Assembly (NCBI RefSeq): GCF_018139645.1 | Contig: NZ_JAGSPM010000001.1 | Coordinates: forward strand, 310,001-374,000 | Source of the DNA: Affinundibacterium baiyunense | Lineage (GTDB): Bacteria > Pseudomonadota > Gammaproteobacteria > Burkholderiales > Burkholderiaceae_D | Reading direction: 5' to 3' | DNA: 64,000 nucleotides | Shown here: positions 1 through 64,000 of the stretch, piece by piece | How positions within the stretch are numbered: the first letter of the stretch is position 1 | Layout of the letters: every line of letters begins with the position of its first letter | Program-made: the position numbers and the translations under genes | The notes under the pieces: generated by a model | Database searches by the model: none | What the model saw: the letters and a program-made list of their open reading frames with translations, nothing else | What the model was told of the DNA's origin: nothing

Positions 1-2000
1 AGAGGATTAGTCTCCAGCTGCGGTGCTGATGGCAACCAGCCCAGACGTTCAGACTTGGCGTTCATATCGATCATGCTCATGTGGCTAATCTTGGACTTAT
101 CTGCGGTCGGTGCCAGAATTTCATCCATCGCCAATTTCTCATGACGCCATTGGCTAGTGTGTGCATAGAAGAAGCTGGTACCATTCATCTGGCGTGCAGG
201 ACGTACCCAATCACTAGCAAATGCCAATGGTGCCCAGCCAAATTGTGGACGCAGTTTTTCTTGACCCACATAATGTGCCCAACCACCACCAGATTTGCCG
301 ACGCAACCGCACATCATCAGCATATTGATAATGCCGCGATAAATCATATCGTTGTGGTACCAGTGATTCAGCGCCGCACCAACGATCACCATGCTCTTAC
401 CTTCGGTGTCATGCGCATTCTGTGCGAACTCACGTGCTACCTGGATCACCAAATCACGTTTGACCGTCGTATGCTTCTCTTGCCATGCTGGTGTGTACGG
501 CACGTCATCATCATAGGACGTAGCAACGGCACCACCTAAGCCTTGATCAACACCGTAGTTCGCCATTGACAAGTCGTAGACCGTGGCGACTAAGGCGACG
601 CTACCGTCTGCCAGCGTGACACGTTTTGCAGGCAAATTACGCTGCAACATATCATTGGCATCAGCACCACCAAAGTAGCTAAAGCCGACACTGACGATCT
701 CATCGTGTTTGCCGATCAAGCTTAATTGCGGGTCAATTTCGCGACCGGAACCGCCATCCTTGGCTTCCAAATTCCAACGACCAACTTTCGCACCGTCATC
801 AAACTTGCCTTCACCCCAGCGATAGCCGATAGAGCCATTGGGTGAGACGATAGTGCCTGTTGTCTCATCAATCGCCAACGTCTTCCAATCGCCATTATTC
901 GCTTCATCCAAGCCGCCTGGCATCTGTGACGCGCGCAGCATTTGATCCGGCACATAACAACCATTACGCTCAACCAAGCGCACCAACATTGGCATATCGG
1001 TATATTGCTTAACATAGCTACGGAAATAAGCTGATTTATTCTCTAAATGGAATTCCTTCAGGATCACGTGACCCATCGCCATCGCGAGTGCGGCATCCGT
1101 ACCCTGCTTAGGCGCCATCCAGATATCACCAAATTTGACCATCTCGCCGAAATCGCTAGAGACAGCCACCGTTTTGGTTCCCTTGTAACGCACTTCCGTG
1201 TAGAAATGGGCATCTGGTGTCCGTGTTTGCGGCACGTTGGAACCCCAGACCATTAAATAAGTAGAGTTATACCAGTCCGCTGATTCAGGTACGTCAGTTT
1301 GTTCGCCCCAGACCTGCGGGCTAGACGGCGGCAAATCACAATACCAATCGTAGAAAGAAAGTGGCACGCCACCAATCAAAGACAAGTAACGCGAGCCCGC
1401 AGCGTACGACACCATCGACATCGCTGGAATCGGCGAGAAGCCCACCACGCGGTCAGGGCCAAATTTCTTGATGGTGAAGGCGTTCGATGCCGCAATGATT
1501 TCTTGCGCCGTATCCCAATCGGCACGCACAAAGCCACCCAAACCACGCACAGACTTATAGCGTGTCGCTTTTTCTGGATTTTGACTAATCGCTTCCCATG
1601 CTTGGATCGGTCCCATAGTCTTACGTGCCTCTTGCCACATTTCCATCAAGCGACCACGTATCATAGGATATTTGACGCGCTGCGCAGAGTACACATACCA
1701 GCTATACGAAGCACCACGCGGACAACCGCGTGGCTCATGATTTGGCAAATCAGGACGGGTACGTGGGTAATCAGTTTGCTGAGTTTCCCAAGTAATCAAA
1801 CCATTCTTGACATACACCTTCCACGAGCAAGAACCGGTGCAGTTCACACCATGCGTAGAACGCACGATCTTGTCATGCTGCCAGCGGCTGCGATACGCAT
1901 TCTCCCACTGTCTATCCTCATCCACCACCGCACCATGTCCGTCAGAATAGGTGGATTTCACCTTAGACATGAACTTCAATCTATCCAGAAAATGACTCAT
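1..2000 (-). CDS. narG: Nitrate reductase alpha subunit NarG, N-terminal half (cut by window edge)
   Basis: Catalytic subunit of the membrane-bound respiratory nitrate reductase, which reduces nitrate to nitrite with electrons from quinol via NarH and NarI; it binds Mo-bis-MGD and a 4Fe-4S cluster. About 666 of the usual ~1250 residues are present. The frame opens MSHFLDRLKF and contains the cluster motif HGVNCTGSC plus a later Cys in RGCPRGASYSW, and YDWYCDLPP, whose Asp is the molybdenum ligand in E. coli NarG. The ATG at 2000 has a GGAG ribosome site 6 bases upstream and matches the family's usual start. No frameshift was seen. The rest of the nar operon must lie left of the window. The gene follows the ubiUVT cluster on the same strand, which suits a role in anaerobic growth. 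The identity is firm. Confidence 0.97.
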   Translation of the reverse strand, partial: MSHFLDRLKFMSKVKSTYSDGHGAVVDEDRQWENAYRSRWQHDKIVRSTHGVNCTGSCSWKVYVKNGLITWETQQTDYPRTRPDLPNHEPRGCPRGASYSWYVYSAQRVKYPMIRGRLMEMWQEARKTMGPIQAWEAISQNPEKATRYKSVRGLGGFVRADWDTAQEIIAASNAFTIKKFGPDRVVGFSPIPAMSMVSYAAGSRYLSLIGGVPLSFYDWYCDLPPSSPQVWGEQTDVPESADWYNSTYLMVWGSNVPQTRTPDAHFYTEVRYKGTKTVAVSSDFGEMVKFGDIWMAPKQGTDAALAMAMGHVILKEFHLENKSAYFRSYVKQYTDMPMLVRLVERNGCYVPDQMLRASQMPGGLDEANNGDWKTLAIDETTGTIVSPNGSIGYRWGEGKFDDGAKVGRWNLEAKDGGSGREIDPQLSLIGKHDEIVSVGFSYFGGADANDMLQRNLPAKRVTLADGSVALVATVYDLSMANYGVDQGLGGAVATSYDDDVPYTPAWQEKHTTVKRDLVIQVAREFAQNAHDTEGKSMVIVGAALNHWYHNDMIYRGIINMLMMCGCVGKSGGGWAHYVGQEKLRPQFGWAPLAFASDWVRPARQMNGTSFFYAHTSQWRHEKLAMDEILAPTADKSKISHMSMIDMNAKSERLGWLPSAPQLETNP

Positions 2001-2378
2001 CTCAAGCTCCTTAATATGCGAGCGGTGAACCTGATGTTCACGCCACTTTGACATGATCAAATTTTAGTTACATATATGTATTACGCCCATTCTTCGGAGC
2101 GGTGCCTAAAAGCAGGCGTTGGCACTAGACTGAGATAGTTCTTTAGAACTAGGTCGATTTTCTCGAGCGTTTGAAGATTGACTTGACTTAAGCTTGTAGA
2201 AAATAGGTGAAGAAATATCGACAAGATGTTGAGTTCTTCATTCCCTCATCGATAATAAAAAAGGATCATTTTCATGAGCCTCCAGTTAACAAAAATCTCT
2301 ATTTAATCGCAAAAAATAGTATTGGAAGTGCAAGCAATGAAGCCCTGCTCCCTTCCTCTATGCAGACCATTAACGTTG
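2001..2378 (-). promoter_or_regulatory. narG upstream region
   Basis: This 378-base stretch before narG has no convincing gene. It holds two small inverted repeats. TTTGACATGATCAAA (2047-2061) resembles an FNR/CRP-type site but has a 5-base spacer between the TTGA/TCAA halves instead of the usual 6. TAGTTCTTTAGAACTA (2136-2151) is a perfect 7-2-7 palindrome. An FNR or NarL-type control of narG is expected from the family, but no textbook site can be pointed to. Confidence 0.4.
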
Positions 2379-2771
2379 TCAAATTTGTTCATTTTCTAGT
2401 TCACTTAAACGATACACTTCAAGCAGGCCCTGATTGACCACTCGTGCTATGAGCGCTCGCTCCTCAGGCTGCGCATCGACATGAAATCGTTTACGTGCGC
2501 CCTCTTGATTTAAAATCAAATGTACCGTGGCCGTTATGCCAGCCTGCGCCAGGCAAGCTTTCACGCAGGCTAGTGCGCAGCCATCTAAAGCTAAAATGGG
2601 ACGGCCAGATTGTGCAAGTTTTTGCAACGATGGCACACCACCGCCCACCCCGCTAATACAAGACATTTGCGCCCGCCCGGCTCTGTCCAATTCCAATGCA
2701 CAGTCGTTAGCCAGTTGGGCGACACTGGAGCATCCTGAGCATGAATATACCAGTGGTAGTTGTTCTAACAT
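2379..2771 (-). CDS. DGC-domain putative zinc-binding protein
   Basis: A 130-residue soluble protein rich in conserved cysteines: YSCSGCSS near the N-terminus, MSCISGVGGG in the middle, then LDGCALACVKACL. This cysteine layout is that of the DGC (aspartate-glycine-cysteine) family, presumed metal-binding, whose biochemical role is not established. The ATG at 2771 is preferred over an upstream in-frame start because GAGG lies 8 bases before it and the protein then begins directly before the first cysteine motif. It sits 43 bases downstream of ubiT and upstream of narG on the same strand, so it may be cotranscribed with the ubiquinone genes. Any link to anaerobic quinone or molybdoenzyme chemistry is inferred from this position only. 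Confidence 0.8.
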   Translation of the reverse strand: MLEQLPLVYSCSGCSSVAQLANDCALELDRAGRAQMSCISGVGGGVPSLQKLAQSGRPILALDGCALACVKACLAQAGITATVHLILNQEGARKRFHVDAQPEERALIARVVNQGLLEVYRLSELENEQI

Positions 2772-2814
2772 ATGATGATCCTCACCGACAAATGCTATAC
2801 AAAGCTGCAAACTA

Positions 2815-3279
2815 CTATACTGATCCCGTATTCAAACCCGAATTCAGTTTTTCTGCGAGCAGATTCAACCATGCTGGACGTTCACTCGCATCGATCCAAT
2901 ATTTCACCGCAATGCCTAGCTCTGTATCGCCTTCGATTTTTAAGCGACGGCGAAAGAATAAAGTGTCGGCGTCTTCCATGGCAGTTGCCAGTCTCAAAAA
3001 ATCCATCGCACAGGCGCTCAGACTGACGTCGGTAGTTTGATGTTGGATGGCTTTAAAACGACCATGATCACAACGAAAGCAAAGGCATAGGCCGAGATCT
3101 TCGACGTAGATTCGAAAAGTTTTGTCGTATAAATTTTCTGGTGCGACGAGCCAGCTGCGTTGTCGCGCCAGCGCCAGCGCCAACATCAACATTAAAGGTG
3201 CGCTGGCAACAGGTGAAGGCAAGTGTCGGCCGATTTGGCCAAAGACACGGGGAAAACGAAAATCAGTGAGGTTCATCAT
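2815..3279 (-). CDS. ubiT: Ubiquinone biosynthesis accessory factor UbiT (SCP2 domain)
   Basis: A 154-residue SCP2 sterol-carrier-domain protein of the UbiT (YhbT) type. In E. coli UbiT is thought to bind ubiquinone intermediates and is needed for oxygen-independent ubiquinone synthesis. The assignment rests on the SCP2-like length and pattern and on its place directly after ubiV, from whose stop codon it is 9 bases away, suggesting translational coupling. Two ATG codons open the frame and no strong ribosome site is visible, again consistent with coupling. It lies on the minus strand between ubiV and the DGC gene. Identity is strong from context, moderate from sequence alone. Confidence 0.85.
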   Translation of the reverse strand: MMNLTDFRFPRVFGQIGRHLPSPVASAPLMLMLALALARQRSWLVAPENLYDKTFRIYVEDLGLCLCFRCDHGRFKAIQHQTTDVSLSACAMDFLRLATAMEDADTLFFRRRLKIEGDTELGIAVKYWIDASERPAWLNLLAEKLNSGLNTGSV

Positions 3280-3288
3280 AGAATAAAT

Positions 3289-4194
3289 TTAGTTTGCATG
3301 AATTGGAATCGTTTGCCATTGCATGCCTGAACTACCGTTCCAATAGCCATTGCAGCGCTCTGATTGCGGCGGCAAAAATGCAGGTTCAATCACCGCTGCT
3401 TGTTCGCGGCGGCGTGCGGTATCAAAGGCGTGGACGATTTTTTCCATATGGTTGGACTGCACTTGCAGACGCAAGATATCGACTTGCAAGTTTTTGAGGG
3501 CAGGAATTTGTGCACTCAAATCCAAGCAATTCGCGCTTTGGGTTTGTATGCCGTTAATGGTCAGGAAATCGCTGTGCTCGCGGGTTTGTAATGCCAGTCC
3601 ATCGGGATAATGTTCACAGCGAAACTCGCAACTGTCTTTGCGCAGGCGATGATGGCGGGCAGTGAAGCAGCGAGAAGAGAAGGCGAGCGCCATGCGTCCC
3701 CATACTTGCACTTCTGTTTCTAAACCAACTGGCCGTTGCGCCTGCAATACCGCCAAATCCGCACCACCTAATTCTATTGGCGGGGTAAAGCGCATCGCGC
3801 CCAATTCACGCAACCAATCCAAGGTGCCAGTGTGATATACATTTAAATGTGGTCCCGCGACAAAAGGCCGTCCTTGCATTGCACGTACGGCGCTAAAATC
3901 ATTCGCTTCGATTAGAAAATCTTCCGCGACCGCCGCATCAATCAATTTATGCATGGCTCGTCGATCAGCTTCGTTATCAATCAAAGTTAAGCTTGAAAGC
4001 ACCACTTGTTTACCCGCATCGCGACAAGCTTTCGCCAAACCAATCCAATCCGGCAAACGCATCACATGCCGACGCGAACAAACAACTTCGCCCAGATAAA
4101 TAATATCCACAGGCCAGTTCATCGCCTCTACATAAAACTGCATCGTGGCTTCTTTAGACCAGTAATAAGACAGTGGTGCGAGGGATAGTTTCAT
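3289..4194 (-). CDS. ubiV: Oxygen-independent ubiquinone hydroxylation protein UbiV (U32 family)
   Basis: A 301-residue U32 peptidase-family protein. With UbiU it forms a heterodimer carrying 4Fe-4S clusters that takes part in the three hydroxylations of ubiquinone synthesis without oxygen. The four cluster cysteines of E. coli UbiV have counterparts at C39, C176, C189 and C193, with the same 13- and 4-residue spacings among the last three. It begins [12 protein letters not shown], typical of UbiV. It lies 185 bases downstream of ubiU, all on the minus strand; no terminator is evident in that gap, so one transcript is possible. No strong ribosome site is seen at the start. The protease name of the family is historical and no protease activity is implied. 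Confidence 0.93.
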
Positions 4195-4379
4195 AAGGTC
4201 TTTAAGTTTATATTTTCAAACAAACAGTAGAACGACGACTAGTGAATCTAATACGTCATAATCGCGCTCAGGAATTCGACTCTATGGATGCAGGGCTAGC
4301 CGCCAAGCACAGCATTTCGGCGGTATTGCGAGCATTGGCAACACCGTAATCTGCCCTAAATTGGATTTACAAACTACGC

Positions 4380-5384
4380 TCATTTCCAGGGGCGTTCGAA
4401 TGCTCCTTGTGTCACCTGCGCTCCCTCAGCATGTTTCGCCAAGGTCGCGTTCCAATCCGGCCTTGCTGTATATCGCTCAGGATCACGTTCAGCTGAATCC
4501 AGCGCTGCGCGCAAAGTCCCAACCACTTGTGACACATAATTTGGACTACGTTGACGACCTTCAATCTTGATCGCTTTCACGCCCATTTTAAGCAACTGCG
4601 GCAGCAAGCCGATGGCATTCAAACTGGTCGGTTCTTCTAAAGCGTAATCGACTTGCCCCTCTACTTCAAAACGACCTTTGCACAGTGTCGGATAACCAGC
4701 CGCTTCGTTAGGTGCATAGCGGTCGATTAAGGTGCCGCTCAAACGCGCGGATAAAACCTTGTCTTTTTCTTCCCAGCTAACAGCATGACCAGGCGAGCAT
4801 ACGCCTTTATTATTCGGTGAATCACCCGTGACATAACTCGATAACAAGCAACGTCCTTCAGCCATCACACATAAGCTACCGAAGCCAAACACTTCAATTT
4901 CAACCTCGGTCTGACGAATGATTTTTTCAATTTCAGTCAGTGTTAATACGCGTGGCAAAACAGCGCGACGTATGCCAAATTGTTCGCGCATCAATTCGAT
5001 TGCATCGACCGTGGTGGATGAACTTTGCACAGACAAATGCAAACGCACATCAGGATAACGATGACGTGCGTAAGCCATTAAACCAGGATCCGCCAAAATG
5101 ATCGCGTCAGCACCTAGCAGTACCGCGGTATCGATGGCAGCGCGCCATTCGTGCGCCATTTGCGCTTGCGGGTAAGTATTGATCGCGAACAGAACTTGTT
5201 TGCCGCGGTGGTGGGCATATTCCACGCCAAGCCGAATGTCGGCATCGGTAAAATTGAGACCACCAAAATTACGTGCATTGGTGGCATTGCGTAAGCCTAG
5301 ATAAACGGCATCAGCGCCTTTGTCGATGGCTGCTTTGAGTGCAACTAAGCTGCCGGCAGGCGCTACGAGATCGATTGTTTTCAT
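4380..5384 (-). CDS. ubiU: Oxygen-independent ubiquinone hydroxylation protein UbiU (U32 family)
   Basis: A 334-residue U32-family protein, partner of UbiV in anaerobic ubiquinone hydroxylation. Cysteines at 172, 179, 196 and 235 have the spacing (7, 17, 39) of the 4Fe-4S ligands of E. coli UbiU, in the contexts GSLCVM, GRCLLSSY, VCSPGH and YPTLCKGR. The N-terminus APAGSLVALKAAIDKGADAVY is characteristic. A TTG two codons upstream could also start the frame, but the ATG at 5384 gives the usual length. First gene of a ubiU-ubiV-ubiT-DGC series that runs toward narG; the 286-base region upstream (5391-5676) must hold its promoter, but I could not identify a clear FNR site there. Confidence 0.94.
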   Translation of the reverse strand: MKTIDLVAPAGSLVALKAAIDKGADAVYLGLRNATNARNFGGLNFTDADIRLGVEYAHHRGKQVLFAINTYPQAQMAHEWRAAIDTAVLLGADAIILADPGLMAYARHRYPDVRLHLSVQSSSTTVDAIELMREQFGIRRAVLPRVLTLTEIEKIIRQTEVEIEVFGFGSLCVMAEGRCLLSSYVTGDSPNNKGVCSPGHAVSWEEKDKVLSARLSGTLIDRYAPNEAAGYPTLCKGRFEVEGQVDYALEEPTSLNAIGLLPQLLKMGVKAIKIEGRQRSPNYVSQVVGTLRAALDSAERDPERYTARPDWNATLAKHAEGAQVTQGAFERPWK

Positions 5385-5676
5385 GCGCAAGATGGTAGCG
5401 ATACGCTGTAGGCGTGTCTTTGTCTTAGGTCAATGAAATCATGGATGCACCAAACAGTAACAAAGGTTGGCAGGTGCAACCTACTTCATGCACTATGAAG
5501 TTCTGTTACTAGATATCTAGTAATGCCGCAAAAACATAATTCAAAAATCTTGAACATCAAACTTAGCCAACCACAAGTGTGTCGTCAACGACTACCTAGA
5601 TGAAATTCATTACTCCCACCGATCTGAAGATCGTCAACACCAAGCATTGAAAACCATCGCAATCATAAACAATGGT

Positions 5677-6867
5677 CTAAGTATCGAGCGGTTTATCAAT
5701 CTGCATACGATACAAAGTAGCGATCAAATCCGTTTGTGTAATCACACCTTGCAACTCGCCACTCGAATTCAAAATCGGAACAGAATGCAGACCAAGATCG
5801 GTAAAAAGCGCCACCAGTTCAAGGATATCGGAATCGTCTACTTTAGCCTGGACTGAAGTGTTCATGATATGACCTGCAACTTCATATCTACTACCAGTCA
5901 AACGATGTGCATTTTCCAGCAATTGCCGCAAACGCAGGTCAAAATCATGGTAAACATCAAGACCCGCATTTTTTAAGAAATCAATGAGGCTTATTGTTCC
6001 AATCACTTTTCTTTGATCGTCAATGACTGGCAGTGTTTTGACTTTATGGGTTCGTAATAATTGCCAACACTCTTCGAGCCTCGTTTCAAACTTAACTGTG
6101 ACGACATGGCGTGACATGATTTCACTACACCGAATCACTCCGTGTCGCCGACGTTGCACTTGTATCTCGGTATTCGTAATCAATGTTTGTAAATCAGTTC
6201 GACTAATATCGAGTAATTTTCCGTGCTTAGCCAAGATAACATCGAGATCAGCGCTGGTAACACCTAATCTAGCGCTTATTTGCGGATCGCCTGTTCGATG
6301 CAAATTCTCGCTTAATCTTGCCGATTGCGGATAATTCACCTTTCGCAAATGGTGGAAACCTACCGCAATGATGACCAAACAAGTCGACTGCAGCATAACG
6401 GATTCCAATACAAAATACCATTCAAGACGCTCTATTTGTGTCCATCCAAGCACTGCCAAAAGTGCAACCGCTCCGCCTGGTGGATGTAGGCTACGCGTAG
6501 CAAACATCGCCAAGATCGAAAGCCAAACAGCAAGCGAGGCCACCACTGGATGATGGCCTAAAAAAGCCGCGCACGCGACGCCAATACTAGCGGATATAAA
6601 ATTGCCAAAACAAACCGACCAAGGTTGCGCTAAAGGGCTAGATGGTAGGGCAAATATGAGTATAGAAGTCGCTCCCATTGGCGCTACCAATAAAGGAATC
6701 GAACCAAATCGTCCCCAAATTAAATAGCTGGATAGAGTCGCGAATAACAAACTCAATAAAGCACCTGAAGCAACAACGAAACGTTCCTTATGCCCCAACG
6801 TGGTTGGTAGAGGAAGGAATCGTCCCAATACTGCTTTAACATCAGAAAGATAGAAGCTTTTACTCAC
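5677..6867 (-). CDS. HPP-family membrane protein with two C-terminal CBS domains
   Basis: A 396-residue inner-membrane protein. Residues ~30-175 form a four-helix HPP domain carrying the signature LHPPGGAVALLAV; residues ~245-390 are two CBS domains, which in other proteins bind adenine nucleotides and regulate. HPP proteins of plants and cyanobacteria have been reported to transport nitrite, so a nitrite or anion transport role next to nitrate reductase is plausible but inferred. The start is a GTG at 6867 with GGTGA 7 bases upstream. The gene is on the same strand as the ubi and nar genes but 292 bases from ubiU. Confidence 0.88.
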   Translation of the reverse strand: MSKSFYLSDVKAVLGRFLPLPTTLGHKERFVVASGALLSLLFATLSSYLIWGRFGSIPLLVAPMGATSILIFALPSSPLAQPWSVCFGNFISASIGVACAAFLGHHPVVASLAVWLSILAMFATRSLHPPGGAVALLAVLGWTQIERLEWYFVLESVMLQSTCLVIIAVGFHHLRKVNYPQSARLSENLHRTGDPQISARLGVTSADLDVILAKHGKLLDISRTDLQTLITNTEIQVQRRRHGVIRCSEIMSRHVVTVKFETRLEECWQLLRTHKVKTLPVIDDQRKVIGTISLIDFLKNAGLDVYHDFDLRLRQLLENAHRLTGSRYEVAGHIMNTSVQAKVDDSDILELVALFTDLGLHSVPILNSSGELQGVITQTDLIATLYRMQIDKPLDT

Positions 6868-7377
6868 TAGATAATCACCAAGATTTGGTATTAATACGTC
6901 AACTGGTAGTCAGCTTAATGTTCCACTGGTTCTGTCTTATCTCCAAGTGATTTCCTTGTGATAGATCAATAAAATCAAACGCAGAATAAGCCCAGAAGCG
7001 ATTGTGATAATAATCATTGATGAAGCCAGCTACGCAACTGATAATAATTTCACTGGCGCTGGCATGTCTGAAGCCGCAATTTGCTTTCAAAATCGATGCG
7101 AAAGTCCTGGTTCTTAATGAATGCTTGCTTGCGCCACAGCCACTTTATGTCGTACTCCCTAGCGATATAGCGAACTTAGCTTACGATTTTTCAGAAATTG
7201 GGGCATGCCAATTACAGACTACTTTATTGTGATCGCAAGACTGTCTCGATACGAACTTACGAGCAAATCTGCCAAACGAAGATTTGGATGAGACAACGCC
7301 GCAAACCTTTCCCAAACCATTCTCCGATTTAATATTTCTACAGAATTATTAGAGCACATTGCAACGTATCTAAAGAC
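6868..7377. promoter_or_regulatory. 510-base gene-poor gap with a Fur-box-like site
   Basis: GATAATAATCATT at 7006-7018 is a 6-1-6 match to the Fur consensus (GATAAT-N-ATTATC). A plus-strand frame of about 70 codons starting at 7020 (MKPATQLIIISLALACL, leader-like) begins inside that site, but it has no ribosome site and no family resemblance, so it is not called as a gene. A minus-strand frame at 6899-7090 is likewise unsupported. Nothing else was seen. Confidence 0.35.
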
Positions 7378-7896
7378 TTAGATCTTACCGCTTGGCGAGC
7401 TGTAAATAGCTGGTGCAAAGAGTCGATGTACTGCAAGAGTGCAAAACGCAATGGTCGCCACATATCCCATTAAAAATACAGGAAATGGTAGAACACCGTA
7501 ATCTAATGGCTTAGCCACGCCTAAAAAGCTTCCATACAGTAAACTGCCAGTCGAAATGCCAAACATCAAATTGCGACGTGCCACCGAAGCAGTTCGCATG
7601 GTTTTTTGAATCATGAATGATGTGACTCCCCATATCAAGACGAGACTAACCTTTGTCCATAATTTTGGATTGTTTAGATATTCAGAGAGACTGCTCTGAT
7701 AGATGCCTGCAACGATCAAGAGCGCGCCTGAGATCCACAAATGTGTTTCACCCCACGAGAAAATCTTTCGCCAAAGTGGCTGACTGATTTCGTCACCTCG
7801 GATGACACGAGAGAAATGAAACACCGACATCATCGCTGCAACAGTCGCAATTACATGATAGAAAGCGGCAAAAGCAATAATACATTTAGTGACCAT
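7378..7896 (-). CDS. Small polytopic membrane protein, function unknown
   Basis: A 172-residue protein with about five hydrophobic segments: near residues 6-27, 50-68, 82-98, 118-132 and 138-158. No family could be named with confidence. The ATG at 7896 is chosen over a TTG at 7917 because it follows the stop of the DUF1513 gene by only two bases, implying translational coupling. It therefore shares the transcript of that gene and the Fur-like site upstream of it, which suggests a role in iron or heme metabolism. No metal-binding motif stands out apart from scattered histidines in the first half. It could be a permease-like partner or a redox membrane component. Confidence 0.7.
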   Translation of the reverse strand: MVTKCIIAFAAFYHVIATVAAMMSVFHFSRVIRGDEISQPLWRKIFSWGETHLWISGALLIVAGIYQSSLSEYLNNPKLWTKVSLVLIWGVTSFMIQKTMRTASVARRNLMFGISTGSLLYGSFLGVAKPLDYGVLPFPVFLMGYVATIAFCTLAVHRLFAPAIYSSPSGKI

Positions 7897-7898
7897 AT

Positions 7899-9056
7899 TC
7901 AACTCATCAAAACCCAATGATTATCAAGTGCCATCGGCTTTGGCCATGCCAAAAATGCTGGTTTTGCATTAATGTGCCACCGAATCAGACCAACTGCAGT
8001 CGCGACTAAGACGCCACCTCCTGGCTGAGGCCCACTCCAATCAGTCAAGGCATATGCTTCATCCATCTCGACAATCGGCAACAATTTGTCGGGCTGCCCT
8101 GGATGCCACAGCTGCGCAATCCCAGCTTTGTTACTGGAAAGTGCAAATCCACCATTCCAAACTGAAGTGATGTCTCCTGCATAACCATGTCCATCATTCT
8201 CACGGCTAGGCGTACTTAATTTTTCTCCGTCGAAAACCGCCAATATCGGCGCGGTGGCGCGTTGAGTCCGCTGGTCATGCTCTGCTTGCATAGCGATGCC
8301 TAATCTAAGTTTGCCATCCATTGGCGAACGACTCCAAGCAATATGACGCATACTTAGACGCGGGTCATCCAATGCCCATCGTTCCATTTGATGCCCATTT
8401 TGACCATCTAGGCGGACCAGACTAGAATCCATACGATGCAAGTCGTACTTCTTATCTGACAGCGAGCGTCGCACCCCGCCATTGGCAATCAAGAGTCTGC
8501 CCGCCTCGTCAATCAGCGCTTGGTGTGGTTCAATACCACCACTTGCCCACTCATCAATTTTTTTGAGACTTTGAGGATCACGTACACCGATGCGTCCCTG
8601 ATCATTTTTATAGTCGATCTCTGTTGTGTAAAGCAACTCTTTACCTGCAACGATATGGCCACTTAAGCGAACACTTTGAGATTCAGCTGTGACATCGATT
8701 TGTTGCACAATTTTGCCTTTGCCGTCGCATCTCATGAGCCACGTACCGGGACGTACACCATTGACTAGCAATCCACCACCGACTTCAGATACCAAACCGT
8801 GTGGGCGCGTAGGCAGAGCGACCTGATAACGAATTTCCAAAGTCTTGCGCTCCCAATTTGCAGCTAATACACCGGCATAATGTGTGTCGTCCAACTTAGG
8901 TCCGCGCCAAGAGGCCCCGATGAGGGTTATTTGCTCACTGTCCCCTTCGAACTCCCCCTTCTGAAACCTAGGGTTCATAGAAAATGATGTCTGTGGTACC
9001 AAGCCAAGTGCAGCAAGAGAATACAGGAAGTGGCGACGATTTAAAGAGGTACTCAT
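7899..9056 (-). CDS. DUF1513 protein, exported, Fur-associated
   Basis: A 385-residue protein with an N-terminal signal (NRRHFLYSLAALGLVPQTSFS) resembling a twin-arginine or Sec leader, so periplasmic or lipid-tethered. The body has repeated beta-propeller-like segments (HGLVSEVGGG, HIAWSRSP, GYAGDITSVW). It resembles DUF1513 proteins, which commonly occur with imelysin-type iron uptake genes; their biochemical role is unknown. The ATG at 9056 is preferred to an upstream frame extension because the leader then sits at the N-terminus and the Fur-like site at 9099-9117 falls in the promoter. Its stop is two bases from the next gene. The expected imelysin and di-heme oxidoreductase partners are absent here. 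Confidence 0.78.
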   Translation of the reverse strand: MSTSLNRRHFLYSLAALGLVPQTSFSMNPRFQKGEFEGDSEQITLIGASWRGPKLDDTHYAGVLAANWERKTLEIRYQVALPTRPHGLVSEVGGGLLVNGVRPGTWLMRCDGKGKIVQQIDVTAESQSVRLSGHIVAGKELLYTTEIDYKNDQGRIGVRDPQSLKKIDEWASGGIEPHQALIDEAGRLLIANGGVRRSLSDKKYDLHRMDSSLVRLDGQNGHQMERWALDDPRLSMRHIAWSRSPMDGKLRLGIAMQAEHDQRTQRATAPILAVFDGEKLSTPSRENDGHGYAGDITSVWNGGFALSSNKAGIAQLWHPGQPDKLLPIVEMDEAYALTDWSGPQPGGGVLVATAVGLIRWHINAKPAFLAWPKPMALDNHWVLMS

Positions 9057-9098
9057 AGTAGAAATAGCATGATCTATGATCGTTGAAAAATATAAATG

Positions 9099-9117
9099 TA
9101 AATCATTCTCATTTATA
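9099..9117 (-). promoter_or_regulatory. Fur box before the DUF1513 gene
   Basis: Read on the minus strand the site contains AATGAGAATGATTTAC, one arm of which is identical to the Fur box of the divergent heme operon. It lies about 45-60 bases upstream of the DUF1513 start codon, a normal operator position. Iron repression is inferred. Confidence 0.7.
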
Positions 9118-9480
9118 TTTACAATGACTTGGATCAAAAGAAACACACTTCATCAACAGAGATGCCCAGTTGAAGCGACCAAGATCGCTAAGCTATTTCT
9201 TTAAATAGTCGCGCAAACAACTTTGATTGGCCGAATTCATTTGGGCACTAATCTGCCCAATTTGCCAGACATAACTTTAAAAAATCTAAGAAATGTAAAA
9301 TTCCGCCAACACTAACCTCATCAGAAATGGAGAGATTCAAACGCACAAGTATATTTCTCAGCGCCATTATCGCCTCCCGCATCAAAGCGAAATAGAGATG
9401 CCTACCCTAATTTGAGAGTAAGTCCTTATCCTTTTTTCGATACATATTTCATGAATATAGAAATCAATTGATCTCAATCA

Positions 9481-9499
9481 AATGAGAATGATTCTCATT
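9481..9499 (+). promoter_or_regulatory. Fur box of the heme uptake operon
   Basis: AATGAGAATGATTCTCATT is a perfect 9-1-9 inverted repeat matching the Fur box layout. It lies about 215 bases before the receptor start. The remaining stretch between the two divergent operons (9118-9480 and 9500-9714) shows no gene. Expression under iron limitation is expected. Confidence 0.88.
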
Positions 9500-9714
9500 T
9501 ATGATAGAATCCGCTTTGCATTAATTGCTTTAGACCTTTCAGATTTACTCTAAAGCTGAACCCAGCCAGCATTCGCCAGCCTTTGATGGAAAGCTATTCC
9601 GCAGATTCATTCGGCACTCAAGGTCTGCGCTTACTTTCCTCACTTCTTTCATTTCTTCATTAAAAAATAAGCTTACCAGCTTAGCTGGATAGCGTTTGTT
9701 TGCTTGGGAATCCT

Positions 9715-12006
9715 ATGCGTAAAGTCATTTCATCAAATCGCCCTATCAGTCACCGTCATCAACTGGCATTAGCAATTGCAACGATATTTGCACAACAACT
9801 AGCAATGGCGCAAAGTCAAACGGCCCCACCAAAAAGTCAGGATTTAGGAACCACCGTGGTAACAGCCACACGAATCGAAACTCAAGCAGAGAACGTCTCG
9901 GGTACGGTCACCAGCATAGAGCGCAAAATGTTAGATCGTCGTTTTATTGGTAGCAGTGCTGATTTGTTTAAAGATGAGCCGGATATTGCGATGGCAAAAG
10001 ACTTGCGCCGCTTTGGTGCGACACGCGTCAATATAAGGGGGATTGAGGACAACCGAGTTTTGCAGACAGTCGATGGGGTTCGCTTACCCGATTACTACAA
10101 TGGTGGTGGCCCAACCAATTTCACCATGAGCGCAACGCCTGGCAGCATGCCAGACTTCCTAAAACAAGTGGAAGTTGTTCGCGGAGCAGCGTCAAGCTTG
10201 TATGGCTCGGATGCACTGGCTGGTGTCGTTGGCTATATCACACTAAAACCACAGGATCTTTTAGGCGCTGAACAAACTACAGCAACACGACTCAAGTTAA
10301 GCTACAACGGCAGCAATCAAGGGTGGACAAAAACTGCTTTGCTTGCAGCTCGCACTGGTAGTGTAGATTGGTTGTTTGGCGCTTCACACAATTCTGCGCA
10401 AGAAACAAAAAACAAAGGTGAAGATGCGTCCAAATCACCTACGCGTAGTAAACCAAATCCACAAGACAATACCGATTACGGTGTCCTGACAAAAGCAATT
10501 TGGCGTCCCGAACCTAGTCACAAATTAAGTTGGACTATTGAAGGACGAGAAAGCCAATCTGAAAATGACATCTTACGCTTAGCCGCCTCTATGCCTAAGC
10601 TCACCAGCATGCAAGGTGATGATCAGGTTCGACGAGTACGCAGCAGTCTTGAATGGGAACATCAACCCCAACAGGCTTGGTATGATCGATTCAGTGCGCG
10701 TCTCTTTTCCCAAAATGCGCAGACGCATAACCACAACATCGCGCTACGTCGAAATACTTCGGCAACTTGTTCGGCCGCTGCGGGAGCAGGAAACAATTGC
10801 TCGCTCGATCAAGACTTCTTTTTTGACCAATCAACACGCGGTCTGAACACGCTAGTCGAAAAAGCTTGGGAAACAGCGGGATTAACACACATCATAAGCG
10901 GTGGTTTGGATTGGAGTCGGGTTCAGGTTGAAGAGAAACGGGATGCGAAAATTCGCAACGAAACAACCGGAACAAATTTAAATAGTCTGGCTGGAGAAAC
11001 CTATCCCTTGCGTGATTTCGCCAACGGCAGAACCACACAATCTGGCTTATTTATACAAGATGAAATCGACGGACTTGCAAATGGCGCCCTGCAATTAGCG
11101 ATGGGGGTACGCTATGATCGTACCCAGCTTAGTCCAGAAATTGATGCGTTAGCGCAGCAAACACTAAGCTTATTGGGCAGAACACTGAGCGCGCCTACCC
11201 ATAGTGCTGTATCTCCCAAAATTAGCGCACGCTGGCGCGTCGATCCGTCTTTACAAGCCTATGCACAACTGGCAAAAGGCTTCCGCGCGCCAAACTATTC
11301 AGAAGTGAATGGCGCGTTTCGTAATTCTAGTCAATTCTACTCAGTTGTCCCAAATGCCGATCTCAAACCAGAGACCAGCAATGGTCTTGAACTTGGATTA
11401 CGAGGTAACTCAGATAACATGCGTTGGCACATCGCGATCTTCGACAACCGTTATCGCGATTTTATCGAGACAGTTCAATTGAGTTGCCCTAGCGATCCAC
11501 GCTGTTATGCACCCAGCCCAGCGTGGCGAACCAATACCTCAATCAATCTCACCAAGGTACGCATCTATGGCGCAGAAACGCGTGGCAGTTGGACTTTAGC
11601 ACCATCATGGCAAGCAGACTTTGCATTTGCTTACAGTCATGGTGAAAATCAGGATAATCAGCAAGCTCTCAACTCGATTGAACCCATGCGTGCTAGTGCT
11701 GGGCTAATGTATCAAACCACAGCTTGGGGTTTAGAAACTAGAATTCGTGGCGCAGCACGAAAAAAAGATGTGGACGACACACCGAGTCCTTATTTCAAGC
11801 CCGCAGCCTATGCAACCGTAGATCTGAGTACATGGTGGTCGCCGTCTAAACACTACCGCATTCAGGCAGGTATTAGCAATTTGCTGGATAAAAAATACTG
11901 GCTCTGGAGTGATATACGCCAAGCCGATGCACCGAATCCGCAAGGTGTGGCGTTTTATTCCCAGCCAGGACGTTCTTTTCACCTAAGTTTACAGGCTGAT
12001 TTCTAA
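9715..12006 (+). CDS. hmuR: TonB-dependent heme/hemoglobin receptor
   Basis: A 763-residue outer-membrane receptor of the TonB-dependent hemoglobin/heme family. A signal peptide covers about residues 1-33 (ending ..QQLAMAQ), followed by a TonB-box/plug region with VVTATRIE, RVNIRGIEDNRVL and RGAASSLYGSDALAG, then the beta-barrel with KGFRAPNYSEVNG, the FRAP-type motif of heme receptors, and a C-terminal aromatic residue (LSLQADF). The ATG at 9715 is chosen over a TTG at 9700 because the leader then starts MRK. Its stop overlaps the start of the CobN-like gene (TAATG), so the two are translationally coupled. A strong Fur box lies upstream. The exact ligand (free heme or hemoprotein) cannot be told. 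Confidence 0.9.
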   Translation: MRKVISSNRPISHRHQLALAIATIFAQQLAMAQSQTAPPKSQDLGTTVVTATRIETQAENVSGTVTSIERKMLDRRFIGSSADLFKDEPDIAMAKDLRRFGATRVNIRGIEDNRVLQTVDGVRLPDYYNGGGPTNFTMSATPGSMPDFLKQVEVVRGAASSLYGSDALAGVVGYITLKPQDLLGAEQTTATRLKLSYNGSNQGWTKTALLAARTGSVDWLFGASHNSAQETKNKGEDASKSPTRSKPNPQDNTDYGVLTKAIWRPEPSHKLSWTIEGRESQSENDILRLAASMPKLTSMQGDDQVRRVRSSLEWEHQPQQAWYDRFSARLFSQNAQTHNHNIALRRNTSATCSAAAGAGNNCSLDQDFFFDQSTRGLNTLVEKAWETAGLTHIISGGLDWSRVQVEEKRDAKIRNETTGTNLNSLAGETYPLRDFANGRTTQSGLFIQDEIDGLANGALQLAMGVRYDRTQLSPEIDALAQQTLSLLGRTLSAPTHSAVSPKISARWRVDPSLQAYAQLAKGFRAPNYSEVNGAFRNSSQFYSVVPNADLKPETSNGLELGLRGNSDNMRWHIAIFDNRYRDFIETVQLSCPSDPRCYAPSPAWRTNTSINLTKVRIYGAETRGSWTLAPSWQADFAFAYSHGENQDNQQALNSIEPMRASAGLMYQTTAWGLETRIRGAARKKDVDDTPSPYFKPAAYATVDLSTWWSPSKHYRIQAGISNLLDKKYWLWSDIRQADAPNPQGVAFYSQPGRSFHLSLQADF

Positions 12007-15000
12007 TGTCATTCTTACGTACACTTGTCGTCGCTTTGACGCTATTCAGTGCGCTGGTTAGCTCTTCCGCTCTTGGTGCGGAAGAGCCTTCGAAATCGAT
12101 CCTATTTATCGCAACATCGAATGTCCCTACGGGTAAATTCCGCCTATTAAATGAAATTGCAGCGCCACTAAGATTGAAGGTAGAAGTTCGTTATGTCGAT
12201 AAATTACCCGCCGATACAGATGCTGGTTTATTTACTCCATACGCGGCTGTATTTATCGATTCTTATTTACAAGATTACGTTAAAGGACGTTTATCCAAAG
12301 CATTACCCGGATTGAAATTACCTTGGGTTTGGTTATATCAAGCACAAGCATCGTTCGGTCAATTTCCTGAGGAAACCGCCAAGCGACTTTTAACGCACTA
12401 CTCTCAAGGTGGTCGAAAAAATTTTGAGGCATTCTTTAAAGTGCTTCAAGCTCACTTGCAACATCGTCATTTTGCTGGGATTCCCGCACCTATCATCTAC
12501 CCTACGCAGGGAATTTATCATCCGCTAGCCAACGGAGAAATTTTCTCCAGCGTCGATAGTTTTAAAAACTGGCGAGTGCGACAAGGGCAATCAGTTTCAG
12601 CCCGAGGCTCGGTCGTTGCGATCTTGATTCACCAGCAATATTTATCGTCCGAGCAAACCTCTTGGTTTGACGATTTGGTGCAACGAATAGAAGCACGTGG
12701 CGCAATCGCCATGCCAGTCTATGCCGCCGCAACCGAGAGCGTCATCCCATTTCTGAGTAGGGATGGGAAAAGCCTAGTGGATTTAATCATTAACACCCAA
12801 ATCATGCTAGCGCCAGAGCTCAGGAAAATTGACTTCGCCGGATTAGGTGTTCCCGTATTACAAGCGACTGCTTACCGTCGCGGTGATAGCAAGGAATGGC
12901 GTGCAGATCAGCAAGGCTTGGCCTTGGCTGATGTCCCTTTTTATTTGGCACAATCCGAATACACGGGTATCAGCGACATCATGATTATTGCAGCACATGA
13001 TAAGAGTGCTGATCAAATCGTAGCAATTCCAGAACAAAGCCAAGCACTCGCAGACAAAGCACTGCGCATGCTAGCACTTCAGCAAAAGCCACATGCAGAG
13101 AAGCGCTTGGGGCTGATGTTCTGGAACTATCCACCTGGAGAAAAAAATCTGTCTGCGTCTTATCTAAATTTGCCAAGGAGTTTAGTGCAAACTTTGGAGG
13201 TCTTACGCAAGGATGGTTATCAAACAAGTGTGCACGATGAAACGACACTCACCAGTAACTTGCAGCGTCTGCTCGCCCCTTCTTATCGTGACGGCGAATT
13301 GCCTGGTCTCTTACGCGACGACCTAGCAGAATTATTTCCTGTTGCAAGCTATCGATCATGGCTACAGCAACAAACAAAAGAAGTTCAAGATGCCTTGAAT
13401 CAGCGCTGGGGAGACCCAGAGCGTTCAGCGATGACGATACAAAAAGGAGGTCAAAGTTACTTTGTGGTGCCGCGCTTTAAACTCGGTAATCTGGTGATGC
13501 TGCCTCAAGCACCACGCGGGGAAAAATGGGAGGAAAAGGAAAAAGCTTTGTACCATCATCCCAAAGCACTTCCCTCACATTTCTATCTCGCCAGCTACCT
13601 ATGGCTTCGCCAACAATTCAAAGCAGATGCCTTAATTCATTACGGCACCCACGGCTCACAAGAATGGTTGCCTGGTAAAGAAAGGGGCTTGTCCGTGTAT
13701 GACTACCCATTGCTGGCGTTAGGCGATCTGCCTGTGATCTACCCCTACATTGTCGATAATATTGGCGAAGCTTTACAAGCTAAACGACGTGGGCGTGCGG
13801 TAACGATCACGCATCAGACACCTGCTTTTACGCCCGCAGGATTGCACGATTCTTTGATCGAAATTCATGATTTACTGCATGCATGGTTGGCACAAGATCT
13901 GGGTGCGGTCAAAGACAAAATTGCACAAGACTTGATAAAACGCGTTAAAGCGCAAAAAATCGATAAAGATTTAGCATGGAGCGACGACAAAATAGCGCAT
14001 GACTTCCAAGGTTTTGTCACGCTGGTACATGATCATTTACACGAACTAGCGCAAACTGCGCAGCCATTGGGACTACACACATTCGGAGTTGCACCACAAC
14101 ATACGCATCGTATCGGTACCGTCCTATTGATGCTAGGTCGCGGTTACTGGGAAGCGGTTGGCCGCTGGGCAAAAGTGAAAGACGATGATTTAGATGAAGT
14201 GATGGTAGGCGACTATCGCCAACTTCAAAAAAATCTCGCCTACCGCATGATGGATGACTATATTTTAGAACAGAAGATGCCAGAAAATTTACCAATTGCG
14301 TTACAGGACAAGCTCAAATTGGCACATAGTTGGTATCAGTCTTTAGCTGCGCAACAAGAACAAACGAGCTTATTACATGCCTTAGATGGACGATACATAC
14401 CAAGCTCGTATGGCGGTGATCCAATCAAAAATCCTGATGCCTTGCCTACCGGTCGCAACCTATATGGTTTTGATCCATCTCGGATACCAACACAGCAAGC
14501 ATGGGCCGCAGGCAAGGAAGCGCTTGATAAATTGCTTCTCGCGCATCAGCAAAAACACGGTAGCTCACCGCGTAAATTGACTTTCTCACTGTGGTCAGTC
14601 GAAACCATGCGTCATCAAGGTATTTTGGAAGCACAAGCACTCTGGGCTTTAGGTGTAGAACCTGTATGGGATGCGGGTGGACGTGTAACGGGTGTACGCT
14701 TAATTCCGAGAGAGCAATTAGGACGTCCTCGCGTCGATGTGGTGCTCTCTGTGACTGGGCTCTATCGCGATCAATTCCCCAACACTATGCAGCAATTAGT
14801 CAAAGCGGTTCAGATCGCGGCACAAGCCAAGGAAACAGATAATGCGGTTGCTCAGAACAGCTTGAAAATGGCAGCAAAACTCCGAGAAGCTGGCATACCT
14901 GAAGACCAGATCAATAACGCTGCACAAACACGCATATTTTCGTCAGAATCTGGCCGCTACGGCACAGGACTAGACGACGCGACCTTGGCCAGCAATAGTT

Positions 15001-16022
15001 GGAAAAGTAAAGAAGACGGTGATAAAAAACTCGCTCAACTCTATTTAAGTCGTATGCAATTTGCTTACGGAGCAGACCAAAGTCAATGGGGCAATAAGCT
15101 CGATGCGGTAAATCTGTACGCTGAAGCTTTGCGGGGAACCGATGCTGCGGTGCTGTCGCGCAGTTCAAATCTCTACGGCATGCTGACGACCGACGATCCA
15201 TTCCAATATCTTGGAGGAATCTCCTTAGCGGTGCGACATCTAGATGGAACGCCGCCAGAGTTATACATTTCAAATTTACGTGAGGCGGGTCAAAACGGAT
15301 CAGGAAAAGTAGAGAGTGCAGCAGGGTTTCTCGCAAAAGAACTCGCAACACGAAATTTCCATCCAGGTTATATCAAAGGACTGATGGCTGAAGGATACGC
15401 TGGCACGCTACAAATTGTCGATTCAATGAATAATTTCTGGGGCTGGCAAGCAGTCGCACGTGAAGTCGTGCGTGATGATCAATGGCAAGAGTTTGTCGAT
15501 GTGTATGTCAAAGACAAACATCAATTGGGCTTAAGAAAATGGTTTCAGGAAAATAATCCCCATGCCTTAGCGCAGACCATTGAACGGATGTTAGAAGCTG
15601 CACGCAAAGACTATTGGAAGGCAGATGCGGCAACAGTGAATGAACTAAAGCGCGAGTATTTAGCGCTGGCGAAGCAACATGACGTCACCACAGACAATGC
15701 TACGTTTTCGGAGTTTATTGGTCTTGGTCAACAAGCGCTGCCTTCTGTGCCAAATAAGCCGTCGGCTGCGTCAAAAACAAAGGTCAGCGCTAAGCCGAAG
15801 CAGTCCACTCAAGCGGCACCACAAGCGGCGACAAAGCCTACTTCGCAAGTCGCTCCCATCATCAAAGGTTTTCAACTGCAAAAACTGACACCATCGACGC
15901 CAGATACACCTGACAAACTTTGGCATCTGTCTGAATTATGGGGCGTAATCGCCATGTTATTGGCATTCATCTGCGGCATGTCTTTGCAAATGCGATCAAA
16001 GAAAAGCACGTACCAAAATTAG
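12006..16022 (+). CDS. hmuS: Secreted, membrane-anchored CobN-like protein (HmuS type)
   Basis: A 1338-residue protein of the CobN/BchH magnesium- and cobalt-chelatase large-subunit family. Unlike cytoplasmic CobN it has a signal peptide (residues ~1-24, ending SSALGA) and a single C-terminal membrane helix (~1312-1330) after a Ser/Thr/Ala/Pro/Lys-rich linker (~1250-1300), so the body should be periplasmic and anchored. The CobN core is intact: YGTHGSQEWLPGKE near residue 545 and AKRRGRAVTITH shortly after. Position between a heme receptor and a TolQ-like protein matches HmuS of the Bacteroidota hmuYRSTUV loci, where it is reported to remove the metal from heme. Heme de-metallation here is inferred. 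No chelatase ATPase partners (CobS/CobT, ChlI/ChlD) lie nearby, arguing against B12 synthesis. Confidence 0.9.
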   Translation: MSFLRTLVVALTLFSALVSSSALGAEEPSKSILFIATSNVPTGKFRLLNEIAAPLRLKVEVRYVDKLPADTDAGLFTPYAAVFIDSYLQDYVKGRLSKALPGLKLPWVWLYQAQASFGQFPEETAKRLLTHYSQGGRKNFEAFFKVLQAHLQHRHFAGIPAPIIYPTQGIYHPLANGEIFSSVDSFKNWRVRQGQSVSARGSVVAILIHQQYLSSEQTSWFDDLVQRIEARGAIAMPVYAAATESVIPFLSRDGKSLVDLIINTQIMLAPELRKIDFAGLGVPVLQATAYRRGDSKEWRADQQGLALADVPFYLAQSEYTGISDIMIIAAHDKSADQIVAIPEQSQALADKALRMLALQQKPHAEKRLGLMFWNYPPGEKNLSASYLNLPRSLVQTLEVLRKDGYQTSVHDETTLTSNLQRLLAPSYRDGELPGLLRDDLAELFPVASYRSWLQQQTKEVQDALNQRWGDPERSAMTIQKGGQSYFVVPRFKLGNLVMLPQAPRGEKWEEKEKALYHHPKALPSHFYLASYLWLRQQFKADALIHYGTHGSQEWLPGKERGLSVYDYPLLALGDLPVIYPYIVDNIGEALQAKRRGRAVTITHQTPAFTPAGLHDSLIEIHDLLHAWLAQDLGAVKDKIAQDLIKRVKAQKIDKDLAWSDDKIAHDFQGFVTLVHDHLHELAQTAQPLGLHTFGVAPQHTHRIGTVLLMLGRGYWEAVGRWAKVKDDDLDEVMVGDYRQLQKNLAYRMMDDYILEQKMPENLPIALQDKLKLAHSWYQSLAAQQEQTSLLHALDGRYIPSSYGGDPIKNPDALPTGRNLYGFDPSRIPTQQAWAAGKEALDKLLLAHQQKHGSSPRKLTFSLWSVETMRHQGILEAQALWALGVEPVWDAGGRVTGVRLIPREQLGRPRVDVVLSVTGLYRDQFPNTMQQLVKAVQIAAQAKETDNAVAQNSLKMAAKLREAGIPEDQINNAAQTRIFSSESGRYGTGLDDATLASNSWKSKEDGDKKLAQLYLSRMQFAYGADQSQWGNKLDAVNLYAEALRGTDAAVLSRSSNLYGMLTTDDPFQYLGGISLAVRHLDGTPPELYISNLREAGQNGSGKVESAAGFLAKELATRNFHPGYIKGLMAEGYAGTLQIVDSMNNFWGWQAVAREVVRDDQWQEFVDVYVKDKHQLGLRKWFQENNPHALAQTIERMLEAARKDYWKADAATVNELKREYLALAKQHDVTTDNATFSEFIGLGQQALPSVPNKPSAASKTKVSAKPKQSTQAAPQAATKPTSQVAPIIKGFQLQKLTPSTPDTPDKLWHLSELWGVIAMLLAFICGMSLQMRSKKSTYQN

Positions 16023-16060
16023 CCCCCTTACCCATTTTTATTTTTTTATTGAGAGGTTTT

Positions 16061-16546
16061 ATGTTAGTGTCACTTGAACAAAGCATGTACCAACTGAGTC
16101 AGTTCTTCCTACTACCTACTTTATTATTGATCGCTTTATTATTTCTATTTTCTTGTTATGTGGCTGGACGATTTTTAATCGAATGCGTGCAAAGACGTCG
16201 TGGCGCTGCTCGGCCCCTATTTCTTTGGTGGGAAGCACATCGTACGGCGAGTGATGATGAACTCGACGTATTCGCCCACAAACAAATGGAGACCGAGCGT
16301 ATCGTGACGCGCGTCGCACCGATGATGGGCTTGGTGGCGACGATGATCCCAATGGGACCCGCCTTAAAATCACTCTCCGATGGCAATTTTTCAGCAGTGT
16401 CCGAAAACCTGATGGTTGCCTTTTCTGCCGTGATTTTGGCCTTGATCGCAGCATCCATCACATTTTTTGTCGTCAATATCAGACGTCGTTGGTTGGCAGA
16501 AGAAATGCTAGAAATCGCTAACATTCGTCAGCAGGTGAAACAATGA
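16061..16546 (+). CDS. hmuT: MotA/TolQ/ExbB-type proton channel protein (HmuT type)
   Basis: A 161-residue inner-membrane protein with three hydrophobic segments (~19-40, 88-105, 117-138). The second and third, with APMMGLVATMIPMGPAL and FSAVILALIAASITFFVV, carry the pattern of the TolQ/ExbB/MotA proton channel family. The ATG at 16061 follows GAGAGG by 4 bases and fixes the start; a longer in-frame opening lies inside hmuS and is not used. It is 38 bases downstream of hmuS and overlaps the DUF2149 gene by ATGA. It most likely forms an energising complex with that protein, dedicated to the CobN-like protein or the receptor rather than a general TonB motor, as no TonB gene is present. Confidence 0.87.
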   Translation: MLVSLEQSMYQLSQFFLLPTLLLIALLFLFSCYVAGRFLIECVQRRRGAARPLFLWWEAHRTASDDELDVFAHKQMETERIVTRVAPMMGLVATMIPMGPALKSLSDGNFSAVSENLMVAFSAVILALIAASITFFVVNIRRRWLAEEMLEIANIRQQVKQ

Positions 16547-16875
16547 AACTCCTGCACGAACCAGAAAGCGACGATCCAATTTTATCAGTCGTTAATTTGA
16601 TCGATGTATTTTTAGTGCTGATCGCCGCCTTGCTCATCGTCGTCGCCAAAAATCCTATTCTCAATGCTTTTGCTAAAACAGACGTGACGGTCATTAGCAA
16701 TGCAGGCAAATCCAATATGGAAATTTTGGTGAAGCAAGGACAAAAGATTGAACGCTACAAGAGCAATGGCCAAGCGGGACAAGGTGAAGGTGCAAAAGCC
16801 GGCACTGCCTATCGGCTCAAAGATGGCTCAATTATTTACGTGCCAGAAGATGACAATGCGAAGCAATCACCTTGA
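16543..16875 (+). CDS. hmuU: DUF2149 protein, ExbD-like partner (HmuU type)
   Basis: A 110-residue protein with one N-terminal membrane helix (~18-37, DVFLVLIAALLIVVAKNP) and a periplasmic tail, the topology of ExbD/TolR. An Asp at the start of the helix (LIDVFLVL) is where ExbD/TolR/MotB keep their proton-carrying Asp. The sequence fits DUF2149, found beside CobN-like and TolQ-like genes in heme loci. The start overlaps hmuT by four bases. Last gene of the Fur-controlled series. Gene symbols here follow the Bacteroidota naming by position and are not a claim of proven function. Confidence 0.85.
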   Translation: MKLLHEPESDDPILSVVNLIDVFLVLIAALLIVVAKNPILNAFAKTDVTVISNAGKSNMEILVKQGQKIERYKSNGQAGQGEGAKAGTAYRLKDGSIIYVPEDDNAKQSP

Positions 16876-16891
16876 TAGGCAACTGGCCTGC

Positions 16892-16938
16892 AGAGACCTC
16901 CGCACTAGCTGAGCGGCCAAAGTTTTGCAGAGGTCTCT
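16892..16938 (+). repeat. Inverted repeat after the heme operon
   Basis: AGAGACCTC (16892-16900) and GAGGTCTCT (16930-16938) form a perfect 9-base stem with a 29-base loop, 17 bases past the hmuU stop. There is no T-run after it, so it may be a weak terminator or an RNA-stabilising hairpin. Confidence 0.45.
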
Positions 16939-17012
16939 TGCATGAATATTCGCAACACAACAATGCAAATAAGAATACTCCCTTACACATATTGGCTTAT
17001 TAGCATTTTTAT

Positions 17013-17031
17013 CGCGAATAATAATCATTAC
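17013..17031 (+). promoter_or_regulatory. Fur-box-like site before a dead siderophore gene
   Basis: GAATAATAATCATTACC keeps most of the Fur consensus in its right arm (ATAATCATTA) and lies about 80 bases before the start of the IucA/IucC-like pseudogene. Iron control of the former gene is inferred. Confidence 0.6.
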
Positions 17032-17108
17032 CACTTATAATTGGACCTGTGATGCTTGCGCCGCGTTCACGCAAGCACACTTCATGCCGATTTTTCGACA
17101 AACCTAAG

Positions 17109-17932
17109 ATGATGAACAAAATGCCGAATCAAGCACATTCCCCAGAGCACTTCTATGCCGATGCGGCTGAACGTACATTACGTCAATTCATTTCTGCATT
17201 TTGGTTCTAAGGCGCTTTAGGTGGGTCCATCGAACCATGCATCGATGGCAAAACCTACGTTTATTTGCAAGCGGTAGATGAACAAGCGCAGCACTTCACT
17301 TACCGCATACAAGCTTACCCAGCAGATAGCTTTGGGCGGCACCGTTTGCAAGGTGCTGTCATCGAACTTAACAACGAATCAGCTGAGCCTACGCTCGCGA
17401 AGATTGCCAACAATTTATTAAGGTCAGTACCATCACCCCAGCGTTGACGCTACATCAATGAGTTAATTCACACCACGGCCAAGCAGGCTTGTTCATTGCA
17501 AGCTCAAATCGACATGGGGCCATCTGGCGGCGTGCTGGACTTGCTCTATGCGTGGCAAGAAGCCCAGTTAGGTGATGGGCATCCCTATCATCCTTGCCAC
17601 CGTTCTCGCATCGGCTTTGATCTAACTGACCATCAGCGTTATGGGCCAGAATTCGCTCAAGGATTTACACTTGCTTGGCTGGCGCTGGATAAGAGACTGA
17701 GCGCGGTGCATGGCCTCACAGACGGTGACTATGTACACTTCTTGGAAACAGAAATCGGTGCAGAGAATCTAGCCTATTTACAGTCTGCTGTGACCAGTGC
17801 AGGTAAGTCGCCAGAGAATTATTTTTTATTACCGGTCTATCCCTGACATTGACAACACAGCTTACAAATTCAATATACGGGCTGTCTAGCGTTAAGTGAT
17901 GGGGCAATGGTTTGGCGACTACAGCTTACCAT
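17109..17932 (+). pseudogene. Decayed IucA/IucC-family siderophore synthetase, 5' part
   Basis: One continuous reading frame of about 275 codons resembles the N-terminal part of NIS siderophore synthetases, enzymes that condense citrate or dicarboxylates with amines. Diagnostic pieces are GHPYHPCHRSRIGFD and YGPEFAQGFTLAWLALD, then FLLPVYP. The frame is broken by stops at 17208-17210 (TAA), 17445-17447 (TGA), 17844-17846 (TGA) and 17850-17852 (TGA). The last two fall where the family motif PVHPWQW has its tryptophans, so they look like TGG to TGA changes. No frameshift is needed. Homology fades near 17930 and the C-terminal half is missing. A Fur-like site precedes it. The strain has therefore probably lost synthesis of this siderophore, at least from this locus. 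Confidence 0.85.
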
Positions 17933-17967
17933 TACGCTAGCCTGCTTCTCTGATTTAATTCATGTAC

Positions 17968-18004
17968 TTAGGACTTAAGTAAGTGCCATTCGAGCCTGAC
18001 CCCA
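17968..18004 (+). repeat. Left copy of a 37-base imperfect inverted repeat
   Basis: Contains AAGTAAGTGCCATTCGAGCC followed by TGACCCCA. Its reverse complement matches 20140-20175 at about 30 positions with one gap. It lies just past the 3' end of the AraC gene. See the right copy. Confidence 0.75.
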
Positions 18005-18023
18005 TACTGGCAATTGGCTTTAA

Positions 18024-18977
18024 CTATTTATTAATTTGTCTTGCTTGTCGCAAGTGTCCTTCAAGAAGGCGATAAAACCAAAAAGATTCTTCATGTTGTT
18101 GTAAATGTAGGAAACGAGCCGGTGAAGCGCCCGTGACCCGTCTAACCAATCTACCCATGTGCGATTGATCAGAAAAACCAGAAGCAGCGGCGATGTCCGC
18201 CAGTGGAGGCGTGTTCTGGCTAGGCGCATCAACAATTTGTAGCATTACTTCCTCGACTTTAGTAAAACAATCAAGATCTTGTTGACTTTGCCCGGTGAGT
18301 TGTTTGATACGGCGCTGCCATTGACGTAGTCCAACGCCAGTGTCCGAAAAGCTGGCTCGTGTCAGTAATGAGCGTATCCATTCACCAAGCAGTGGGGTCG
18401 TGTGATGTTGTCTTTGCTGTTGCCAAAGTGGCAGTAGTAAAGTTTCCAAGGCGTGAAAAACGGAGTTACTTTTTTGATGAAAAAGCGCATTGGCCAAATC
18501 GAAAAACGCGGGGGGAGCAAGGGCTTCCAATGGCTCAATTCGATTGCAAATATCTCTTATCGGCAACTGAATGAGCTTCGCCAGTGCCTCAGGATAAAAC
18601 GCGACGGACAAAGCATGCACAGGTCCGGGGGACCAACTGGCGCAGGGCTTGGTTTGCGGCCCTGCGACGACGATCTTCGGCAAGGCTGGCCCTAAGCTTG
18701 GCATACGTTCATGGTTTTCGATCACCATGTGCAATTGTCCCTGAAAGATCCAACTAATTTGTGGTAAAGGGCTGGCGGGATAATGATTGAAGCGATCCTG
18801 ATCAGATAAGGTACGTCCAAGCGTGTTGCGTTCGACGCCCGAGAAAATGCAAGAAGCGAGGAGGGTTTGCGGTAGATGCAGATAGGCAGAGTCGTCGCAC
18901 GATGTCGTCATCGTTCTATCCGAAATACTCTTCACACTGGCATCCTGTGTTTTATTTTGCATAGGAGCAGACATCAT
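18024..18977 (-). CDS. AraC-family transcriptional regulator
   Basis: A protein of up to 317 residues with a C-terminal AraC-type helix-turn-helix region (~235-300): the second helix pair includes GFSDQSHMGRLVRRVTG and ASPARFLHLQ, typical of the family. The N-terminal two thirds contain the pattern (ISWIFQGQLHMVIEN, PGPVHALSVAFYP) seen in regulators with a DUF6597-like sensor domain. The start is uncertain: ATGs lie at 18977, 18974 and 18962, none with a good ribosome site. The gene is divergent from the hydrolase and their starts overlap, so the regulator probably controls it and possibly itself. The inducing molecule is not known. Confidence 0.85.
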   Translation of the reverse strand: MMSAPMQNKTQDASVKSISDRTMTTSCDDSAYLHLPQTLLASCIFSGVERNTLGRTLSDQDRFNHYPASPLPQISWIFQGQLHMVIENHERMPSLGPALPKIVVAGPQTKPCASWSPGPVHALSVAFYPEALAKLIQLPIRDICNRIEPLEALAPPAFFDLANALFHQKSNSVFHALETLLLPLWQQQRQHHTTPLLGEWIRSLLTRASFSDTGVGLRQWQRRIKQLTGQSQQDLDCFTKVEEVMLQIVDAPSQNTPPLADIAAASGFSDQSHMGRLVRRVTGASPARFLHLQQHEESFWFYRLLEGHLRQARQINK

Positions 18978-20037
18978 GGTGACAACAATTATTCAAGGGC
19001 GTATCTCGCATCGTATTCGGAGTATTTATCATTTATATGAAGTGAGTGCGAAAGTTTTGTGGCGACGATTGATAGGAAATCCATTGGAAAAAGAATGGCC
19101 TATCATGTTTGAAATTGGTACTTTGTTTTGGCGCCGCCAATTCAATTATGCCATGTCCTTACCCGATATTCGTGAGACAAGAGCATTTCTCGATAGTGTT
19201 TTCACCGTGCTCGACAACACTGACGATGTACGTATTGCACCAAGTGAACATGGTGAGCCGCCTGGCGATTGGTTTGAACCCAGCAATGCGCGTACCGATG
19301 TGACGATGCTCTATTTGCACGGTGGCGGCTATACGTTTTACATGGACGTGACTCGCCACTACATTGCACTACTCGCTAAAACCTTGGGTATTCGCATCTT
19401 TGCCCCGGATTATCGTCTAACGCCTGAACACCCACACCCAGCCCAGATGGACGATGCGGCCGCAGCCTATCGGTATCTACTGGCTGATGGATGTGAACCC
19501 CAATCCATTATCGTTGCAGGCGAATCAGCCGGTGGCCACTTGGTTCTTATGTTGCTCTGGCAGTTGATTGAACAAGGCTTACCGCAACCTGCTTTGGGAA
19601 TGCCGATCAGCGCCTGGCCAGACACCACGGATCGCGGCAAAAGTTTATTCGAGAATGATTACTACGATATGGTGCAAGGGTATATGACGCAAGACTTCTC
19701 CCGTTGGTTAAAAGGGAATACCAACTATAGCGATGCGATGGTGTCGCCGATCACGAAAGACTATCGCCAAAGCGCACCGATTTATATGCAGGCGGGTGGC
19801 AAAGAAATCTTGGTGGATATGAACCGTGATTTCGCCAATTATGCCGCGCAGCAAGGCGCTCGAATCCGACTAGATGTTTGGCCACATATGACCCACGAAT
19901 TTCATGCCTATGGACAGCATCACCCCGATAGCAAAGCGGCTCTGCAACAGATGGCGCTCGCAATTGATTGGGCGTTGGCGGGAGCGTCGGCCGGTGGTTT
20001 TTTGGCCTTAGATCTTACGGAGACGGACAGTTTATAG
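18976..20037 (+). CDS. HSL-family alpha/beta hydrolase (esterase/lipase)
   Basis: A 353-residue esterase of the hormone-sensitive-lipase group (bacterial family IV). HGGGY at 115-119 is the oxyanion-hole motif; the nucleophile is Ser184 in GESAGG; the catalytic His lies in PHMTHEFHAYG near 298, and the acid residue in KEILVDMN. No signal peptide is evident, so it is likely cytoplasmic. AGGAG stands 9 bases before the ATG. It is divergent from the AraC gene; the two appear to form one unit framed by inverted repeats at 17968-18004 and 20140-20175. The substrate is unknown, most likely a short acyl ester. Confidence 0.9.
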   Translation: MVTTIIQGRISHRIRSIYHLYEVSAKVLWRRLIGNPLEKEWPIMFEIGTLFWRRQFNYAMSLPDIRETRAFLDSVFTVLDNTDDVRIAPSEHGEPPGDWFEPSNARTDVTMLYLHGGGYTFYMDVTRHYIALLAKTLGIRIFAPDYRLTPEHPHPAQMDDAAAAYRYLLADGCEPQSIIVAGESAGGHLVLMLLWQLIEQGLPQPALGMPISAWPDTTDRGKSLFENDYYDMVQGYMTQDFSRWLKGNTNYSDAMVSPITKDYRQSAPIYMQAGGKEILVDMNRDFANYAAQQGARIRLDVWPHMTHEFHAYGQHHPDSKAALQQMALAIDWALAGASAGGFLALDLTETDSL

Positions 20038-20139
20038 TAAGGATATGAGGTGGCGTCGCATTACTGATTGACGCCATGTAGTGGCTTAAATCTCAGTCAA
20101 CGATACAAGCTTTTCAAAAGACAATAATTTATTCAAAAA

Positions 20140-20175
20140 TGGGGTTAGTTCCGAATGGCACTTCCTTAGACCTAA
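20140..20175 (-). repeat. Right copy of the imperfect inverted repeat
   Basis: Contains CGAATGGCACTTCCTTAG after TGGGGTTAGTTC. It pairs with 17968-18004 in inverted orientation, about 2.2 kb apart, framing exactly the AraC/hydrolase pair. Such repeats may be IS-like or REP-type elements. A separate hairpin, TGGCGTC (20051-20057) with GACGCCA (20070-20076), follows the hydrolase and may act in termination, though it lacks a T-run. Confidence 0.7.
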
Positions 20176-20262
20176 CAAAAACGTATAGCCGTCTATTGAA
20201 ACGAAAAAGCTTAAGCTACGGGCTTCGCATATCAAAAATGTCAGTAGCCCACTGAAAAAAAA

Positions 20263-22248
20263 TTATGCGATGCTCACCCGATTACGTCCGGAACGCTTAG
20301 ACTTATAAAGCATTTCGTCTGCACACAAAATGAGCTCTTCACCGCTTTTACCATGATCAGGATAAATAGCAATACCTGCAGACAAAGTAATCTTTATTTC
20401 ATTTCCACCGTAATTCAGTGAATTTTCTTCCAGTTGCCTTCGCCATATCTCTGCTCTTTCGAAAGCTTGAGAAGCTGACATGTTGGGAATAATTGCGATA
20501 AATTCCTCTCCACCGTAGCGACATATTAAATCACTCTCACGCGACGTTTGTCGCATGATATCAGCGAGTGCCTTAAGGACCAGATCCCCAGCACTATGCC
20601 CAAATTGATCATTAACATTTTTAAAATGATCTAAATCCAACATGATCACAGCAAGCGGTCTTTTCTCACGCTCGGAAAGTGTAATTTCCCGCACAATTGC
20701 CGCATCAAGGAATCGTCGATTGTATAATCCAGTCATTGCATCATGTAAGGCCAATTCCTGTAACTCAGTTTTTTCTTCAGTAGCCTCTAACAGTCGATTT
20801 TCCATCTCCTGATTTGCCTGAATCAGTTTTTCTTCGTGCAGCCTTCGTAGACTGATATCGCGAGCAACTCCTTGATATCCTTCGATCTCGCCATCCTCTC
20901 CGTAAATTGGCACTGAGGAAATTTCTACCCACATTTCACGACCATCCTTACAACGCATTGGCAACTCGAAGTTCATCGCCAATCCCTTGTTACCAGATTT
21001 TTCAAGCTGAAGCCGTTTGTCAATCTCTCGCTGAAAAATCTCTTGACCAAGTTCGGTAAATTGCTCACGAATGTCAATGCCAATTACTTCACTATTGAAA
21101 TACCCCCGTACTCTTTCATCGGCAGCATTAGTGTATTTCACTTTAAAGAACGAATTGATTTGCCACACGATGTCAGCCATATTCTCAGCCAACATGCGAA
21201 AGTTTGCTTCACTTGAACGCAACAGTGCATTGTTCTTGCTTATTTCATTATGTTGGCGCAGGACAGTGATGTGTGAGCGAACTACAAATCCAGCCAAAAG
21301 CAATAAGATGCAATATCCAATGCTTAGTTCAATCGCTCGCTTCCTCCACTGTTTTAAAATTGCGAGCTTTTCAAACCCATAAACAATTGCAAAAGGAACG
21401 TCCTCAATCTTGTAAATACCAAATAGACGCTCAAGTCCATCGATGTCAATTGTGGTTGCGATGCCCGATTTCGCATACTTATCACTCAGCGAATTCATGT
21501 CCGCTTCAGTCATCATCTGTTTTTCGAAGTAGAAAGGCATAGCTGGCTTGCGAGCTAATAGCAGTTGGGAATTATCGACCAAAGAAACAGAGTCATAGGC
21601 GGCGATATCGAGTGAATCAAACCAGCGTTGCATTTGCTCAAGCTCAATGACTCCCAGAACGCCTCCCAGAAATTGCCCCTTGACATCACTAAAGTGCCTT
21701 GAAATTACGAGCGCTGCTCGACCAGATGCGGATTTATTACCCGGTACGTATACAACCATAGGGCCAGAACCTTTGAATTTTTTCCGAGCTTCACATAGTT
21801 CTGGTTTTGAGCGTGTACCGATATTCTGCCCGGACGCTGTCGCTATAAATTTACAATCTCGATCAAATAAAACCATACTAAAAAAGTTAGGAACAGTATC
21901 CCCCTTCTCCTTTAACAAAGTTGATAAGGTTTTATCTCGATTAAGAGCAGTGTCTACAAATACGCCGTCGATGATTTCTATTCTACTTGCTACATCTCGT
22001 AGTACATAATCGGATGCCAAAATTTGGGTACGCAAACTTTGTCCCAAAATTTGGCTACGTTGCGCTGCCCTATAGTTTGCCTGCTTCAAAACTTGATCAT
22101 AGCCGTTTCTTAATTCAAAGACTAACCATATGCCCAAAAGTGTAAATATTGCAGCGAGTGAGGACAGTACTTTTAGTAACGGGATTCGGTTTTGCGGCAG
22201 TGTCACTTGAATGCCTTCCTTAGATGCTACTTTCGACTCATTGATCAT
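20263..22248 (-). CDS. Membrane-bound diguanylate cyclase with CACHE-like sensor and PAS domain
   Basis: A 661-residue enzyme making cyclic di-GMP from two GTP. Order: membrane helix ~24-46, periplasmic sensor ~47-305 of CACHE-like pattern, membrane helix ~306-324, PAS domain ~345-470, short coiled coil ~470-500, GGDEF domain ~500-661. The active-site loop is GGEEF (579-583), and RESD (570-573) five residues before it is an intact inhibitory I-site, so the enzyme should be active and product-inhibited. The ligand of the periplasmic sensor is unknown. It lies 175 bases downstream of a chemoreceptor on the same strand; a functional link is possible. Confidence 0.93.
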   Translation of the reverse strand: MINESKVASKEGIQVTLPQNRIPLLKVLSSLAAIFTLLGIWLVFELRNGYDQVLKQANYRAAQRSQILGQSLRTQILASDYVLRDVASRIEIIDGVFVDTALNRDKTLSTLLKEKGDTVPNFFSMVLFDRDCKFIATASGQNIGTRSKPELCEARKKFKGSGPMVVYVPGNKSASGRAALVISRHFSDVKGQFLGGVLGVIELEQMQRWFDSLDIAAYDSVSLVDNSQLLLARKPAMPFYFEKQMMTEADMNSLSDKYAKSGIATTIDIDGLERLFGIYKIEDVPFAIVYGFEKLAILKQWRKRAIELSIGYCILLLLAGFVVRSHITVLRQHNEISKNNALLRSSEANFRMLAENMADIVWQINSFFKVKYTNAADERVRGYFNSEVIGIDIREQFTELGQEIFQREIDKRLQLEKSGNKGLAMNFELPMRCKDGREMWVEISSVPIYGEDGEIEGYQGVARDISLRRLHEEKLIQANQEMENRLLEATEEKTELQELALHDAMTGLYNRRFLDAAIVREITLSEREKRPLAVIMLDLDHFKNVNDQFGHSAGDLVLKALADIMRQTSRESDLICRYGGEEFIAIIPNMSASQAFERAEIWRRQLEENSLNYGGNEIKITLSAGIAIYPDHGKSGEELILCADEMLYKSKRSGRNRVSIA

Positions 22249-22423
22249 TTAAATAGCGTAAGAATTGTTATGAGAAAAACCTAAAATCATAACTTAAAAC
22301 GCTGTAACTTTCATAATGTGGGTAACATCAAGTGAGACTTTTTTCTTACTATTTTATTTTCTCTACGCTGAACAAGTCTTCAAACGTATGAGTGGCCTAA
22401 GAAAACCGTATTACTTTAAAAAA

Positions 22424-24061
22424 TTAAGCCAATAATCTCAGATCTCTTTCATTCCTGAAATTGAAGAGTTTCGATTTTTTTGCGGTTGCATTACGGTTTA
22501 TTTCATGGGTGTCTGAAACCACTTTAAATACAGATACTGTTTGCACCAATTCAGATGCCTGAAACTTTAAGGTACTGGCAGCAGCTGCCATTTCTTCGAC
22601 TAATGCTGCATTTTGCTGAGTCGATTCATCCATCAGGGTGACCGCTTCACCAATTTGAGTAACACCTAAAGCTTGCTCATGACTTGACGCACTAATTTCA
22701 CTCATGATGTCCTCTACTCGCTTAATTGAATTTACAATTTCAATCATAGTTACACCCGCTCGATCGACCAACTCAGTCCCATTGCGAACACAATTGACAC
22801 TTGTATTGATAAGCGATTTGATTTCTTTTGCAGCCTCTGCGGACCTTCCCGCTAATGAACGAACCTCAGACGCTACAACTGCAAATCCTCGACCTTGCTC
22901 GCCAGCTCGAGCTGCTTCTACCGCAGCATTTAGTGCCAAGATATTTGTTTGGAATGCAATCCCATCAATGACACTAATGATGTCAGCTATCTTCACACTT
23001 GACTCACTAATTTCTCTCATCGTTTCAACAACGTTTGTCACCACCTCCCCTCCTTGTGAAGCGACCAGAGTAGCATTGCGAGCAAGTTGATTTGCTTGTT
23101 TTGCGTTATCAGCATTTTGTTTGACAGTAGACATTAATTCTTCCATTGATGCTGCTGTTTCTTCTAGTGCACTTGCTTGGCTCTCGGTGCGAGCAGATAG
23201 ATCCATGTTTCCCTGTGCAATTTCAGCACTAGCGGCAGCAACACTTTCAGAGCCCAATCTGACATCAGAAACTACTTTTGATAAACTTAATTGCATGGCA
23301 TGTAGATTCGCCATGACACTTGCCTTGTCGCCAGGCTTTAATGCAATCTGAATGCTAAGATTACCTTCTGCCACGGCCTTTACCATATTCGATGCTTCTT
23401 TGGGCTCTCCTCCAATGGCATTCATTAAGTTGCGAGTAATTAGGACGCCTGTAATCGTTGCTAGAAGTACCGCAATCATGCCCAAACCAAACATTAAAAA
23501 TTTAGACCCAATATAAGTCTCTTCAGATTGCTCACCTTTTATCGCAATAGCTGCAAACTGAAATTGAATTAGGTTATTTGTTGCCTCCTTATAGATTGCA
23601 AGAATTGGCCTTAAATCATTTGCAAGAAAGGCTTTTGCTTCATCATCCTTCGCACTAACAATAAGTTTTAGTAGCGCTGTGGTTCCATTCGCATATTTTT
23701 TTCCAGCCTCATTCACCCGAAGCAATAGCTCCTTGCCTTCATTTGTAATTGTGACCTTCACTAATCTTTCTGTTGAGGTTTGTATAAGTTGACGTGCATT
23801 CTCAATGGTATCTAATTGCTTTTGCTGGTCCACTTTGTCATGATTCAGCATCATGTTACGAAGGGCAATCGCGATTACATCAACTTGCCTAAGTGTCTCT
23901 GTAGAAAGCTGAGTTGCTGGAACTTTGTCGTTAATAATATCTTTCACGTTATCGTTCACACTAGAAAGATTATGTAAGCCAATTGCAACGATTAACATCA
24001 ATAAAAATCCGATTACACCAAACCCACCAAATAGTTTGGTAGATATTTTCAAGTCATTCAT
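22424..24061 (-). CDS. Methyl-accepting chemotaxis protein, Tar/Tsr type
   Basis: A 545-residue transmembrane chemoreceptor. Helix ~10-31, a periplasmic four-helix bundle (~32-188), second helix ~189-210, HAMP domain ~212-265, then the signalling coiled coil with the hairpin tip [18 protein letters not shown]. The C-terminus lacks an obvious CheR-tethering pentapeptide. Candidate methylation segments flank the tip. GAGAG stands before the ATG. The ligand is not predictable. The right-hand gap (24062-24357) has no recognised gene or signal and is where the accessory region begins. Confidence 0.93.
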
Positions 24062-24357
24062 TTCATTTCTCTCAGAGTTAGACGCAAAAAAACATTCCCT
24101 AATGGAAATATTGCGCCTATATGTGTCGAGAAAAAAGGGCGAATTAACATTTATTAACAGTACAAGTCAGTTTGCTTGACTGTGGTCAATCTGCAGTCTA
24201 CTCATGGAATTAACAAAGAATTTGTTCAGCTGGAGTAAAGTAGTCGCATCGTTGATGTTACATAAACAGATAAATCGCTTATTTGATGAGTCGCTCGCCA
24301 TCTCCTAGATGAGCAGTAGATCCAATGTGAGGAAAGTGCCGGGCAACATTCGCGAGA

Positions 24358-24837
24358 ATGCGGAAAATCAACTACCATAGAATAATGATGATTTTATTTC
24401 TCGATTTTGATGGCGTGCTTCATCCAGAACCTTGTTACGATCAAGACAAACTGTTTTGTTTCTTACCTAGGCTCGAAAAAGTACTTCTTTCATTTCCTCA
24501 AATTCACGTTGTAGTCAGTAGCACCTGGCGAGACACGCGAACACTAGATGAACTACGCAGCTTTTTCACATTAGAAATTCGCCAGCGAGTCATCGGTGTC
24601 ACTCCACACTGGCGAGATCACGCCGACTTATTCGACGTGATTGGATATCAGCGTCAAACTGAAGTTGAGGCTTGGATTAGAAATTCCGGCCAACCATGGT
24701 TGCCCTGGGTTGCTATCGACGATAAACCATACTTATTTCGCCCATTCCTGCCAAATCTAATAAAGACTGGATCATCAACGGGATTCGATGCGGAAGCTGA
24801 AATAAGCTTACGTCAATTTTTAGTCGCGCCTCGATAG
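24358..24837 (+). CDS. HAD-fold protein of the RNA-repair (Swiss Army Knife) type
   Basis: A 159-residue HAD-like protein. LDFDGVLHPEP gives the two catalytic aspartates (D16 nucleophile, D18), VVVSSTWRDTR is motif II with its Ser/Thr, and AIDDKPYLF holds the acidic motif IV. This compact form resembles HAD domains found in multi-domain RNA repair proteins, where they are thought to act on RNA ends. Here it stands alone. The start could instead be the MMILF pair ten codons on; neither has a strong ribosome site. It is the first gene after the chemoreceptor and may be cargo of the Tn7-like element to the right. Function is inferred only at fold level. Confidence 0.75.
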   Translation: MRKINYHRIMMILFLDFDGVLHPEPCYDQDKLFCFLPRLEKVLLSFPQIHVVVSSTWRDTRTLDELRSFFTLEIRQRVIGVTPHWRDHADLFDVIGYQRQTEVEAWIRNSGQPWLPWVAIDDKPYLFRPFLPNLIKTGSSTGFDAEAEISLRQFLVAPR

Positions 24838-24839
24838 TA

Positions 24840-24891
24840 AAAGCGCTGTCGCGCTTTAAGCACCAATAGGCTCTTTTCTTGTTCAAGAAAA
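24840..24891. terminator. Two hairpins between convergent genes
   Basis: AAGCGC-TGTC-GCGCTT (24841-24856) and TTTTCTTG-TT-CAAGAAAA (24874-24891) are perfect stems lying between the convergent HAD and XRE genes. Both could end transcription in either direction; the first is followed by TTTT on the minus strand. Confidence 0.5.
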
Positions 24892-24906
24892 TTACTGGCT
24901 TTTGGC

Positions 24907-25176
24907 TCAATTATTTTTCGAGATTTTTTTTTGCTCGGCGATTGATTGAATAATAATCTCGAGGCCCTCATGCGGATCAGCATTCATCGCTTGGCAATAT
25001 TTCACGAACTCGACAAGCTCAATTTTCTTTCGGTCTTGCTCCATTTTTCCCACACTTGTGAAGTGCGCACCAATCATTGACGCAACCTCGCGTAGAGTCA
25101 ATGAGGACAATGTGCGTCTCTCCTTCAACCAAGCGCGAAGCTTTACATAGTGAGGTGAGTAAGGGGAAGTTTTCAT
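24907..25176 (-). CDS. XRE-family helix-turn-helix regulator
   Basis: An 89-residue DNA-binding protein. Residues ~20-70 form an XRE/Cro helix-turn-helix with TLREVASMIGAHFTSVGKME as the recognition region. The ATG at 25176 is preferred to a longer frame because the helix-turn-helix is then placed as usual and the region upstream can act as operator. It is divergent from the 25237 gene, with repeats in between, and most likely represses itself and the divergent pair, a common layout for defence or toxin-type modules. Confidence 0.85.
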   Translation of the reverse strand: MKTSPYSPHYVKLRAWLKERRTLSSLTLREVASMIGAHFTSVGKMEQDRKKIELVEFVKYCQAMNADPHEGLEIIIQSIAEQKKISKNN

Positions 25177-25211
25177 TGTAGCGATTCTAGATACACGATA
25201 CAATGTAGCGA
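25174..25211. promoter_or_regulatory. Probable operator between the XRE gene and the helicase operon
   Basis: ATTGTAGCGA (25175-25184) recurs as AATGTAGCGA (25202-25211), and ATTGTA/TACAAT (25175-25180 and 25199-25204) form an inverted pair. TACAAT is also a -10-like box for the rightward operon, 33 bases before its start. The first copy overlaps the regulator's start codon. Confidence 0.55.
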
Positions 25212-25236
25212 AATTCAATACAAAACCTCATTCAAC

Positions 25237-25761
25237 ATGAAGCAACGAAAATTCAAAAAAGAAGTCATTGATACATTCCGACTTCTCACTGGGAAGACTT
25301 TCACCATCGGGGATGCGCTCAACGTTTATCTATCTACGCCTACAAAAATTCACTCGGAATCGAAGTCCGCGCGACAATTTGTACATAGAAATATTTTGCG
25401 ATTCGTATCGTCGGCAGACATTGTGCAAGTTAAGTCGGAAGGACGAGCTTACACATACAAGATCACGGAACAGTTCAGTGCACGAATCGCTGGGACTAAT
25501 GCTCCAGAATTTCCTAAAAAAGAAGACTTGCCAATCCCAAATAACGCCCTCGGCAAAAATCTTACCGAAAGGCTTCACCAACAAAAGCTGATGTTACTGA
25601 CGGCAATGGGGGAAGCCGAGGAATATGACGCGATCTACAAAGAACTTCCAGAAATTGGCGCACAGATTCAAGACCTCTATAACGAATCTCGAGATCGTTG
25701 CTCCAAGCTATTGGGTAAGGTCAAGGCTATTGAGAACTTAATCGCACTTAGCGGCAATTGA
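25237..25761 (+). CDS. Unknown protein paired with a helicase
   Basis: A 174-residue soluble protein that I cannot place in a family. The first ~80 residues look like a winged-helix type DNA-binding region (FKKEVIDTFRLLTGKTFTIGDALNVY, then RQFVHRNILRFV and EGRAYTYKIT as a possible beta wing). The last ~65 residues are charged and helical, probably a coiled coil (LTERLHQQKLMLLTAMGEAEEYD onward). It ends four bases before the helicase gene, so the two are surely cotranscribed and probably work together. No nuclease motif is visible. Confidence 0.75.
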   Translation: MKQRKFKKEVIDTFRLLTGKTFTIGDALNVYLSTPTKIHSESKSARQFVHRNILRFVSSADIVQVKSEGRAYTYKITEQFSARIAGTNAPEFPKKEDLPIPNNALGKNLTERLHQQKLMLLTAMGEAEEYDAIYKELPEIGAQIQDLYNESRDRCSKLLGKVKAIENLIALSGN

Positions 25762-25765
25762 ATCC

Positions 25766-27178
25766 ATGAAACTAAGAACATGGCAGTCGGAGTGTATTGA
25801 AAGTGCATGGCATAAATATGCGACAAAAGAGAATCACTTTCTTTGCCTAGCTACGCCTGGTGCTGGCAAAACCGTTATGGCATCCAATCTGGCAAATAGG
25901 CTGTTCGAGGAGAATAAAATTGATCTGGTCTTATGCTTCTCGCCATCAGTCACGGTAGCGACCAATTTTGAATTATCGCTATCAACGATTACAAAATTTA
26001 GAATGGACGGACTCCTAGGTTCTAAAGGGAGATCGTTGACATATCAAGGTATGCTTCACCTCGACGAATCGTTTTGGTGCCTATTTGATACGAATCGGAT
26101 ATTCGTTATTTTTGACGAGATCCATCATTGTGCTGGGGATGGACCAGACAATACCAATGCCTGGGGACAAAAAATTATCGAGAACATACAGGGACGTGCT
26201 GGCTACACATTGGCGTTGACAGGCACCCCGTGGCGGTCAGATCAAGTTCCAATTGTTTTGGCCCGCTATTGTCGAGATAATCGAATCAAATGCGATTATG
26301 TTTACGGACTACCGCAAGCAGTCGCAGACAATGTCTGCCGCACGCCCCAAATTACCTTGGTTGACAACGACAACGTGATCGTCAAGCAGAATGGGGAGGA
26401 CTTTAATTATTCGTCATTCGGGAAACTACTGAAAGATTCAAAGTGTACCTACCAGCAATTGATCGAGAACGAAGAGCTCATCGCCTACGTGGTAGGAAAG
26501 TCTTCTGCCAAGCTAAATGCAATTCGAAAACGAATTCCCAACGCTGGAGGACTGATTGTTGCTGCCACGGTTGAACATGCAAACAAGATCGTTAATATCC
26601 TTGAACAGAGATTCAACGAAAGAGCCTATATCGCAACATACAGAGCAGACGACCCACAAAAAATAATTCACGAGTTTAGGCATAATTCAGAAAAATGGAT
26701 TGTGGCCGTTGGCATGATTAGCGAGGGAACAGATATCCCGAGATTACGAGTCTGTTGCCACCTCACTAGAGTAAAAACTGAGCTCCATTTTCGTCAAGTG
26801 CTTGGACGTATCCTTCGCAGTGACAGCGAAGTCAAAAGTGATGCGTTTCTCTACATGCCTGCAGAACCAGATTTAATTACGTACGCGACCAGAGTAGCCC
26901 AAGAAGTTCCAGAAGGTTTGACCGTCAAATTTGATTCTATGACTAGATCTTCAGGAGAAATAAATCAAAAGCTAATCGTCGACAGCAGCGATTCGCTTGC
27001 GCAGGAAATTACGTTGAGTATAAGACAGACAATCAATAAGGCACATCATATTTCGTCGGAGATTCTCGTAAATGAAGGACGCTCAACTCTCGCAGAAACT
27101 TATGAAGCCAGCGTTAATATTTTTGGTAAATTTAAGCAGGAATTAGTTGCAATGCGGCTCGGACTATACTTAAGATAG
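25766..27178 (+). CDS. Superfamily 2 helicase (DEAD/DEAH, restriction-helicase type)
   Basis: A 470-residue SF2 ATPase. Walker A is ATPGAGKT (29-36), motif II is DEIH (117-120), motif III LTGTP (151-155), motif V about SEGTDIP (319-325) and motif VI QVLGRILR (344-351). The two RecA-like domains account for residues ~1-370; the last ~100 residues are an unassigned tail. The motif set is that of helicases related to the type I/III restriction subunits. No nuclease or methylase domain is fused or adjacent. It forms an operon with the 174-residue protein under the XRE regulator and likely belongs to the cargo of the Tn7-like element. A defence role is inferred. Confidence 0.88.
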   Translation: MKLRTWQSECIESAWHKYATKENHFLCLATPGAGKTVMASNLANRLFEENKIDLVLCFSPSVTVATNFELSLSTITKFRMDGLLGSKGRSLTYQGMLHLDESFWCLFDTNRIFVIFDEIHHCAGDGPDNTNAWGQKIIENIQGRAGYTLALTGTPWRSDQVPIVLARYCRDNRIKCDYVYGLPQAVADNVCRTPQITLVDNDNVIVKQNGEDFNYSSFGKLLKDSKCTYQQLIENEELIAYVVGKSSAKLNAIRKRIPNAGGLIVAATVEHANKIVNILEQRFNERAYIATYRADDPQKIIHEFRHNSEKWIVAVGMISEGTDIPRLRVCCHLTRVKTELHFRQVLGRILRSDSEVKSDAFLYMPAEPDLITYATRVAQEVPEGLTVKFDSMTRSSGEINQKLIVDSSDSLAQEITLSIRQTINKAHHISSEILVNEGRSTLAETYEASVNIFGKFKQELVAMRLGLYLR

Positions 27179-27219
27179 AAGATCAAAAAAAGCAGCACTA
27201 AAATCTAACGTCTCAATTT

Positions 27220-27837
27220 ATGCCAAAACCAATTATCGCCCTCGACGCCGACGGTGTTTTACTAGATTATCATGTCGCATATCGCAATGCTTGGCTTAAA
27301 GCATTTAACCACCTTCCTGCACCAAAAGATTCAAACGCCTATTGGCCGGTTGATCGTTGGGATGTGCGTAAATTGGACGGCGACGAACTAGCACATTTCC
27401 GAGGCTTTTTTGACGAGGAGTTTTGGAGAACTATTCCCGCGGTTGATGGCGCCATACTCGCATGCAATCAAATGCATGCTGCAGGATTTGAATTGGTCTG
27501 TGTCAGTGCAATCGAGTCGAGGTTTGAAAACGCGCGGTTGGAAAATTTGAGAAATCTTGGCTTTCCGATTCATCGTGTTATTGCAACCAGTAGCTCACAT
27601 GATGGTATAAGTCCGAAAGCAGCAGCGCTGAGTCTATTAAATCCCATTGCTTTTGTGGACGATTATCTGCCTTATCATCGTGGCGTTCCTGAAAGCATAC
27701 ATCGCGCATTAATCACCCGTGAAACGAACGGCACACCTAATATTGGCGCTGAGCTCGGAAACATCGATACATATCACCAAGATCTACTTGCATTTAGTAA
27801 GTGGTGGTTAGAGAATTTTCCTAAATTATCATCATGA
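27220..27837 (+). CDS. HAD-family hydrolase, nucleotidase-like
   Basis: A 205-residue HAD phosphatase. ALDADGVLLDYH supplies D9 and D11; VCVSAIE is motif II; SPKAAAL carries the motif III Lys; AFVDDYLPY is motif IV. The overall length and motif I context resemble 5'-nucleotidase-like and uncharacterised HAD proteins of mobile regions. Its stop overlaps the next gene by ATGA, so it is translationally coupled with the AbrB-like and metallophosphoesterase genes. The substrate is unknown. Confidence 0.82.
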   Translation: MPKPIIALDADGVLLDYHVAYRNAWLKAFNHLPAPKDSNAYWPVDRWDVRKLDGDELAHFRGFFDEEFWRTIPAVDGAILACNQMHAAGFELVCVSAIESRFENARLENLRNLGFPIHRVIATSSSHDGISPKAAALSLLNPIAFVDDYLPYHRGVPESIHRALITRETNGTPNIGAELGNIDTYHQDLLAFSKWWLENFPKLSS

Positions 27838-28019
27838 GATTTACGGAAAAATCATTGAAAAAATGGGAAGTCTCAATAGTTGATGCAGGAGATGGAAGTG
27901 GTGATTGTTACGTCCAATTTCCGAGTGAACTGCTTAAGAAACTCGATTGGCATGAAGGTGATGTTATCAACATCGATATCGTAAATGATCAATTGCTCCT
28001 TACAAAATTAAATGGGTGA
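27834..28019 (+). CDS. AbrB/MazE-like DNA-binding protein
   Basis: A 61-residue protein with the swapped-hairpin AbrB pattern: CYVQFPSELLKKLDWHEGDV followed by INIDIVNDQLLL. Such proteins serve as antitoxins or transition-state regulators. It overlaps the HAD gene before it by four bases and the metallophosphoesterase after it by eight, so all three are one operon. By analogy with AbrB-type antitoxin pairs it may autoregulate the operon and restrain its partner, but this is inference. Confidence 0.85.
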   Translation: MRFTEKSLKKWEVSIVDAGDGSGDCYVQFPSELLKKLDWHEGDVINIDIVNDQLLLTKLNG

Positions 28020-28701
28020 TTTATTTTTTTGTGGGGATACTCACGGCAAATTTCATCATGTGATCGATGCTGTACAATCGCATCGACCTGAGGCAATTAT
28101 TTTCTTAGGTGACTTACAAGTGAGGCAACCGCTAGAAATCGAACTTGAAGAAATTCTCGACCTCACTGAAGTCTGGTTCATTCATGGAAATCACGATACA
28201 GATTCCGATGCTGACTATGATCACTTATTTAGCTCAGAGCTAGCCGAACAAAATTTGCATGGTCGCGTAGTTGAAATTGGCGGCTATCGGATTGCGGGCT
28301 TAGGCGGCGTTTTCAGAGGTCAGGTATGGATGCCTCCCAACGATCCCAAGTTTGATTCACAAGAAGATTACGCACGCCAAGGCGGCAAGGGTAATTTGTG
28401 GCGAGGAGGAATCACCAGAAAGCATCGCAGTACCATTTTTCCGATCGACTATGCTTCATTAGCATGTCAAAAGGCAGACATTCTGGTGACGCATGAGGCG
28501 CCTAGTTGTCATCCCCACGGAATTGCCGCAATCGATCACTTAACGCGACTCATGAACGTTGAATGGAGTTTTCACGGACATCATCACGATAATTTGGAGT
28601 ATGAGAATTCGTTGCAGTCTTTTGGTTTCAATGCATATGGTGTTGGATTGTGCGGTATCGCAAGATTTGACGGCTCGCGCATATTTCTCACTAATAATTA
28701 A
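28012..28701 (+). CDS. Calcineurin-like metallophosphoesterase
   Basis: A 229-residue binuclear metallophosphoesterase. Metal ligands are visible in order: CGDTHG (D9, H11), LGDLQ (D34), GNHD (N60, H61), VTHEAP, and FHGHHHD. No signal peptide, so cytoplasmic; the substrate could be a nucleotide, nucleic acid end or phosphoprotein. It overlaps the AbrB-like gene by eight bases. Together with the HAD nucleotidase upstream it makes a compact module of two phosphatases and one small regulator. The 111-base gap to tniQ shows no terminator with a T-run. Confidence 0.9.
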   Translation: MGDLFFCGDTHGKFHHVIDAVQSHRPEAIIFLGDLQVRQPLEIELEEILDLTEVWFIHGNHDTDSDADYDHLFSSELAEQNLHGRVVEIGGYRIAGLGGVFRGQVWMPPNDPKFDSQEDYARQGGKGNLWRGGITRKHRSTIFPIDYASLACQKADILVTHEAPSCHPHGIAAIDHLTRLMNVEWSFHGHHHDNLEYENSLQSFGFNAYGVGLCGIARFDGSRIFLTNN

Positions 28702-28812
28702 ATATGTTCATATTATCTACGCCAAAATTTCAAAGAATGTGTAGGAAAAATATTCGCGAGATGGTCACATTTGATGACGCTCTCCGCGCGACGTTCTATA
28801 GATAAAGCACTT

Positions 28813-30357
28813 TTATCTAACAATTTTTGATAGTTGTGAGAGATGTGTCATAAAATGATGTCGATCTGAACCCAAATTTCTTAATTCATCTTCAATTTCG
28901 TTTGGGGTATGCACCTGTTTATAGATCCGCACTGGACTTTTTAGAGTGTCACTACCAGCAATTGCCCAATAGGAAGTATAGCGCCCAGAATATGCATGTT
29001 TATCCCAGTCAACTCTATTGCGCTTACTGTTTTTTAATGCGATCTCGAAGAACTCCCAAAAACTCCCAAAGCAATGACTCCCCAAAAGGTTATCTGAGAC
29101 CCATCGTTCTGCCTCAATTGTCCACCCAACTGGGCAAATTGGTGCTCCTGACGCCATCCATGCGACCAATCCCAATGGGTCTTTACGCATTGGTGAAAAC
29201 AAATATTGGGGTGTACCGCAGAGCTCCCAGTGAATTCGCCATCTTATGAAAGCTTCAGCAATCGGACAAAAAGAACAAGTCGATTCTCCGTCCATATTCC
29301 ACCACAAATGCTTTACTGCACGTGCAATGCACCGATGATGCTGGTGCACGACATGCCGCCACAAATAGCGCCGGACTCCATTATAGACATCGTAGCTCCC
29401 ACGCAATTTTTGATCCCAACTCATCTTCACATGAGCAGAATTCTGTTTATCCATCTCTATCGCATGTGTTGCTTTACGACGGTATGTTTTTTTGGGTAAC
29501 GGTTGACCACCACCATGTGGTCGCTTAACACTGAAGGACAGTGCGCCGAGCTCCAGACTTTGTTGTGACGTGTTGAGTTCCGTCTGCATTATGTCAACAA
29601 CTTGCTTTACAAATCCAATATATTCAGATTCAAGTCGTCTCCAGTCAGCGTGAGCTACCGCAAATTCACCGATGCCTAGCTGTTTGCGTGCGCGATTAAT
29701 TTCAAGTCGAATAGACACCATCTCATCTTCGAAAATTAAGAGACTCACTAAATTTTCAATCCAAGTTGTTTCTTCTGATTTAAGTGTAAGTACTTGTGGG
29801 CGTATTCGACGCAACTCTGGAGCTAAATCATTTTCACACCATGGGCAACAAAATGGATGATCGAAAATTTCTTGTGAAAGTTGGTAAGGAATTTGGCGTC
29901 GACATTTTGGACATTTGGCACGCAACAATAGGTTATGTATCGGGCACGCACTAATTAAGTCTAACTGAAAAACCGCAGAATGAAAGCCTCGGTGCGCACA
30001 ACGGGGACACCACCGAAGGACATTGCAAGAATGGCGACCACGATTTGGGAGCTGGTCAATTAAAAAGGCTTGCTGAATGGCTTTTTGATCTAAACGGAGG
30101 TGCTTGGCAAATATTGTTAAGTCAAAAAACTCGCTAGAACGTAGGTCTATCTTCGGCGCATGTAAAATTGAAGTAACACTGCCGCGTTGGCGATTTACGA
30201 AGAGACTCGCTAGTTCTCTCGCACCCATGGAGTTTAAGCGAGCAAATTTTGCAAATAGCCCATATGCAGAATCGTAACCAGTTATCCAGTCATCTCTCCA
30301 GCACCAAGCAAGACTCACCGGTTGCAGATTCTCAATGACGATCCGTGCCTTACGCAT
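28813..30357 (-). CDS. tniQ: TniQ-family target-selection protein of a Tn7-like element
   Basis: A 514-residue TniQ/TnsD-family protein. The family's zinc-finger layout is present: CPRC (117-120), CPIH (138-141), CPKC (149-152) and CCPWC (170-174). In Tn7-like elements this protein binds the target DNA and recruits TnsC; the long C-terminal part is the likely sequence-specific DNA-binding region, closer to TnsD than to the short TniQ of CRISPR-associated elements. It is the last gene of the transposition operon, 12 bases after tnsC. No Cascade, Cas12k or other guide system is present, so a fixed attachment site is expected, but it was not identified. Confidence 0.9.
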   Translation of the reverse strand: MRKARIVIENLQPVSLAWCWRDDWITGYDSAYGLFAKFARLNSMGARELASLFVNRQRGSVTSILHAPKIDLRSSEFFDLTIFAKHLRLDQKAIQQAFLIDQLPNRGRHSCNVLRWCPRCAHRGFHSAVFQLDLISACPIHNLLLRAKCPKCRRQIPYQLSQEIFDHPFCCPWCENDLAPELRRIRPQVLTLKSEETTWIENLVSLLIFEDEMVSIRLEINRARKQLGIGEFAVAHADWRRLESEYIGFVKQVVDIMQTELNTSQQSLELGALSFSVKRPHGGGQPLPKKTYRRKATHAIEMDKQNSAHVKMSWDQKLRGSYDVYNGVRRYLWRHVVHQHHRCIARAVKHLWWNMDGESTCSFCPIAEAFIRWRIHWELCGTPQYLFSPMRKDPLGLVAWMASGAPICPVGWTIEAERWVSDNLLGSHCFGSFWEFFEIALKNSKRNRVDWDKHAYSGRYTSYWAIAGSDTLKSPVRIYKQVHTPNEIEDELRNLGSDRHHFMTHLSQLSKIVR

Positions 30358-30369
30358 TTGATCAAGCTT

Positions 30370-31347
30370 TCACTCTTCTAGCATTACCATGCGCAACTCC
30401 TCTTGTGCTGAAACAAAATTACATTCAGCAACTGCTGATCTCCATTTTGCAGGTGTTAGTACAAAATTGTAGTCATCGAATTCTGCGTTCTCTAGAAGTG
30501 CTATTTCCACGCTTCGAGTAAAATATTGCATCGGAATTTCGGGTGTGTGCTGAAACTGAGCGGATTGATGGGCCTCAATAAAAGCATCCCACAAGACTGA
30601 CGCTTGATGGACTAACCTAAATCCTGTGCTATAAGCGGCCGGCAAAAAAAAGCGTGTATAGCTCCAATCTGATTTAACTGGAAAACAAGCCTCATCATAA
30701 GATTCTAAGCAGGTAGCTAAATCATCGGGGGTTTGGAGACCACGAAATTGCATTTCGTCGATCATGAATCGTGAAACAATCTGAGTTTGACGGCCGATTC
30801 GAAAGGCGCTCTTTTGGTTCAAAAGATCCGGCTGTCCTACCAAAAGTGTAATCATGCGAACACCGCGCCTCTCGAGTTCATCATGCACATCGCGAAGCCA
30901 CTCGTACTCGATAATATCTAAACGTTGCGCTTCATCTGCAAAAATAATAAACCAATTGTACCCAGAACGATCAACTAGCTCCATAATCTTATCCGTAAGC
31001 TTCATCCGTTTCTTTGTGATGTTTCCTGTGAGAGCTCCGGGGTGGCCTGCCGCGGTAAGAAGTAAGGAAAAAAATGCATCCTCCGATTGATGTTTTTTCT
31101 TCTGACATCCAAAGCTAAGCACGACTGCTTTTGGAAAGTCTTCCTTTAGGACGCTCATTACATATCTAATACCATAAGTTTTACCAAATCGTGGATGCGC
31201 AAACATAATGCCGCCTGGTGTTCGCAGGCGAATCAGTTTTTTTACTCGTATATACATTTCCTCGATCGATGGTGTCGGCACTATATATTTTTGCTCGACA
31301 ACAGGATGATTTTCAAACGGCACTGGTCTCGTGTAGGTTTCGGCCAT
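30370..31347 (-). CDS. tnsC: AAA ATPase TnsC/TniB of a Tn7-like element
   Basis: A 325-residue AAA+ ATPase that links target recognition to the transposase. The Walker A loop is AHPRFGKT (50-57), with Ala in place of the first Gly; Walker B is WFIIFADEAQ (132-141). A later stretch GVRMITLLVGQPDLL holds the sensor-type residues. It lies between tnsB and tniQ with gaps of 14 and 12 bases, so the operon is tight. Family assignment is firm from motifs and from its neighbours. Confidence 0.92.
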   Translation of the reverse strand: MAETYTRPVPFENHPVVEQKYIVPTPSIEEMYIRVKKLIRLRTPGGIMFAHPRFGKTYGIRYVMSVLKEDFPKAVVLSFGCQKKKHQSEDAFFSLLLTAAGHPGALTGNITKKRMKLTDKIMELVDRSGYNWFIIFADEAQRLDIIEYEWLRDVHDELERRGVRMITLLVGQPDLLNQKSAFRIGRQTQIVSRFMIDEMQFRGLQTPDDLATCLESYDEACFPVKSDWSYTRFFLPAAYSTGFRLVHQASVLWDAFIEAHQSAQFQHTPEIPMQYFTRSVEIALLENAEFDDYNFVLTPAKWRSAVAECNFVSAQEELRMVMLEE

Positions 31348-31361
31348 TCTCTCTCTCCCTG

Positions 31362-33380
31362 TTAAAACGTAATGATTCGCTTGATTTTCAAAGAACGCGG
31401 TTGTGGAGGACTTGGATTTGGATTGTCGGAAACTAAATTTTTTGATAGGCCTTGAATAGAACCATTTTCCAATTTATCGTTTGGAATTACTGATTGAACT
31501 AGCAGAGGTCCCCGTTCAACCTTTGGCGCTAGTTGCTTACTTTCAGTTTTTGCTTTAGCTAAATCGGTTGCTGCTCGCTTATCCTTCTTCGCGACCGAGC
31601 GTTTGAATTTCTCCCATGCCTCTACTGGGTCATCACCGTCTTTATAGTTAAGTTTTCCTTGTCGCTTCAGACGAAAGATCTCCGTACGAACTCGCAACGA
31701 ATGAGGGGTATAGCACCAAGGGGCGGCGGCCGTCAAAACGCCGAGCTCTGCACCATCCTCAAAAAAAGCTTTGACGGTACGAATATCGCGAACATCAAAA
31801 TAAATTCGAACTTTTTGTCCAATCAAACCTGCGCTCGCGGAAAGGATATTGCTTGTATAGCGAACGTTGAGAAAGTTAATATGAGGCCTCACACCATTGG
31901 AAGCACTTCCATGAATTGATACGACGCGAGCTTCCTGTAGAAGGCAAAGATTTTGGCGAACGACTGTTGGCAAAGTTCGTAAGAATCGTTGGTTTCTCTT
32001 GAGCAGTTGCCCCATAGCTTCGAGGGGTGTGCGGCCATTTACGCCGTCGTGCGCATGCCCGTTGTAGTCACCGATAGTAACCTCTATCATATCTTCCAAT
32101 TCATCCAGCTCGACTAATAGTCTAAGATCCCCATGTGGGTCACTCAACGCACGCTCAATTGAACTCGGATCATTACCCGTTGTGCCGGGCAGGCGATGAG
32201 CGAAATTTTTTGCAATTACTGCAAAAAAACGCTCAATAAATGGTCGTTCGTCAGGTTCCGCTGTTGGGCCATTGTCAGGCCAACAGCCTACAATTTGATT
32301 CAATCTGTGTAGAGTATCTGCCGCCAAATGGCACTTAGCTCCATCGAAACGTAACCAATCCCAACATGCATACTGTGTTTCTGGAAAAATTGCAGAAGGG
32401 AATCCCCCCTCTTTGCGAATTTCTAAGCCTGGAATTTTGTAGTTGCGTGGCCTAAATGGGGTCAAAGCAGCCTGAAAAGCGCTTGCAACATCGTCTTTGT
32501 TGTATTCTTTTGAGAGTGCGAGTTTGTACCCGATTACAGCGCGACTAGCGACGTCCAAAAGCACTAAAATCCAGATACGATTTAGCTCTACTAAATGTTC
32601 GAACCCTAACGGATCTGTCATCCTCATTGTTACGCGCAGATCAATTTTGTGACCATCGAATTCGACTATCTTGAAGGCGCTCGTTGCAGCTGGCGCTTGT
32701 TCCATATTTTCAGGAGCTGCTGGGCGAACCCTCTCTGCCCCTTTGCTTTTTGCTGATCTGTCAAACGTGCTGTTATCAAATCGAGTGAAATAATCTGAAA
32801 GTGACCGTAGACCCGCGAACTCTTGATTTAAAGGATATTCGCTCGCCTTAATACCGACTTCACGACATTTCTCGAGAAATCGTTTATGGATGCGACCCAT
32901 TGACCTTCTTACTTCATTCGCACCAGTTATTGACTTATGGCGCTTCTTTGCCTCATTCTGCAAATGACTTTCTAATTGTGGATAACGATGCAACAACAAG
33001 CCAAAAGCACCGGAAAGCCCCACACCTCTTGAACTATGGGCCGGATTGATGGCATGGATGCGTTCATACTCCTTTAGCCTAGTATAAGGAATGGCAGCAC
33101 GAAAACCAAAAATACGCCCATCAGGGTGCTTTGTTAGACATCGTTCGACCAATCGATACACTGTTTTCGGATCAATACCAGTTTTCCCTTGGATTGTTTT
33201 CATCGAAAGTAGAGGTTCACCGATAAACAATTCAATCGCTCTTTGACGAGAGCGAAACACAGTTGCATCTGAGTTTGAAAGCGCAGAAATGTCGACAATT
33301 GGCCACGTTGAGAAATCACTCAATTCCTGTGGAATTGAGGCTCGATCAAAACGCACTTTGTTAAAGGAAAACATCTTCAT
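31362..33380 (-). CDS. tnsB: DDE transposase TnsB/TniA of a Tn7-like element
   Basis: A 672-residue integrase-fold transposase that binds the element ends and joins the 3' strands. An N-terminal helix-turn-helix region covers ~58-82. The catalytic triad can be placed at D242 (VEFDGHKID), D346 (RFDGAKCHL) and E383 (PFIERFFAV). A beta-barrel domain (~480-560) and a charged C-terminal tail, expected to touch TnsC, follow. It overlaps tnsA by ATGA, so the two are coupled, as in Tn7. No frameshift or stop interrupts it, so the element may still be mobile. Confidence 0.94.
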   Translation of the reverse strand: MKMFSFNKVRFDRASIPQELSDFSTWPIVDISALSNSDATVFRSRQRAIELFIGEPLLSMKTIQGKTGIDPKTVYRLVERCLTKHPDGRIFGFRAAIPYTRLKEYERIHAINPAHSSRGVGLSGAFGLLLHRYPQLESHLQNEAKKRHKSITGANEVRRSMGRIHKRFLEKCREVGIKASEYPLNQEFAGLRSLSDYFTRFDNSTFDRSAKSKGAERVRPAAPENMEQAPAATSAFKIVEFDGHKIDLRVTMRMTDPLGFEHLVELNRIWILVLLDVASRAVIGYKLALSKEYNKDDVASAFQAALTPFRPRNYKIPGLEIRKEGGFPSAIFPETQYACWDWLRFDGAKCHLAADTLHRLNQIVGCWPDNGPTAEPDERPFIERFFAVIAKNFAHRLPGTTGNDPSSIERALSDPHGDLRLLVELDELEDMIEVTIGDYNGHAHDGVNGRTPLEAMGQLLKRNQRFLRTLPTVVRQNLCLLQEARVVSIHGSASNGVRPHINFLNVRYTSNILSASAGLIGQKVRIYFDVRDIRTVKAFFEDGAELGVLTAAAPWCYTPHSLRVRTEIFRLKRQGKLNYKDGDDPVEAWEKFKRSVAKKDKRAATDLAKAKTESKQLAPKVERGPLLVQSVIPNDKLENGSIQGLSKNLVSDNPNPSPPQPRSLKIKRIITF

Positions 33381-34015
33381 AACAATCCCACGACCGACGT
33401 TGGCCCTAGGGGAGAATCTTTTATATCAGGACAAGATGCCTTGCCAGAGTGCAGTAAAGAATACACAGCCACACGCACTAAAACTGGGTCTTCCAACGGA
33501 AATAAGTTACAGACTGCGATTATGGGACGAGGCTCTTCCAGTACTTCAAGCACAGAATTGAGCAGATGTGAATTTAGATAGCGGGAATTTGCCGATAAAT
33601 CGCGTACGATATATCCCCAGTTTTCAAGATATATTTTGCTTATCGATGGATCCTTTTTCGACATTGTGCGGACATCAAAATTATTCTGTCGCGCCCATTC
33701 GAGGAAGATTGGAAAAGACTTTTCAAGGCTAAAGTTAGCTCCGGTATCACGATCAATTAGCCAAAGTTCATCTCTTTCAGCATAGCTGACCGAAAAATCG
33801 ACTGTCAGTTTTGGCTTAGCATCATGGATGACAACAGGTCTTTCACAGTACGATAAAACTAAGGGGTTGGATTCAAGCAATAGCCATGTATCGATCTGAT
33901 ATGATCCAAATAGCGTCAACATTCTCCTAACCTTGGGGCCGAACACATCGTACCGATGGCTTTTATAAGGCCTCGCATTATCAATTGCTTTAACAAAACA
34001 TGCTGCCTTCGCCAT
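33377..34015 (-). CDS. tnsA: TnsA-like endonuclease subunit, active site possibly degenerate
   Basis: A 212-residue protein in the tnsA position, with TnsA pattern LLLESNPLVLSYCERP followed by LTVDFSVSYAERDELWLID. In TnsA nucleases Glu, Asp and a (Q/E)xK triplet cut the 5' ends; E48 and D73 can be matched, but the triplet region reads LWLIDRD, without Lys. The ATG at 34015 has GGAG 5 bases upstream and is preferred to a GTG at 34021. The family call rests on position, length and this pattern, so it is less sure than tnsB. If the site is dead, transposition would be replicative rather than cut-and-paste. The 5' gap to 34190 shows no gene. Confidence 0.75.
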   Translation of the reverse strand: MAKAACFVKAIDNARPYKSHRYDVFGPKVRRMLTLFGSYQIDTWLLLESNPLVLSYCERPVVIHDAKPKLTVDFSVSYAERDELWLIDRDTGANFSLEKSFPIFLEWARQNNFDVRTMSKKDPSISKIYLENWGYIVRDLSANSRYLNSHLLNSVLEVLEEPRPIIAVCNLFPLEDPVLVRVAVYSLLHSGKASCPDIKDSPLGPTSVVGLL

Positions 34016-34194
34016 TGCCACTCCAGGTCGCTAAATAGACGCATCCTTAAACTAAATCACATCATTCGGGAATTGTCAAACTCTCTTCATCAGAATTTGA
34101 ACCAAATTTGCCAAGAACGAGCTAGACTGTCTTTATAAATCAACTAGTTAGGCGATTTTCAGATTGGCGGATTTACTTCCTTGGACGACGCGCT

Positions 34195-34237
34195 ACCCTA
34201 AAAGTTAGGACACTAAATACCTAAAACTTTAGACTAA
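34195..34237 (-). repeat. End-site array M: two inverted motif copies beside tnsA
   Basis: ACCCTAAAAGTTAGGACA (34195-34212) and ACCTAAAACTTTAGACTAA (34219-34237). On the minus strand both fit the core GTCCTAA-N3-TTA(C/G)GT with the end reading AGGT or AGGG. They lie about 180 bases outside the tnsA start, where the right end of a Tn7-like element belongs, and are opposite in direction to the next array. Confidence 0.6.
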
Positions 34238-34260
34238 TTATCTTTTTGTAAATTTGACGA

Positions 34261-34320
34261 TTAGTCCTGATCATTACGTAACGAAATCATCTATTTCAAC
34301 GGGTCTAAACGATTACGTTA
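34261..34320 (+). repeat. End-site array P: two direct motif copies
   Basis: TTAGTCCTGATCATTACGTA (34261-34280) and GGGTCTAAACGATTACGTTA (34301-34320) share the core GTCCTAA-N3-TTACGT at 40-base spacing. The same motif recurs four times at 39547-39729. Candidate TnsB-binding sites. Confidence 0.65.
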
Positions 34321-34339
34321 ACTGGATAACCGGCATCGG

Positions 34340-34545
34340 AGTGAGTAAGCCAAAACACAAAGAAATCGACATCCCACCGTGCGTATGCATTTTACGCCAA
34401 CTTATTCTTCATGGTTCAACCAGGTTGAACTCTGGTTTGCAAAGGTCGAATGGATGCAATTACCTGTGGCATTTTCACTTCGGCCCCGGCTCTTTGCACA
34501 CTAAAAAATTCTTACACGTTCTCTGATGAACCTGCTGAACCGTTG
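34340..34545 (+). pseudogene. IS630-family transposase remnant
   Basis: In shifting frames the plus strand reads HFTPTYSSWFNQVELWFAKV near 34390-34445 and then DAITCGIFTSAPALCTLK in another frame, which is the conserved C-terminal end of IS630-type DDE transposases. At least one frameshift and loss of the 5' part make it dead. It abuts the truncated chemoreceptor. Confidence 0.75.
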
Positions 34546-34589
34546 GTTTATCTGTCTGGTATTTGCTTAAGTACGTGCTAATAGTCTTC

Positions 34590-35153
34590 CTAACGCTTTG
34601 CTTTCTTATAAGGAATGGCACGTATTGATGTATGTTGAGACATTTTCCTCTCAGGCATATCGAATACCGAGGACTTCTGATTCAGTTCATTAAGAGAATT
34701 CAAGGAGGTCTTCTGCACTTCACCTACATTAACCTTAAACACTCCGACTGAGTTCACTAATTCCTGCGCTTGATTATTCAGATTCGCAGCAGCAGCCATC
34801 TCTTCCACCAACGCAGCATTATGCTGAGTAGCGTCATCCATCTGCATGATAACTTCTCCCACCTGCATTACCCCAGCACTTTGCTCACTGCTGGCTGAAC
34901 TGATTTCCACTACAATATCGGTAACTCGGCGAATGTGGGCGACAATTTCCTGCATAGTGGAACCAGCTTGGTCTGCCAAGGTTGTACCACGTTCTACACG
35001 ATCTACACTAGCTAATATAAATGACTTGATTTCTTTAACCGCATCAGCGCTTCGCCCAGCCAAACTGCGTACCTCACTGGCGACTACAGCAAAGCCACGG
35101 CCCTGCTCACCCGCACGGGCCGCTTCAACAGCGGCATTCAAAGCCAAGATATT
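34590..35153 (-). pseudogene. Truncated chemoreceptor, signalling tip to C-terminus
   Basis: A frame of about 187 codons starting at [15 protein letters not shown], the tip of the chemoreceptor signalling domain, and running to the C-terminus. The membrane, ligand and HAMP parts are missing: similarity to other chemoreceptors, including the intact one at 22424-24061, stops sharply at 35153, and the next bases hold stop codons and no receptor sequence. The missing part is not elsewhere in the window. It is a leftover of insertion or deletion in the mobile region. The stretch to 35356 holds nothing recognisable. Confidence 0.85.
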
Positions 35154-35356
35154 ATGTAAATAATTTAGAGTAGAACCGTAGAACCTATAGAAAAAGCTAT
35201 GCTGGATAAGACTTTCGAGATTCTGCTCAGATACTTTTCAGTGCATAGCTGCGTAGAGCCAGCCAGCCCAAATTAGAACTGATTGCATTGTCTAAATTCG
35301 TAAGCAGGTCTAGGCGTTGAACTGAATTTCCCATTTCATTCTAATGCAATGAAAAA

Positions 35357-36271
35357 TCATTTCGCCCATCCAATCTCACGCAATAAAAAACCTAATGCAT
35401 GCACCGCGAACGTCGCGTCATTATCATCCACAACCCTTAATGACATTTTATGTCGCTCGTTGTCTTTACCTCGCGGGTGAAGTTTATTAATAATCTCCAA
35501 AGTAGACCGTAACGCGAGCTTTTGATTATCGCCGAAGTGATCCTTTATTGATTTAATCCAAGCTCCGAGATCTTGTTCAACTGGTGCTTCTAAGTTCTTT
35601 TCGCCTTGCATCCACCGCGAAACAAATACAACTGCAGCATTTCTACACTGGTCAATAACCGAAGTCGGCAATTCTCGGTAAGCGGCATTCAAAGCTCTAT
35701 CATAGGCAGATTGTATGCTTCCAAAACTTGATGGATTAATCCGACTAGTATCAAGTTCAGGGAGAACTCCGAGTGCTGATTCTGAACGTAAAGTAAGCAA
35801 TATATCTGATTCAATTGTGCGCTCTACTTGAACTATTTTCCACACCGAGGCTGCATCGCCCTGCCCCAACATCATTCGCAACCCTTCACCACCTCTAAAT
35901 CTTTGAAGAAGCTCAGTACATTCAATATAGACAGGCAAATCTTTTGAAACACGCCATGAATTATTTGCAGCTTTAATCAGATCTGAATGGGAAGCAGGAT
36001 GTGCCTCAACTTGGACGGATTCACGACTCGCATTTCCGAAATTTTGATACAGCTTCCCACGCCGAATCCTCGCACTAAAATCAAAAGAAGTCTCAACGAA
36101 TATTCAACCAAATGGATTACTAAAAAAAATTTTCGGAACTTTTTGAACGTCACTTGGAATTTCGATCAATGTCGCGTTACATACAGGTGGAGTTGGCCAG
36201 ACGGTATGTGTAGGCCCCTCACGACCTTCGTATACCAAACCAGTATTTATATCTATCCCCAAGCGAGACAT
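35357..36271 (-). pseudogene. Unknown ~304-codon gene with one in-frame TGA
   Basis: Reading from the ATG at 36271 gives one frame of 305 codons, broken only by TGA at 36104-36106 (codon 56), in the context SNPFG-stop-IFVETSFDF; a TGG to TGA change fits. The downstream 193 codons are open from a TTG at 35938. The C-terminal half is helix-rich (AYRELPTSVIDQCRNAAVVF, LRSTLEIINKLHP), loosely like HEPN-type abortive-infection proteins, but no RxxxxH catalytic motif was verified and the family is not recognised. It may be a recently inactivated defence gene, or the downstream part may still be made. Confidence 0.55.
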
Positions 36272-36524
36272 TTTTTTCCTTCGGTAAAGTTAAGCAGCAA
36301 ATAGGAAATCCTGTATTATCGATTTTATAGGTCTATTATTCAATAACTGTTACGCAAAACATTGATCAATTTTTGCAAGTAGTATGACTATTGCAGCAAT
36401 ATGCAAGCATTTGCTGCGGGCCAAATATTCACCTTGTGCGGCACGTAATTCAATGTTTAAATAGTGGTTGCCTTAATAACAATTACCAAATCATCAGGAT
36501 TAAGATAAAAAAGGGGGGAGATTT

Positions 36525-37523
36525 TTGGATGAAATAAATCAAGTCTTGCTACGACTCTATGAAATAGCTCAGTCAGCTTCCATCTCTGAGTTTCCAGAAA
36601 AAATTTTTCCGTTAATTAAAAATCAGGTGAAGTTTGATTCGGGCGGATTTTGCGATTTTAATCAACATCCGCAAGTAGGATTAAAACTGGTGTCGGCTGT
36701 CGCACACAATATTTCGGCAGAAGACAAGTTACGCGCCAGATTGGAATATTTGAATAGTGAGAGCGTCGCTAACCCAAATACCTTGGTAACAGACGATCCG
36801 GCCTTAGCTCTGGCATTTCGAGCAAAAGGCAGATCTGTTTCGCTTTCAGTTTTGGGGAACAAGATGCTTAAACCTAATGTGGTCGCTTATGGACAAAAAA
36901 CCGAGAGTTTGCAAACCTTAGCGATGGTTGGAAATACGCTTGACCGGAAGTCCTTTCAGACAATATCACTTTTGCGAAGAAAGGAAAATTTTCAATATAC
37001 TCGAACCGATGAAGCTATCGCCAACATCATTCTCCCACACGTATTTCAAGCTTTTTCAATTCATCGGCAAATACATGCAAGGAATACGGAAAATGCTGTT
37101 AATCCAGGTATAGCGATTTGCTCACTTTCAGGAAACATCAATTTTATTGACGAAACAGCGACTGACTTTTTACACAGCGAATTTCATGAATGGATTCCGC
37201 CGTTCCTGCCTTCTAAACTTTTGGATAAGTTGAGTACAACATCAGAAAAAATTTATATCGGCAGGCAATTCACTGTAACCGCCCAGTTAAAAGGCAATTT
37301 ATTGTTTTTAAATTTTCGACGAACAACATCAATGGGGAAATTGTCTGCAACGGAACTTGTGATTGCAGAAATGCTGGCTCGAAATGAAACCTATAAAGCC
37401 ATAGCCCAGCGACTAGGCAATCAACCAGCGACGGTCAGAAATCAGGCTCACAATATTTATGTGAAATTCGGAATCTCAGGCAAAGCAGAGTTAACTAGAA
37501 TAATGACGAGCCTCTCACGATAA
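36525..37523 (+). CDS. LuxR-family transcriptional regulator
   Basis: A 332-residue protein with a C-terminal LuxR helix-turn-helix (~268-325: LSATELVIAEMLARNETYKAIAQ... and ATVRNQAHNIYVKFGISGKAELTR). The N-terminal ~260 residues do not show an autoinducer-binding or receiver pattern and form an unknown, PAS-like sensor. The start is a TTG at 36525, directly after a very strong purine-rich site (GGGGGGAG, 4 bases away); the nearby ATG is out of frame. It stands alone between a disrupted gene and the protease gene; the palindrome at 37610-37631 just past its end is a candidate target site. Confidence 0.85.
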   Translation: MDEINQVLLRLYEIAQSASISEFPEKIFPLIKNQVKFDSGGFCDFNQHPQVGLKLVSAVAHNISAEDKLRARLEYLNSESVANPNTLVTDDPALALAFRAKGRSVSLSVLGNKMLKPNVVAYGQKTESLQTLAMVGNTLDRKSFQTISLLRRKENFQYTRTDEAIANIILPHVFQAFSIHRQIHARNTENAVNPGIAICSLSGNINFIDETATDFLHSEFHEWIPPFLPSKLLDKLSTTSEKIYIGRQFTVTAQLKGNLLFLNFRRTTSMGKLSATELVIAEMLARNETYKAIAQRLGNQPATVRNQAHNIYVKFGISGKAELTRIMTSLSR

Positions 37524-38037
37524 CAAGACGTTAATGCAAGCATTTTAATCTCTGCTTCACCACATCTACTTACTACAAGCGAACGAACATTCTTTCGCAT
37601 TCAATTTGCCCATAGAACATGTGTTCTATGGATTGCATATTTTTACACTTATACAATTCGCTCTTTGTCGGACAGTGACGGTAACGAACAGTGATCGTCA
37701 ACCTTTGAATATCTCATTGCATTATTGCAATATGACTCATCTAATTAATATTAGATAACTTTATAAGCCAACTATTTAACGATGGCACTTTGCTGTCAAA
37801 TCAAGCGAAAGGAAAGTATGCAGAGTTCTTTTAAGAAGATGTACTAGACGAATCAAAAGCCAGAAGTCTCGGTAGAGTTGGTGGTCAAAGGTAGAAGCAC
37901 TGGAATTTGGTACTCGCGAAGACGGCAAATTCAAAACATTTTTCTTCCTCGACTCAGATCAGTTGAAGCGATCAAAGAGCTAACACCAGATCGCAATTCC
38001 GATTTTCAAAGATTAAATTAAACTCAAGGATAACAAT
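37524..38037. promoter_or_regulatory. 514-base gap with a perfect palindrome
   Basis: CCATAGAACA-TG-TGTTCTATGG (37610-37631) is a perfect 10-2-10 inverted repeat, 86 bases past the LuxR gene. It may be a regulator operator or a hairpin; no T-run follows. The rest of the gap shows broken short frames (for example near 37800-37960) with no recognisable family. Confidence 0.5.
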
Positions 38038-38769
38038 ATGAGATTCAGCTTCATGACAGCGACTCTATTTGCTGTCGCATTATCAGCATGCGGCGGTGGT
38101 AATTCAGGCAGCGGCAATAGTAATAATCAACCTACCGCCACCACTGCAAGCAATACTGAGATTATTACCAATCTCAAGTCCAGCAATATCGATTTTTTCT
38201 CGATCCTTACTTGGCTGCAAAAACCTCCTGGAACTTGGAGGTGGCTGTCAACACCAAGCCAGCATGTTCTTGTCTATATTCCAGCACCGACTAACGGGAA
38301 TACAACAGAACAGGACTATGCAAATAAGGTGAACAATGCCATCGTACAAATCAACACGAAGTTGAGGAACGTCTTGGTTCTAGAACCAGTTTCAGTGAAG
38401 CCAGCTAATGTGAGTTTTATTCAGATCAGCTATGGCACATCTTATGTCCCGCCGGGAACTACCAATTATCAAGACTATTGCGCAAATGTTTCAGAAGGTC
38501 CCAGTATTGGAAATATGATCCTGCCCAACAGCGAATATGGAATCAAATCTAATCCTGTCTTCGTCAATCTTGGAAATGGTCACTGCGACGTGACACAGGA
38601 CATTGTGACTCACGAGTTTGGGCATGCATTGGGGCTTGCTAATCACTTCAAAGGGTTTGGAATCGGTGATGCAATCTCACCCGCTTTTTGGGATGTGCTG
38701 GCTACCTTGTACGGCAATCCGCAATCAACGACTGCACAAAATCTTATAGTTCGCCGTACGACTAATTAA
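38038..38769 (+). CDS. Zinc metalloprotease-like lipoprotein
   Basis: A 243-residue exported lipoprotein: signal peptide with lipobox LSAC (Cys18), then a Gly/Ser/Asn-rich linker (~19-40) and a zincin-type catalytic motif HEFGHALGLANH (H192, E193, H196, with H203 as third ligand), the HExxHxxGxxH pattern of metzincin-like proteases. A conserved Met-turn could not be pinned down. AAGGA precedes the ATG. Likely anchored at the outer membrane. A terminator follows. Substrate unknown; the LuxR gene upstream may regulate it. Confidence 0.85.
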   Translation: MRFSFMTATLFAVALSACGGGNSGSGNSNNQPTATTASNTEIITNLKSSNIDFFSILTWLQKPPGTWRWLSTPSQHVLVYIPAPTNGNTTEQDYANKVNNAIVQINTKLRNVLVLEPVSVKPANVSFIQISYGTSYVPPGTTNYQDYCANVSEGPSIGNMILPNSEYGIKSNPVFVNLGNGHCDVTQDIVTHEFGHALGLANHFKGFGIGDAISPAFWDVLATLYGNPQSTTAQNLIVRRTTN

Positions 38770-38817
38770 ATATTGATTTGTATTGCACTAAAAAATACGC
38801 TAAATTTCAAAATGAAA

Positions 38818-38850
38818 AATAAGGGAGCCAAATGCTCCCTTATTTTTTTA
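38818..38850 (+). terminator. Terminator of the metalloprotease gene
   Basis: AATAAGGGAGC-CAAAT-GCTCCCTTATT followed by a T-run, 49 bases past the stop. A textbook intrinsic terminator. Confidence 0.92.
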
Positions 38851-38888
38851 ATCGTGGAATGTGAACCTGCTCTCCACGATCTGCTCTA

Positions 38889-39148
38889 CTAGCGTTTTAA
38901 ACCGATCACCTCTTTGAACGCATGGTTCTCTAACGACAAGTCAGCAACCATCATTTTGAGCTTACGATTCTCTTCCTCTAGGTCTTTGAGGCGCTTACAT
39001 CGGCTGCTTCCACACCACCATATTTGGACTCCTATTGGTTGTAGGTCGCTTCAAAAACGCTATGCTCACGGCAAACGTCTTTGACCAATCTCCCAACTGC
39101 CTTCAAAATCCCTATGATCTCTGTTTCTGTAAATCTGCTCTTACGCAT
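38889..39148 (-). pseudogene. IS3-family orfA remnant (IS407/IS2-like)
   Basis: On the minus strand the frame opens MRKSRFTETEIIGILKAVG with GGAG before the ATG, the typical N-terminus of IS3-family OrfA. It then meets a stop at the usual YYNWKSKYGG segment (here YNQ-stop-ESKYGG) and a frameshift, after which LKDLEEENRKLKMMVADLSL and the TAG at 38889 appear. OrfB is absent. Dead fragment, no clear terminal repeats seen. Confidence 0.85.
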
Positions 39149-39191
39149 TTCTAATCTCCTTTGACATACAAGTTTGCCTCAAGATCTCTAG

Positions 39192-39470
39192 TTATGCATG
39201 GCTTGGTTTTACGGGAGGGTTACAATGCCAAACGAAGTGTAAAATCAGATCCATACCGGAGGTGAAAACGCCTAAGTGAACAATATGACTGACACCTGCT
39301 TCTTTTGCCGCATCGACCAGTTTTTTACTCTGAAAAAGCATGTCTGAGGTATATCCAGTCAGTAGAAAAACTCTATCCACATTTGCTGAGGCAGTTGCAA
39401 ACGATGAAGGACCATTCAAGTCAAGGATAACAGCCTCCCTCCCTTCTGCACGCCACAGGTCAACATCATC
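39192..39470 (-). pseudogene. NmrA-like NAD(P)-binding protein fragment
   Basis: About 90 codons without a proper start: RVFLLTGYTSDMLFQSKKLV, then AAKEAGVSHIVHLGVFTS, the central part of NmrA-like SDR family proteins, which use NAD(P)H. Upstream a stop codon closes the frame and the N-terminal Rossmann GxxGxxG is missing; the C-terminal half is also gone. It lies between the IS3 remnant and the motif array. Confidence 0.7.
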
Positions 39471-39546
39471 TTAGCGTAAACACTGAGACGGAGGATAATC
39501 TCATCACTATTCTTCTCAAACATGCAGCATTGAAAGAGAATTTGAA

Positions 39547-39729
39547 TTAGTCTCAAGAATTACGTAATAAGTTTTAGGCTTATGATTTGTCCTAACGATT
39601 ACGTTTACACGGCATTTAGTCCTAAATTTTACGTAAGCAAACATTTACGGAATTTACAGGACGATTAACGCAAAATTTTGGATGTATAAAGGGGGGATTT
39701 TGTTTGGAAGAGTCCGAAGTTTTACGTTT
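39547..39729 (+). repeat. End-site array S: four direct motif copies and one inverted
   Basis: Direct copies at 39547-39567, 39586-39606, 39616-39636 and 39711-39729, for example TTTGTCCTAACGATTACGTT and AGTCCTAAATTTTACGTAA. An inverted copy at 39645-39662 reads TTACGGAATTTACAGGAC. Core GTCCTAA-N3-TTACGT, as in array P (34261-34320). Arrays of this kind are typical TnsB-binding sites at Tn7-like ends. No gene lies between 39471 and 39761. Confidence 0.7.
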
Positions 39730-39761
39730 GCGCGCTATTACTCTTATCGAATTTCGATCAA

Positions 39762-40580
39762 TTAAGCAGGAACCCCAATAATAACGCTCGATGCTTTGAA
39801 AACGCCGGTTGCTGCCCGTCCAACTGCTAGTCCTAAGCTTTCGACACTTTGATTGGTGATGGTTGCTGCCAACGAGCTGGCTTCACCCATCTCGATTACG
39901 ATTTCTGTGTTGACTGCGCCAACTTGGATACGCGAAACTAGGCCAGTCAGTTGATTGCGTGCCGATAGTTTCACATCTTCACTAACATCACTTATCACAA
40001 TGACCGATGAAGCGGCTACCAAGGCAAATACTTCTGTGCCAACACGTAAGCCTAATTCTTCTGTGCTTTCGTGTGTAATAAGCGCGATTAGTTTTTGATT
40101 GCCGCTGATTTGTAGTTCTATCTCATCATTGACTGCACCATATCGTAGGTGTGTAATCGTGCCGCGATATTGATTGCGGACGCTCGTTTTCATATTCATT
40201 TTCTTGATCAATAAAAAATCGTCAGCAATACCTTCTGCATGCTTGCCTAATTGTGAAATGAATTCGCGGTGTTCTTTGTCGATAATTTTGAAGTTATCAA
40301 CCAGTTGTTGACCTCGTTTTGTGAGACGTGTGCCACCACCTCCTTTACCACCAGTTAGGCGTTCAACTAATGGTTCGCCAGCCAAATTATTCATGTTGTC
40401 AATTGCATCCCACGCGGCCTTGTAGCTCATCTTAATTGCTTTTGCTGCTTGCGTGATTGATCCACATTCTGCAATTTGCGCCAATAGTTCTATGCGACCT
40501 TTGCCTCCAAAATTTTCACCATCGACCGTCATCCAGACTGAGCCATTGATTTCGATATTTGTATTGGAATTGTTTTCCAT
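39762..40580 (-). CDS. modE: Molybdate-dependent regulator ModE
   Basis: A 272-residue regulator: a winged helix-turn-helix at ~25-100 (GSITQAAKAIKMSYKAAWD, GGKGGGGTRLTKRG), then two Mop/TOBE domains (~130-195 and ~205-270; SARNQLTGLVSRIQVGAVN) that bind molybdate. In E. coli molybdate-bound ModE represses modABC. It lies 73 bases downstream of modC on the same strand, an unusual but workable order, and a ModE-box-like site sits before modA. Confidence 0.95.
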   Translation of the reverse strand: MENNSNTNIEINGSVWMTVDGENFGGKGRIELLAQIAECGSITQAAKAIKMSYKAAWDAIDNMNNLAGEPLVERLTGGKGGGGTRLTKRGQQLVDNFKIIDKEHREFISQLGKHAEGIADDFLLIKKMNMKTSVRNQYRGTITHLRYGAVNDEIELQISGNQKLIALITHESTEELGLRVGTEVFALVAASSVIVISDVSEDVKLSARNQLTGLVSRIQVGAVNTEIVIEMGEASSLAATITNQSVESLGLAVGRAATGVFKASSVIIGVPA

Positions 40581-40653
40581 ATTGATTAAGGTAGGAATTT
40601 AACGACGATTGATTGCATGAGATGTGCTTGGCAATGAGTAGGTGCTAATAATC

Positions 40654-41328
40654 CTAGGGAGTATTACCATTTATTCGCCCTTCGTGCATAGACAAGATTT
40701 GTTCACCAAATACATGCGCATCTTCAGGGTCATGCGTAATCAACATCATCGGCACCTTTAATGAGCGCTGTAGCTCATCTAATTCTTTACGCATGACAAC
40801 ACGCAATGCAGGATCGAGCGCAGCAAACGGTTCGTCTAATAACAAGGCCGCAGGTTCAGAGATCAAGGCACGTGCTAAAGCAGTGCGTTGTTTTTGACCG
40901 CCGGAGAGCTCGTGCGGCAATTGATCTGCAACGGCATGTAATTGAAATGCGTCTAGCCAGTAAGATACTCTTGGATCTTGTGTTCGCTTTGAGGGATTGA
41001 ACCACCCTTTCGCTAAGCCAAAAGCGATGTTTTGCCTAACATTTAAGTGTGGGAACAGCGCGTAATCTTGAAATAGGTAAGCAAGCTGTCTTTGCTGTGG
41101 AGATTTGTTGACGCCTTGATGTTTGTCGAAAAAAACTTGATTATCTAAAGCAATATATCCCTCGTCAGGAGTAATTAATCCAGCGATAGTTTTTAAAGTC
41201 AGACTCTTTCCTGAACCTGATTCACCTAGTATCACAATACGCTGACTGTCGGTATTCAAGCGAAAATCCAAATCAAAAACACGTTGATTCGAGCGCAGTC
41301 GTTTTTGAATATGAAAATTAAATCGCAT
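40654..41328 (-). CDS. modC: Molybdate ABC transporter ATPase ModC, short form
   Basis: A 224-residue ABC ATPase: Walker A GESGSGKS, signature LSGGQKQRTALARAL, Walker B ALLLDEPFAAL, switch His in LITHDPEDA. It powers molybdate import with ModB. The usual C-terminal TOBE (Mop) domain of ModC (~350 residues) is missing, so regulation by bound molybdate must come from elsewhere. The ATG at 41328 has AAAGG 7 bases upstream and is preferred to a GTG at 41352. Gap to modB 97 bases. Confidence 0.93.
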   Translation of the reverse strand: MRFNFHIQKRLRSNQRVFDLDFRLNTDSQRIVILGESGSGKSLTLKTIAGLITPDEGYIALDNQVFFDKHQGVNKSPQQRQLAYLFQDYALFPHLNVRQNIAFGLAKGWFNPSKRTQDPRVSYWLDAFQLHAVADQLPHELSGGQKQRTALARALISEPAALLLDEPFAALDPALRVVMRKELDELQRSLKVPMMLITHDPEDAHVFGEQILSMHEGRINGNTP

Positions 41329-41425
41329 CCTTTTGCCTTTAATTCTGATCACATTGATCTAATGCTGTACAACGAATCGCCTCAAGAATTTCTCAATTCG
41401 CTGTTGGGTTTATTTGGTGCGATGT

Positions 41426-42109
41426 TTAGTTGTGATTTCTGCTAGCCACGCGACCAGGAGCTAATTTATTTGCCACCATCAACACCACAATACATATCGC
41501 CGATGTCAGTACTACTAAACTATTCGCGATATCGTCGTTTCCAGCTTGGACTGCTTCATAAATCGCGATGGATAGGGTTTGGGTCTGCCCTGGAATGCTG
41601 CCAGCCACCATCAATGTCGCGCCAAATTCACCCAAGGCACGTGCGAATCCTAACAACACCCCTGCCAAAATTCCACGCCATGCTAGAGGTAATGTCACTC
41701 TAAAAAAAAGCGCAAACTCGGATACACCTAACACCCGTGCAGCTTGTTCAAGTTGTCCATCAACAGCCTCGAACGCGGCGCGTGCAGGTTTAAAGACTAA
41801 GGGAAAAGCCACAATTGATGCCGCCACAACAGCACCCTGCCAAGTAAAGATAAAACTAAAGCCAAAGTGGTCTTGTAACCAAGCCCCCAACCAACTTCGC
41901 CTTCCCATTAATACCAATAAATAATAGCCCAGCACAGTCGGTGGCATCACCATAGGCAAGGTCAATACGGTGTCTAGTAAATCTCTGCCGGAGAATCGGG
42001 TTCGTGCCAATAGATAGCCGACCGCCACGCCCAAAAACAAATTGAGTAATGTTGCGATGCCAGCGACCTTGAGCGATAGCAACACGGCGGTCCATTCAAA
42101 ACTTATCAT
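41426..42109 (-). CDS. modB: Molybdate ABC transporter permease ModB
   Basis: A 227-residue inner-membrane permease with five or six hydrophobic segments and the cytoplasmic EAA-type loop ALGEFGATLMVAGSIPGQT, which contacts ModC; the N-terminal LVLMGRRSWLG and MVMPPTVLGYYLL are typical of ModB. Lies between modA (64-base gap) and modC on the minus strand. Confidence 0.95.
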   Translation of the reverse strand: MISFEWTAVLLSLKVAGIATLLNLFLGVAVGYLLARTRFSGRDLLDTVLTLPMVMPPTVLGYYLLVLMGRRSWLGAWLQDHFGFSFIFTWQGAVVAASIVAFPLVFKPARAAFEAVDGQLEQAARVLGVSEFALFFRVTLPLAWRGILAGVLLGFARALGEFGATLMVAGSIPGQTQTLSIAIYEAVQAGNDDIANSLVVLTSAICIVVLMVANKLAPGRVASRNHN

Positions 42110-42173
42110 TGGCTAGTCTATATTGGGTGTTTGTTTAGTGCTTACTTGGGGTCAATTAGGTGTTTATCGAGAA

Positions 42174-42938
42174 CTAAGGCTTTTGAAAACCATACTTGCT
42201 CAAGATTGCTTGGGTTTGTGTTGAGGCTAAGAAGCGAATGAAACGCATTGCTTCTTCCTTATTCTTGCTATCTTTGATGATTGCAATCGGATAGCTAATC
42301 GCTACATCCAACGGTACTTCGAACGCTACCGTCACTTTATCATTCATGATTGCTGCATCTGTTGCGTAGACAAATCCGGCATCGACTTCGCCACGTGCCA
42401 CATAATCTAATGATTGGCGTACATTTTGTGTATTAATTGTCTTACTCTCCAGCGCTGGCCACAGCCTTGCGGAAGTTAAGGCGTGTACCGTGTAGCGACC
42501 AACTGGAACACTTGCAGGATTACCAATCGCGATGCGTTTTACCTGCGCTTGCGTTAAGTCTTGTAGGCGCTTGGGACTGAATTGACTGTCCTTCGGTAAG
42601 ATTAGCACCAAGGTGTTTTTTACAAAGTTATGGCGATCCATATTTGCGACTAAACCTTGTTTTTCTGCCGCACCCATGGTTTCTTGGTCAGCTGAGGCAA
42701 AAACATCAACTGGCGCGCCTTTAGCGATTTGTTGTAACAGTGCTCCGGACGCGCCAAAGTTCAAAGCGACTTTGGCATTGGGATATTGTGCCTGATAATT
42801 TTGCGCAATTTCCTTGAAAGCATTTGTCAAGCTAGCCGCCGCTGAAACTGTGATGTCGCCAGCCTTTGCCGCAGATGTGAGTGCTATTAGCAACAGTAAG
42901 GCAGTCGCCAATATCAACCTCAAAGTATTGTTGTTCAT
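42174..42938 (-). CDS. modA: Molybdate-binding periplasmic protein ModA
   Basis: A 254-residue solute-binding protein. Signal peptide ~1-26 (ending SAAKAG), then ITVSAAASLTNAFKEIA, the usual ModA opening whose Ser residues bind the oxyanion, NFGASGALLQQIAKGAPVDV and later GFVYATDA. It delivers molybdate to ModBC; the two molybdoenzymes in this window (NarG and the IorB-like protein) depend on such supply. First gene of modABCE. Confidence 0.96.
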   Translation of the reverse strand: MNNNTLRLILATALLLLIALTSAAKAGDITVSAAASLTNAFKEIAQNYQAQYPNAKVALNFGASGALLQQIAKGAPVDVFASADQETMGAAEKQGLVANMDRHNFVKNTLVLILPKDSQFSPKRLQDLTQAQVKRIAIGNPASVPVGRYTVHALTSARLWPALESKTINTQNVRQSLDYVARGEVDAGFVYATDAAIMNDKVTVAFEVPLDVAISYPIAIIKDSKNKEEAMRFIRFLASTQTQAILSKYGFQKP

Positions 42939-43285
42939 CGTTAACTAAGTCAGCTAATTAAAGTCGTAATATACACTGAGATATAACGGTTTGCGAAATC
43001 CTCCGTTAAAGCGAACTGAGTTAGCTTGATTACACTCAAGACTGAGAAGAAAAACGAATCGACTCAGCAACCACAGTTAGATAATATTTTGAGCGATTTA
43101 TACGGCAATCATTTATTCATGATTGTGTTATTGACATTTAAAATTGAATTGCATCATGAATCTTTTCTTTGAAAAGAACTACATCCGTGCATGAAATTAA
43201 TTCTAGATGAGCTTCTAGTTAGCTAAAAGCCTTGATTACAAAACTGCCTTCATCTTGCAAACCGAGCTCTACAAAGTAGCAATAC
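42939..43285 (-). promoter_or_regulatory. modA promoter region with a ModE-box-like site
   Basis: CGTAATATA-CACTGA-GATATAACGG at 42965-42989 fits the ModE operator consensus (CGnTATATA-N6-TATATAACG) with small changes, about 30 bases before the modA start. Repression of modABCE at high molybdate is expected. The remainder of the gap is empty. Confidence 0.8.
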
Positions 43286-43999
43286 TTAAGTGGTAACAAC
43301 ATCACTCTCAATATTGCCATCGACAAGCTTAATGGTTCGATCACATTGTTCAGATAAGCGCGGATCGTGGGTGACCAAAAGTACCGCGCAGCCAGACTCT
43401 TGATTGAATTTACGAAACAATTGAAACACTTCCGCGGCAGATTTTGTGTCGAGGTTACCAGTCGGTTCATCTGCTAATAAAAGTGCCGGATTAGTGACCA
43501 GTGCGCGAGCGACAGCGACCCGTTGTTGCTGCCCACCTGACAGTTGATCTGGATTACGCTGTTCTAGTCCTTCTAAGCCTACTTGGCTTAGTAAATTTCG
43601 CGCACGCTTTATTTGTTCCTTGGTTGGTTTGCCGTTTGCCACCATCAACGGCATCAATACGTTTTCTAATGCGGTAAATGCTTGGATTAAATGATGAAAC
43701 TGGAACACAAAACCGATGGTGCTACCACGCAGTGCTGTACGGCGCGCATCGTCCATCGATCGAGTCGGTTCACCCAGTAGGTACAATTCACCTGCAGTAG
43801 GTCGATCAAGCAAACCGATGATGTTGAGCAGCGAGCTCTTTCCCGAACCGGATGCGCCAACTAGTGAAGCGAAATCACGTCGCTGCAAAATCAAATCTAA
43901 GCCATGCAACACTTCGGCTTCGGTTGGCTTGCCGACGTTGTAACTTTTCCGCAGACCTTCAAGGCGTAATATCTGCTCATTGACGTCATGTTTAGACAT
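43286..43999 (-). CDS. ABC exporter ATPase, MacB/LolD type
   Basis: A 237-residue ABC ATPase: Walker [10 protein letters not shown], signature [15 protein letters not shown], Walker [13 protein letters not shown], switch His in LVTHDPRL. The sequence [20 protein letters not shown] is characteristic of the LolD/MacB-type group acting with FtsX-like permeases. GGAGG 8 bases before the ATG at 43999 fixes the start; it overlaps the end of the permease gene by eight bases. Third gene of adaptor-permease-ATPase, a tripartite efflux arrangement; the outer membrane channel is not encoded here. Confidence 0.92.
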
Positions 44000-45200
44000 G
44001 GCGAATTGCCTCCACTGGATCAAGCGCAGCCGCGCGTCGTGCAGGAATCGCTGCAGAGGAAATGCCAGTTAGTGTTGCAATTGCAGTTGCCGCAAAAGGT
44101 AGCCATGCATCGATGGGGATATAAAACAGCTTGGGACCAAAAGTATTGAATGCACCAACCAGCGCATAGCCGACCGCCACTCCGAGAATAGAGCCGCTCA
44201 AGCCAAACAAAGCACCTTGCACTAGAAACACCCGCAACATTTGTTGTCGTGTGCTACCCATCGCCCGCAAGATACCGATCTCACGCGTTCTTTGCACCAC
44301 ACTGACGGTCAAGACGCTGGCAATACCCAAGGCAACACTGAGTGCCACGAAAACGCTAATCATTTGTGTCGATAGACTTTGCGAGCGCAAGGCATTCATT
44401 AATTGGGTATTGGTTTCCATCCAGCTTTCAACTTTTAAGCCCGTGAGACGCGCAACTCGCTCAGCAATTTTTTGTGCTTCGAAAATATCATCGACCGTCA
44501 CATCTATGACTGTTGCCGCACCAGGTAGATCAAGTAGAGACTGTGCTTGCTTCATATCTAAATACACATAACGGGCGTCAAGCTCACGCACACCCAACTC
44601 GAAAATTCCTGCGACATTTAAAATACTCTCGCGCCCTTGTCCGCCATCTAGTCGTAATTTATCGCCCACCCGCATTCCTAGATCGGTCGCCAATTGCTTG
44701 CCGATCACAGTGTCACCAGCACCGATACGAAATACTCCCGCAATCATGTCGTCTTTGACGGGGATAATGCGTAAGTAACGCGGCGCATCAATACCAACCA
44801 GCGCAACCGATTGTAAGGATTCACCACGCCGTGCAAATGCAGGTCCAGAAATAATCGGCGATACGGCAGTAACACTTGGCAGGGTGTCGAGCACATCACG
44901 CACTTGCTGCCAATTGTTAATTGAACGAAGGCGTTGTGCGCGTTTGCTTTCGATGGTCAGCTGTACGCTACTGGGATCGAGAGCGACGATACGATTGCGC
45001 TCTTCGGTTTGTTGCACCTTGATATGTGCTTGCGTGCCCAGGGTGCGCTGAATGATGTTTGATTGTAGTCCGGTAATGAGCGCAGTGAGGAAAACAATCA
45101 CTGCAACACCGATAGCTATCCCAACCAAAATCAAGGTACTTTGCGCTTTGCCTTCACGCAAAAACTTGGTTGCAATTGTCCATTCAGTCCACATTGGCAT
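43992..45200 (-). CDS. ABC exporter permease, FtsX/MacB type
   Basis: A 402-residue permease: membrane helix near residues 20-45, a large periplasmic domain (~46-270), then three helices near 275-300, 320-345 and 365-385 forming an FtsX domain (RTREIGILRAMGSTRQQMLRV). Ends [17 protein letters not shown], the usual FtsX C-terminus. Its start overlaps the adaptor stop (TGATG), so all three genes are coupled. Substrate is unknown; MacAB relatives export macrolides, lipopeptides or lipoprotein-like molecules, LolCDE relatives move lipoproteins, and the adaptor argues for the first. Confidence 0.92.
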   Translation of the reverse strand: MPMWTEWTIATKFLREGKAQSTLILVGIAIGVAVIVFLTALITGLQSNIIQRTLGTQAHIKVQQTEERNRIVALDPSSVQLTIESKRAQRLRSINNWQQVRDVLDTLPSVTAVSPIISGPAFARRGESLQSVALVGIDAPRYLRIIPVKDDMIAGVFRIGAGDTVIGKQLATDLGMRVGDKLRLDGGQGRESILNVAGIFELGVRELDARYVYLDMKQAQSLLDLPGAATVIDVTVDDIFEAQKIAERVARLTGLKVESWMETNTQLMNALRSQSLSTQMISVFVALSVALGIASVLTVSVVQRTREIGILRAMGSTRQQMLRVFLVQGALFGLSGSILGVAVGYALVGAFNTFGPKLFYIPIDAWLPFAATAIATLTGISSAAIPARRAAALDPVEAIRHV

Positions 45201-46411
45201 CAGTCCAATTTGACGGGTAATTCTTTACGTGTTGCAGGATCGCTGGTCAAGCTGGTCGCGACCAATCTAACCCGATCGCCGTCTGTCAAATTAGCAGGAA
45301 TTGCGGACAGAACCCAATCGCCGGCGCGCAAACCTGCGATAACTTCTGATTGAATAAGTCCACGTAGCCCAAGCTGAACTTGACGCCGTACAGCTCGACG
45401 ATCTTCAACCACCCATGCCGTGGCGTTGTTTCCATTCGTCGCAAATAACACGTCGTTAGGAACAACGAGCGCACGATCGCGTCGACCGGTTTCTACATTG
45501 ACCGAGATCGTCATTCCTTGACGTACGAATTCAGGAACTGGATCAACGGTTAAACGCACCTCAACCGTGCCGCGCTGCGGATCGATCCCTGGTGCGATAA
45601 TACTGACTTTGGCAGGGAATGGGCGATTGGGAAAAGCATCTGCGATGCAGGTAGCTGCTTGACCAATTGCTAGCACCCCGAGATTTTTTTCATCTAGAGG
45701 CATAAGGACTTCGGTATCACCAGCACGTGCAATTTCAAATAGCACACGTCCCGGTTGTGCCAAATCTCCCGGCTCGGCATTGCGCGTTAATACAATACCA
45801 GCTACTTCGGCACGAATAGTGGTTTTTGCCAACTGTGCTTTCGCGCTGGCAATGCGTGCACGCACAGCGGTCTCACTGGCTTTGCCGACACCGACAGCAT
45901 TATTCGTTAGTAAGGCTTGCTCCACTGCTGTGCGCGCAGCGGTCTCGATCTGTATCGCCTGCTCCATCGATTCGTTTGTGATCATTTTTTGTTGGAAAAG
46001 ATCACGACGTCGATTTACCTCGCGACTGGCTTGCGCTAATCGTGACTGCGCTTCACGCAGACTTGCCTGTGCCTGTGGTCGAGTTGCTTGTTGTAATTGC
46101 GCTAGCGCAGCTTCAGCCTCTCGGACCGCAGCAGCTAAGTCATCTGCGCGCAATATTGCTAGCACATCGCCTGGCTTGACCATATCGCCTTCGCGCACAC
46201 GTCGTTCTACAACAACACCCGTGATCGGGCTGCTGACTTGCGCGCGAGATACTGCTGCTACACGACCAGTGGCGACTACGGTTTGCACTAGTGCTTGTGC
46301 CTGAACTTGATAGCCAGACAAAGCTGGTCCTCGCATCTTCTGCACACCACTCCATGCGAGCATGGCTAAGACCAAGTAAACTGCGATAAGGAGAAAGCGA
46401 TAGCGTTTCAT
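45200..46411 (-). CDS. Periplasmic adaptor (HlyD/MacA family)
   Basis: A 403-residue membrane-fusion protein. One N-terminal helix (residues ~4-22) anchors it; then a lipoyl-like half-motif (VSSPITGVVVERRVREGDMVKPG), a long alpha hairpin (~85-165, Ala/Gln/Arg-rich) and the second half (KTTIRAEVAGIVLTRNAEPGDLAQPG). It should bridge the FtsX-type permease to an outer-membrane channel. The ATG at 46411 (MKRYRFLL) is preferred over an upstream ATG since the membrane helix then begins at the N-terminus. First gene of the three-gene unit. Confidence 0.9.
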   Translation of the reverse strand: MKRYRFLLIAVYLVLAMLAWSGVQKMRGPALSGYQVQAQALVQTVVATGRVAAVSRAQVSSPITGVVVERRVREGDMVKPGDVLAILRADDLAAAVREAEAALAQLQQATRPQAQASLREAQSRLAQASREVNRRRDLFQQKMITNESMEQAIQIETAARTAVEQALLTNNAVGVGKASETAVRARIASAKAQLAKTTIRAEVAGIVLTRNAEPGDLAQPGRVLFEIARAGDTEVLMPLDEKNLGVLAIGQAATCIADAFPNRPFPAKVSIIAPGIDPQRGTVEVRLTVDPVPEFVRQGMTISVNVETGRRDRALVVPNDVLFATNGNNATAWVVEDRRAVRRQVQLGLRGLIQSEVIAGLRAGDWVLSAIPANLTDGDRVRLVATSLTSDPATRKELPVKLD

Positions 46412-46662
46412 AGTATGAATTAGGATGTACGTGAATACCTTTGACAATGATTTTAACCTGTTTTAATACCCCACTATTTAGGTGTTTTACTCAATGATCG
46501 AAGTCGAACGCATCTTATATTTCTCGACACAGATGATCTTACTTTATAAGTATGTTTAATAAATTAGCTAAGTAAGCAAGCTCTCACAAAATGAAAATTT
46601 TCGGTACAATGAGCTTTCCTTAATTACTGGGGGCAATCGAGCAAGCGACCTACCCTCTCACA

Positions 46663-47973
46663 ATGGACATACTGATTATCTTAGGTCTGATTTTGGTCAA
46701 TGGCTTGTTCGCCATGTCTGAAATTGCGGTAGTTTCTTCCAAGCGCATACGCTTACAAAAAATGTCAGAAAATGGCAGCCGAGGCGCGCAGGCGGCACTC
46801 GAACTTTCTGATAGTCCCAGTCGTTTTCTTTCGACAATACAGGTTGGCATCACTTTAATCGGCATTTTTAATGGTGCTTTTGGTGAAGCATCACTCGTCG
46901 CGCAACTCAGTCCAAAATTAGAAAATATACCGATGATTGGTGAATTCTCAAGGGAGATCGCCTTGGCACTGGTGGTAGTTGGTATCACATTCTCTTCCTT
47001 GATACTTGGCGAATTGCTGCCTAAGCGCATCGCGATGCAGTATCCCGAAACGGTGGCTTCTTTAATTGCCGCGCCTATGCAATGGTTGTCAGGCGTGATG
47101 GGGCCTTTTGTCAAAATCCTGACATTCACAACAGAAGCCTTATTACGTTTGATGGGCTTACATCAAACCAAAAACAATGCAGTTACCGAAGAAGAAATCG
47201 CCGGTATGCTGCAAGAAGGAACCGATGCTGGATTGTTTGAAAAGACCGAACACGATATTGTTTCTCGCGCTTTGCGCCTAGATGACCAACGTGTCGCTGC
47301 CTTAATGACGCCGCGTATGGATATCGACTTTATCGATATCGAAGAATCCTTAGAAACCAATTTGGCAAAAATCAAAACTAGCCCGTACAGTAGATTTCCT
47401 GTCTGCAAAGGAGATTTATCGAATGTGCTAGGGATTGTGCATGGCGGACATTTATTCGATCAAGCGATTGAGTCCAAATCTTTGCAGGCGGTTGATATTG
47501 CCACTGCTTTGAAACCGGCTTTATACATTCCTGAAACTCTCAGTGCGATGCAGTTGCTTGAAGCATTGAAGAAAAATCGCGCTGAATTAGCGTTGGTGGT
47601 CAACGAATACGGTGAAATCGAAGGCATCGTGACTTTGAGCGATGTACTCGGCGCACTGGTCGGCGATGTGGTCGCCGTCGATCGTGATGAAGAGTCTGAT
47701 GCAATTCAACGCGAAGATGGCTCTTGGTTAATTGATGGTGGAATTTCCTTTGATCGTTTCCGAGAAATTTTGAATACCGATGTGAAGTTTCCAGAAGAGG
47801 CATCGGGTTCGTATCACACCTTAGCAGGTTTTGTGCTAACGCACTTTGGCTATATCCCAAGAGAGTCAGAACACTTTGAGTGGGAAGGCTTCCGCATTGA
47901 AGTGGTCGATATGGATAAAAACCGCATTGATCGTTTATTGATCTCTGAAACCTTACCGCCGACGCTGCTTTAA
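46663..47973 (+). CDS. CNNM/CorC (hemolysin-family) membrane protein with CBS pair
   Basis: A 436-residue protein: DUF21/CNNM membrane domain (~1-190, four helices), a CBS pair (~205-330, MTPRMDIDFIDIEE onward) and a C-terminal CorC_HlyC domain (~345-435). Related proteins are magnesium or divalent-cation transport factors; the old label hemolysin is not supported by the sequence. The ATG at 46663 opens MDILIILGLILVNGLFA, the usual start. It stands alone, divergent from the export system. Confidence 0.93.
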   Translation: MDILIILGLILVNGLFAMSEIAVVSSKRIRLQKMSENGSRGAQAALELSDSPSRFLSTIQVGITLIGIFNGAFGEASLVAQLSPKLENIPMIGEFSREIALALVVVGITFSSLILGELLPKRIAMQYPETVASLIAAPMQWLSGVMGPFVKILTFTTEALLRLMGLHQTKNNAVTEEEIAGMLQEGTDAGLFEKTEHDIVSRALRLDDQRVAALMTPRMDIDFIDIEESLETNLAKIKTSPYSRFPVCKGDLSNVLGIVHGGHLFDQAIESKSLQAVDIATALKPALYIPETLSAMQLLEALKKNRAELALVVNEYGEIEGIVTLSDVLGALVGDVVAVDRDEESDAIQREDGSWLIDGGISFDRFREILNTDVKFPEEASGSYHTLAGFVLTHFGYIPRESEHFEWEGFRIEVVDMDKNRIDRLLISETLPPTLL

Positions 47974-48373
47974 CAACGCTAGCTTAAGCTAAGTTCTTCA
48001 CTCGAACAGCGTCGTTCAGATTCGATTTAGAACAGATACTCGAAGCGCTAATTTAATTGCTTGTTTGTGCTGACCATCACAGAAACTACTTGTTGCGCAA
48101 TTTATCATGTGCACACGTTGTTCACTACTTATCACAAACAAGGAATATGAAGATGTTAGCCGCAATCAAAGACTACAAGGAATGGCGCAGTTATAAAGTC
48201 CCAGTTGGACAAGCGCTGCGCTTAACTTTGAAAAGTTCATTAGCAATTCGTTCGAAATAATCGCTCAATTGCAATCATTAGGGAATCTTAATAGAAGACC
48301 CCTTTTCACTGCGATTGCTGCTTATTTGCCAGCAGCAAAATCGCCGCAAATTCTTATTGATTATATTGAATAG
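47974..48373. other. 400-base gap with a possible small gene
   Basis: Convergent-gene gap. Only the small frame at 48147-48260 (separate entry) and no clear terminator were seen. Confidence 0.4.
48147..48260 (+). CDS. Possible small basic protein, 37 residues
   Basis: A frame MKMLAAIKDYKEWRSYKVPV with a further 17 basic residues, starting after AAGGA-AT. It is highly basic and aromatic and superficially like DUF1127-type small proteins, but no family match can be claimed. It could be a small regulator or chance. Confidence 0.35.
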   Translation: MKMLAAIKDYKEWRSYKVPVGQALRLTLKSSLAIRSK

Positions 48374-49876
48374 TCACTGACTCAATTGGATACTGTTCTG
48401 CAACGGTGTCCAATTCTGTGGATCAAGTATGCTGTAACTCTTGATGTGATCTTCGTATTTCACCGTAATCATTTGCGACGTGTGTGCATGAGGATTTGAG
48501 AAGTTGTGCACCTGTCCCATGCGACCAGGTAATAAGAGCACTAGTTTCTCGATTAACAATCCGATTAATCGTTGCCCTACACGTGCAATTAAAACCTTGG
48601 ATTGAGAGTTCATCTCGGTCGGTTTTTGTACACTTAATAAACTTAGGTCCCACAAAGCGAGCGTTTTATCATTCCAAACAAAGGTGCCGATTTGAGCGGA
48701 ATGCGATGCAGTGAGCACGTCGATTTGTTCTGGCACATTGATGATCGACTCTAAATTTTGAATATTCATTGCCCATGCGTGACCAGCTTGAATGACGACA
48801 AAAATTTCTTTGTTTCGACTCAACTCTTTTTGATCAAGATCTTCCGTTTCACTCAATGCAGTCATTGGGCAAGTAGCAATTAAATTTGCACTGCTAATGA
48901 CTAGTGCTGTCGAATTATCCGACAGATGAACAACACCCAACAGTGCGTTATTGTTTGGCAGCCCCGCTTCATCTACTGTCTGCATTGCATTAAGTGAAAG
49001 CGCCTCGACTTTGATGATGTTATTTATCGGCAAAGCAACGCAACGGCCTTCGCACTTCAAAATTAGTAATAGGTTGGCGACATTCAAGTCGGCATCTTGG
49101 TGTTTCAATCCAATACTCGGTAGAGTAGCCAATACAGGCACATCGCGATTGCGCCATTTCACTAGACCTAACCAGTTTGCATCGGCACCTAAAATTTTTT
49201 GTATTGCTGGCATAGACATAACCGCTGCTACTTCATCGGTCGCAAACGCAAGAATTTGTCCACCAACTTTGAAACTGGCAAATAACGACTTTTGAGTGTT
49301 AGAGAGTAGATTCTTTTCTAGCTGGTCTTGTGATTGCGATTGCTCTTTCACTGCGTTGTAAGCTACCTCACTCGACCAAATTTGACTCAGTGCTATGAGT
49401 GCTGGAACATCTAGCACGCCAACCGTTTTCAATTCTTGATTCATATCAGTCGCATCGAAATCGGCATGAGATCGACGCTGCTGAATTTGTATACTGGAAT
49501 GAAATAATTCGTCAGAATTTTCAATATGAATAAGACGTTGTATCCGGTTAGAAGGCGTTTTTTGCAATCCTTCAACACGGTCAATTGCAATGCCAATCGA
49601 TTGTTCACCCTTCTTCAGTAAGAGTATTTGCGCTGGCATGTTTTGTAAATCACCTGGCCACGGCAACCAACGTCGCAGATCGATTAGTGGTATCGATTGC
49701 TCTCGATGCATAAATATGCCAACTACAGCCCCATCACGCCTAGGGACTTGTGAAATGTCGTCAGGCATCTCGCTGGCCTGCACGACAAATTCGAGAGGAA
49801 GGACAAATTGAAGGTCATTTAACTTACATAAAATGAAGTTTTGGATGACATCCGTCGATACAGCTGCCATCTTCAT
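48374..49876 (-). CDS. Protein of three CheW-like domains
   Basis: A 500-residue cytoplasmic protein made of three CheW-type domains, about residues 10-140 (FILCKLNDLQFVLPLEFVVQ, GIAIDRVEGL), 205-345 (FASFKVGGQILAFATDEVAAV) and 352-490 (IFVVIQAGHAWAMNIQNLES). A normal CheW is ~160 residues. It starts two bases after the stop of a soluble chemoreceptor on the same strand, so the pair is an operon and the protein probably links this receptor, or several receptors, to a CheA kinase that is not in the window. The domains differ among themselves, so they may bind different partners. Confidence 0.85.
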   Translation of the reverse strand: MKMAAVSTDVIQNFILCKLNDLQFVLPLEFVVQASEMPDDISQVPRRDGAVVGIFMHREQSIPLIDLRRWLPWPGDLQNMPAQILLLKKGEQSIGIAIDRVEGLQKTPSNRIQRLIHIENSDELFHSSIQIQQRRSHADFDATDMNQELKTVGVLDVPALIALSQIWSSEVAYNAVKEQSQSQDQLEKNLLSNTQKSLFASFKVGGQILAFATDEVAAVMSMPAIQKILGADANWLGLVKWRNRDVPVLATLPSIGLKHQDADLNVANLLLILKCEGRCVALPINNIIKVEALSLNAMQTVDEAGLPNNNALLGVVHLSDNSTALVISSANLIATCPMTALSETEDLDQKELSRNKEIFVVIQAGHAWAMNIQNLESIINVPEQIDVLTASHSAQIGTFVWNDKTLALWDLSLLSVQKPTEMNSQSKVLIARVGQRLIGLLIEKLVLLLPGRMGQVHNFSNPHAHTSQMITVKYEDHIKSYSILDPQNWTPLQNSIQLSQ

Positions 49877-49878
49877 GG

Positions 49879-51207
49879 TTATAAATACTCCGTTGTTCGG
49901 TTCAATTCATTTAAGAGTTTTGAGACATTTCGAGTTGCTTCAGCTTGCTCCGTGGTCGCTGCATAAATTACCGAAATGGATTCAGAAGTACTCGTCACTG
50001 AATTAAGTATCTTCGCAAACGAACCACTAACTTGTTCGGTTAGGCGACCGCCCTCGTCAACACGCGTTACGGTTTGCGTGATGAGCTTAGCGATTTCTCG
50101 CGCCGCCATCGTCGACTTCTCCGCTAATTTTCTGACCTCGTCGGCGACGACAGAAAATCCCAAGCCTTGTTCACCAGCACGAGCCGCTTCAATCGCAGCA
50201 TTAAACGCTAATAAATTGGTTTGATTTGCGATATTCGCGATGGTGTTAATAATCTCGTTGATATCGTTGGATGACTGCTGAATCGCCATGATCGCATCTT
50301 GTGATCGCTGCAAGACCGCACTGCCATCCATCGCATGTTGTTGCGTGCGCTCCGCTAACTCATTTGACTGCTCAGAACTCTTAGATATGCTGTCGATCGA
50401 TGTCGTCAATTCATCCAAAATCTTAGTGATGAGATCGACCTTTTCACGAATTGTATTTTCGCGTTGTACTTGCTCACTGATATCCATCGCATACTTCACT
50501 ACCTTGTAGGGTTTACCGTGTAAGTCGATGATCGGATTGTACGTCGCTTGTATCCAAACTTCGGCATCATGTTTTCCAAGGCGTTTAAATCTGCCGCTCT
50601 TAAATTGTCCATCACCTAAATCGGCCCAGAAATTTCTATATTCAGCGGATTTAATTAAAGTCTCGTCGCAGAACATCTTATGGTGCTGTCCTATGACTTC
50701 ATCGCGGGTATAACCCATGGTGCGTAAGAAATTATTATTGACATCAAGTACATGGCCTCGCAAATCAAATTCAATCACTGCTTGGGAACGTGATATTGCG
50801 GCAATTTTTTCTTCGAACTCAGATTCTTGAATACGTTGAGCGGTAATATCTGTAGCAAATTTAATGACTTTGTAAGGTTTTCCGGAGGCATCTAGTACTG
50901 GATTGTAGGATGCTTGTATCCACACATCTTTACCGTGTACATCGACTCGATGATAAACGCCTGCACTATGTTCGCCACGTCCTAGCTTATCCCAAAAGAT
51001 TTGATAATCGCGGCTACTTGATTCTTCCCTAGTACAAAATATTTTATGGTGTTGGCCAATGACTTGCTCAACTGAGTAACCAAAAATGCGCAGAAAATTC
51101 TCATTCGCATGTAATATTTGCCCCTGTAAGTCAAATTGAACAATGGCTTGGACTTGATTTAAAGCTTGAAGCAAATCTTCTTGAATGAATGAGTTGTGTG
51201 CAGTCAT
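49879..51207 (-). CDS. Soluble chemoreceptor with two PAS domains
   Basis: A 442-residue cytoplasmic chemoreceptor: PAS domain ~10-122 ([20 protein letters not shown]), PAS domain ~132-244 (similar, with [16 protein letters not shown]), then a short signalling coiled coil (~255-440) with the tip [17 protein letters not shown] and [16 protein letters not shown]. There is no membrane helix. The two PAS domains are close copies of each other, which implies internal duplication; a heme or flavin ligand is typical of such Aer-like receptors, but cofactor residues are not certain. The ATG at 51207 (MTAHNSF) is preferred to one four codons upstream. Confidence 0.92.
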
Positions 51208-51470
51208 GATTGATCTCACATTTAAATTGCCACATGGAAATATTAAATTGAGTTTATCTTGCTTTAGTTTTGCCTAGCAATAGTTCGCAAAGTTAAAGAA
51301 TGTTAAGTTTTCGAAGCTTTGTCTTTGAATGTCTTGATTTAAACAAATCAAACGTAGCAAATAGAAATCAAGATTTTGAGCCCAGTTACCTATAAAAGAT
51401 TACCGCGCTAGCGCTGCCTATTTACACAATTTGATAGTGCAAGCACATAGACAATTTCGAATGTAAATTT

Positions 51471-52448
51471 ATGTTAATTTCCGAAAATATTTGCTTTAAC
51501 GATATTCAACTCGCCCATCAACGTATCGAGGCACATGTTAAAAGAACACCGGTTCAACGCTCATCTATCGCTAATCAATTAACTGGCGCGGAACTATTTT
51601 TTAAATGTGAAAATTTTCAAGATACCGGCGCCTTTAAATTTCGGGGTGCTTGTAATGCACTACTACAGTTTTCTCCGGAACAAAAGCAACGAGGGGTGGT
51701 GAGTTTTTCGTCTGGTAATCATGCGCAAGCAATTGCCAAAGCCGCACGTTTGTTTGGAATACGTGCAGTGATCGTGATGCCGCATGATGCTCCAGAAATA
51801 AAAGTCGCAGCGACACGCGGATATGGTGCCGAGATCGTGATGTATGACAGATACAAAGAAGATCGTGAAGAAATTGGTCGACGCTTGGCTCAAGATCAAG
51901 GCTTAACACTAATTCCGCCCTACGATCATCCGCATGTGATGGCAGGACAAGGTACCAGCGCCAAAGAATTGATTGAAGAAGTGGGTCAACTGGATTACTT
52001 GTTTGTTCCCTTGGGTGGTGGTGGCTTGCTTTCTGGCTGTGCACTCGCTGCAAAGTCATTGAGCCCACAATGCCAGGTAATTGGTGTTGAACCAGAAGCA
52101 GGTAATGACGGTCAACGCAGTTTTCAAAGAGGTAGTATCGTTCACATTGAAACGCCAAACACGATTGCTGATGGCGCGCAAACACAGCATCTTGGAAACT
52201 ATACCTTCCCAATAATTCAGCAATATGTGGATGCAATTGAAACAGTCAGCGACGCGCAATTAATCGATACCATGAAATTCTTCGCCAATCGAACGAAAAT
52301 GATGGTGGAGCCGACTGGTTGCCTAGGTGCCGCCTTGGCAATGAGTGGCAAATTTGATTTACGTGGACGCCGAGTCGGCATCATTATTTCCGGAGGTAAT
52401 GTGGATTTACGGCGTTTTGCTCGATTTGTTTTGGATTCAGAACTTTAG
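51471..52448 (+). CDS. PLP-dependent threonine/serine dehydratase-like enzyme
   Basis: A 325-residue fold-type II PLP enzyme. The lysine for the Schiff base is in FKFRGAC, the phosphate loop is GGGGLLSG, and SSGNHAQAIA binds the substrate carboxylate. The length and the C-terminal GCLGAALA match threo-3-hydroxy-L-aspartate ammonia-lyase, serine racemase and catabolic threonine dehydratase relatives; the regulatory ACT domain of biosynthetic IlvA is absent. The exact substrate cannot be set. It stands alone and is followed by a terminator. Confidence 0.9.
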   Translation: MLISENICFNDIQLAHQRIEAHVKRTPVQRSSIANQLTGAELFFKCENFQDTGAFKFRGACNALLQFSPEQKQRGVVSFSSGNHAQAIAKAARLFGIRAVIVMPHDAPEIKVAATRGYGAEIVMYDRYKEDREEIGRRLAQDQGLTLIPPYDHPHVMAGQGTSAKELIEEVGQLDYLFVPLGGGGLLSGCALAAKSLSPQCQVIGVEPEAGNDGQRSFQRGSIVHIETPNTIADGAQTQHLGNYTFPIIQQYVDAIETVSDAQLIDTMKFFANRTKMMVEPTGCLGAALAMSGKFDLRGRRVGIIISGGNVDLRRFARFVLDSEL

Positions 52449-52496
52449 TTAGCAGTACTTACTAAGTAATATTTAGTTGGCCATGGTTGAGCGTGT

Positions 52497-52527
52497 TTGG
52501 CGTACCAATACGCCAATTTGATTTTTG
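52497..52527 (+). terminator. Terminator after the dehydratase gene
   Basis: TTGGCGTA-CCAA-TACGCCAA (52497-52516), a perfect 8-4-8 stem, followed by TTTGATTTTT. Confidence 0.8.
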
Positions 52528-52564
52528 AAATAAACTTGCTACTCACTGCGATATTCACTAGTCT

Positions 52565-52620
52565 GAGTAAGCAATGAGTACGCAATAAATAAGCGATAAA
52601 CAAGCAGTGAATAAGCATCA
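52565..52620 (+). repeat. Short imperfect direct repeats before the hydroxylase genes
   Basis: Four to five degenerate copies of AAGC(A/G)(A/G)TGA and AATAAGC, about 11-16 bases apart, in the promoter region of the IorA-like gene. Possibly a regulator binding array, possibly low-complexity sequence. Confidence 0.35.
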
Positions 52621-52682
52621 AAAAATAGATCCGTCGAAGTCACCTTTTTACGCGCATCAAATATGAGAAAAGGAATATAGAA

Positions 52683-53141
52683 ATGCTAAAACTTAACGTC
52701 AACATGAAAGAAAGCGCGCTAGATCTCGCGCCAGATACTCCCGTATTGTGGGCAATTCGTGATGGACTCGGATTGAGTGGAACGAAGTTCGGTTGTGGTG
52801 TCGCCCAATGTGGTGCCTGTACGGTACATGTCGATGGTCAAGCGATACGTTCATGCATTACACCCGTATCTGCGGTCAGCGGTCGCAAGATTACGACGAT
52901 CGAAGCGATGTCGAATGACAAAGTCGGTAGAGCTGTTCATGCAGCATGGGTAGCGCATGATGTGGCGCAATGCGGATACTGCCAGAGCGGGCAAATTATG
53001 AGTGCTACTGCTCTACTGAAGTCAAATAAAAAACCAAGTGATGCAGATATTGATGCGGCGATGTCGGGCAATATTTGTCGCTGCGGCACTTATCAGCGTA
53101 TACGCAGCGCCATCAAGGCGGCGTCTGCCGCTCTAGCTTAA
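52683..53141 (+). CDS. Two-[2Fe-2S] small subunit of a molybdenum hydroxylase (IorA-like)
   Basis: A 152-residue iron-sulfur subunit. The N-terminal plant-type cluster motif GCGVAQCGACTVHVDG with a Cys further on (IRSC) and the C-terminal helical-bundle cluster QCGYCQSGQ and ICRCGTYQRIR are intact. It passes electrons from the molybdopterin subunit encoded 52 bases downstream. There is no FAD subunit gene, so this resembles isoquinoline 1-oxidoreductase and related aldehyde oxidases that reduce cytochromes or quinone rather than NAD. Confidence 0.94.
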   Translation: MLKLNVNMKESALDLAPDTPVLWAIRDGLGLSGTKFGCGVAQCGACTVHVDGQAIRSCITPVSAVSGRKITTIEAMSNDKVGRAVHAAWVAHDVAQCGYCQSGQIMSATALLKSNKKPSDADIDAAMSGNICRCGTYQRIRSAIKAASAALA

Positions 53142-53193
53142 TTGAATCGGCCCAGAAGATCGCAATTAAATTACCGCACATAAAGGAATTCAC

Positions 53194-55458
53194 ATGCATT
53201 TCGATTCGAAAAATAGTGATCTGAGTCAGATCCCAAAAGGCATTGCTAGTTTAATTGAACAACAGAATTCTTCATTTGGAAAATCAACCGAATTGTCGCG
53301 TCGTCAGTTTCTTAAGATGACAGTCGCTAGTGGTTTCGCCTTAGGCGTATTCCCTGCTCAGGCGCAAGACACGCCGCAAAACAACGCCAATGGCTCCAGT
53401 TTGAAAGCTTTTCAACAACCAAGCGCATTCGTGCAAATCACCCGCGATGGCAGTATCACAGTCACCATCAATCGACTGGAGTTCGGGCAAGGTGTGCACA
53501 CTGCTTTGCCTATGATCTTGGCAGAAGAATTGGACGCGGATTGGAATAAGGTTCATGCAGTTCATGGTAGTGCCGCCCCAGCTTATGTCGATCCTGCGTT
53601 TGGTATGCATATGACTGGTGGATCTGGATCCATCAAAAATTCTTATACACAATATCGCGAGCTTGGTGCTCGTGTGCGTGCCATGCTAATCAACGCAGCC
53701 GCAGTACAGTGGAATGTGAGCCCAGAAACTTTGCGCACAGAGCGTAGCACGGTGATTCGTGCCGACGGAAAAACCTTTAGCTATGGTGAATTGGCTGAAG
53801 CAGCTATGAAGATCGCTGTTCCAGCAAAAGTCAGCTTAAAAGATCCCAAAAATTTCAAAATCATCGGCAAGCACGTCGGTCGTCTTGATGCGAAAGATAA
53901 ATCAAGTGGTAAACAAGAATTTGGTATTGATGTACGTCTACCAGGCATGCTTACCGCGGTCATCGCACACCCTACCGTGTTCGGAGCGAGCGTTAAATCG
54001 TTTGATGACAGTGCGGCGAAACAAATTAAAGGTGTACGTGCGATTGTTAAAATTAAAGTTGATCGCGGTGGCGAAGGAGTTGCGGTGATCGCTGATGGGT
54101 ATTGGCCAGCTAAACAAGCACGTGATCTTTTGAAAATTGATTGGGATGCTAGTCAAGTAGAAAAAGTTGACTCGACAGTGCAATTAAAAAAATATCGAGA
54201 ATTGGCACAAACCACAGGCAATCTGCACTTTAAAGCGGATGTCAGTCAATTATCCAGTGCGCCGAAAAAAATCCAAGCCGAATATACCTTCCCTTATCTC
54301 GCGCATGCGCCAATGGAGCCACTCAATTGCACGGTGCAAATCAATCCAGATGGTAGCAAAGCAGAATTGTGGGTAGGCACGCAAATGCCAGGCTTAGAAG
54401 CGATGGCAGCGGCACAAGCATTGGGTGTATCTCCACAGAATCTACAAATACATGTGCAAATGGCTGGCGGTGGTTTTGGTCGTCGCGCGGTTCCAAGTTG
54501 TGATTATGTTGTGGAGTCCTGTCAAGTTGCCAAAGCCGCTCGTAGCGCGGGTATCCAAGCACCGATACGCACTATTTGGAGCCGCGAAGATGACATCAAA
54601 GGCGGCTATTATCGACCCATGCACGTGCATAAAGCGCAGATCGGTTTTGATGAGCAAGGCCAAGTGCAGGCGTGGGATCACGTGATTGTGGGGCAATCCA
54701 TTGTTGCAGGGACACCATTTGAAGGATTCTTGATGAAAAATGGTGTCGATGGCACGGCGATTGAGGGAATGCGCGATCCTTATCCGATTCCCATGCGATT
54801 GTCGGTGCATCATCCCAAAGTCAATGTGCCGGTGCTTTGGTGGCGCAGCGTGGGCTCAACACACACTGCTTATGTGATGGAAACATTAATCGATGAAATC
54901 GCTAGAGCTGCCAAACAAGATCCCGTCGCTTATCGCTTAAAACAGTTTGGCGACAAACATCCACGCCATACTGCCGCATTGAAATTGGCGGTGGAAAAAT
55001 CGGGCTACAACAAACGTCGCCTACCAAAGGGGCAGGCTTGGGGCGTGGCAGTGCATGAATCATTCCAAACTGTGGTTGCTTATGTCGTGACCGCATCGGT
55101 CAAAAATGGACAAGCAAAACTCCATACAGCAACTGCGGGCGTACATTGTAATTTGGCGGTCAATCCCAAGACGATCGAAGCGCAAATTCAAGGTGCAGCT
55201 TTAATGGGCTTGGGCATGTGTCTAGAAAATGCAGCGATCACTTTGAAAGACGGTGTCGTTGAACAAGACAACTTTGGACAATATGCGGTCGCACGGATCA
55301 CTGATATGCCGCAAATGACGGTACACATCGTTCCTAGTGCTGATCCACCAACTGGTATCGGTGAACCTGGTTTGCCTCCACTCGCTCCAGCGTTTGCCAA
55401 TGCGATTGCACAATTAACTGGCAAGGTGCCACGTAGCTTGCCGTTTAAGTTGGCGTAA
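53194..55458 (+). CDS. Molybdopterin large subunit of a molybdenum hydroxylase (IorB-like)
   Basis: A 754-residue xanthine-dehydrogenase-family subunit that binds the Mo cofactor and oxidises an aldehyde or N-heterocycle. A twin-arginine leader SRRQFLKMTVASGFALGVFP (35-54) shows export through Tat, so the enzyme is periplasmic. Mo-binding stretches are GGGFGRRAVPSCDY and, at the C-terminus, GIGEPGLPPLAPAF with the catalytic Glu. The 34 residues ahead of the Tat motif are unusual but the ATG at 53194 follows AAGGA. The substrate is unknown. A terminator follows. Confidence 0.93.
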   Translation: MHFDSKNSDLSQIPKGIASLIEQQNSSFGKSTELSRRQFLKMTVASGFALGVFPAQAQDTPQNNANGSSLKAFQQPSAFVQITRDGSITVTINRLEFGQGVHTALPMILAEELDADWNKVHAVHGSAAPAYVDPAFGMHMTGGSGSIKNSYTQYRELGARVRAMLINAAAVQWNVSPETLRTERSTVIRADGKTFSYGELAEAAMKIAVPAKVSLKDPKNFKIIGKHVGRLDAKDKSSGKQEFGIDVRLPGMLTAVIAHPTVFGASVKSFDDSAAKQIKGVRAIVKIKVDRGGEGVAVIADGYWPAKQARDLLKIDWDASQVEKVDSTVQLKKYRELAQTTGNLHFKADVSQLSSAPKKIQAEYTFPYLAHAPMEPLNCTVQINPDGSKAELWVGTQMPGLEAMAAAQALGVSPQNLQIHVQMAGGGFGRRAVPSCDYVVESCQVAKAARSAGIQAPIRTIWSREDDIKGGYYRPMHVHKAQIGFDEQGQVQAWDHVIVGQSIVAGTPFEGFLMKNGVDGTAIEGMRDPYPIPMRLSVHHPKVNVPVLWWRSVGSTHTAYVMETLIDEIARAAKQDPVAYRLKQFGDKHPRHTAALKLAVEKSGYNKRRLPKGQAWGVAVHESFQTVVAYVVTASVKNGQAKLHTATAGVHCNLAVNPKTIEAQIQGAALMGLGMCLENAAITLKDGVVEQDNFGQYAVARITDMPQMTVHIVPSADPPTGIGEPGLPPLAPAFANAIAQLTGKVPRSLPFKLA

Positions 55459-55512
55459 TATTGCTGACATTGCTGATATTGTGGTTTAGCACTTAAGAAA
55501 CTCACTTCCATC

Positions 55513-55550
55513 AAAAAGCCCCTAAGACCAGTAGATCTTAGGGGCTTTTT
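55513..55550. terminator. Bidirectional terminator
   Basis: AAAAAGCCCCTAAGA and TCTTAGGGGCTTTTT form a perfect 15-base stem with an 8-base loop, 54 bases past the hydroxylase gene; the A-run on the other side makes it usable by the convergent gene too. Confidence 0.95.
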
Positions 55551-55620
55551 GTTCTACAGCGCGATTGATTGAATCACGCTATTTCATGCAACTTCACGCA
55601 ATGATACTTACTTTTCAAAA

Positions 55621-56046
55621 TCACTCATGTTTCAATTTGCTGTGATGCGCTTTAAAGAAACGGATGAAAATTAAACAAAACAAAGCACCAGCACCCGCCA
55701 TCATCAACAACAAAAAATACAAAACGGGCTTCTCAAGTGGTAACTCGCTATCCATATAGATTTGTCCTGGCTTGGTCACATATTTGCCATCGGTACTTAG
55801 CATGCCACCATTTTCAGCCAACTTCGGTCCAGTATCTTGTTTTGGCATAATGACTCTTGCACTGACAGCTTGTCCTGCGATGATAGGAAATTCACTTGAT
55901 GCGGTTTTAAAACCACGCTTACTACAAGCTTCACTGGAAAATACCTTTTTCCCTTGCTGGTCAATGCAAATAAAGGCATCTGCATGCGCAAGATTGACTG
56001 AACAGATCGCAGTTAAAAAAATCAAGAACGATAAAATACGTGGCAT
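55621..56046 (-). CDS. Small exported protein, DUF4124-like, with C-terminal membrane helix
   Basis: A 141-residue protein: signal peptide ~1-22 (ending NLAHAD), a DUF4124-like stretch (FICIDQQGKKVFSSEACS) with two cysteines, then a linker and one membrane helix ~108-129. The topology implies a periplasmic domain tethered to the inner membrane. No function is known. Convergent with the molybdenum hydroxylase. Confidence 0.7.
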   Translation of the reverse strand: MPRILSFLIFLTAICSVNLAHADAFICIDQQGKKVFSSEACSKRGFKTASSEFPIIAGQAVSARVIMPKQDTGPKLAENGGMLSTDGKYVTKPGQIYMDSELPLEKPVLYFLLLMMAGAGALFCLIFIRFFKAHHSKLKHE

Positions 56047-56419
56047 AGAGGCGAGAATCAGCAGGAAGTTAACAGTAGATATTTGCGTAAATTGAATTCA
56101 TCTTAATATAGATGCATAGTTACGAAAACATCTTCGAACACAAATAAATTCAATTGAGCGGCGATGTTATCAGAGCATCGACAGTTTAGCGAGTTTTAAA
56201 CAAGAAGCGCTTTGCCATCTCAAGTGTAGATTTTTTTAACTCAAGGTTAACTGAAGATTAAATGAATTGAAAACCAAAGCAAATTTCATTATTCAGACTT
56301 ATTTTCTTCTATTCTTTCGGAACGCGAGGAACTTATAGTATATTTTCAAATGTGCGAAAAAAATTCCCAATGGCAACAATTTATCGCTAACACTTTCGGA
56401 CAAGCTTTGTTTTCTGTGT
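56047..56419. other. 373-base gap
   Basis: AT-rich spacer between divergent genes; promoters for both are expected here but no gene, repeat or known operator was recognised. Confidence 0.4.
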
Positions 56420-57100
56420 ATGCAAATTTCCATCTATGACAAAACCGATAAAGGGCGCGAAGAAATCGCTACCCGCAAATGGCATTTACCTTCGCGTATG
56501 CGTTCTTTACTGGTGCTCATTGATGGCAAAAAAACAGATGCGGATATCGTACAAAAAATCGGTGGCTTAGGATTAAATTCACAAAGCCTGAAAGAACTGC
56601 TAGATGATGGGTTTATTCAACGCGTGTCGGTTGAATCTGATCAAGTTGATACCATACTCGACCAGCAATCCGATGATCTCGATTTGACCCAAAATCCAAG
56701 TTCTCCAGACTTACAAGTTAACACCTTAGGTTCTATCGATGCATTGGAAGAATCGCAAACTATTTTTGATGCTTCTGAAGACGAAAACCCCGCGTGGAAT
56801 CAAGACCTAGACGCCCTGCTCGCCAAGTTGGATGAAGATAAAACAGAATCGCGCGTGCAAATGATGAAGCGCTATTTAGCGGAATCAATAAAAGAGCATT
56901 TAGGATTAAAAGGTTTTTTCCTACAGAGAAAATTACAGAAAGCACAGAATCTTTACGATATTCACACCTTCAGACAAGCCTACGTCTCGGCTGTTTTGCA
57001 TTCTAAAGGCAAGGATTTAGCGATTGAATTACGCGATCAATTTGATGCCCGCATGTATATTCGGTTTTCCTTGGATGATCCTGAATTTCTAGAAGATTAA
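56420..57100 (+). CDS. Hypothetical protein, possible regulator
   Basis: A 226-residue soluble protein with no membrane helix or signal. The first ~75 residues look like a winged-helix or dimerising domain (SRMRSLLVLIDGKKTDADIV then LLDDGFIQRV). The middle (~75-135) is acidic and probably disordered. The C-terminal ~80 residues are helical and basic (GFFLQRKLQKAQNLYDIHTF). Similar proteins occur in Burkholderiales as far as I recognise, without known function. Confidence 0.75.
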   Translation: MQISIYDKTDKGREEIATRKWHLPSRMRSLLVLIDGKKTDADIVQKIGGLGLNSQSLKELLDDGFIQRVSVESDQVDTILDQQSDDLDLTQNPSSPDLQVNTLGSIDALEESQTIFDASEDENPAWNQDLDALLAKLDEDKTESRVQMMKRYLAESIKEHLGLKGFFLQRKLQKAQNLYDIHTFRQAYVSAVLHSKGKDLAIELRDQFDARMYIRFSLDDPEFLED

Positions 57101-57113
57101 AGCACAATGAAGA

Positions 57114-57147
57114 TAAAAAAAGACCAGAAAAATTTCTGGCCTTTTTT
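57114..57147. terminator. Bidirectional terminator
   Basis: AAAAAAGACCAGAAA and TTTCTGGCCTTTTTT form a stem between the hypothetical gene and the convergent ybiT. Confidence 0.88.
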
Positions 57148-57193
57148 ACTTTTGAGTCGCTAAAGACACGTCAAATCACTTACAACGACCAGC

Positions 57194-58795
57194 TTACTCA
57201 ATGCCTTGGCTAGCCAAATATTCCTCGTAGCTACCACGGAAATCAATCACCTTGCCGTCCTTCACTTCTAGTACACGAGTCGCTAAAGATGAGACAAACT
57301 CACGATCATGTGACACAAAGATCAGGGTGCCAGCATACTTTTCGAGGGCGATGTTTAAAGATTCAATCGACTCCATGTCCATATGGTTGGTCGGTTCATC
57401 CATCAATAACACATTATGACGACCTAACATTAATTTGCCGTAAGTCATACGACCTTTTTCACCACCGGAAAGGACTTTTACCGACTTTTTGACATCGTCA
57501 CCGCTAAATAACAACCGGCCCAAAATTGAACGCACGGCTTGGTCATCATCACCCTCTTGCGTGTACATGCCCATCCAATCCGTCAGATTTTTGTCCGAAG
57601 CAAAATTTTCTGCAGGATCTTGCGGCATATAGCCGACGTTTGCATTTTCAGCCCACTTTACTTCACCGCGGTCTGCGGTCAAACCGCAAATATCGGCGCC
57701 ACCAATACAACGCAATAACGTGGTTTTACCTGCGCCATTGGCACCAATAATCGCGATTTTTTCACCTGCTTCAACCATGATGTCAAAGCTATCGAATAAT
57801 TTATGATCGTATGCTTTGGATAAATGCTTTACTTCAACCGCTAAGCGATGCAATTTCTTTTCGCCATCAAAACGAATAAACGGATTTTGACGACTAGATG
57901 GTTTAACGTCTTCAATCTTGATTTTTTCGATTTGCTTAGCGCGTGATGTCGCTTGACGCGCTTTAGACTTGTTGGCTGAGAAACGACGTACGAAATCTTG
58001 CAACTCGAGCACTTTGTCTTTCGCTTTTGCGTTATTCGCTAATTGTTGCGCACGTGCTTGTGAAGATGCCAGCATGTATTCGTCATAATTACCAGGATAA
58101 ATCTTCAAGGTACCGTAATCCATGTCCGCCATGTGAGTACAGACTTGATTCAAGAAGTGGCGATCATGCGAGATGATAATCATCGTCGAATTACGTTGAT
58201 TCAACACATCTTCTAACCAACGAATTGTATTAATGTCCAAGTTATTGGTTGGTTCGTCCAGTAACAGAATGTCTGGATTTGAGAATAAAGCCTGTGCCAA
58301 TAACACGCGCAATTTCCAGCCTGGTGCTACCGCATTCATTAAACCTTGATGCTGTTCAGTGGGAATGCCCACGCCTAACAGCAACTCACCTGCACGTGCT
58401 TCGGCAGTGTAACCATCGTATTCAGCAAACTTCGCTTCTAAGTCTGCTGCTTTCATGTAATCATCGTCAGTTGCTTCTGGGTTCGCATAAATCGCGTCGC
58501 GCTCTGCCATCGCTGCCCACATTTCTGTGTGTCCCATCATCACGACATCCAATACACGCATGTCTTCAAATGCAAATTGATCTTGACGCAATTTACCTAA
58601 ACGCTCGTTTTGGTCGAGCATCACGGTACCGGATGAGGGATCAAGATCGCCACCAAGAATTTTCATGAAAGTGGATTTGCCACAGCCATTGGCGCCGATC
58701 AAGCCATAGCGATTACCTTCGCCAAACTTAACTGAGATGTTTTCAAACAGTGGCTTGGGGCCAAACTGCATGGTGATATTTGCGGTTGCTAACAC
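57194..58795 (-). CDS. ybiT: ABC-F family ATPase YbiT
   Basis: A 533-residue cytoplasmic ABC-F protein with two ABC domains joined by a charged linker (~235-310), acting on ribosomes rather than in transport. Walker A motifs are GANGCGKST and GANGAGKTT; signatures LRVLLAQAL and LSGGEKGRM; Walker [13 protein letters not shown] and [12 protein letters not shown]. The N-terminus [20 protein letters not shown] is that of E. coli YbiT. No antibiotic-resistance extension is obvious. Confidence 0.95.
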
Positions 58796-58899
58796 GTTGA
58801 AACCTTTTGCATGGAATTAAATTAACCGCGCATTATATCATCGCACTCCAACGCTTCTGCGATTTTCGGCTTGGACATTGGAATACAGCAGTGGCTAAT

Positions 58900-60939
58900 T
58901 CACAAAATCCAAGTCTGTCCTCGATGTCCTCTTTGGAATTGTTGCAAAAGTTGATCCACTTTTTCCCAACCCAAGGACTCAGCAAAGTACATTGGGCCAC
59001 CACGATGAATTGGAAAACCGTAGCCTTTTAGATAGACTAAATCAATATCTGATGCGCGTGCTGCGATGCCGTCACGCAAAATTTTTCTTCCTTCATTAGC
59101 AAGCGCAAGTACCAGTCTTTGCACAATTTCTTCATCGCTAATCTGCCTTTGTGACACACCTAAATCTTGCGCGTGTGAACGTATCATTTGATTTACGATA
59201 TCTGAGGAGTAAGCTGTTCTATCGTTGGCTTGATAGTCATACCAGCCTGCCTGTGTTTTTTGGCCAAAGCGTCCCATTTCACACAAGCGATCACCTAACT
59301 TGGAATAAATTGCATTAGGATTGGCAGCAATTCTTCGCTTACGTATCGCCCAACTAATATCATTGCCAGCCAAGTCGTTCATGCGAAATGGTCCCATCGC
59401 AAATCCAAATGCTTCAATCGCATGATCAACTTGTTGTGGTGTACATCCCTCTTCCAATAAAAACGCTGCTTGTTTGGTATATTGCTCCAACATCCGATTT
59501 CCAATAAAACCATCACAAACACCGGCGATGATCGCTGTCTTTTTAATCTTCTTCGCTAAGCTAAAGCAGGTAACTAAAACATCGGTCGCAGTATATTTGG
59601 TTCTCACGACTTCAAGCAGTTCCATGATGTTTGCGGGGCTAAAAAAATGTAGACCAATCACATCCTGTGGGCGCTTGGTCACCATGGCAATTTCATTCAA
59701 ATCCAAAGTCGATGTATTACTCGCCAAAATAGCACCAGGCTTCATTGTCTGATCAAGTTGTTCGAAAACATTTTTCTTAACAGCCAAGTCTTCAAAGACT
59801 GCTTCGACTACCAAATCAACTTCAGTAATATCATCGTAACTATGCACGCCAACAATCAAATTGCATCGCTGCTCGCATTCATTCTGCGTTAGCTTTCCCT
59901 TATTTACTGCCGCTTGATATTGCTCTCTGATTCTAGCTAATCCACGAGTTAAGCTAGCCTCTTGTAAATCAAGCAAACGCACTGGAAGCCCTGCATTTGC
60001 GAAGTTCATCGCAATTCCTGTGCCCATCGTCCCTGCCCCAATAATTGCAACAGAGTTGATCGCGCGCAAAGGTGTAGACGCATCGATATCGGCTATCTTT
60101 CCTGCCGCGCGTTCAGCCATAAAAATATGCCGTAGCGCTCTCGATTCGGGGCTTTGCAATAGTTGTTGAAATAATTGGCGTTCGGTTTGAATACCTAAAT
60201 CAAAATCCAGTTTTACACTCGCTTCCAAAGCGTCAACGCATGCAAACGGTGCAGGTAAATGTTTGGACTTTTTTTGAAGATTGGCTCGGGCAGTCGCAAA
60301 TGTCTCTGGTGTAATCGTTTGATTCGCTATCAGATCACGTACACGCAGGATTGGTCGCACCGAGGCAACTTTATCTGCAAAGTCGATTGCGGTCTGTAGT
60401 AATTGTGTAGTGGTTGGTACAAATGCGTCGAACAACTTAGTCTCAACTAACTGATCCGAATAATAGCTGCGACCACTGCAAATCATATCCAGACAAGTTT
60501 TCATATCGACTAGTCGAGGCAAGCGTTGCGTGCCGCCAGCGCCCGGAAGCAGACCTAACTTAACTTCAGGCAAAGCAATTTGAATCGCGCTGGTGGCGAC
60601 ACGATAATGGCAAGCCAAAGCGAGCTCTAAACCGCCACCCATGCATACGCCATTCAAAGCGGCAATGATCGGTTTATTGCATACATCCATTTGCACTAGC
60701 AAACTGGGCAGTGATGGTTCTGCATAGGTTTTATCCGTGCCAAACTCTTTTATGTCAGCCCCGCCTGAAAATACTTTGCCTGTTCCAGTCAATACAATGG
60801 CGATTACATCCGAATTATTTTCTGCTGCACGCAAATGTTCCGAAATGGCAGTACGTGTCGCGTGCCCAAGTCCATTGACTGGCGGGTTATTGATGGTAAT
60901 GATTGCGATGTGATCTTGAATGGCTAAGCTTGCAGTCAT
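58900..60939 (-). CDS. Bifunctional enoyl-CoA hydratase / 3-hydroxyacyl-CoA dehydrogenase
   Basis: A 679-residue beta-oxidation enzyme. N-terminal crotonase domain (~1-190) with VFSGGADIKEFG and NGVCMGGGLELAL (oxyanion hole); then the NAD-binding domain (~295-475) with IIGAGTMGTGIAMNFANAG and GLHFFSPANIMEL, and a C-terminal dehydrogenase domain (GFIGNRML, GPFRMNDLAGNDIS). The order hydratase then dehydrogenase is that of peroxisomal-type and FadB/FadJ-like enzymes; the FadA thiolase partner is not adjacent. A branched-chain amino acid transporter lies upstream, so it may serve amino acid or fatty acid breakdown. Confidence 0.93.
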   Translation of the reverse strand: MTASLAIQDHIAIITINNPPVNGLGHATRTAISEHLRAAENNSDVIAIVLTGTGKVFSGGADIKEFGTDKTYAEPSLPSLLVQMDVCNKPIIAALNGVCMGGGLELALACHYRVATSAIQIALPEVKLGLLPGAGGTQRLPRLVDMKTCLDMICSGRSYYSDQLVETKLFDAFVPTTTQLLQTAIDFADKVASVRPILRVRDLIANQTITPETFATARANLQKKSKHLPAPFACVDALEASVKLDFDLGIQTERQLFQQLLQSPESRALRHIFMAERAAGKIADIDASTPLRAINSVAIIGAGTMGTGIAMNFANAGLPVRLLDLQEASLTRGLARIREQYQAAVNKGKLTQNECEQRCNLIVGVHSYDDITEVDLVVEAVFEDLAVKKNVFEQLDQTMKPGAILASNTSTLDLNEIAMVTKRPQDVIGLHFFSPANIMELLEVVRTKYTATDVLVTCFSLAKKIKKTAIIAGVCDGFIGNRMLEQYTKQAAFLLEEGCTPQQVDHAIEAFGFAMGPFRMNDLAGNDISWAIRKRRIAANPNAIYSKLGDRLCEMGRFGQKTQAGWYDYQANDRTAYSSDIVNQMIRSHAQDLGVSQRQISDEEIVQRLVLALANEGRKILRDGIAARASDIDLVYLKGYGFPIHRGGPMYFAESLGWEKVDQLLQQFQRGHRGQTWIL

Positions 60940-61098
60940 AATTGGTCTCTTGTATTGTCGTTTTTAGGAATCAGACTTCGGATGTGACTTGCATCGCCAC
61001 GAATGCCGACACAAATTCAGTCACAAATCAGCTACAAATTGTAAACCACTAGCGTTGAGTGCAGTCGACGAAATGGAGATTAGGGTTTAGATTACGGT

Positions 61099-61812
61099 TT
61101 AGATTTCCAGCCATTCTTGGCGTAAGGATTGATTCTCGATCAACTCGCCCCAACGACCGTCAAAGACAATGTTTCCATTCCCTAAAATCAAGAAGCGATC
61201 TGCTATTTGCTTTGCTAACTCAAGTTTTTGCTCCACCAACAGAATCGCTACCCCACGTTGCTTTACGCTGACAAAAAAATCCAATAATTGCGCGATCACT
61301 TGTGGTGCTAAACCTTCGGTTGGTTCATCAACCAATAGTAAATCTGGATTTCCTAGTAGGCTCCGTGCCAGAGCAAGCATTTGCTGCTCGCCACCGGATA
61401 ATACTTCGGCAGCTACAGCGCGTCGTTCGAATAAGATGGGAAACAAAGCGTAGGCATCATCTAGTCGCCACACCCAAGCTGATTCTGCACGTAGTGGTGG
61501 TTTTATCCCTAGCTTTAAGTTTTGCTCCACCGTTAGCCCTGCGAAAATCGCACGATCTTCTGGCACATAAGCAATGCCTAATTGCGCGATCTTAAAGCTG
61601 GGTAAGCCGATTAAAGACTGATCTCGATATTGAATTTGTCCTTCAGTGCGCACCATTCCCATAATCGCTTTTAAGCAGGTACTACGACCAGCGCCGTTGC
61701 GACCCAATAGTGCGACGATTTCCGACGACTTGATCTCTAAGTTGAGTCGATGTAGAACCTGACTTTGTGCATAGTAGGTAGATAGATTTTGAATCGTCAG
61801 CAAGTTCGTCAT
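61099..61812 (-). CDS. livF: Branched-chain amino acid ABC transporter ATPase LivF
   Basis: A 237-residue ATPase: Walker A GRNGAGRST (Arg in place of the usual Lys), signature LSGGEQQMLALARSL, Walker B LLLVDEPTEGL. It works with LivG on the LivHM permease. The ATG at 61812 overlaps the livG stop (ATGA) and has GGGAG 7 bases upstream, so it is preferred to an upstream in-frame codon. The Lys to Arg change in the first Walker motif is notable; see findings. Confidence 0.93.
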   Translation of the reverse strand: MTNLLTIQNLSTYYAQSQVLHRLNLEIKSSEIVALLGRNGAGRSTCLKAIMGMVRTEGQIQYRDQSLIGLPSFKIAQLGIAYVPEDRAIFAGLTVEQNLKLGIKPPLRAESAWVWRLDDAYALFPILFERRAVAAEVLSGGEQQMLALARSLLGNPDLLLVDEPTEGLAPQVIAQLLDFFVSVKQRGVAILLVEQKLELAKQIADRFLILGNGNIVFDGRWGELIENQSLRQEWLEI

Positions 61813-62558
61813 GTAGTCTCCCAAGCACCAAGATAAGCAGTTTGTACTTGGCGATTTGCGCGAATTGCTTGCGGTGTATCGCAGGCAATGATTTGTCCTT
61901 GCACCATTACCGCAATTCGGTCTGCCAAGTCAAAAACGACTTGCATATCATGTTCAATAATCAACAGACTTTTGTTGGTCGTGAGCTGACGGATCAGTTG
62001 CACTATGCGCGTGGCATCGGTACGACTCATACCAGCTGTGGGTTCATCTAACAGAATGCAATCAGCACCACCGGCGATGCAGATACCAATTTCTAACAAG
62101 CGTTGCTCAGCATACGATAGTTCACGCACAATCGTATCTTTACGCTCGCGCAAAGCCAGTAAATCGAGAAGCTGCTCGGCATTGCGGATGACTTGTTTCT
62201 CATTTTTTAAGCGACGCCAAAACATCAATGGCGAGCTAAATCGCTGAATCAGTGCGCAACATAAGTGGTCAAATACATTCAAGTTCGTAAATAAATGACT
62301 AGTCTGAAAGCTTCGATTAAGCCCCTGTCTAACAATTTGATACGCAGGCAAACGCGTAATGTCTTTGTCGCGCAGCATAATTCGACCGCTGGAACAAGTT
62401 TGTCGCCCTGAAATCACATTAAACAAACTCGATTTTCCCGCTCCATTTGGACCAATCAAAGCAAGACGCTCACCAGCCTTCAATTGGAGATCGACGCCGC
62501 GTAAAATAGCTGTTTGACCAAGCTGTAATTTGACCTCTTGTAATGTTAGCGCATGCAT
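61809..62558 (-). CDS. livG: Branched-chain amino acid ABC transporter ATPase LivG
   Basis: A 249-residue ATPase: Walker A GPNGAGKSS, the signature region LSYAEQRLLEIGICIA, Walker B CILLDEPTAGM, switch His in LIIEHDM. The modified signature (SYAEQ instead of SGGQ) is common in LivG. It overlaps livM by 13 bases and livF by 4, so all are coupled. Confidence 0.93.
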   Translation of the reverse strand: MHALTLQEVKLQLGQTAILRGVDLQLKAGERLALIGPNGAGKSSLFNVISGRQTCSSGRIMLRDKDITRLPAYQIVRQGLNRSFQTSHLFTNLNVFDHLCCALIQRFSSPLMFWRRLKNEKQVIRNAEQLLDLLALRERKDTIVRELSYAEQRLLEIGICIAGGADCILLDEPTAGMSRTDATRIVQLIRQLTTNKSLLIIEHDMQVVFDLADRIAVMVQGQIIACDTPQAIRANRQVQTAYLGAWETT

Positions 62559-63799
62559 CGCAATACTCTCTTAGCCACGAGCTTTAGCAGCACGCCTAGT
62601 GCGAACATGCAGATGGGAATAATCCAGTGATTTACATCGAACGTATTATGCTTAAACCAATCTAAGAGCATCCCATTTTGATCAGCAGAACGAAGCTGAT
62701 AAGTAAGTTCAATCAAGATGACAAGGCTGGCGCCAATCATTGCGTTTGCAAATAAATGTAAGCAAGATACCCTGATCACGTTAATTAAATTATTTCTTTG
62801 ATAGAGCGCTTTCATCTGGTCTAAATAGGCAGAAATGTAGCCACTAATTCCTTTTGGCGCAAAGCTCACAACCAAGATAAACAATATCCCCAAATACAGT
62901 TGCCAAGCGGGTGTGAGTTCTGACAAAAACACCGTCATGCAGACAGCCAAAATAGCACCAAGCACAGGCCCAAGAAACAAACTAATTCCACCAATATAGG
63001 TGAATAATAAGATCGATCCAGATCGATACATGCTTAGACTATCAGTAGTGGCAATTTCAAAATGCAAAGCGGATAGCGCACCTGATATGCCTGCAAAAAA
63101 ACTAGCAATGCAAATCATAAAGAATCGAATTAAACGCGGATTAACGCCCAAGAATGCGACACGTTCGTGATTATCACGCACAGCGCTTGCAAGCTTGCCC
63201 AGAGGACTTAGTGTGAGAAAGAACATCGCGCTCATCGACAATAAAGTCCACACGATAATCAAGTAAGTCACTTCAATTTGCGGTCCAAAACTCAGACCTA
63301 AGAAAGTATCACCGATGACGCGATTGGTACTGATCCCCGCTTCTCCACCAAAAATTTGTGGGAACATCGGCGCCATCACGAATATCAACTCGCCAATTCC
63401 CAAACTAATCATGGAAAACACGATGCCAGCTCTTTTGCTCGATATCCAGCCGCAGATCACGCCGACCAATAAGCCAGCTAGACCGCCAACCAAAGGAATG
63501 AGAATTACTGGAAATGCGGACTCACCCAAGCCAATTTTATTCATCACATGCACGCTGGCAAATGCGCCTAAACCAGCATACATTGCATGTCCAAAAGACA
63601 GCAATCCAGTTTGTCCAAGCAGGATATTGAAAGACAAGCCAAGTACCGCTGCGATGCAAACTTGCGTAATAAAATTCAGTGCTGCACTAGAAGAACAAAT
63701 AAAGGGAATAAACAACAAGCTCACAGTAATCAGCAGCGCCCAATAAAATGTCGCAGGCAGAGAACCCGAATTGATACACTTAGATAAAAATTTAAGCAT
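62546..63799 (-). CDS. livM: Branched-chain amino acid ABC transporter permease LivM
   Basis: A 417-residue permease with about ten hydrophobic segments; FNILLGQTGLLSFGHAMYAGLGA and GAISALHFEIATT-type stretches identify the LivM group. It is longer than a minimal LivM (~330) because of two added C-terminal helices (~350-410), a form seen in some Betaproteobacteria. Its start overlaps the livH stop. Confidence 0.93.
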   Translation of the reverse strand: MLKFLSKCINSGSLPATFYWALLITVSLLFIPFICSSSAALNFITQVCIAAVLGLSFNILLGQTGLLSFGHAMYAGLGAFASVHVMNKIGLGESAFPVILIPLVGGLAGLLVGVICGWISSKRAGIVFSMISLGIGELIFVMAPMFPQIFGGEAGISTNRVIGDTFLGLSFGPQIEVTYLIIVWTLLSMSAMFFLTLSPLGKLASAVRDNHERVAFLGVNPRLIRFFMICIASFFAGISGALSALHFEIATTDSLSMYRSGSILLFTYIGGISLFLGPVLGAILAVCMTVFLSELTPAWQLYLGILFILVVSFAPKGISGYISAYLDQMKALYQRNNLINVIRVSCLHLFANAMIGASLVILIELTYQLRSADQNGMLLDWFKHNTFDVNHWIIPICMFALGVLLKLVAKRVLRCMR

Positions 63800-64000
63800 G
63801 AGAATTCAAGCCCGATTGTTGACCGAACAATCCTCGCGGACGTACAACCAACATCAACAATAAGATGACAAATGGCAGCATAGGCGCCATGTGCGAAATT
63901 GGGATAGAGAGCACACATTGATTGCTCGCTTGGTACTGAATTGGCATAAACAGCGCCAACAAATCTTGTAAGCTCAGCTCAGATGTAATGGCAAAGGTTT
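63792..64000 (-). CDS. livH: Branched-chain amino acid ABC transporter permease LivH, C-terminus (cut by window edge)
   Basis: The last 68 codons of livH: APMLPFVILLLMLVVRPRGLFGQ followed by QSGLNSHA and TAA at 63792-63794, which overlaps the livM start. VRPRGLFG is the typical LivH end. The start and the periplasmic binding protein lie right of the window. Confidence 0.9.
   Translation of the reverse strand, partial: TFAITSELSLQDLLALFMPIQYQASNQCVLSIPISHMAPMLPFVILLLMLVVRPRGLFGQQSGLNSHA

Follow-up and report, generated by a model that had tools for sequence, protein, structure and literature searches.

The four-gene operon described here, from a 64-kb stretch of the Affinundibacterium baiyunense genome (the window), is best read from its sequence as the branch for iron and heme within a family of periplasmic demetallases that are coupled to a motor. 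On balance, and with modest confidence, we take it to be a Fur-repressed heme-iron module that would combine heme uptake with motor-coupled removal of iron in the periplasm. The operon and its surroundings comprise the following features.

7899..9056, minus strand: divergent DUF1513 gene (PF07433, 155 bits), its start taken as the ATG before an RR-containing leader
9095..9113, minus strand: second Fur-like box, in front of the DUF1513 gene, 3 mismatches
9481..9499, plus strand: Fur-like box of the operon, AATGAGAATGATTCTCATT, 2 mismatches to consensus
9715..12006, plus strand: TonB-dependent receptor of the heme/hemoglobin family, nearest solved relative PhuR (TIGR01786, TIGR01785 and PhuR matches)
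12006..16022, plus strand: CobN-like protein of the class I chelatase fold, 1338 aa (PF02514, 1020 bits; structural model; residues)
16061..16546, plus strand: TolQ/MotA/ExbB-like proton channel protein (HmuU-like), 161 aa (PF01618, 31.2 bits), its start set by alignment
16543..16875, plus strand: DUF2149 protein (HmuV-like; PF09919, 105 bits)

The receptor stop and the CobN-like start overlap by 1 nt, the channel gene begins 38 nt past the CobN-like stop, and the channel and DUF2149 genes overlap by 4 nt. The coordinates and family matches bear out the overlapping or nearly touching four-gene set of the initial annotation, and its proposal of Fur control is supported by the box at 9481–9499: the window holds three Fur-like sites (four strand matches) with at most 3 mismatches, against 0.06 expected. 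A promoter-like element at 9482–9510, matched by a scan to consensus and with TG before the -10, overlaps this box. The DUF1513 gene is possibly co-regulated with the operon. Just downstream of the operon lies a degraded gene for an IucA/IucC siderophore synthetase, which has a Fur-like box of its own. RNA control of the operon, for instance by a B12 riboswitch, was rejected, as an Rfam scan of the window returned no family at gathering score. The viral contigs searched contained no relative.

Heme is the likely cargo of the operon, judging from the receptor sequence and the genomic context. The receptor exceeds the curated cut-offs of TIGR01786 (427.9 bits against 323.75) and TIGR01785 (385.6 against 316.85) and is closest among solved structures to PhuR (265 bits); a literature search for the heme ligands of PhuR found no paper stating them. 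Among the 85 loci with Asp at the position of HmuS His1209, 11 encode the heme-binding lipoprotein ChaN (PF04187) within the operon, both same-genus relatives (L037 and L142) included, and none of the 27 loci with His at this position does so; a ChaN homologue and FeoB are present in the genome. The heme cargo suggested by the initial annotation gains support from this context, namely the heme-family receptor and ChaN inside the same-genus operons. The PhuR-like receptor and ChaN in sister operons are shared with Phu-type uptake. Phu systems pass heme on to an inner-membrane ABC importer and a heme oxygenase; a search of this genome for the families of either turned up no candidate for heme. 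The earlier remark that neither lies near the operon holds, and the heme-breakdown families PF01126, PF05171 and PF10615 have no match in the whole draft genome. The idea that a heme ABC importer is encoded at another place in the genome was rejected, because both FecCD permeases found sit among B12-receptor-like and B12-salvage genes. Each has a B12-receptor-like gene as a neighbor, accompanied in one case by CobO and a CobU-like gene and in the other by CobB; CobO and CobB score over their model cut-offs, the receptor-like and CobU-like genes under them.

Both ends of the CobN-like protein are hydrophobic, with means of 1.96 and 1.95 over the best 19-residue windows, which fits a signal or anchor at each end. 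The signal peptide and C-terminal anchor of the initial annotation stand to this extent, and the periplasmic placement is a prediction from hydropathy. The model of the protein (pLDDT 88.4) matches the class I chelatase fold, and His549 corresponds to the catalytic His538 of HmuS, a residue kept in 113 of 113 loci. The rest of the site differs from HmuS. Asp1064 and Gln1067 stand at the positions of HmuS His1209 and Glu1212 (LSLDHxxEFMGG), a pair found in CobN and unlike HmuS, and two alignments place Ile266 at the position of HmuS His254; the bis-His arrangement proposed for HmuS is therefore impossible in the CobN-like protein. Methionine is missing at the position of HmuS Met79, where the alignment is less secure and the HmuS reference L022 also lacks it. 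The Met-rich domain IV insertion is absent: the stretch from GTHG to GGDPI spans 256 residues with 5 Met, against 312–499 residues with 11–35 Met in three HmuS references.

The residue at the His1209 position follows the predicted regulator among the 113 loci. A Fur box was called in 41 of the 85 Asp-class loci and a Zur box in 1, whereas 18 of the 27 His-class loci carry a Zur box and none a Fur box; no regulator was called in 40 and 8 loci of the two classes, respectively, and some operon starts, placed by profile hits, may be off. The resulting table (41/1 against 0/18) gives a Fisher probability of 2e-14, although the loci do not amount to that many independent events. Of three independent pairs, two agree with the coupling and the third shows no difference (p 0.5 in a sign test), and the coupling is supported by only two independent evolutionary switches. 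Heme-type receptors accompany 29 of 39 Fur-called loci, in about six of which the receptor counted as nearest is a second one further downstream, and 0 of 18 Zur-called loci. The Lampropedia locus L068 carries Asp/Gln within the His/Zur clade; its Zur and Fur scores are both weak, and their rank swaps between two scorings. These distributions suggest, at the level of sequence, that another branch of the family serves zinc. Sister branches are seen in zinc, nickel and corrinoid contexts, and one scan with the query alignment confirmed at least 583 relatives.

The CobN-like protein might instead strip iron or another metal from a chelate other than heme, with coproheme, a different iron tetrapyrrole or a complex of siderophore type as candidates. 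We consider this unlikely. In its favor, the active-site pair resembles CobN and not HmuS, the degraded IucA/IucC gene with a Fur-like box lies close by, and the sister branches have the metal contexts named above. The heme-family scores of the receptor with its proximity to PhuR, and ChaN in sister operons, speak for heme.

AAA+ ATPases drive cytoplasmic CobN and ChlH. The periplasm is devoid of ATP, and the TolQ-like/DUF2149 pair is therefore proposed as a proton-driven motor. The best matches of the channel protein are weak and fall on TolQ and MotA chains. The DUF2149 protein has a single helix (residues 12–36) with an invariant Asp21 and a periplasmic part, in an ExbD-like layout, with a model that is poor outside the helix; no ExbD/TolR chain was found by sequence. 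Both genes of the pair occur in 102 of 113 loci. They might energize the receptor in place of ExbB/ExbD, leaving the CobN-like protein as a periplasmic heme binder or shuttle that performs no demetallation. This alternative, which we hold to be improbable, agrees with the drawing of HmuU/HmuV as powering HmuR in PMC12583661 and with the finding that 54 of 55 well-flanked loci have a receptor no more than 10 kb away. It is at odds with the invariance of His549 across the 113 loci. Furthermore, the pair in Trichlorobacter (L016) adjoins a separate ExbB-ExbD-TonB set, and in eight Variovorax-type loci the channel, DUF2149 and CobN-like genes directly follow one another and the 9 kb around them gave no receptor hit (flanks are shorter in L015 and L077). 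Because of these two observations, we favor the pair as the motor of the chelatase rather than of the receptor.

The phylogeny separates the CobN-like protein from both of its characterized relatives. In the IQ-TREE tree, HmuS (3 rows) lies on one side of a branch with a support of 100, and the window protein belongs to another group with a support of 96. FastTree and IQ-TREE concur on three groups, namely HmuS, CobN with BchH, and the receptor-linked proteins, in unrooted trees that do not fix the sister pair. The fragments L047, L048 and L070 were left out of the trees, as was L123 in a second FastTree run. Clustering with HmuS had been put forward as a check on the initial annotation; the separation from B12-type CobN was recovered, but the protein falls outside the HmuS clade and lacks His254, His1209, Glu1212 and the Met-rich insertion. 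Measured against the published HmuS features, it should not bear that name, even though its mode of action may be similar.

If the protein were an ordinary ortholog of HmuS, acquired by a betaproteobacterium as a bis-His heme de-chelatase, this would account for the same gene types, the predicted double anchor, the conserved His538 and the best PDB sequence match (HmuS, 399 bits). Yet identity to the HmuS references is about 25%, no more than to CobN (27%) or BchH (26–27%), and this very doubtful explanation was rejected as contradicted by residues and clade. A B12-type CobN, suggested by the Asp/Gln pair and by NCBIfam NF004644 'cobaltochelatase subunit CobN' (1425 bits against a cut-off of 1248), was dismissed as highly implausible on clade, predicted anchors and genome content: the C-terminal hydrophobic segment occurs in 0 of 9 CobN references, the operon has receptor and channel genes as neighbors and no cob genes, and a search of the genome for CbiC (PF02570), positive in 7 of 14 control genomes, gave no match, so that the operon would not serve B12 ring synthesis. 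The hydrophobic ends, gene neighbors and separate clade set the protein apart from BchH-ChlH as well.

The hmuYRSTUV system of Bacteroides thetaiotaomicron (PMC12583661, PDB 9d26) shares with the operon the receptor, a class I chelatase-fold protein with hydrophobic ends and His538, the TolQ-like channel and DUF2149. The description of the operon as hmuRSTU-type is not confirmed in a strict sense, since the 38-nt gap leaves no room for HmuT; HmuY is also missing, with no ORF for either at 9.1–17 kb. The Fur box, the PhuR-like receptor and, in some relatives, ChaN further distinguish the present operon. The gene set is not specific to Bacteroidota, as 80 named loci and PA1922-1925 of P. aeruginosa show, and the initial annotation had overlooked the zinc-regulated relatives in Proteobacteria. 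According to published descriptions, PA1922-PA1925 is a Zur-regulated zinc-starvation operon with receptor, CobN-like, proton-channel-type and DUF2149 genes (PMC4542158, PMC8531726, PMC9431628, PMC10393844). A PA1922-1925-like locus of Stutzerimonas (L083), whose CobN-like protein would be the counterpart of PA1923, combines the HmuS residues His/Glu/His with a CirA-like receptor; compared with this locus, the present operon has a Fur box and no Zur call, Asp/Gln, and a heme-family receptor. The Zur box called in L083 (14/19, p 0.007) contrasts with a review (PMC10393844), based on 150 bp upstream and another consensus, in which a comparison of Pseudomonas groups led to the statement that regulation of PA1922 by Zur 'seems unique to P. 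aeruginosa'.

In the heme-iron module that we prefer, iron limitation would lead the PhuR-like receptor to import heme or a closely related iron porphyrin as far as the periplasm. The end-anchored CobN-like protein would bind this cargo in its class I chelatase cavity, from which it would pull the iron out, acting as a chelatase in reverse, as HmuS does. The TolQ-like/DUF2149 pair would drive the demetallation cycle as its proton motor, and the released ferrous iron might be taken up via FeoB.

The chemistry of HmuS is on record for anaerobic Bacteroidota of the gut and the mouth. More tentatively, HmuS might be one branch of a widespread group of periplasmic demetallases driven by proton motors, each branch removing one metal from a tetrapyrrole or a comparable chelate. 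In this view the present operon, with its Asp/Gln site, would represent a Fur/heme branch and the PA1922-1925 type, with an HmuS-like His/Glu/His site, a Zur/zinc branch; nickel- and corrinoid-linked branches would perhaps join them, and the TolQ-like/DUF2149 motor would take the place that the AAA+ ATPase has in the cytoplasmic chelatases. The comparison ties the unexplained zinc-starvation operon PA1922-1925 to a structurally characterized family of demetallases, and singles out two residues that, if exchanged, would give a direct test of metal choice. If the family reading is true, the orphan zinc operon of P. aeruginosa would gain a mechanism, and the His/Asp exchange would be a switch of metal specificity. 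If the sister branch represented by the present operon also strips heme, many Proteobacteria may regain heme iron without heme oxygenase.

The four genes of the operon follow one another closely, with junctions, in gene order, of a 1-nt overlap, 38 nt and a 4-nt overlap, and Fur-like sites stand upstream of the operon and of two neighbouring genes.

9095-9113, Fur-like site, upstream of the divergent DUF1513 gene
9481-9499, Fur-like palindrome, upstream of the four-gene operon
9715-12006, rightward, TonB-dependent receptor
12006-16022, rightward, CobN-like protein
16061-16546, rightward, TolQ/MotA-like channel protein (start set by alignment)
16543-16875, rightward, DUF2149 protein
17017-17035, Fur-like site, upstream of the degraded IucA/IucC gene

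A scan of the 64 kb with one Fur consensus, allowing up to three mismatches, yielded these three sites against 0.06 expected; a second, phase-shifted consensus gave none in the window, and no match to an RNA family attained that family's gathering score there. Behind the 9095-9113 site, the divergent pair (7378-9056) encodes the DUF1513 protein, whose leader contains RR, and a membrane protein that matches DUF2214 below threshold. The IucA/IucC siderophore-synthetase gene is degraded (17100-17850), its PF04183 match running across 17496-17846 and broken upstream. The window also carries a gene for UbiU, of oxygen-independent ubiquinone synthesis (4380-5390; NF047963, 526.7 against 440 bits), hinting that the host may be able to live at low oxygen.

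The initial annotation identified the four-gene set correctly, but the set, described there as best known from Bacteroidota, also occurs outside that phylum. At least 583 relatives were confirmed among at least 596 stretches in one scan of named genomes. The best 80 of these, together with plasmid records and further genomes, gave 118 loci whose CobN-like protein scores 900 bits or more; removal of five near-copies left 113 for comparison, and matches to both the channel and DUF2149 are present in 102. The distribution is patchy: the CobN-like gene occurs in 2 of 35 other genomes of the genus, and matches were found in 18 of 399 randomly drawn genomes of the order (E limit 1e-130, the window's own genome counted). 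The CobN-like protein of one same-genus genome is identical to that of Undibacterium rivi, which makes Undibacterium the most likely genus for the window. In Nitrosomonas europaea the gene appears interrupted (best ORF 562 aa). Among the long-branch members of the group, one (L126) has a second CobN-family match adjoining the first, and two (L017, L019) have a CobW-type gene nearby. An NnrS-family gene and a periplasmic NMT1-like binding protein recur beside the module in L012, L023, L026, L045 and L049, the former family tested in L026 only and the latter in L012 and L045.

The operon receptor scores above the curated cut-offs for both TIGR01786 (427.9 bits) and TIGR01785 (385.6 bits), two families of heme receptors, and its top sequence match among solved structures is PhuR (265 bits), followed by transferrin-binding protein A (92) and ShuA (59). 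In the draft genome, 99.45% complete, the CobN-like protein is the single PF02514 protein, and there is no match to CbiC (PF02570). The three heme-breakdown families covered by the search, heme oxygenase (PF01126), HemS (PF05171) and DUF2470 (PF10615), likewise have no match. Besides one FeoB, the genome encodes one ChaN, some 255 kb from the operon, and two FecCD permeases, each adjoining B12-receptor-like and B12-salvage genes.

The residue at the position of HmuS His1209, the regulator box and the receptor type appear to go together across the loci, an association that sequence comparison suggests from few independent switches on the tree. A box was called where the best match reached at least 13 of 19 positions and was better than 95% of shuffles. 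The 85 loci with Asp, as in the window protein, gave 41 Fur calls, one Zur call, 40 without a call and three too short; the 27 with His gave 18 Zur calls, no Fur call, eight without a call and one too short (L047, unreadable at this position, belongs to neither class). Control regions upstream of other genes, taken from loci with called genes only, gave 12 Fur and 4 Zur of 308 for Asp loci, and 3 Fur and 5 Zur of 97 for His loci. Receptors matching TIGR01785 (E up to 1e-93) accompany 29 of 39 Fur-called loci, two of the 41 having no receptor within 1.5 kb, and none of the 18 Zur-called loci; in 15 of these 18 the receptor scores well with the CirA model, falling below its cut-off in the one member inspected. 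ChaN (PF04187, E 1e-38) lies inside the operon in 11 of 85 Asp loci against 0 of 27 His loci, and a CobW-type GTPase lies within 9 kb at 3 of the 85 and at 6 of the 27. On the tree of loci the residue switches three times and the box twice; two of three independent pairs agree with the coupling and one shows no difference. The Rhodoplanes locus, which has His, a Zur box and CobW and itself lies outside the main zinc clade, speaks for the coupling; the Lampropedia locus is a misfit. In a His/Glu-class subclade (L060, L061, L062, L115, L122), Leu occupies the His254 position; none of its loci has a Fur or Zur call, and one was too short.

Matches of the TolQ-like profile to TolQ and MotA chains are weak (best E 0.0023). 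DUF2149 has a single helix with an Asp that is conserved in all 23 proteobacterial rows and in 7 of 8 broader rows, Runella having Glu instead; this resembles ExbD, TolR and MotB, although a sequence search found no match to them. The pair could power either the receptor or the chelatase. In Trichlorobacter L016, genes for a separate ExbB, ExbD and TonB adjoin the pair, and in eight Variovorax-type loci (L015, L076, L077, L081, L084, L095, L098, L101), which have no Fur or Zur call, the pair and the CobN-like gene are contiguous with no receptor match within 9 kb; both favour a motor for the chelatase. Against this counts the receptor found within 10 kb in 54 of 55 well-flanked loci. As a motor for the chelatase, the pair may stand in for the AAA+ ATPase that drives CobN and ChlH.

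Two plasmid modules may represent other-metal branches. In Runella slithyformis (L018, 1-13166), the receptor, a 'urease accessory protein', the channel, DUF2149 and the CobN-like gene lie within a hyp hydrogenase-maturation cluster, possibly a nickel branch. In Trichlorobacter lovleyi (L016, 1-14048), the module adjoins BzaF, DUF2162 and the ExbB, ExbD and TonB genes mentioned above, which come with a second receptor, possibly a corrinoid or cobalt branch.

HmuS is reported to be a membrane-bound heme de-chelatase (PMC12583661); HmuS of P. gingivalis (PMC13227078) and BtuS1 and BtuS2 of B. fragilis (PMC6460266) are treated in further papers. For the Pseudomonas aeruginosa operon PA1922-1925, described with the same four gene types, published work gives zinc regulation (PMC4542158, PMC8531726, PMC9431628), a suspected role in importing non-chelated zinc (review PMC10393844), a speculated cobalt origin (preprint PMC11761036) and a remark on the CobN annotation within it (PMC13083405). 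No published link between HmuS and PA1923, its CobN-like candidate, was found in the literature searched, mostly at listing level, which is weak evidence of absence. From its context, the likely cargo of the window's operon is heme, and its CobN-like protein is best classed as a sister of HmuS rather than as HmuS itself.
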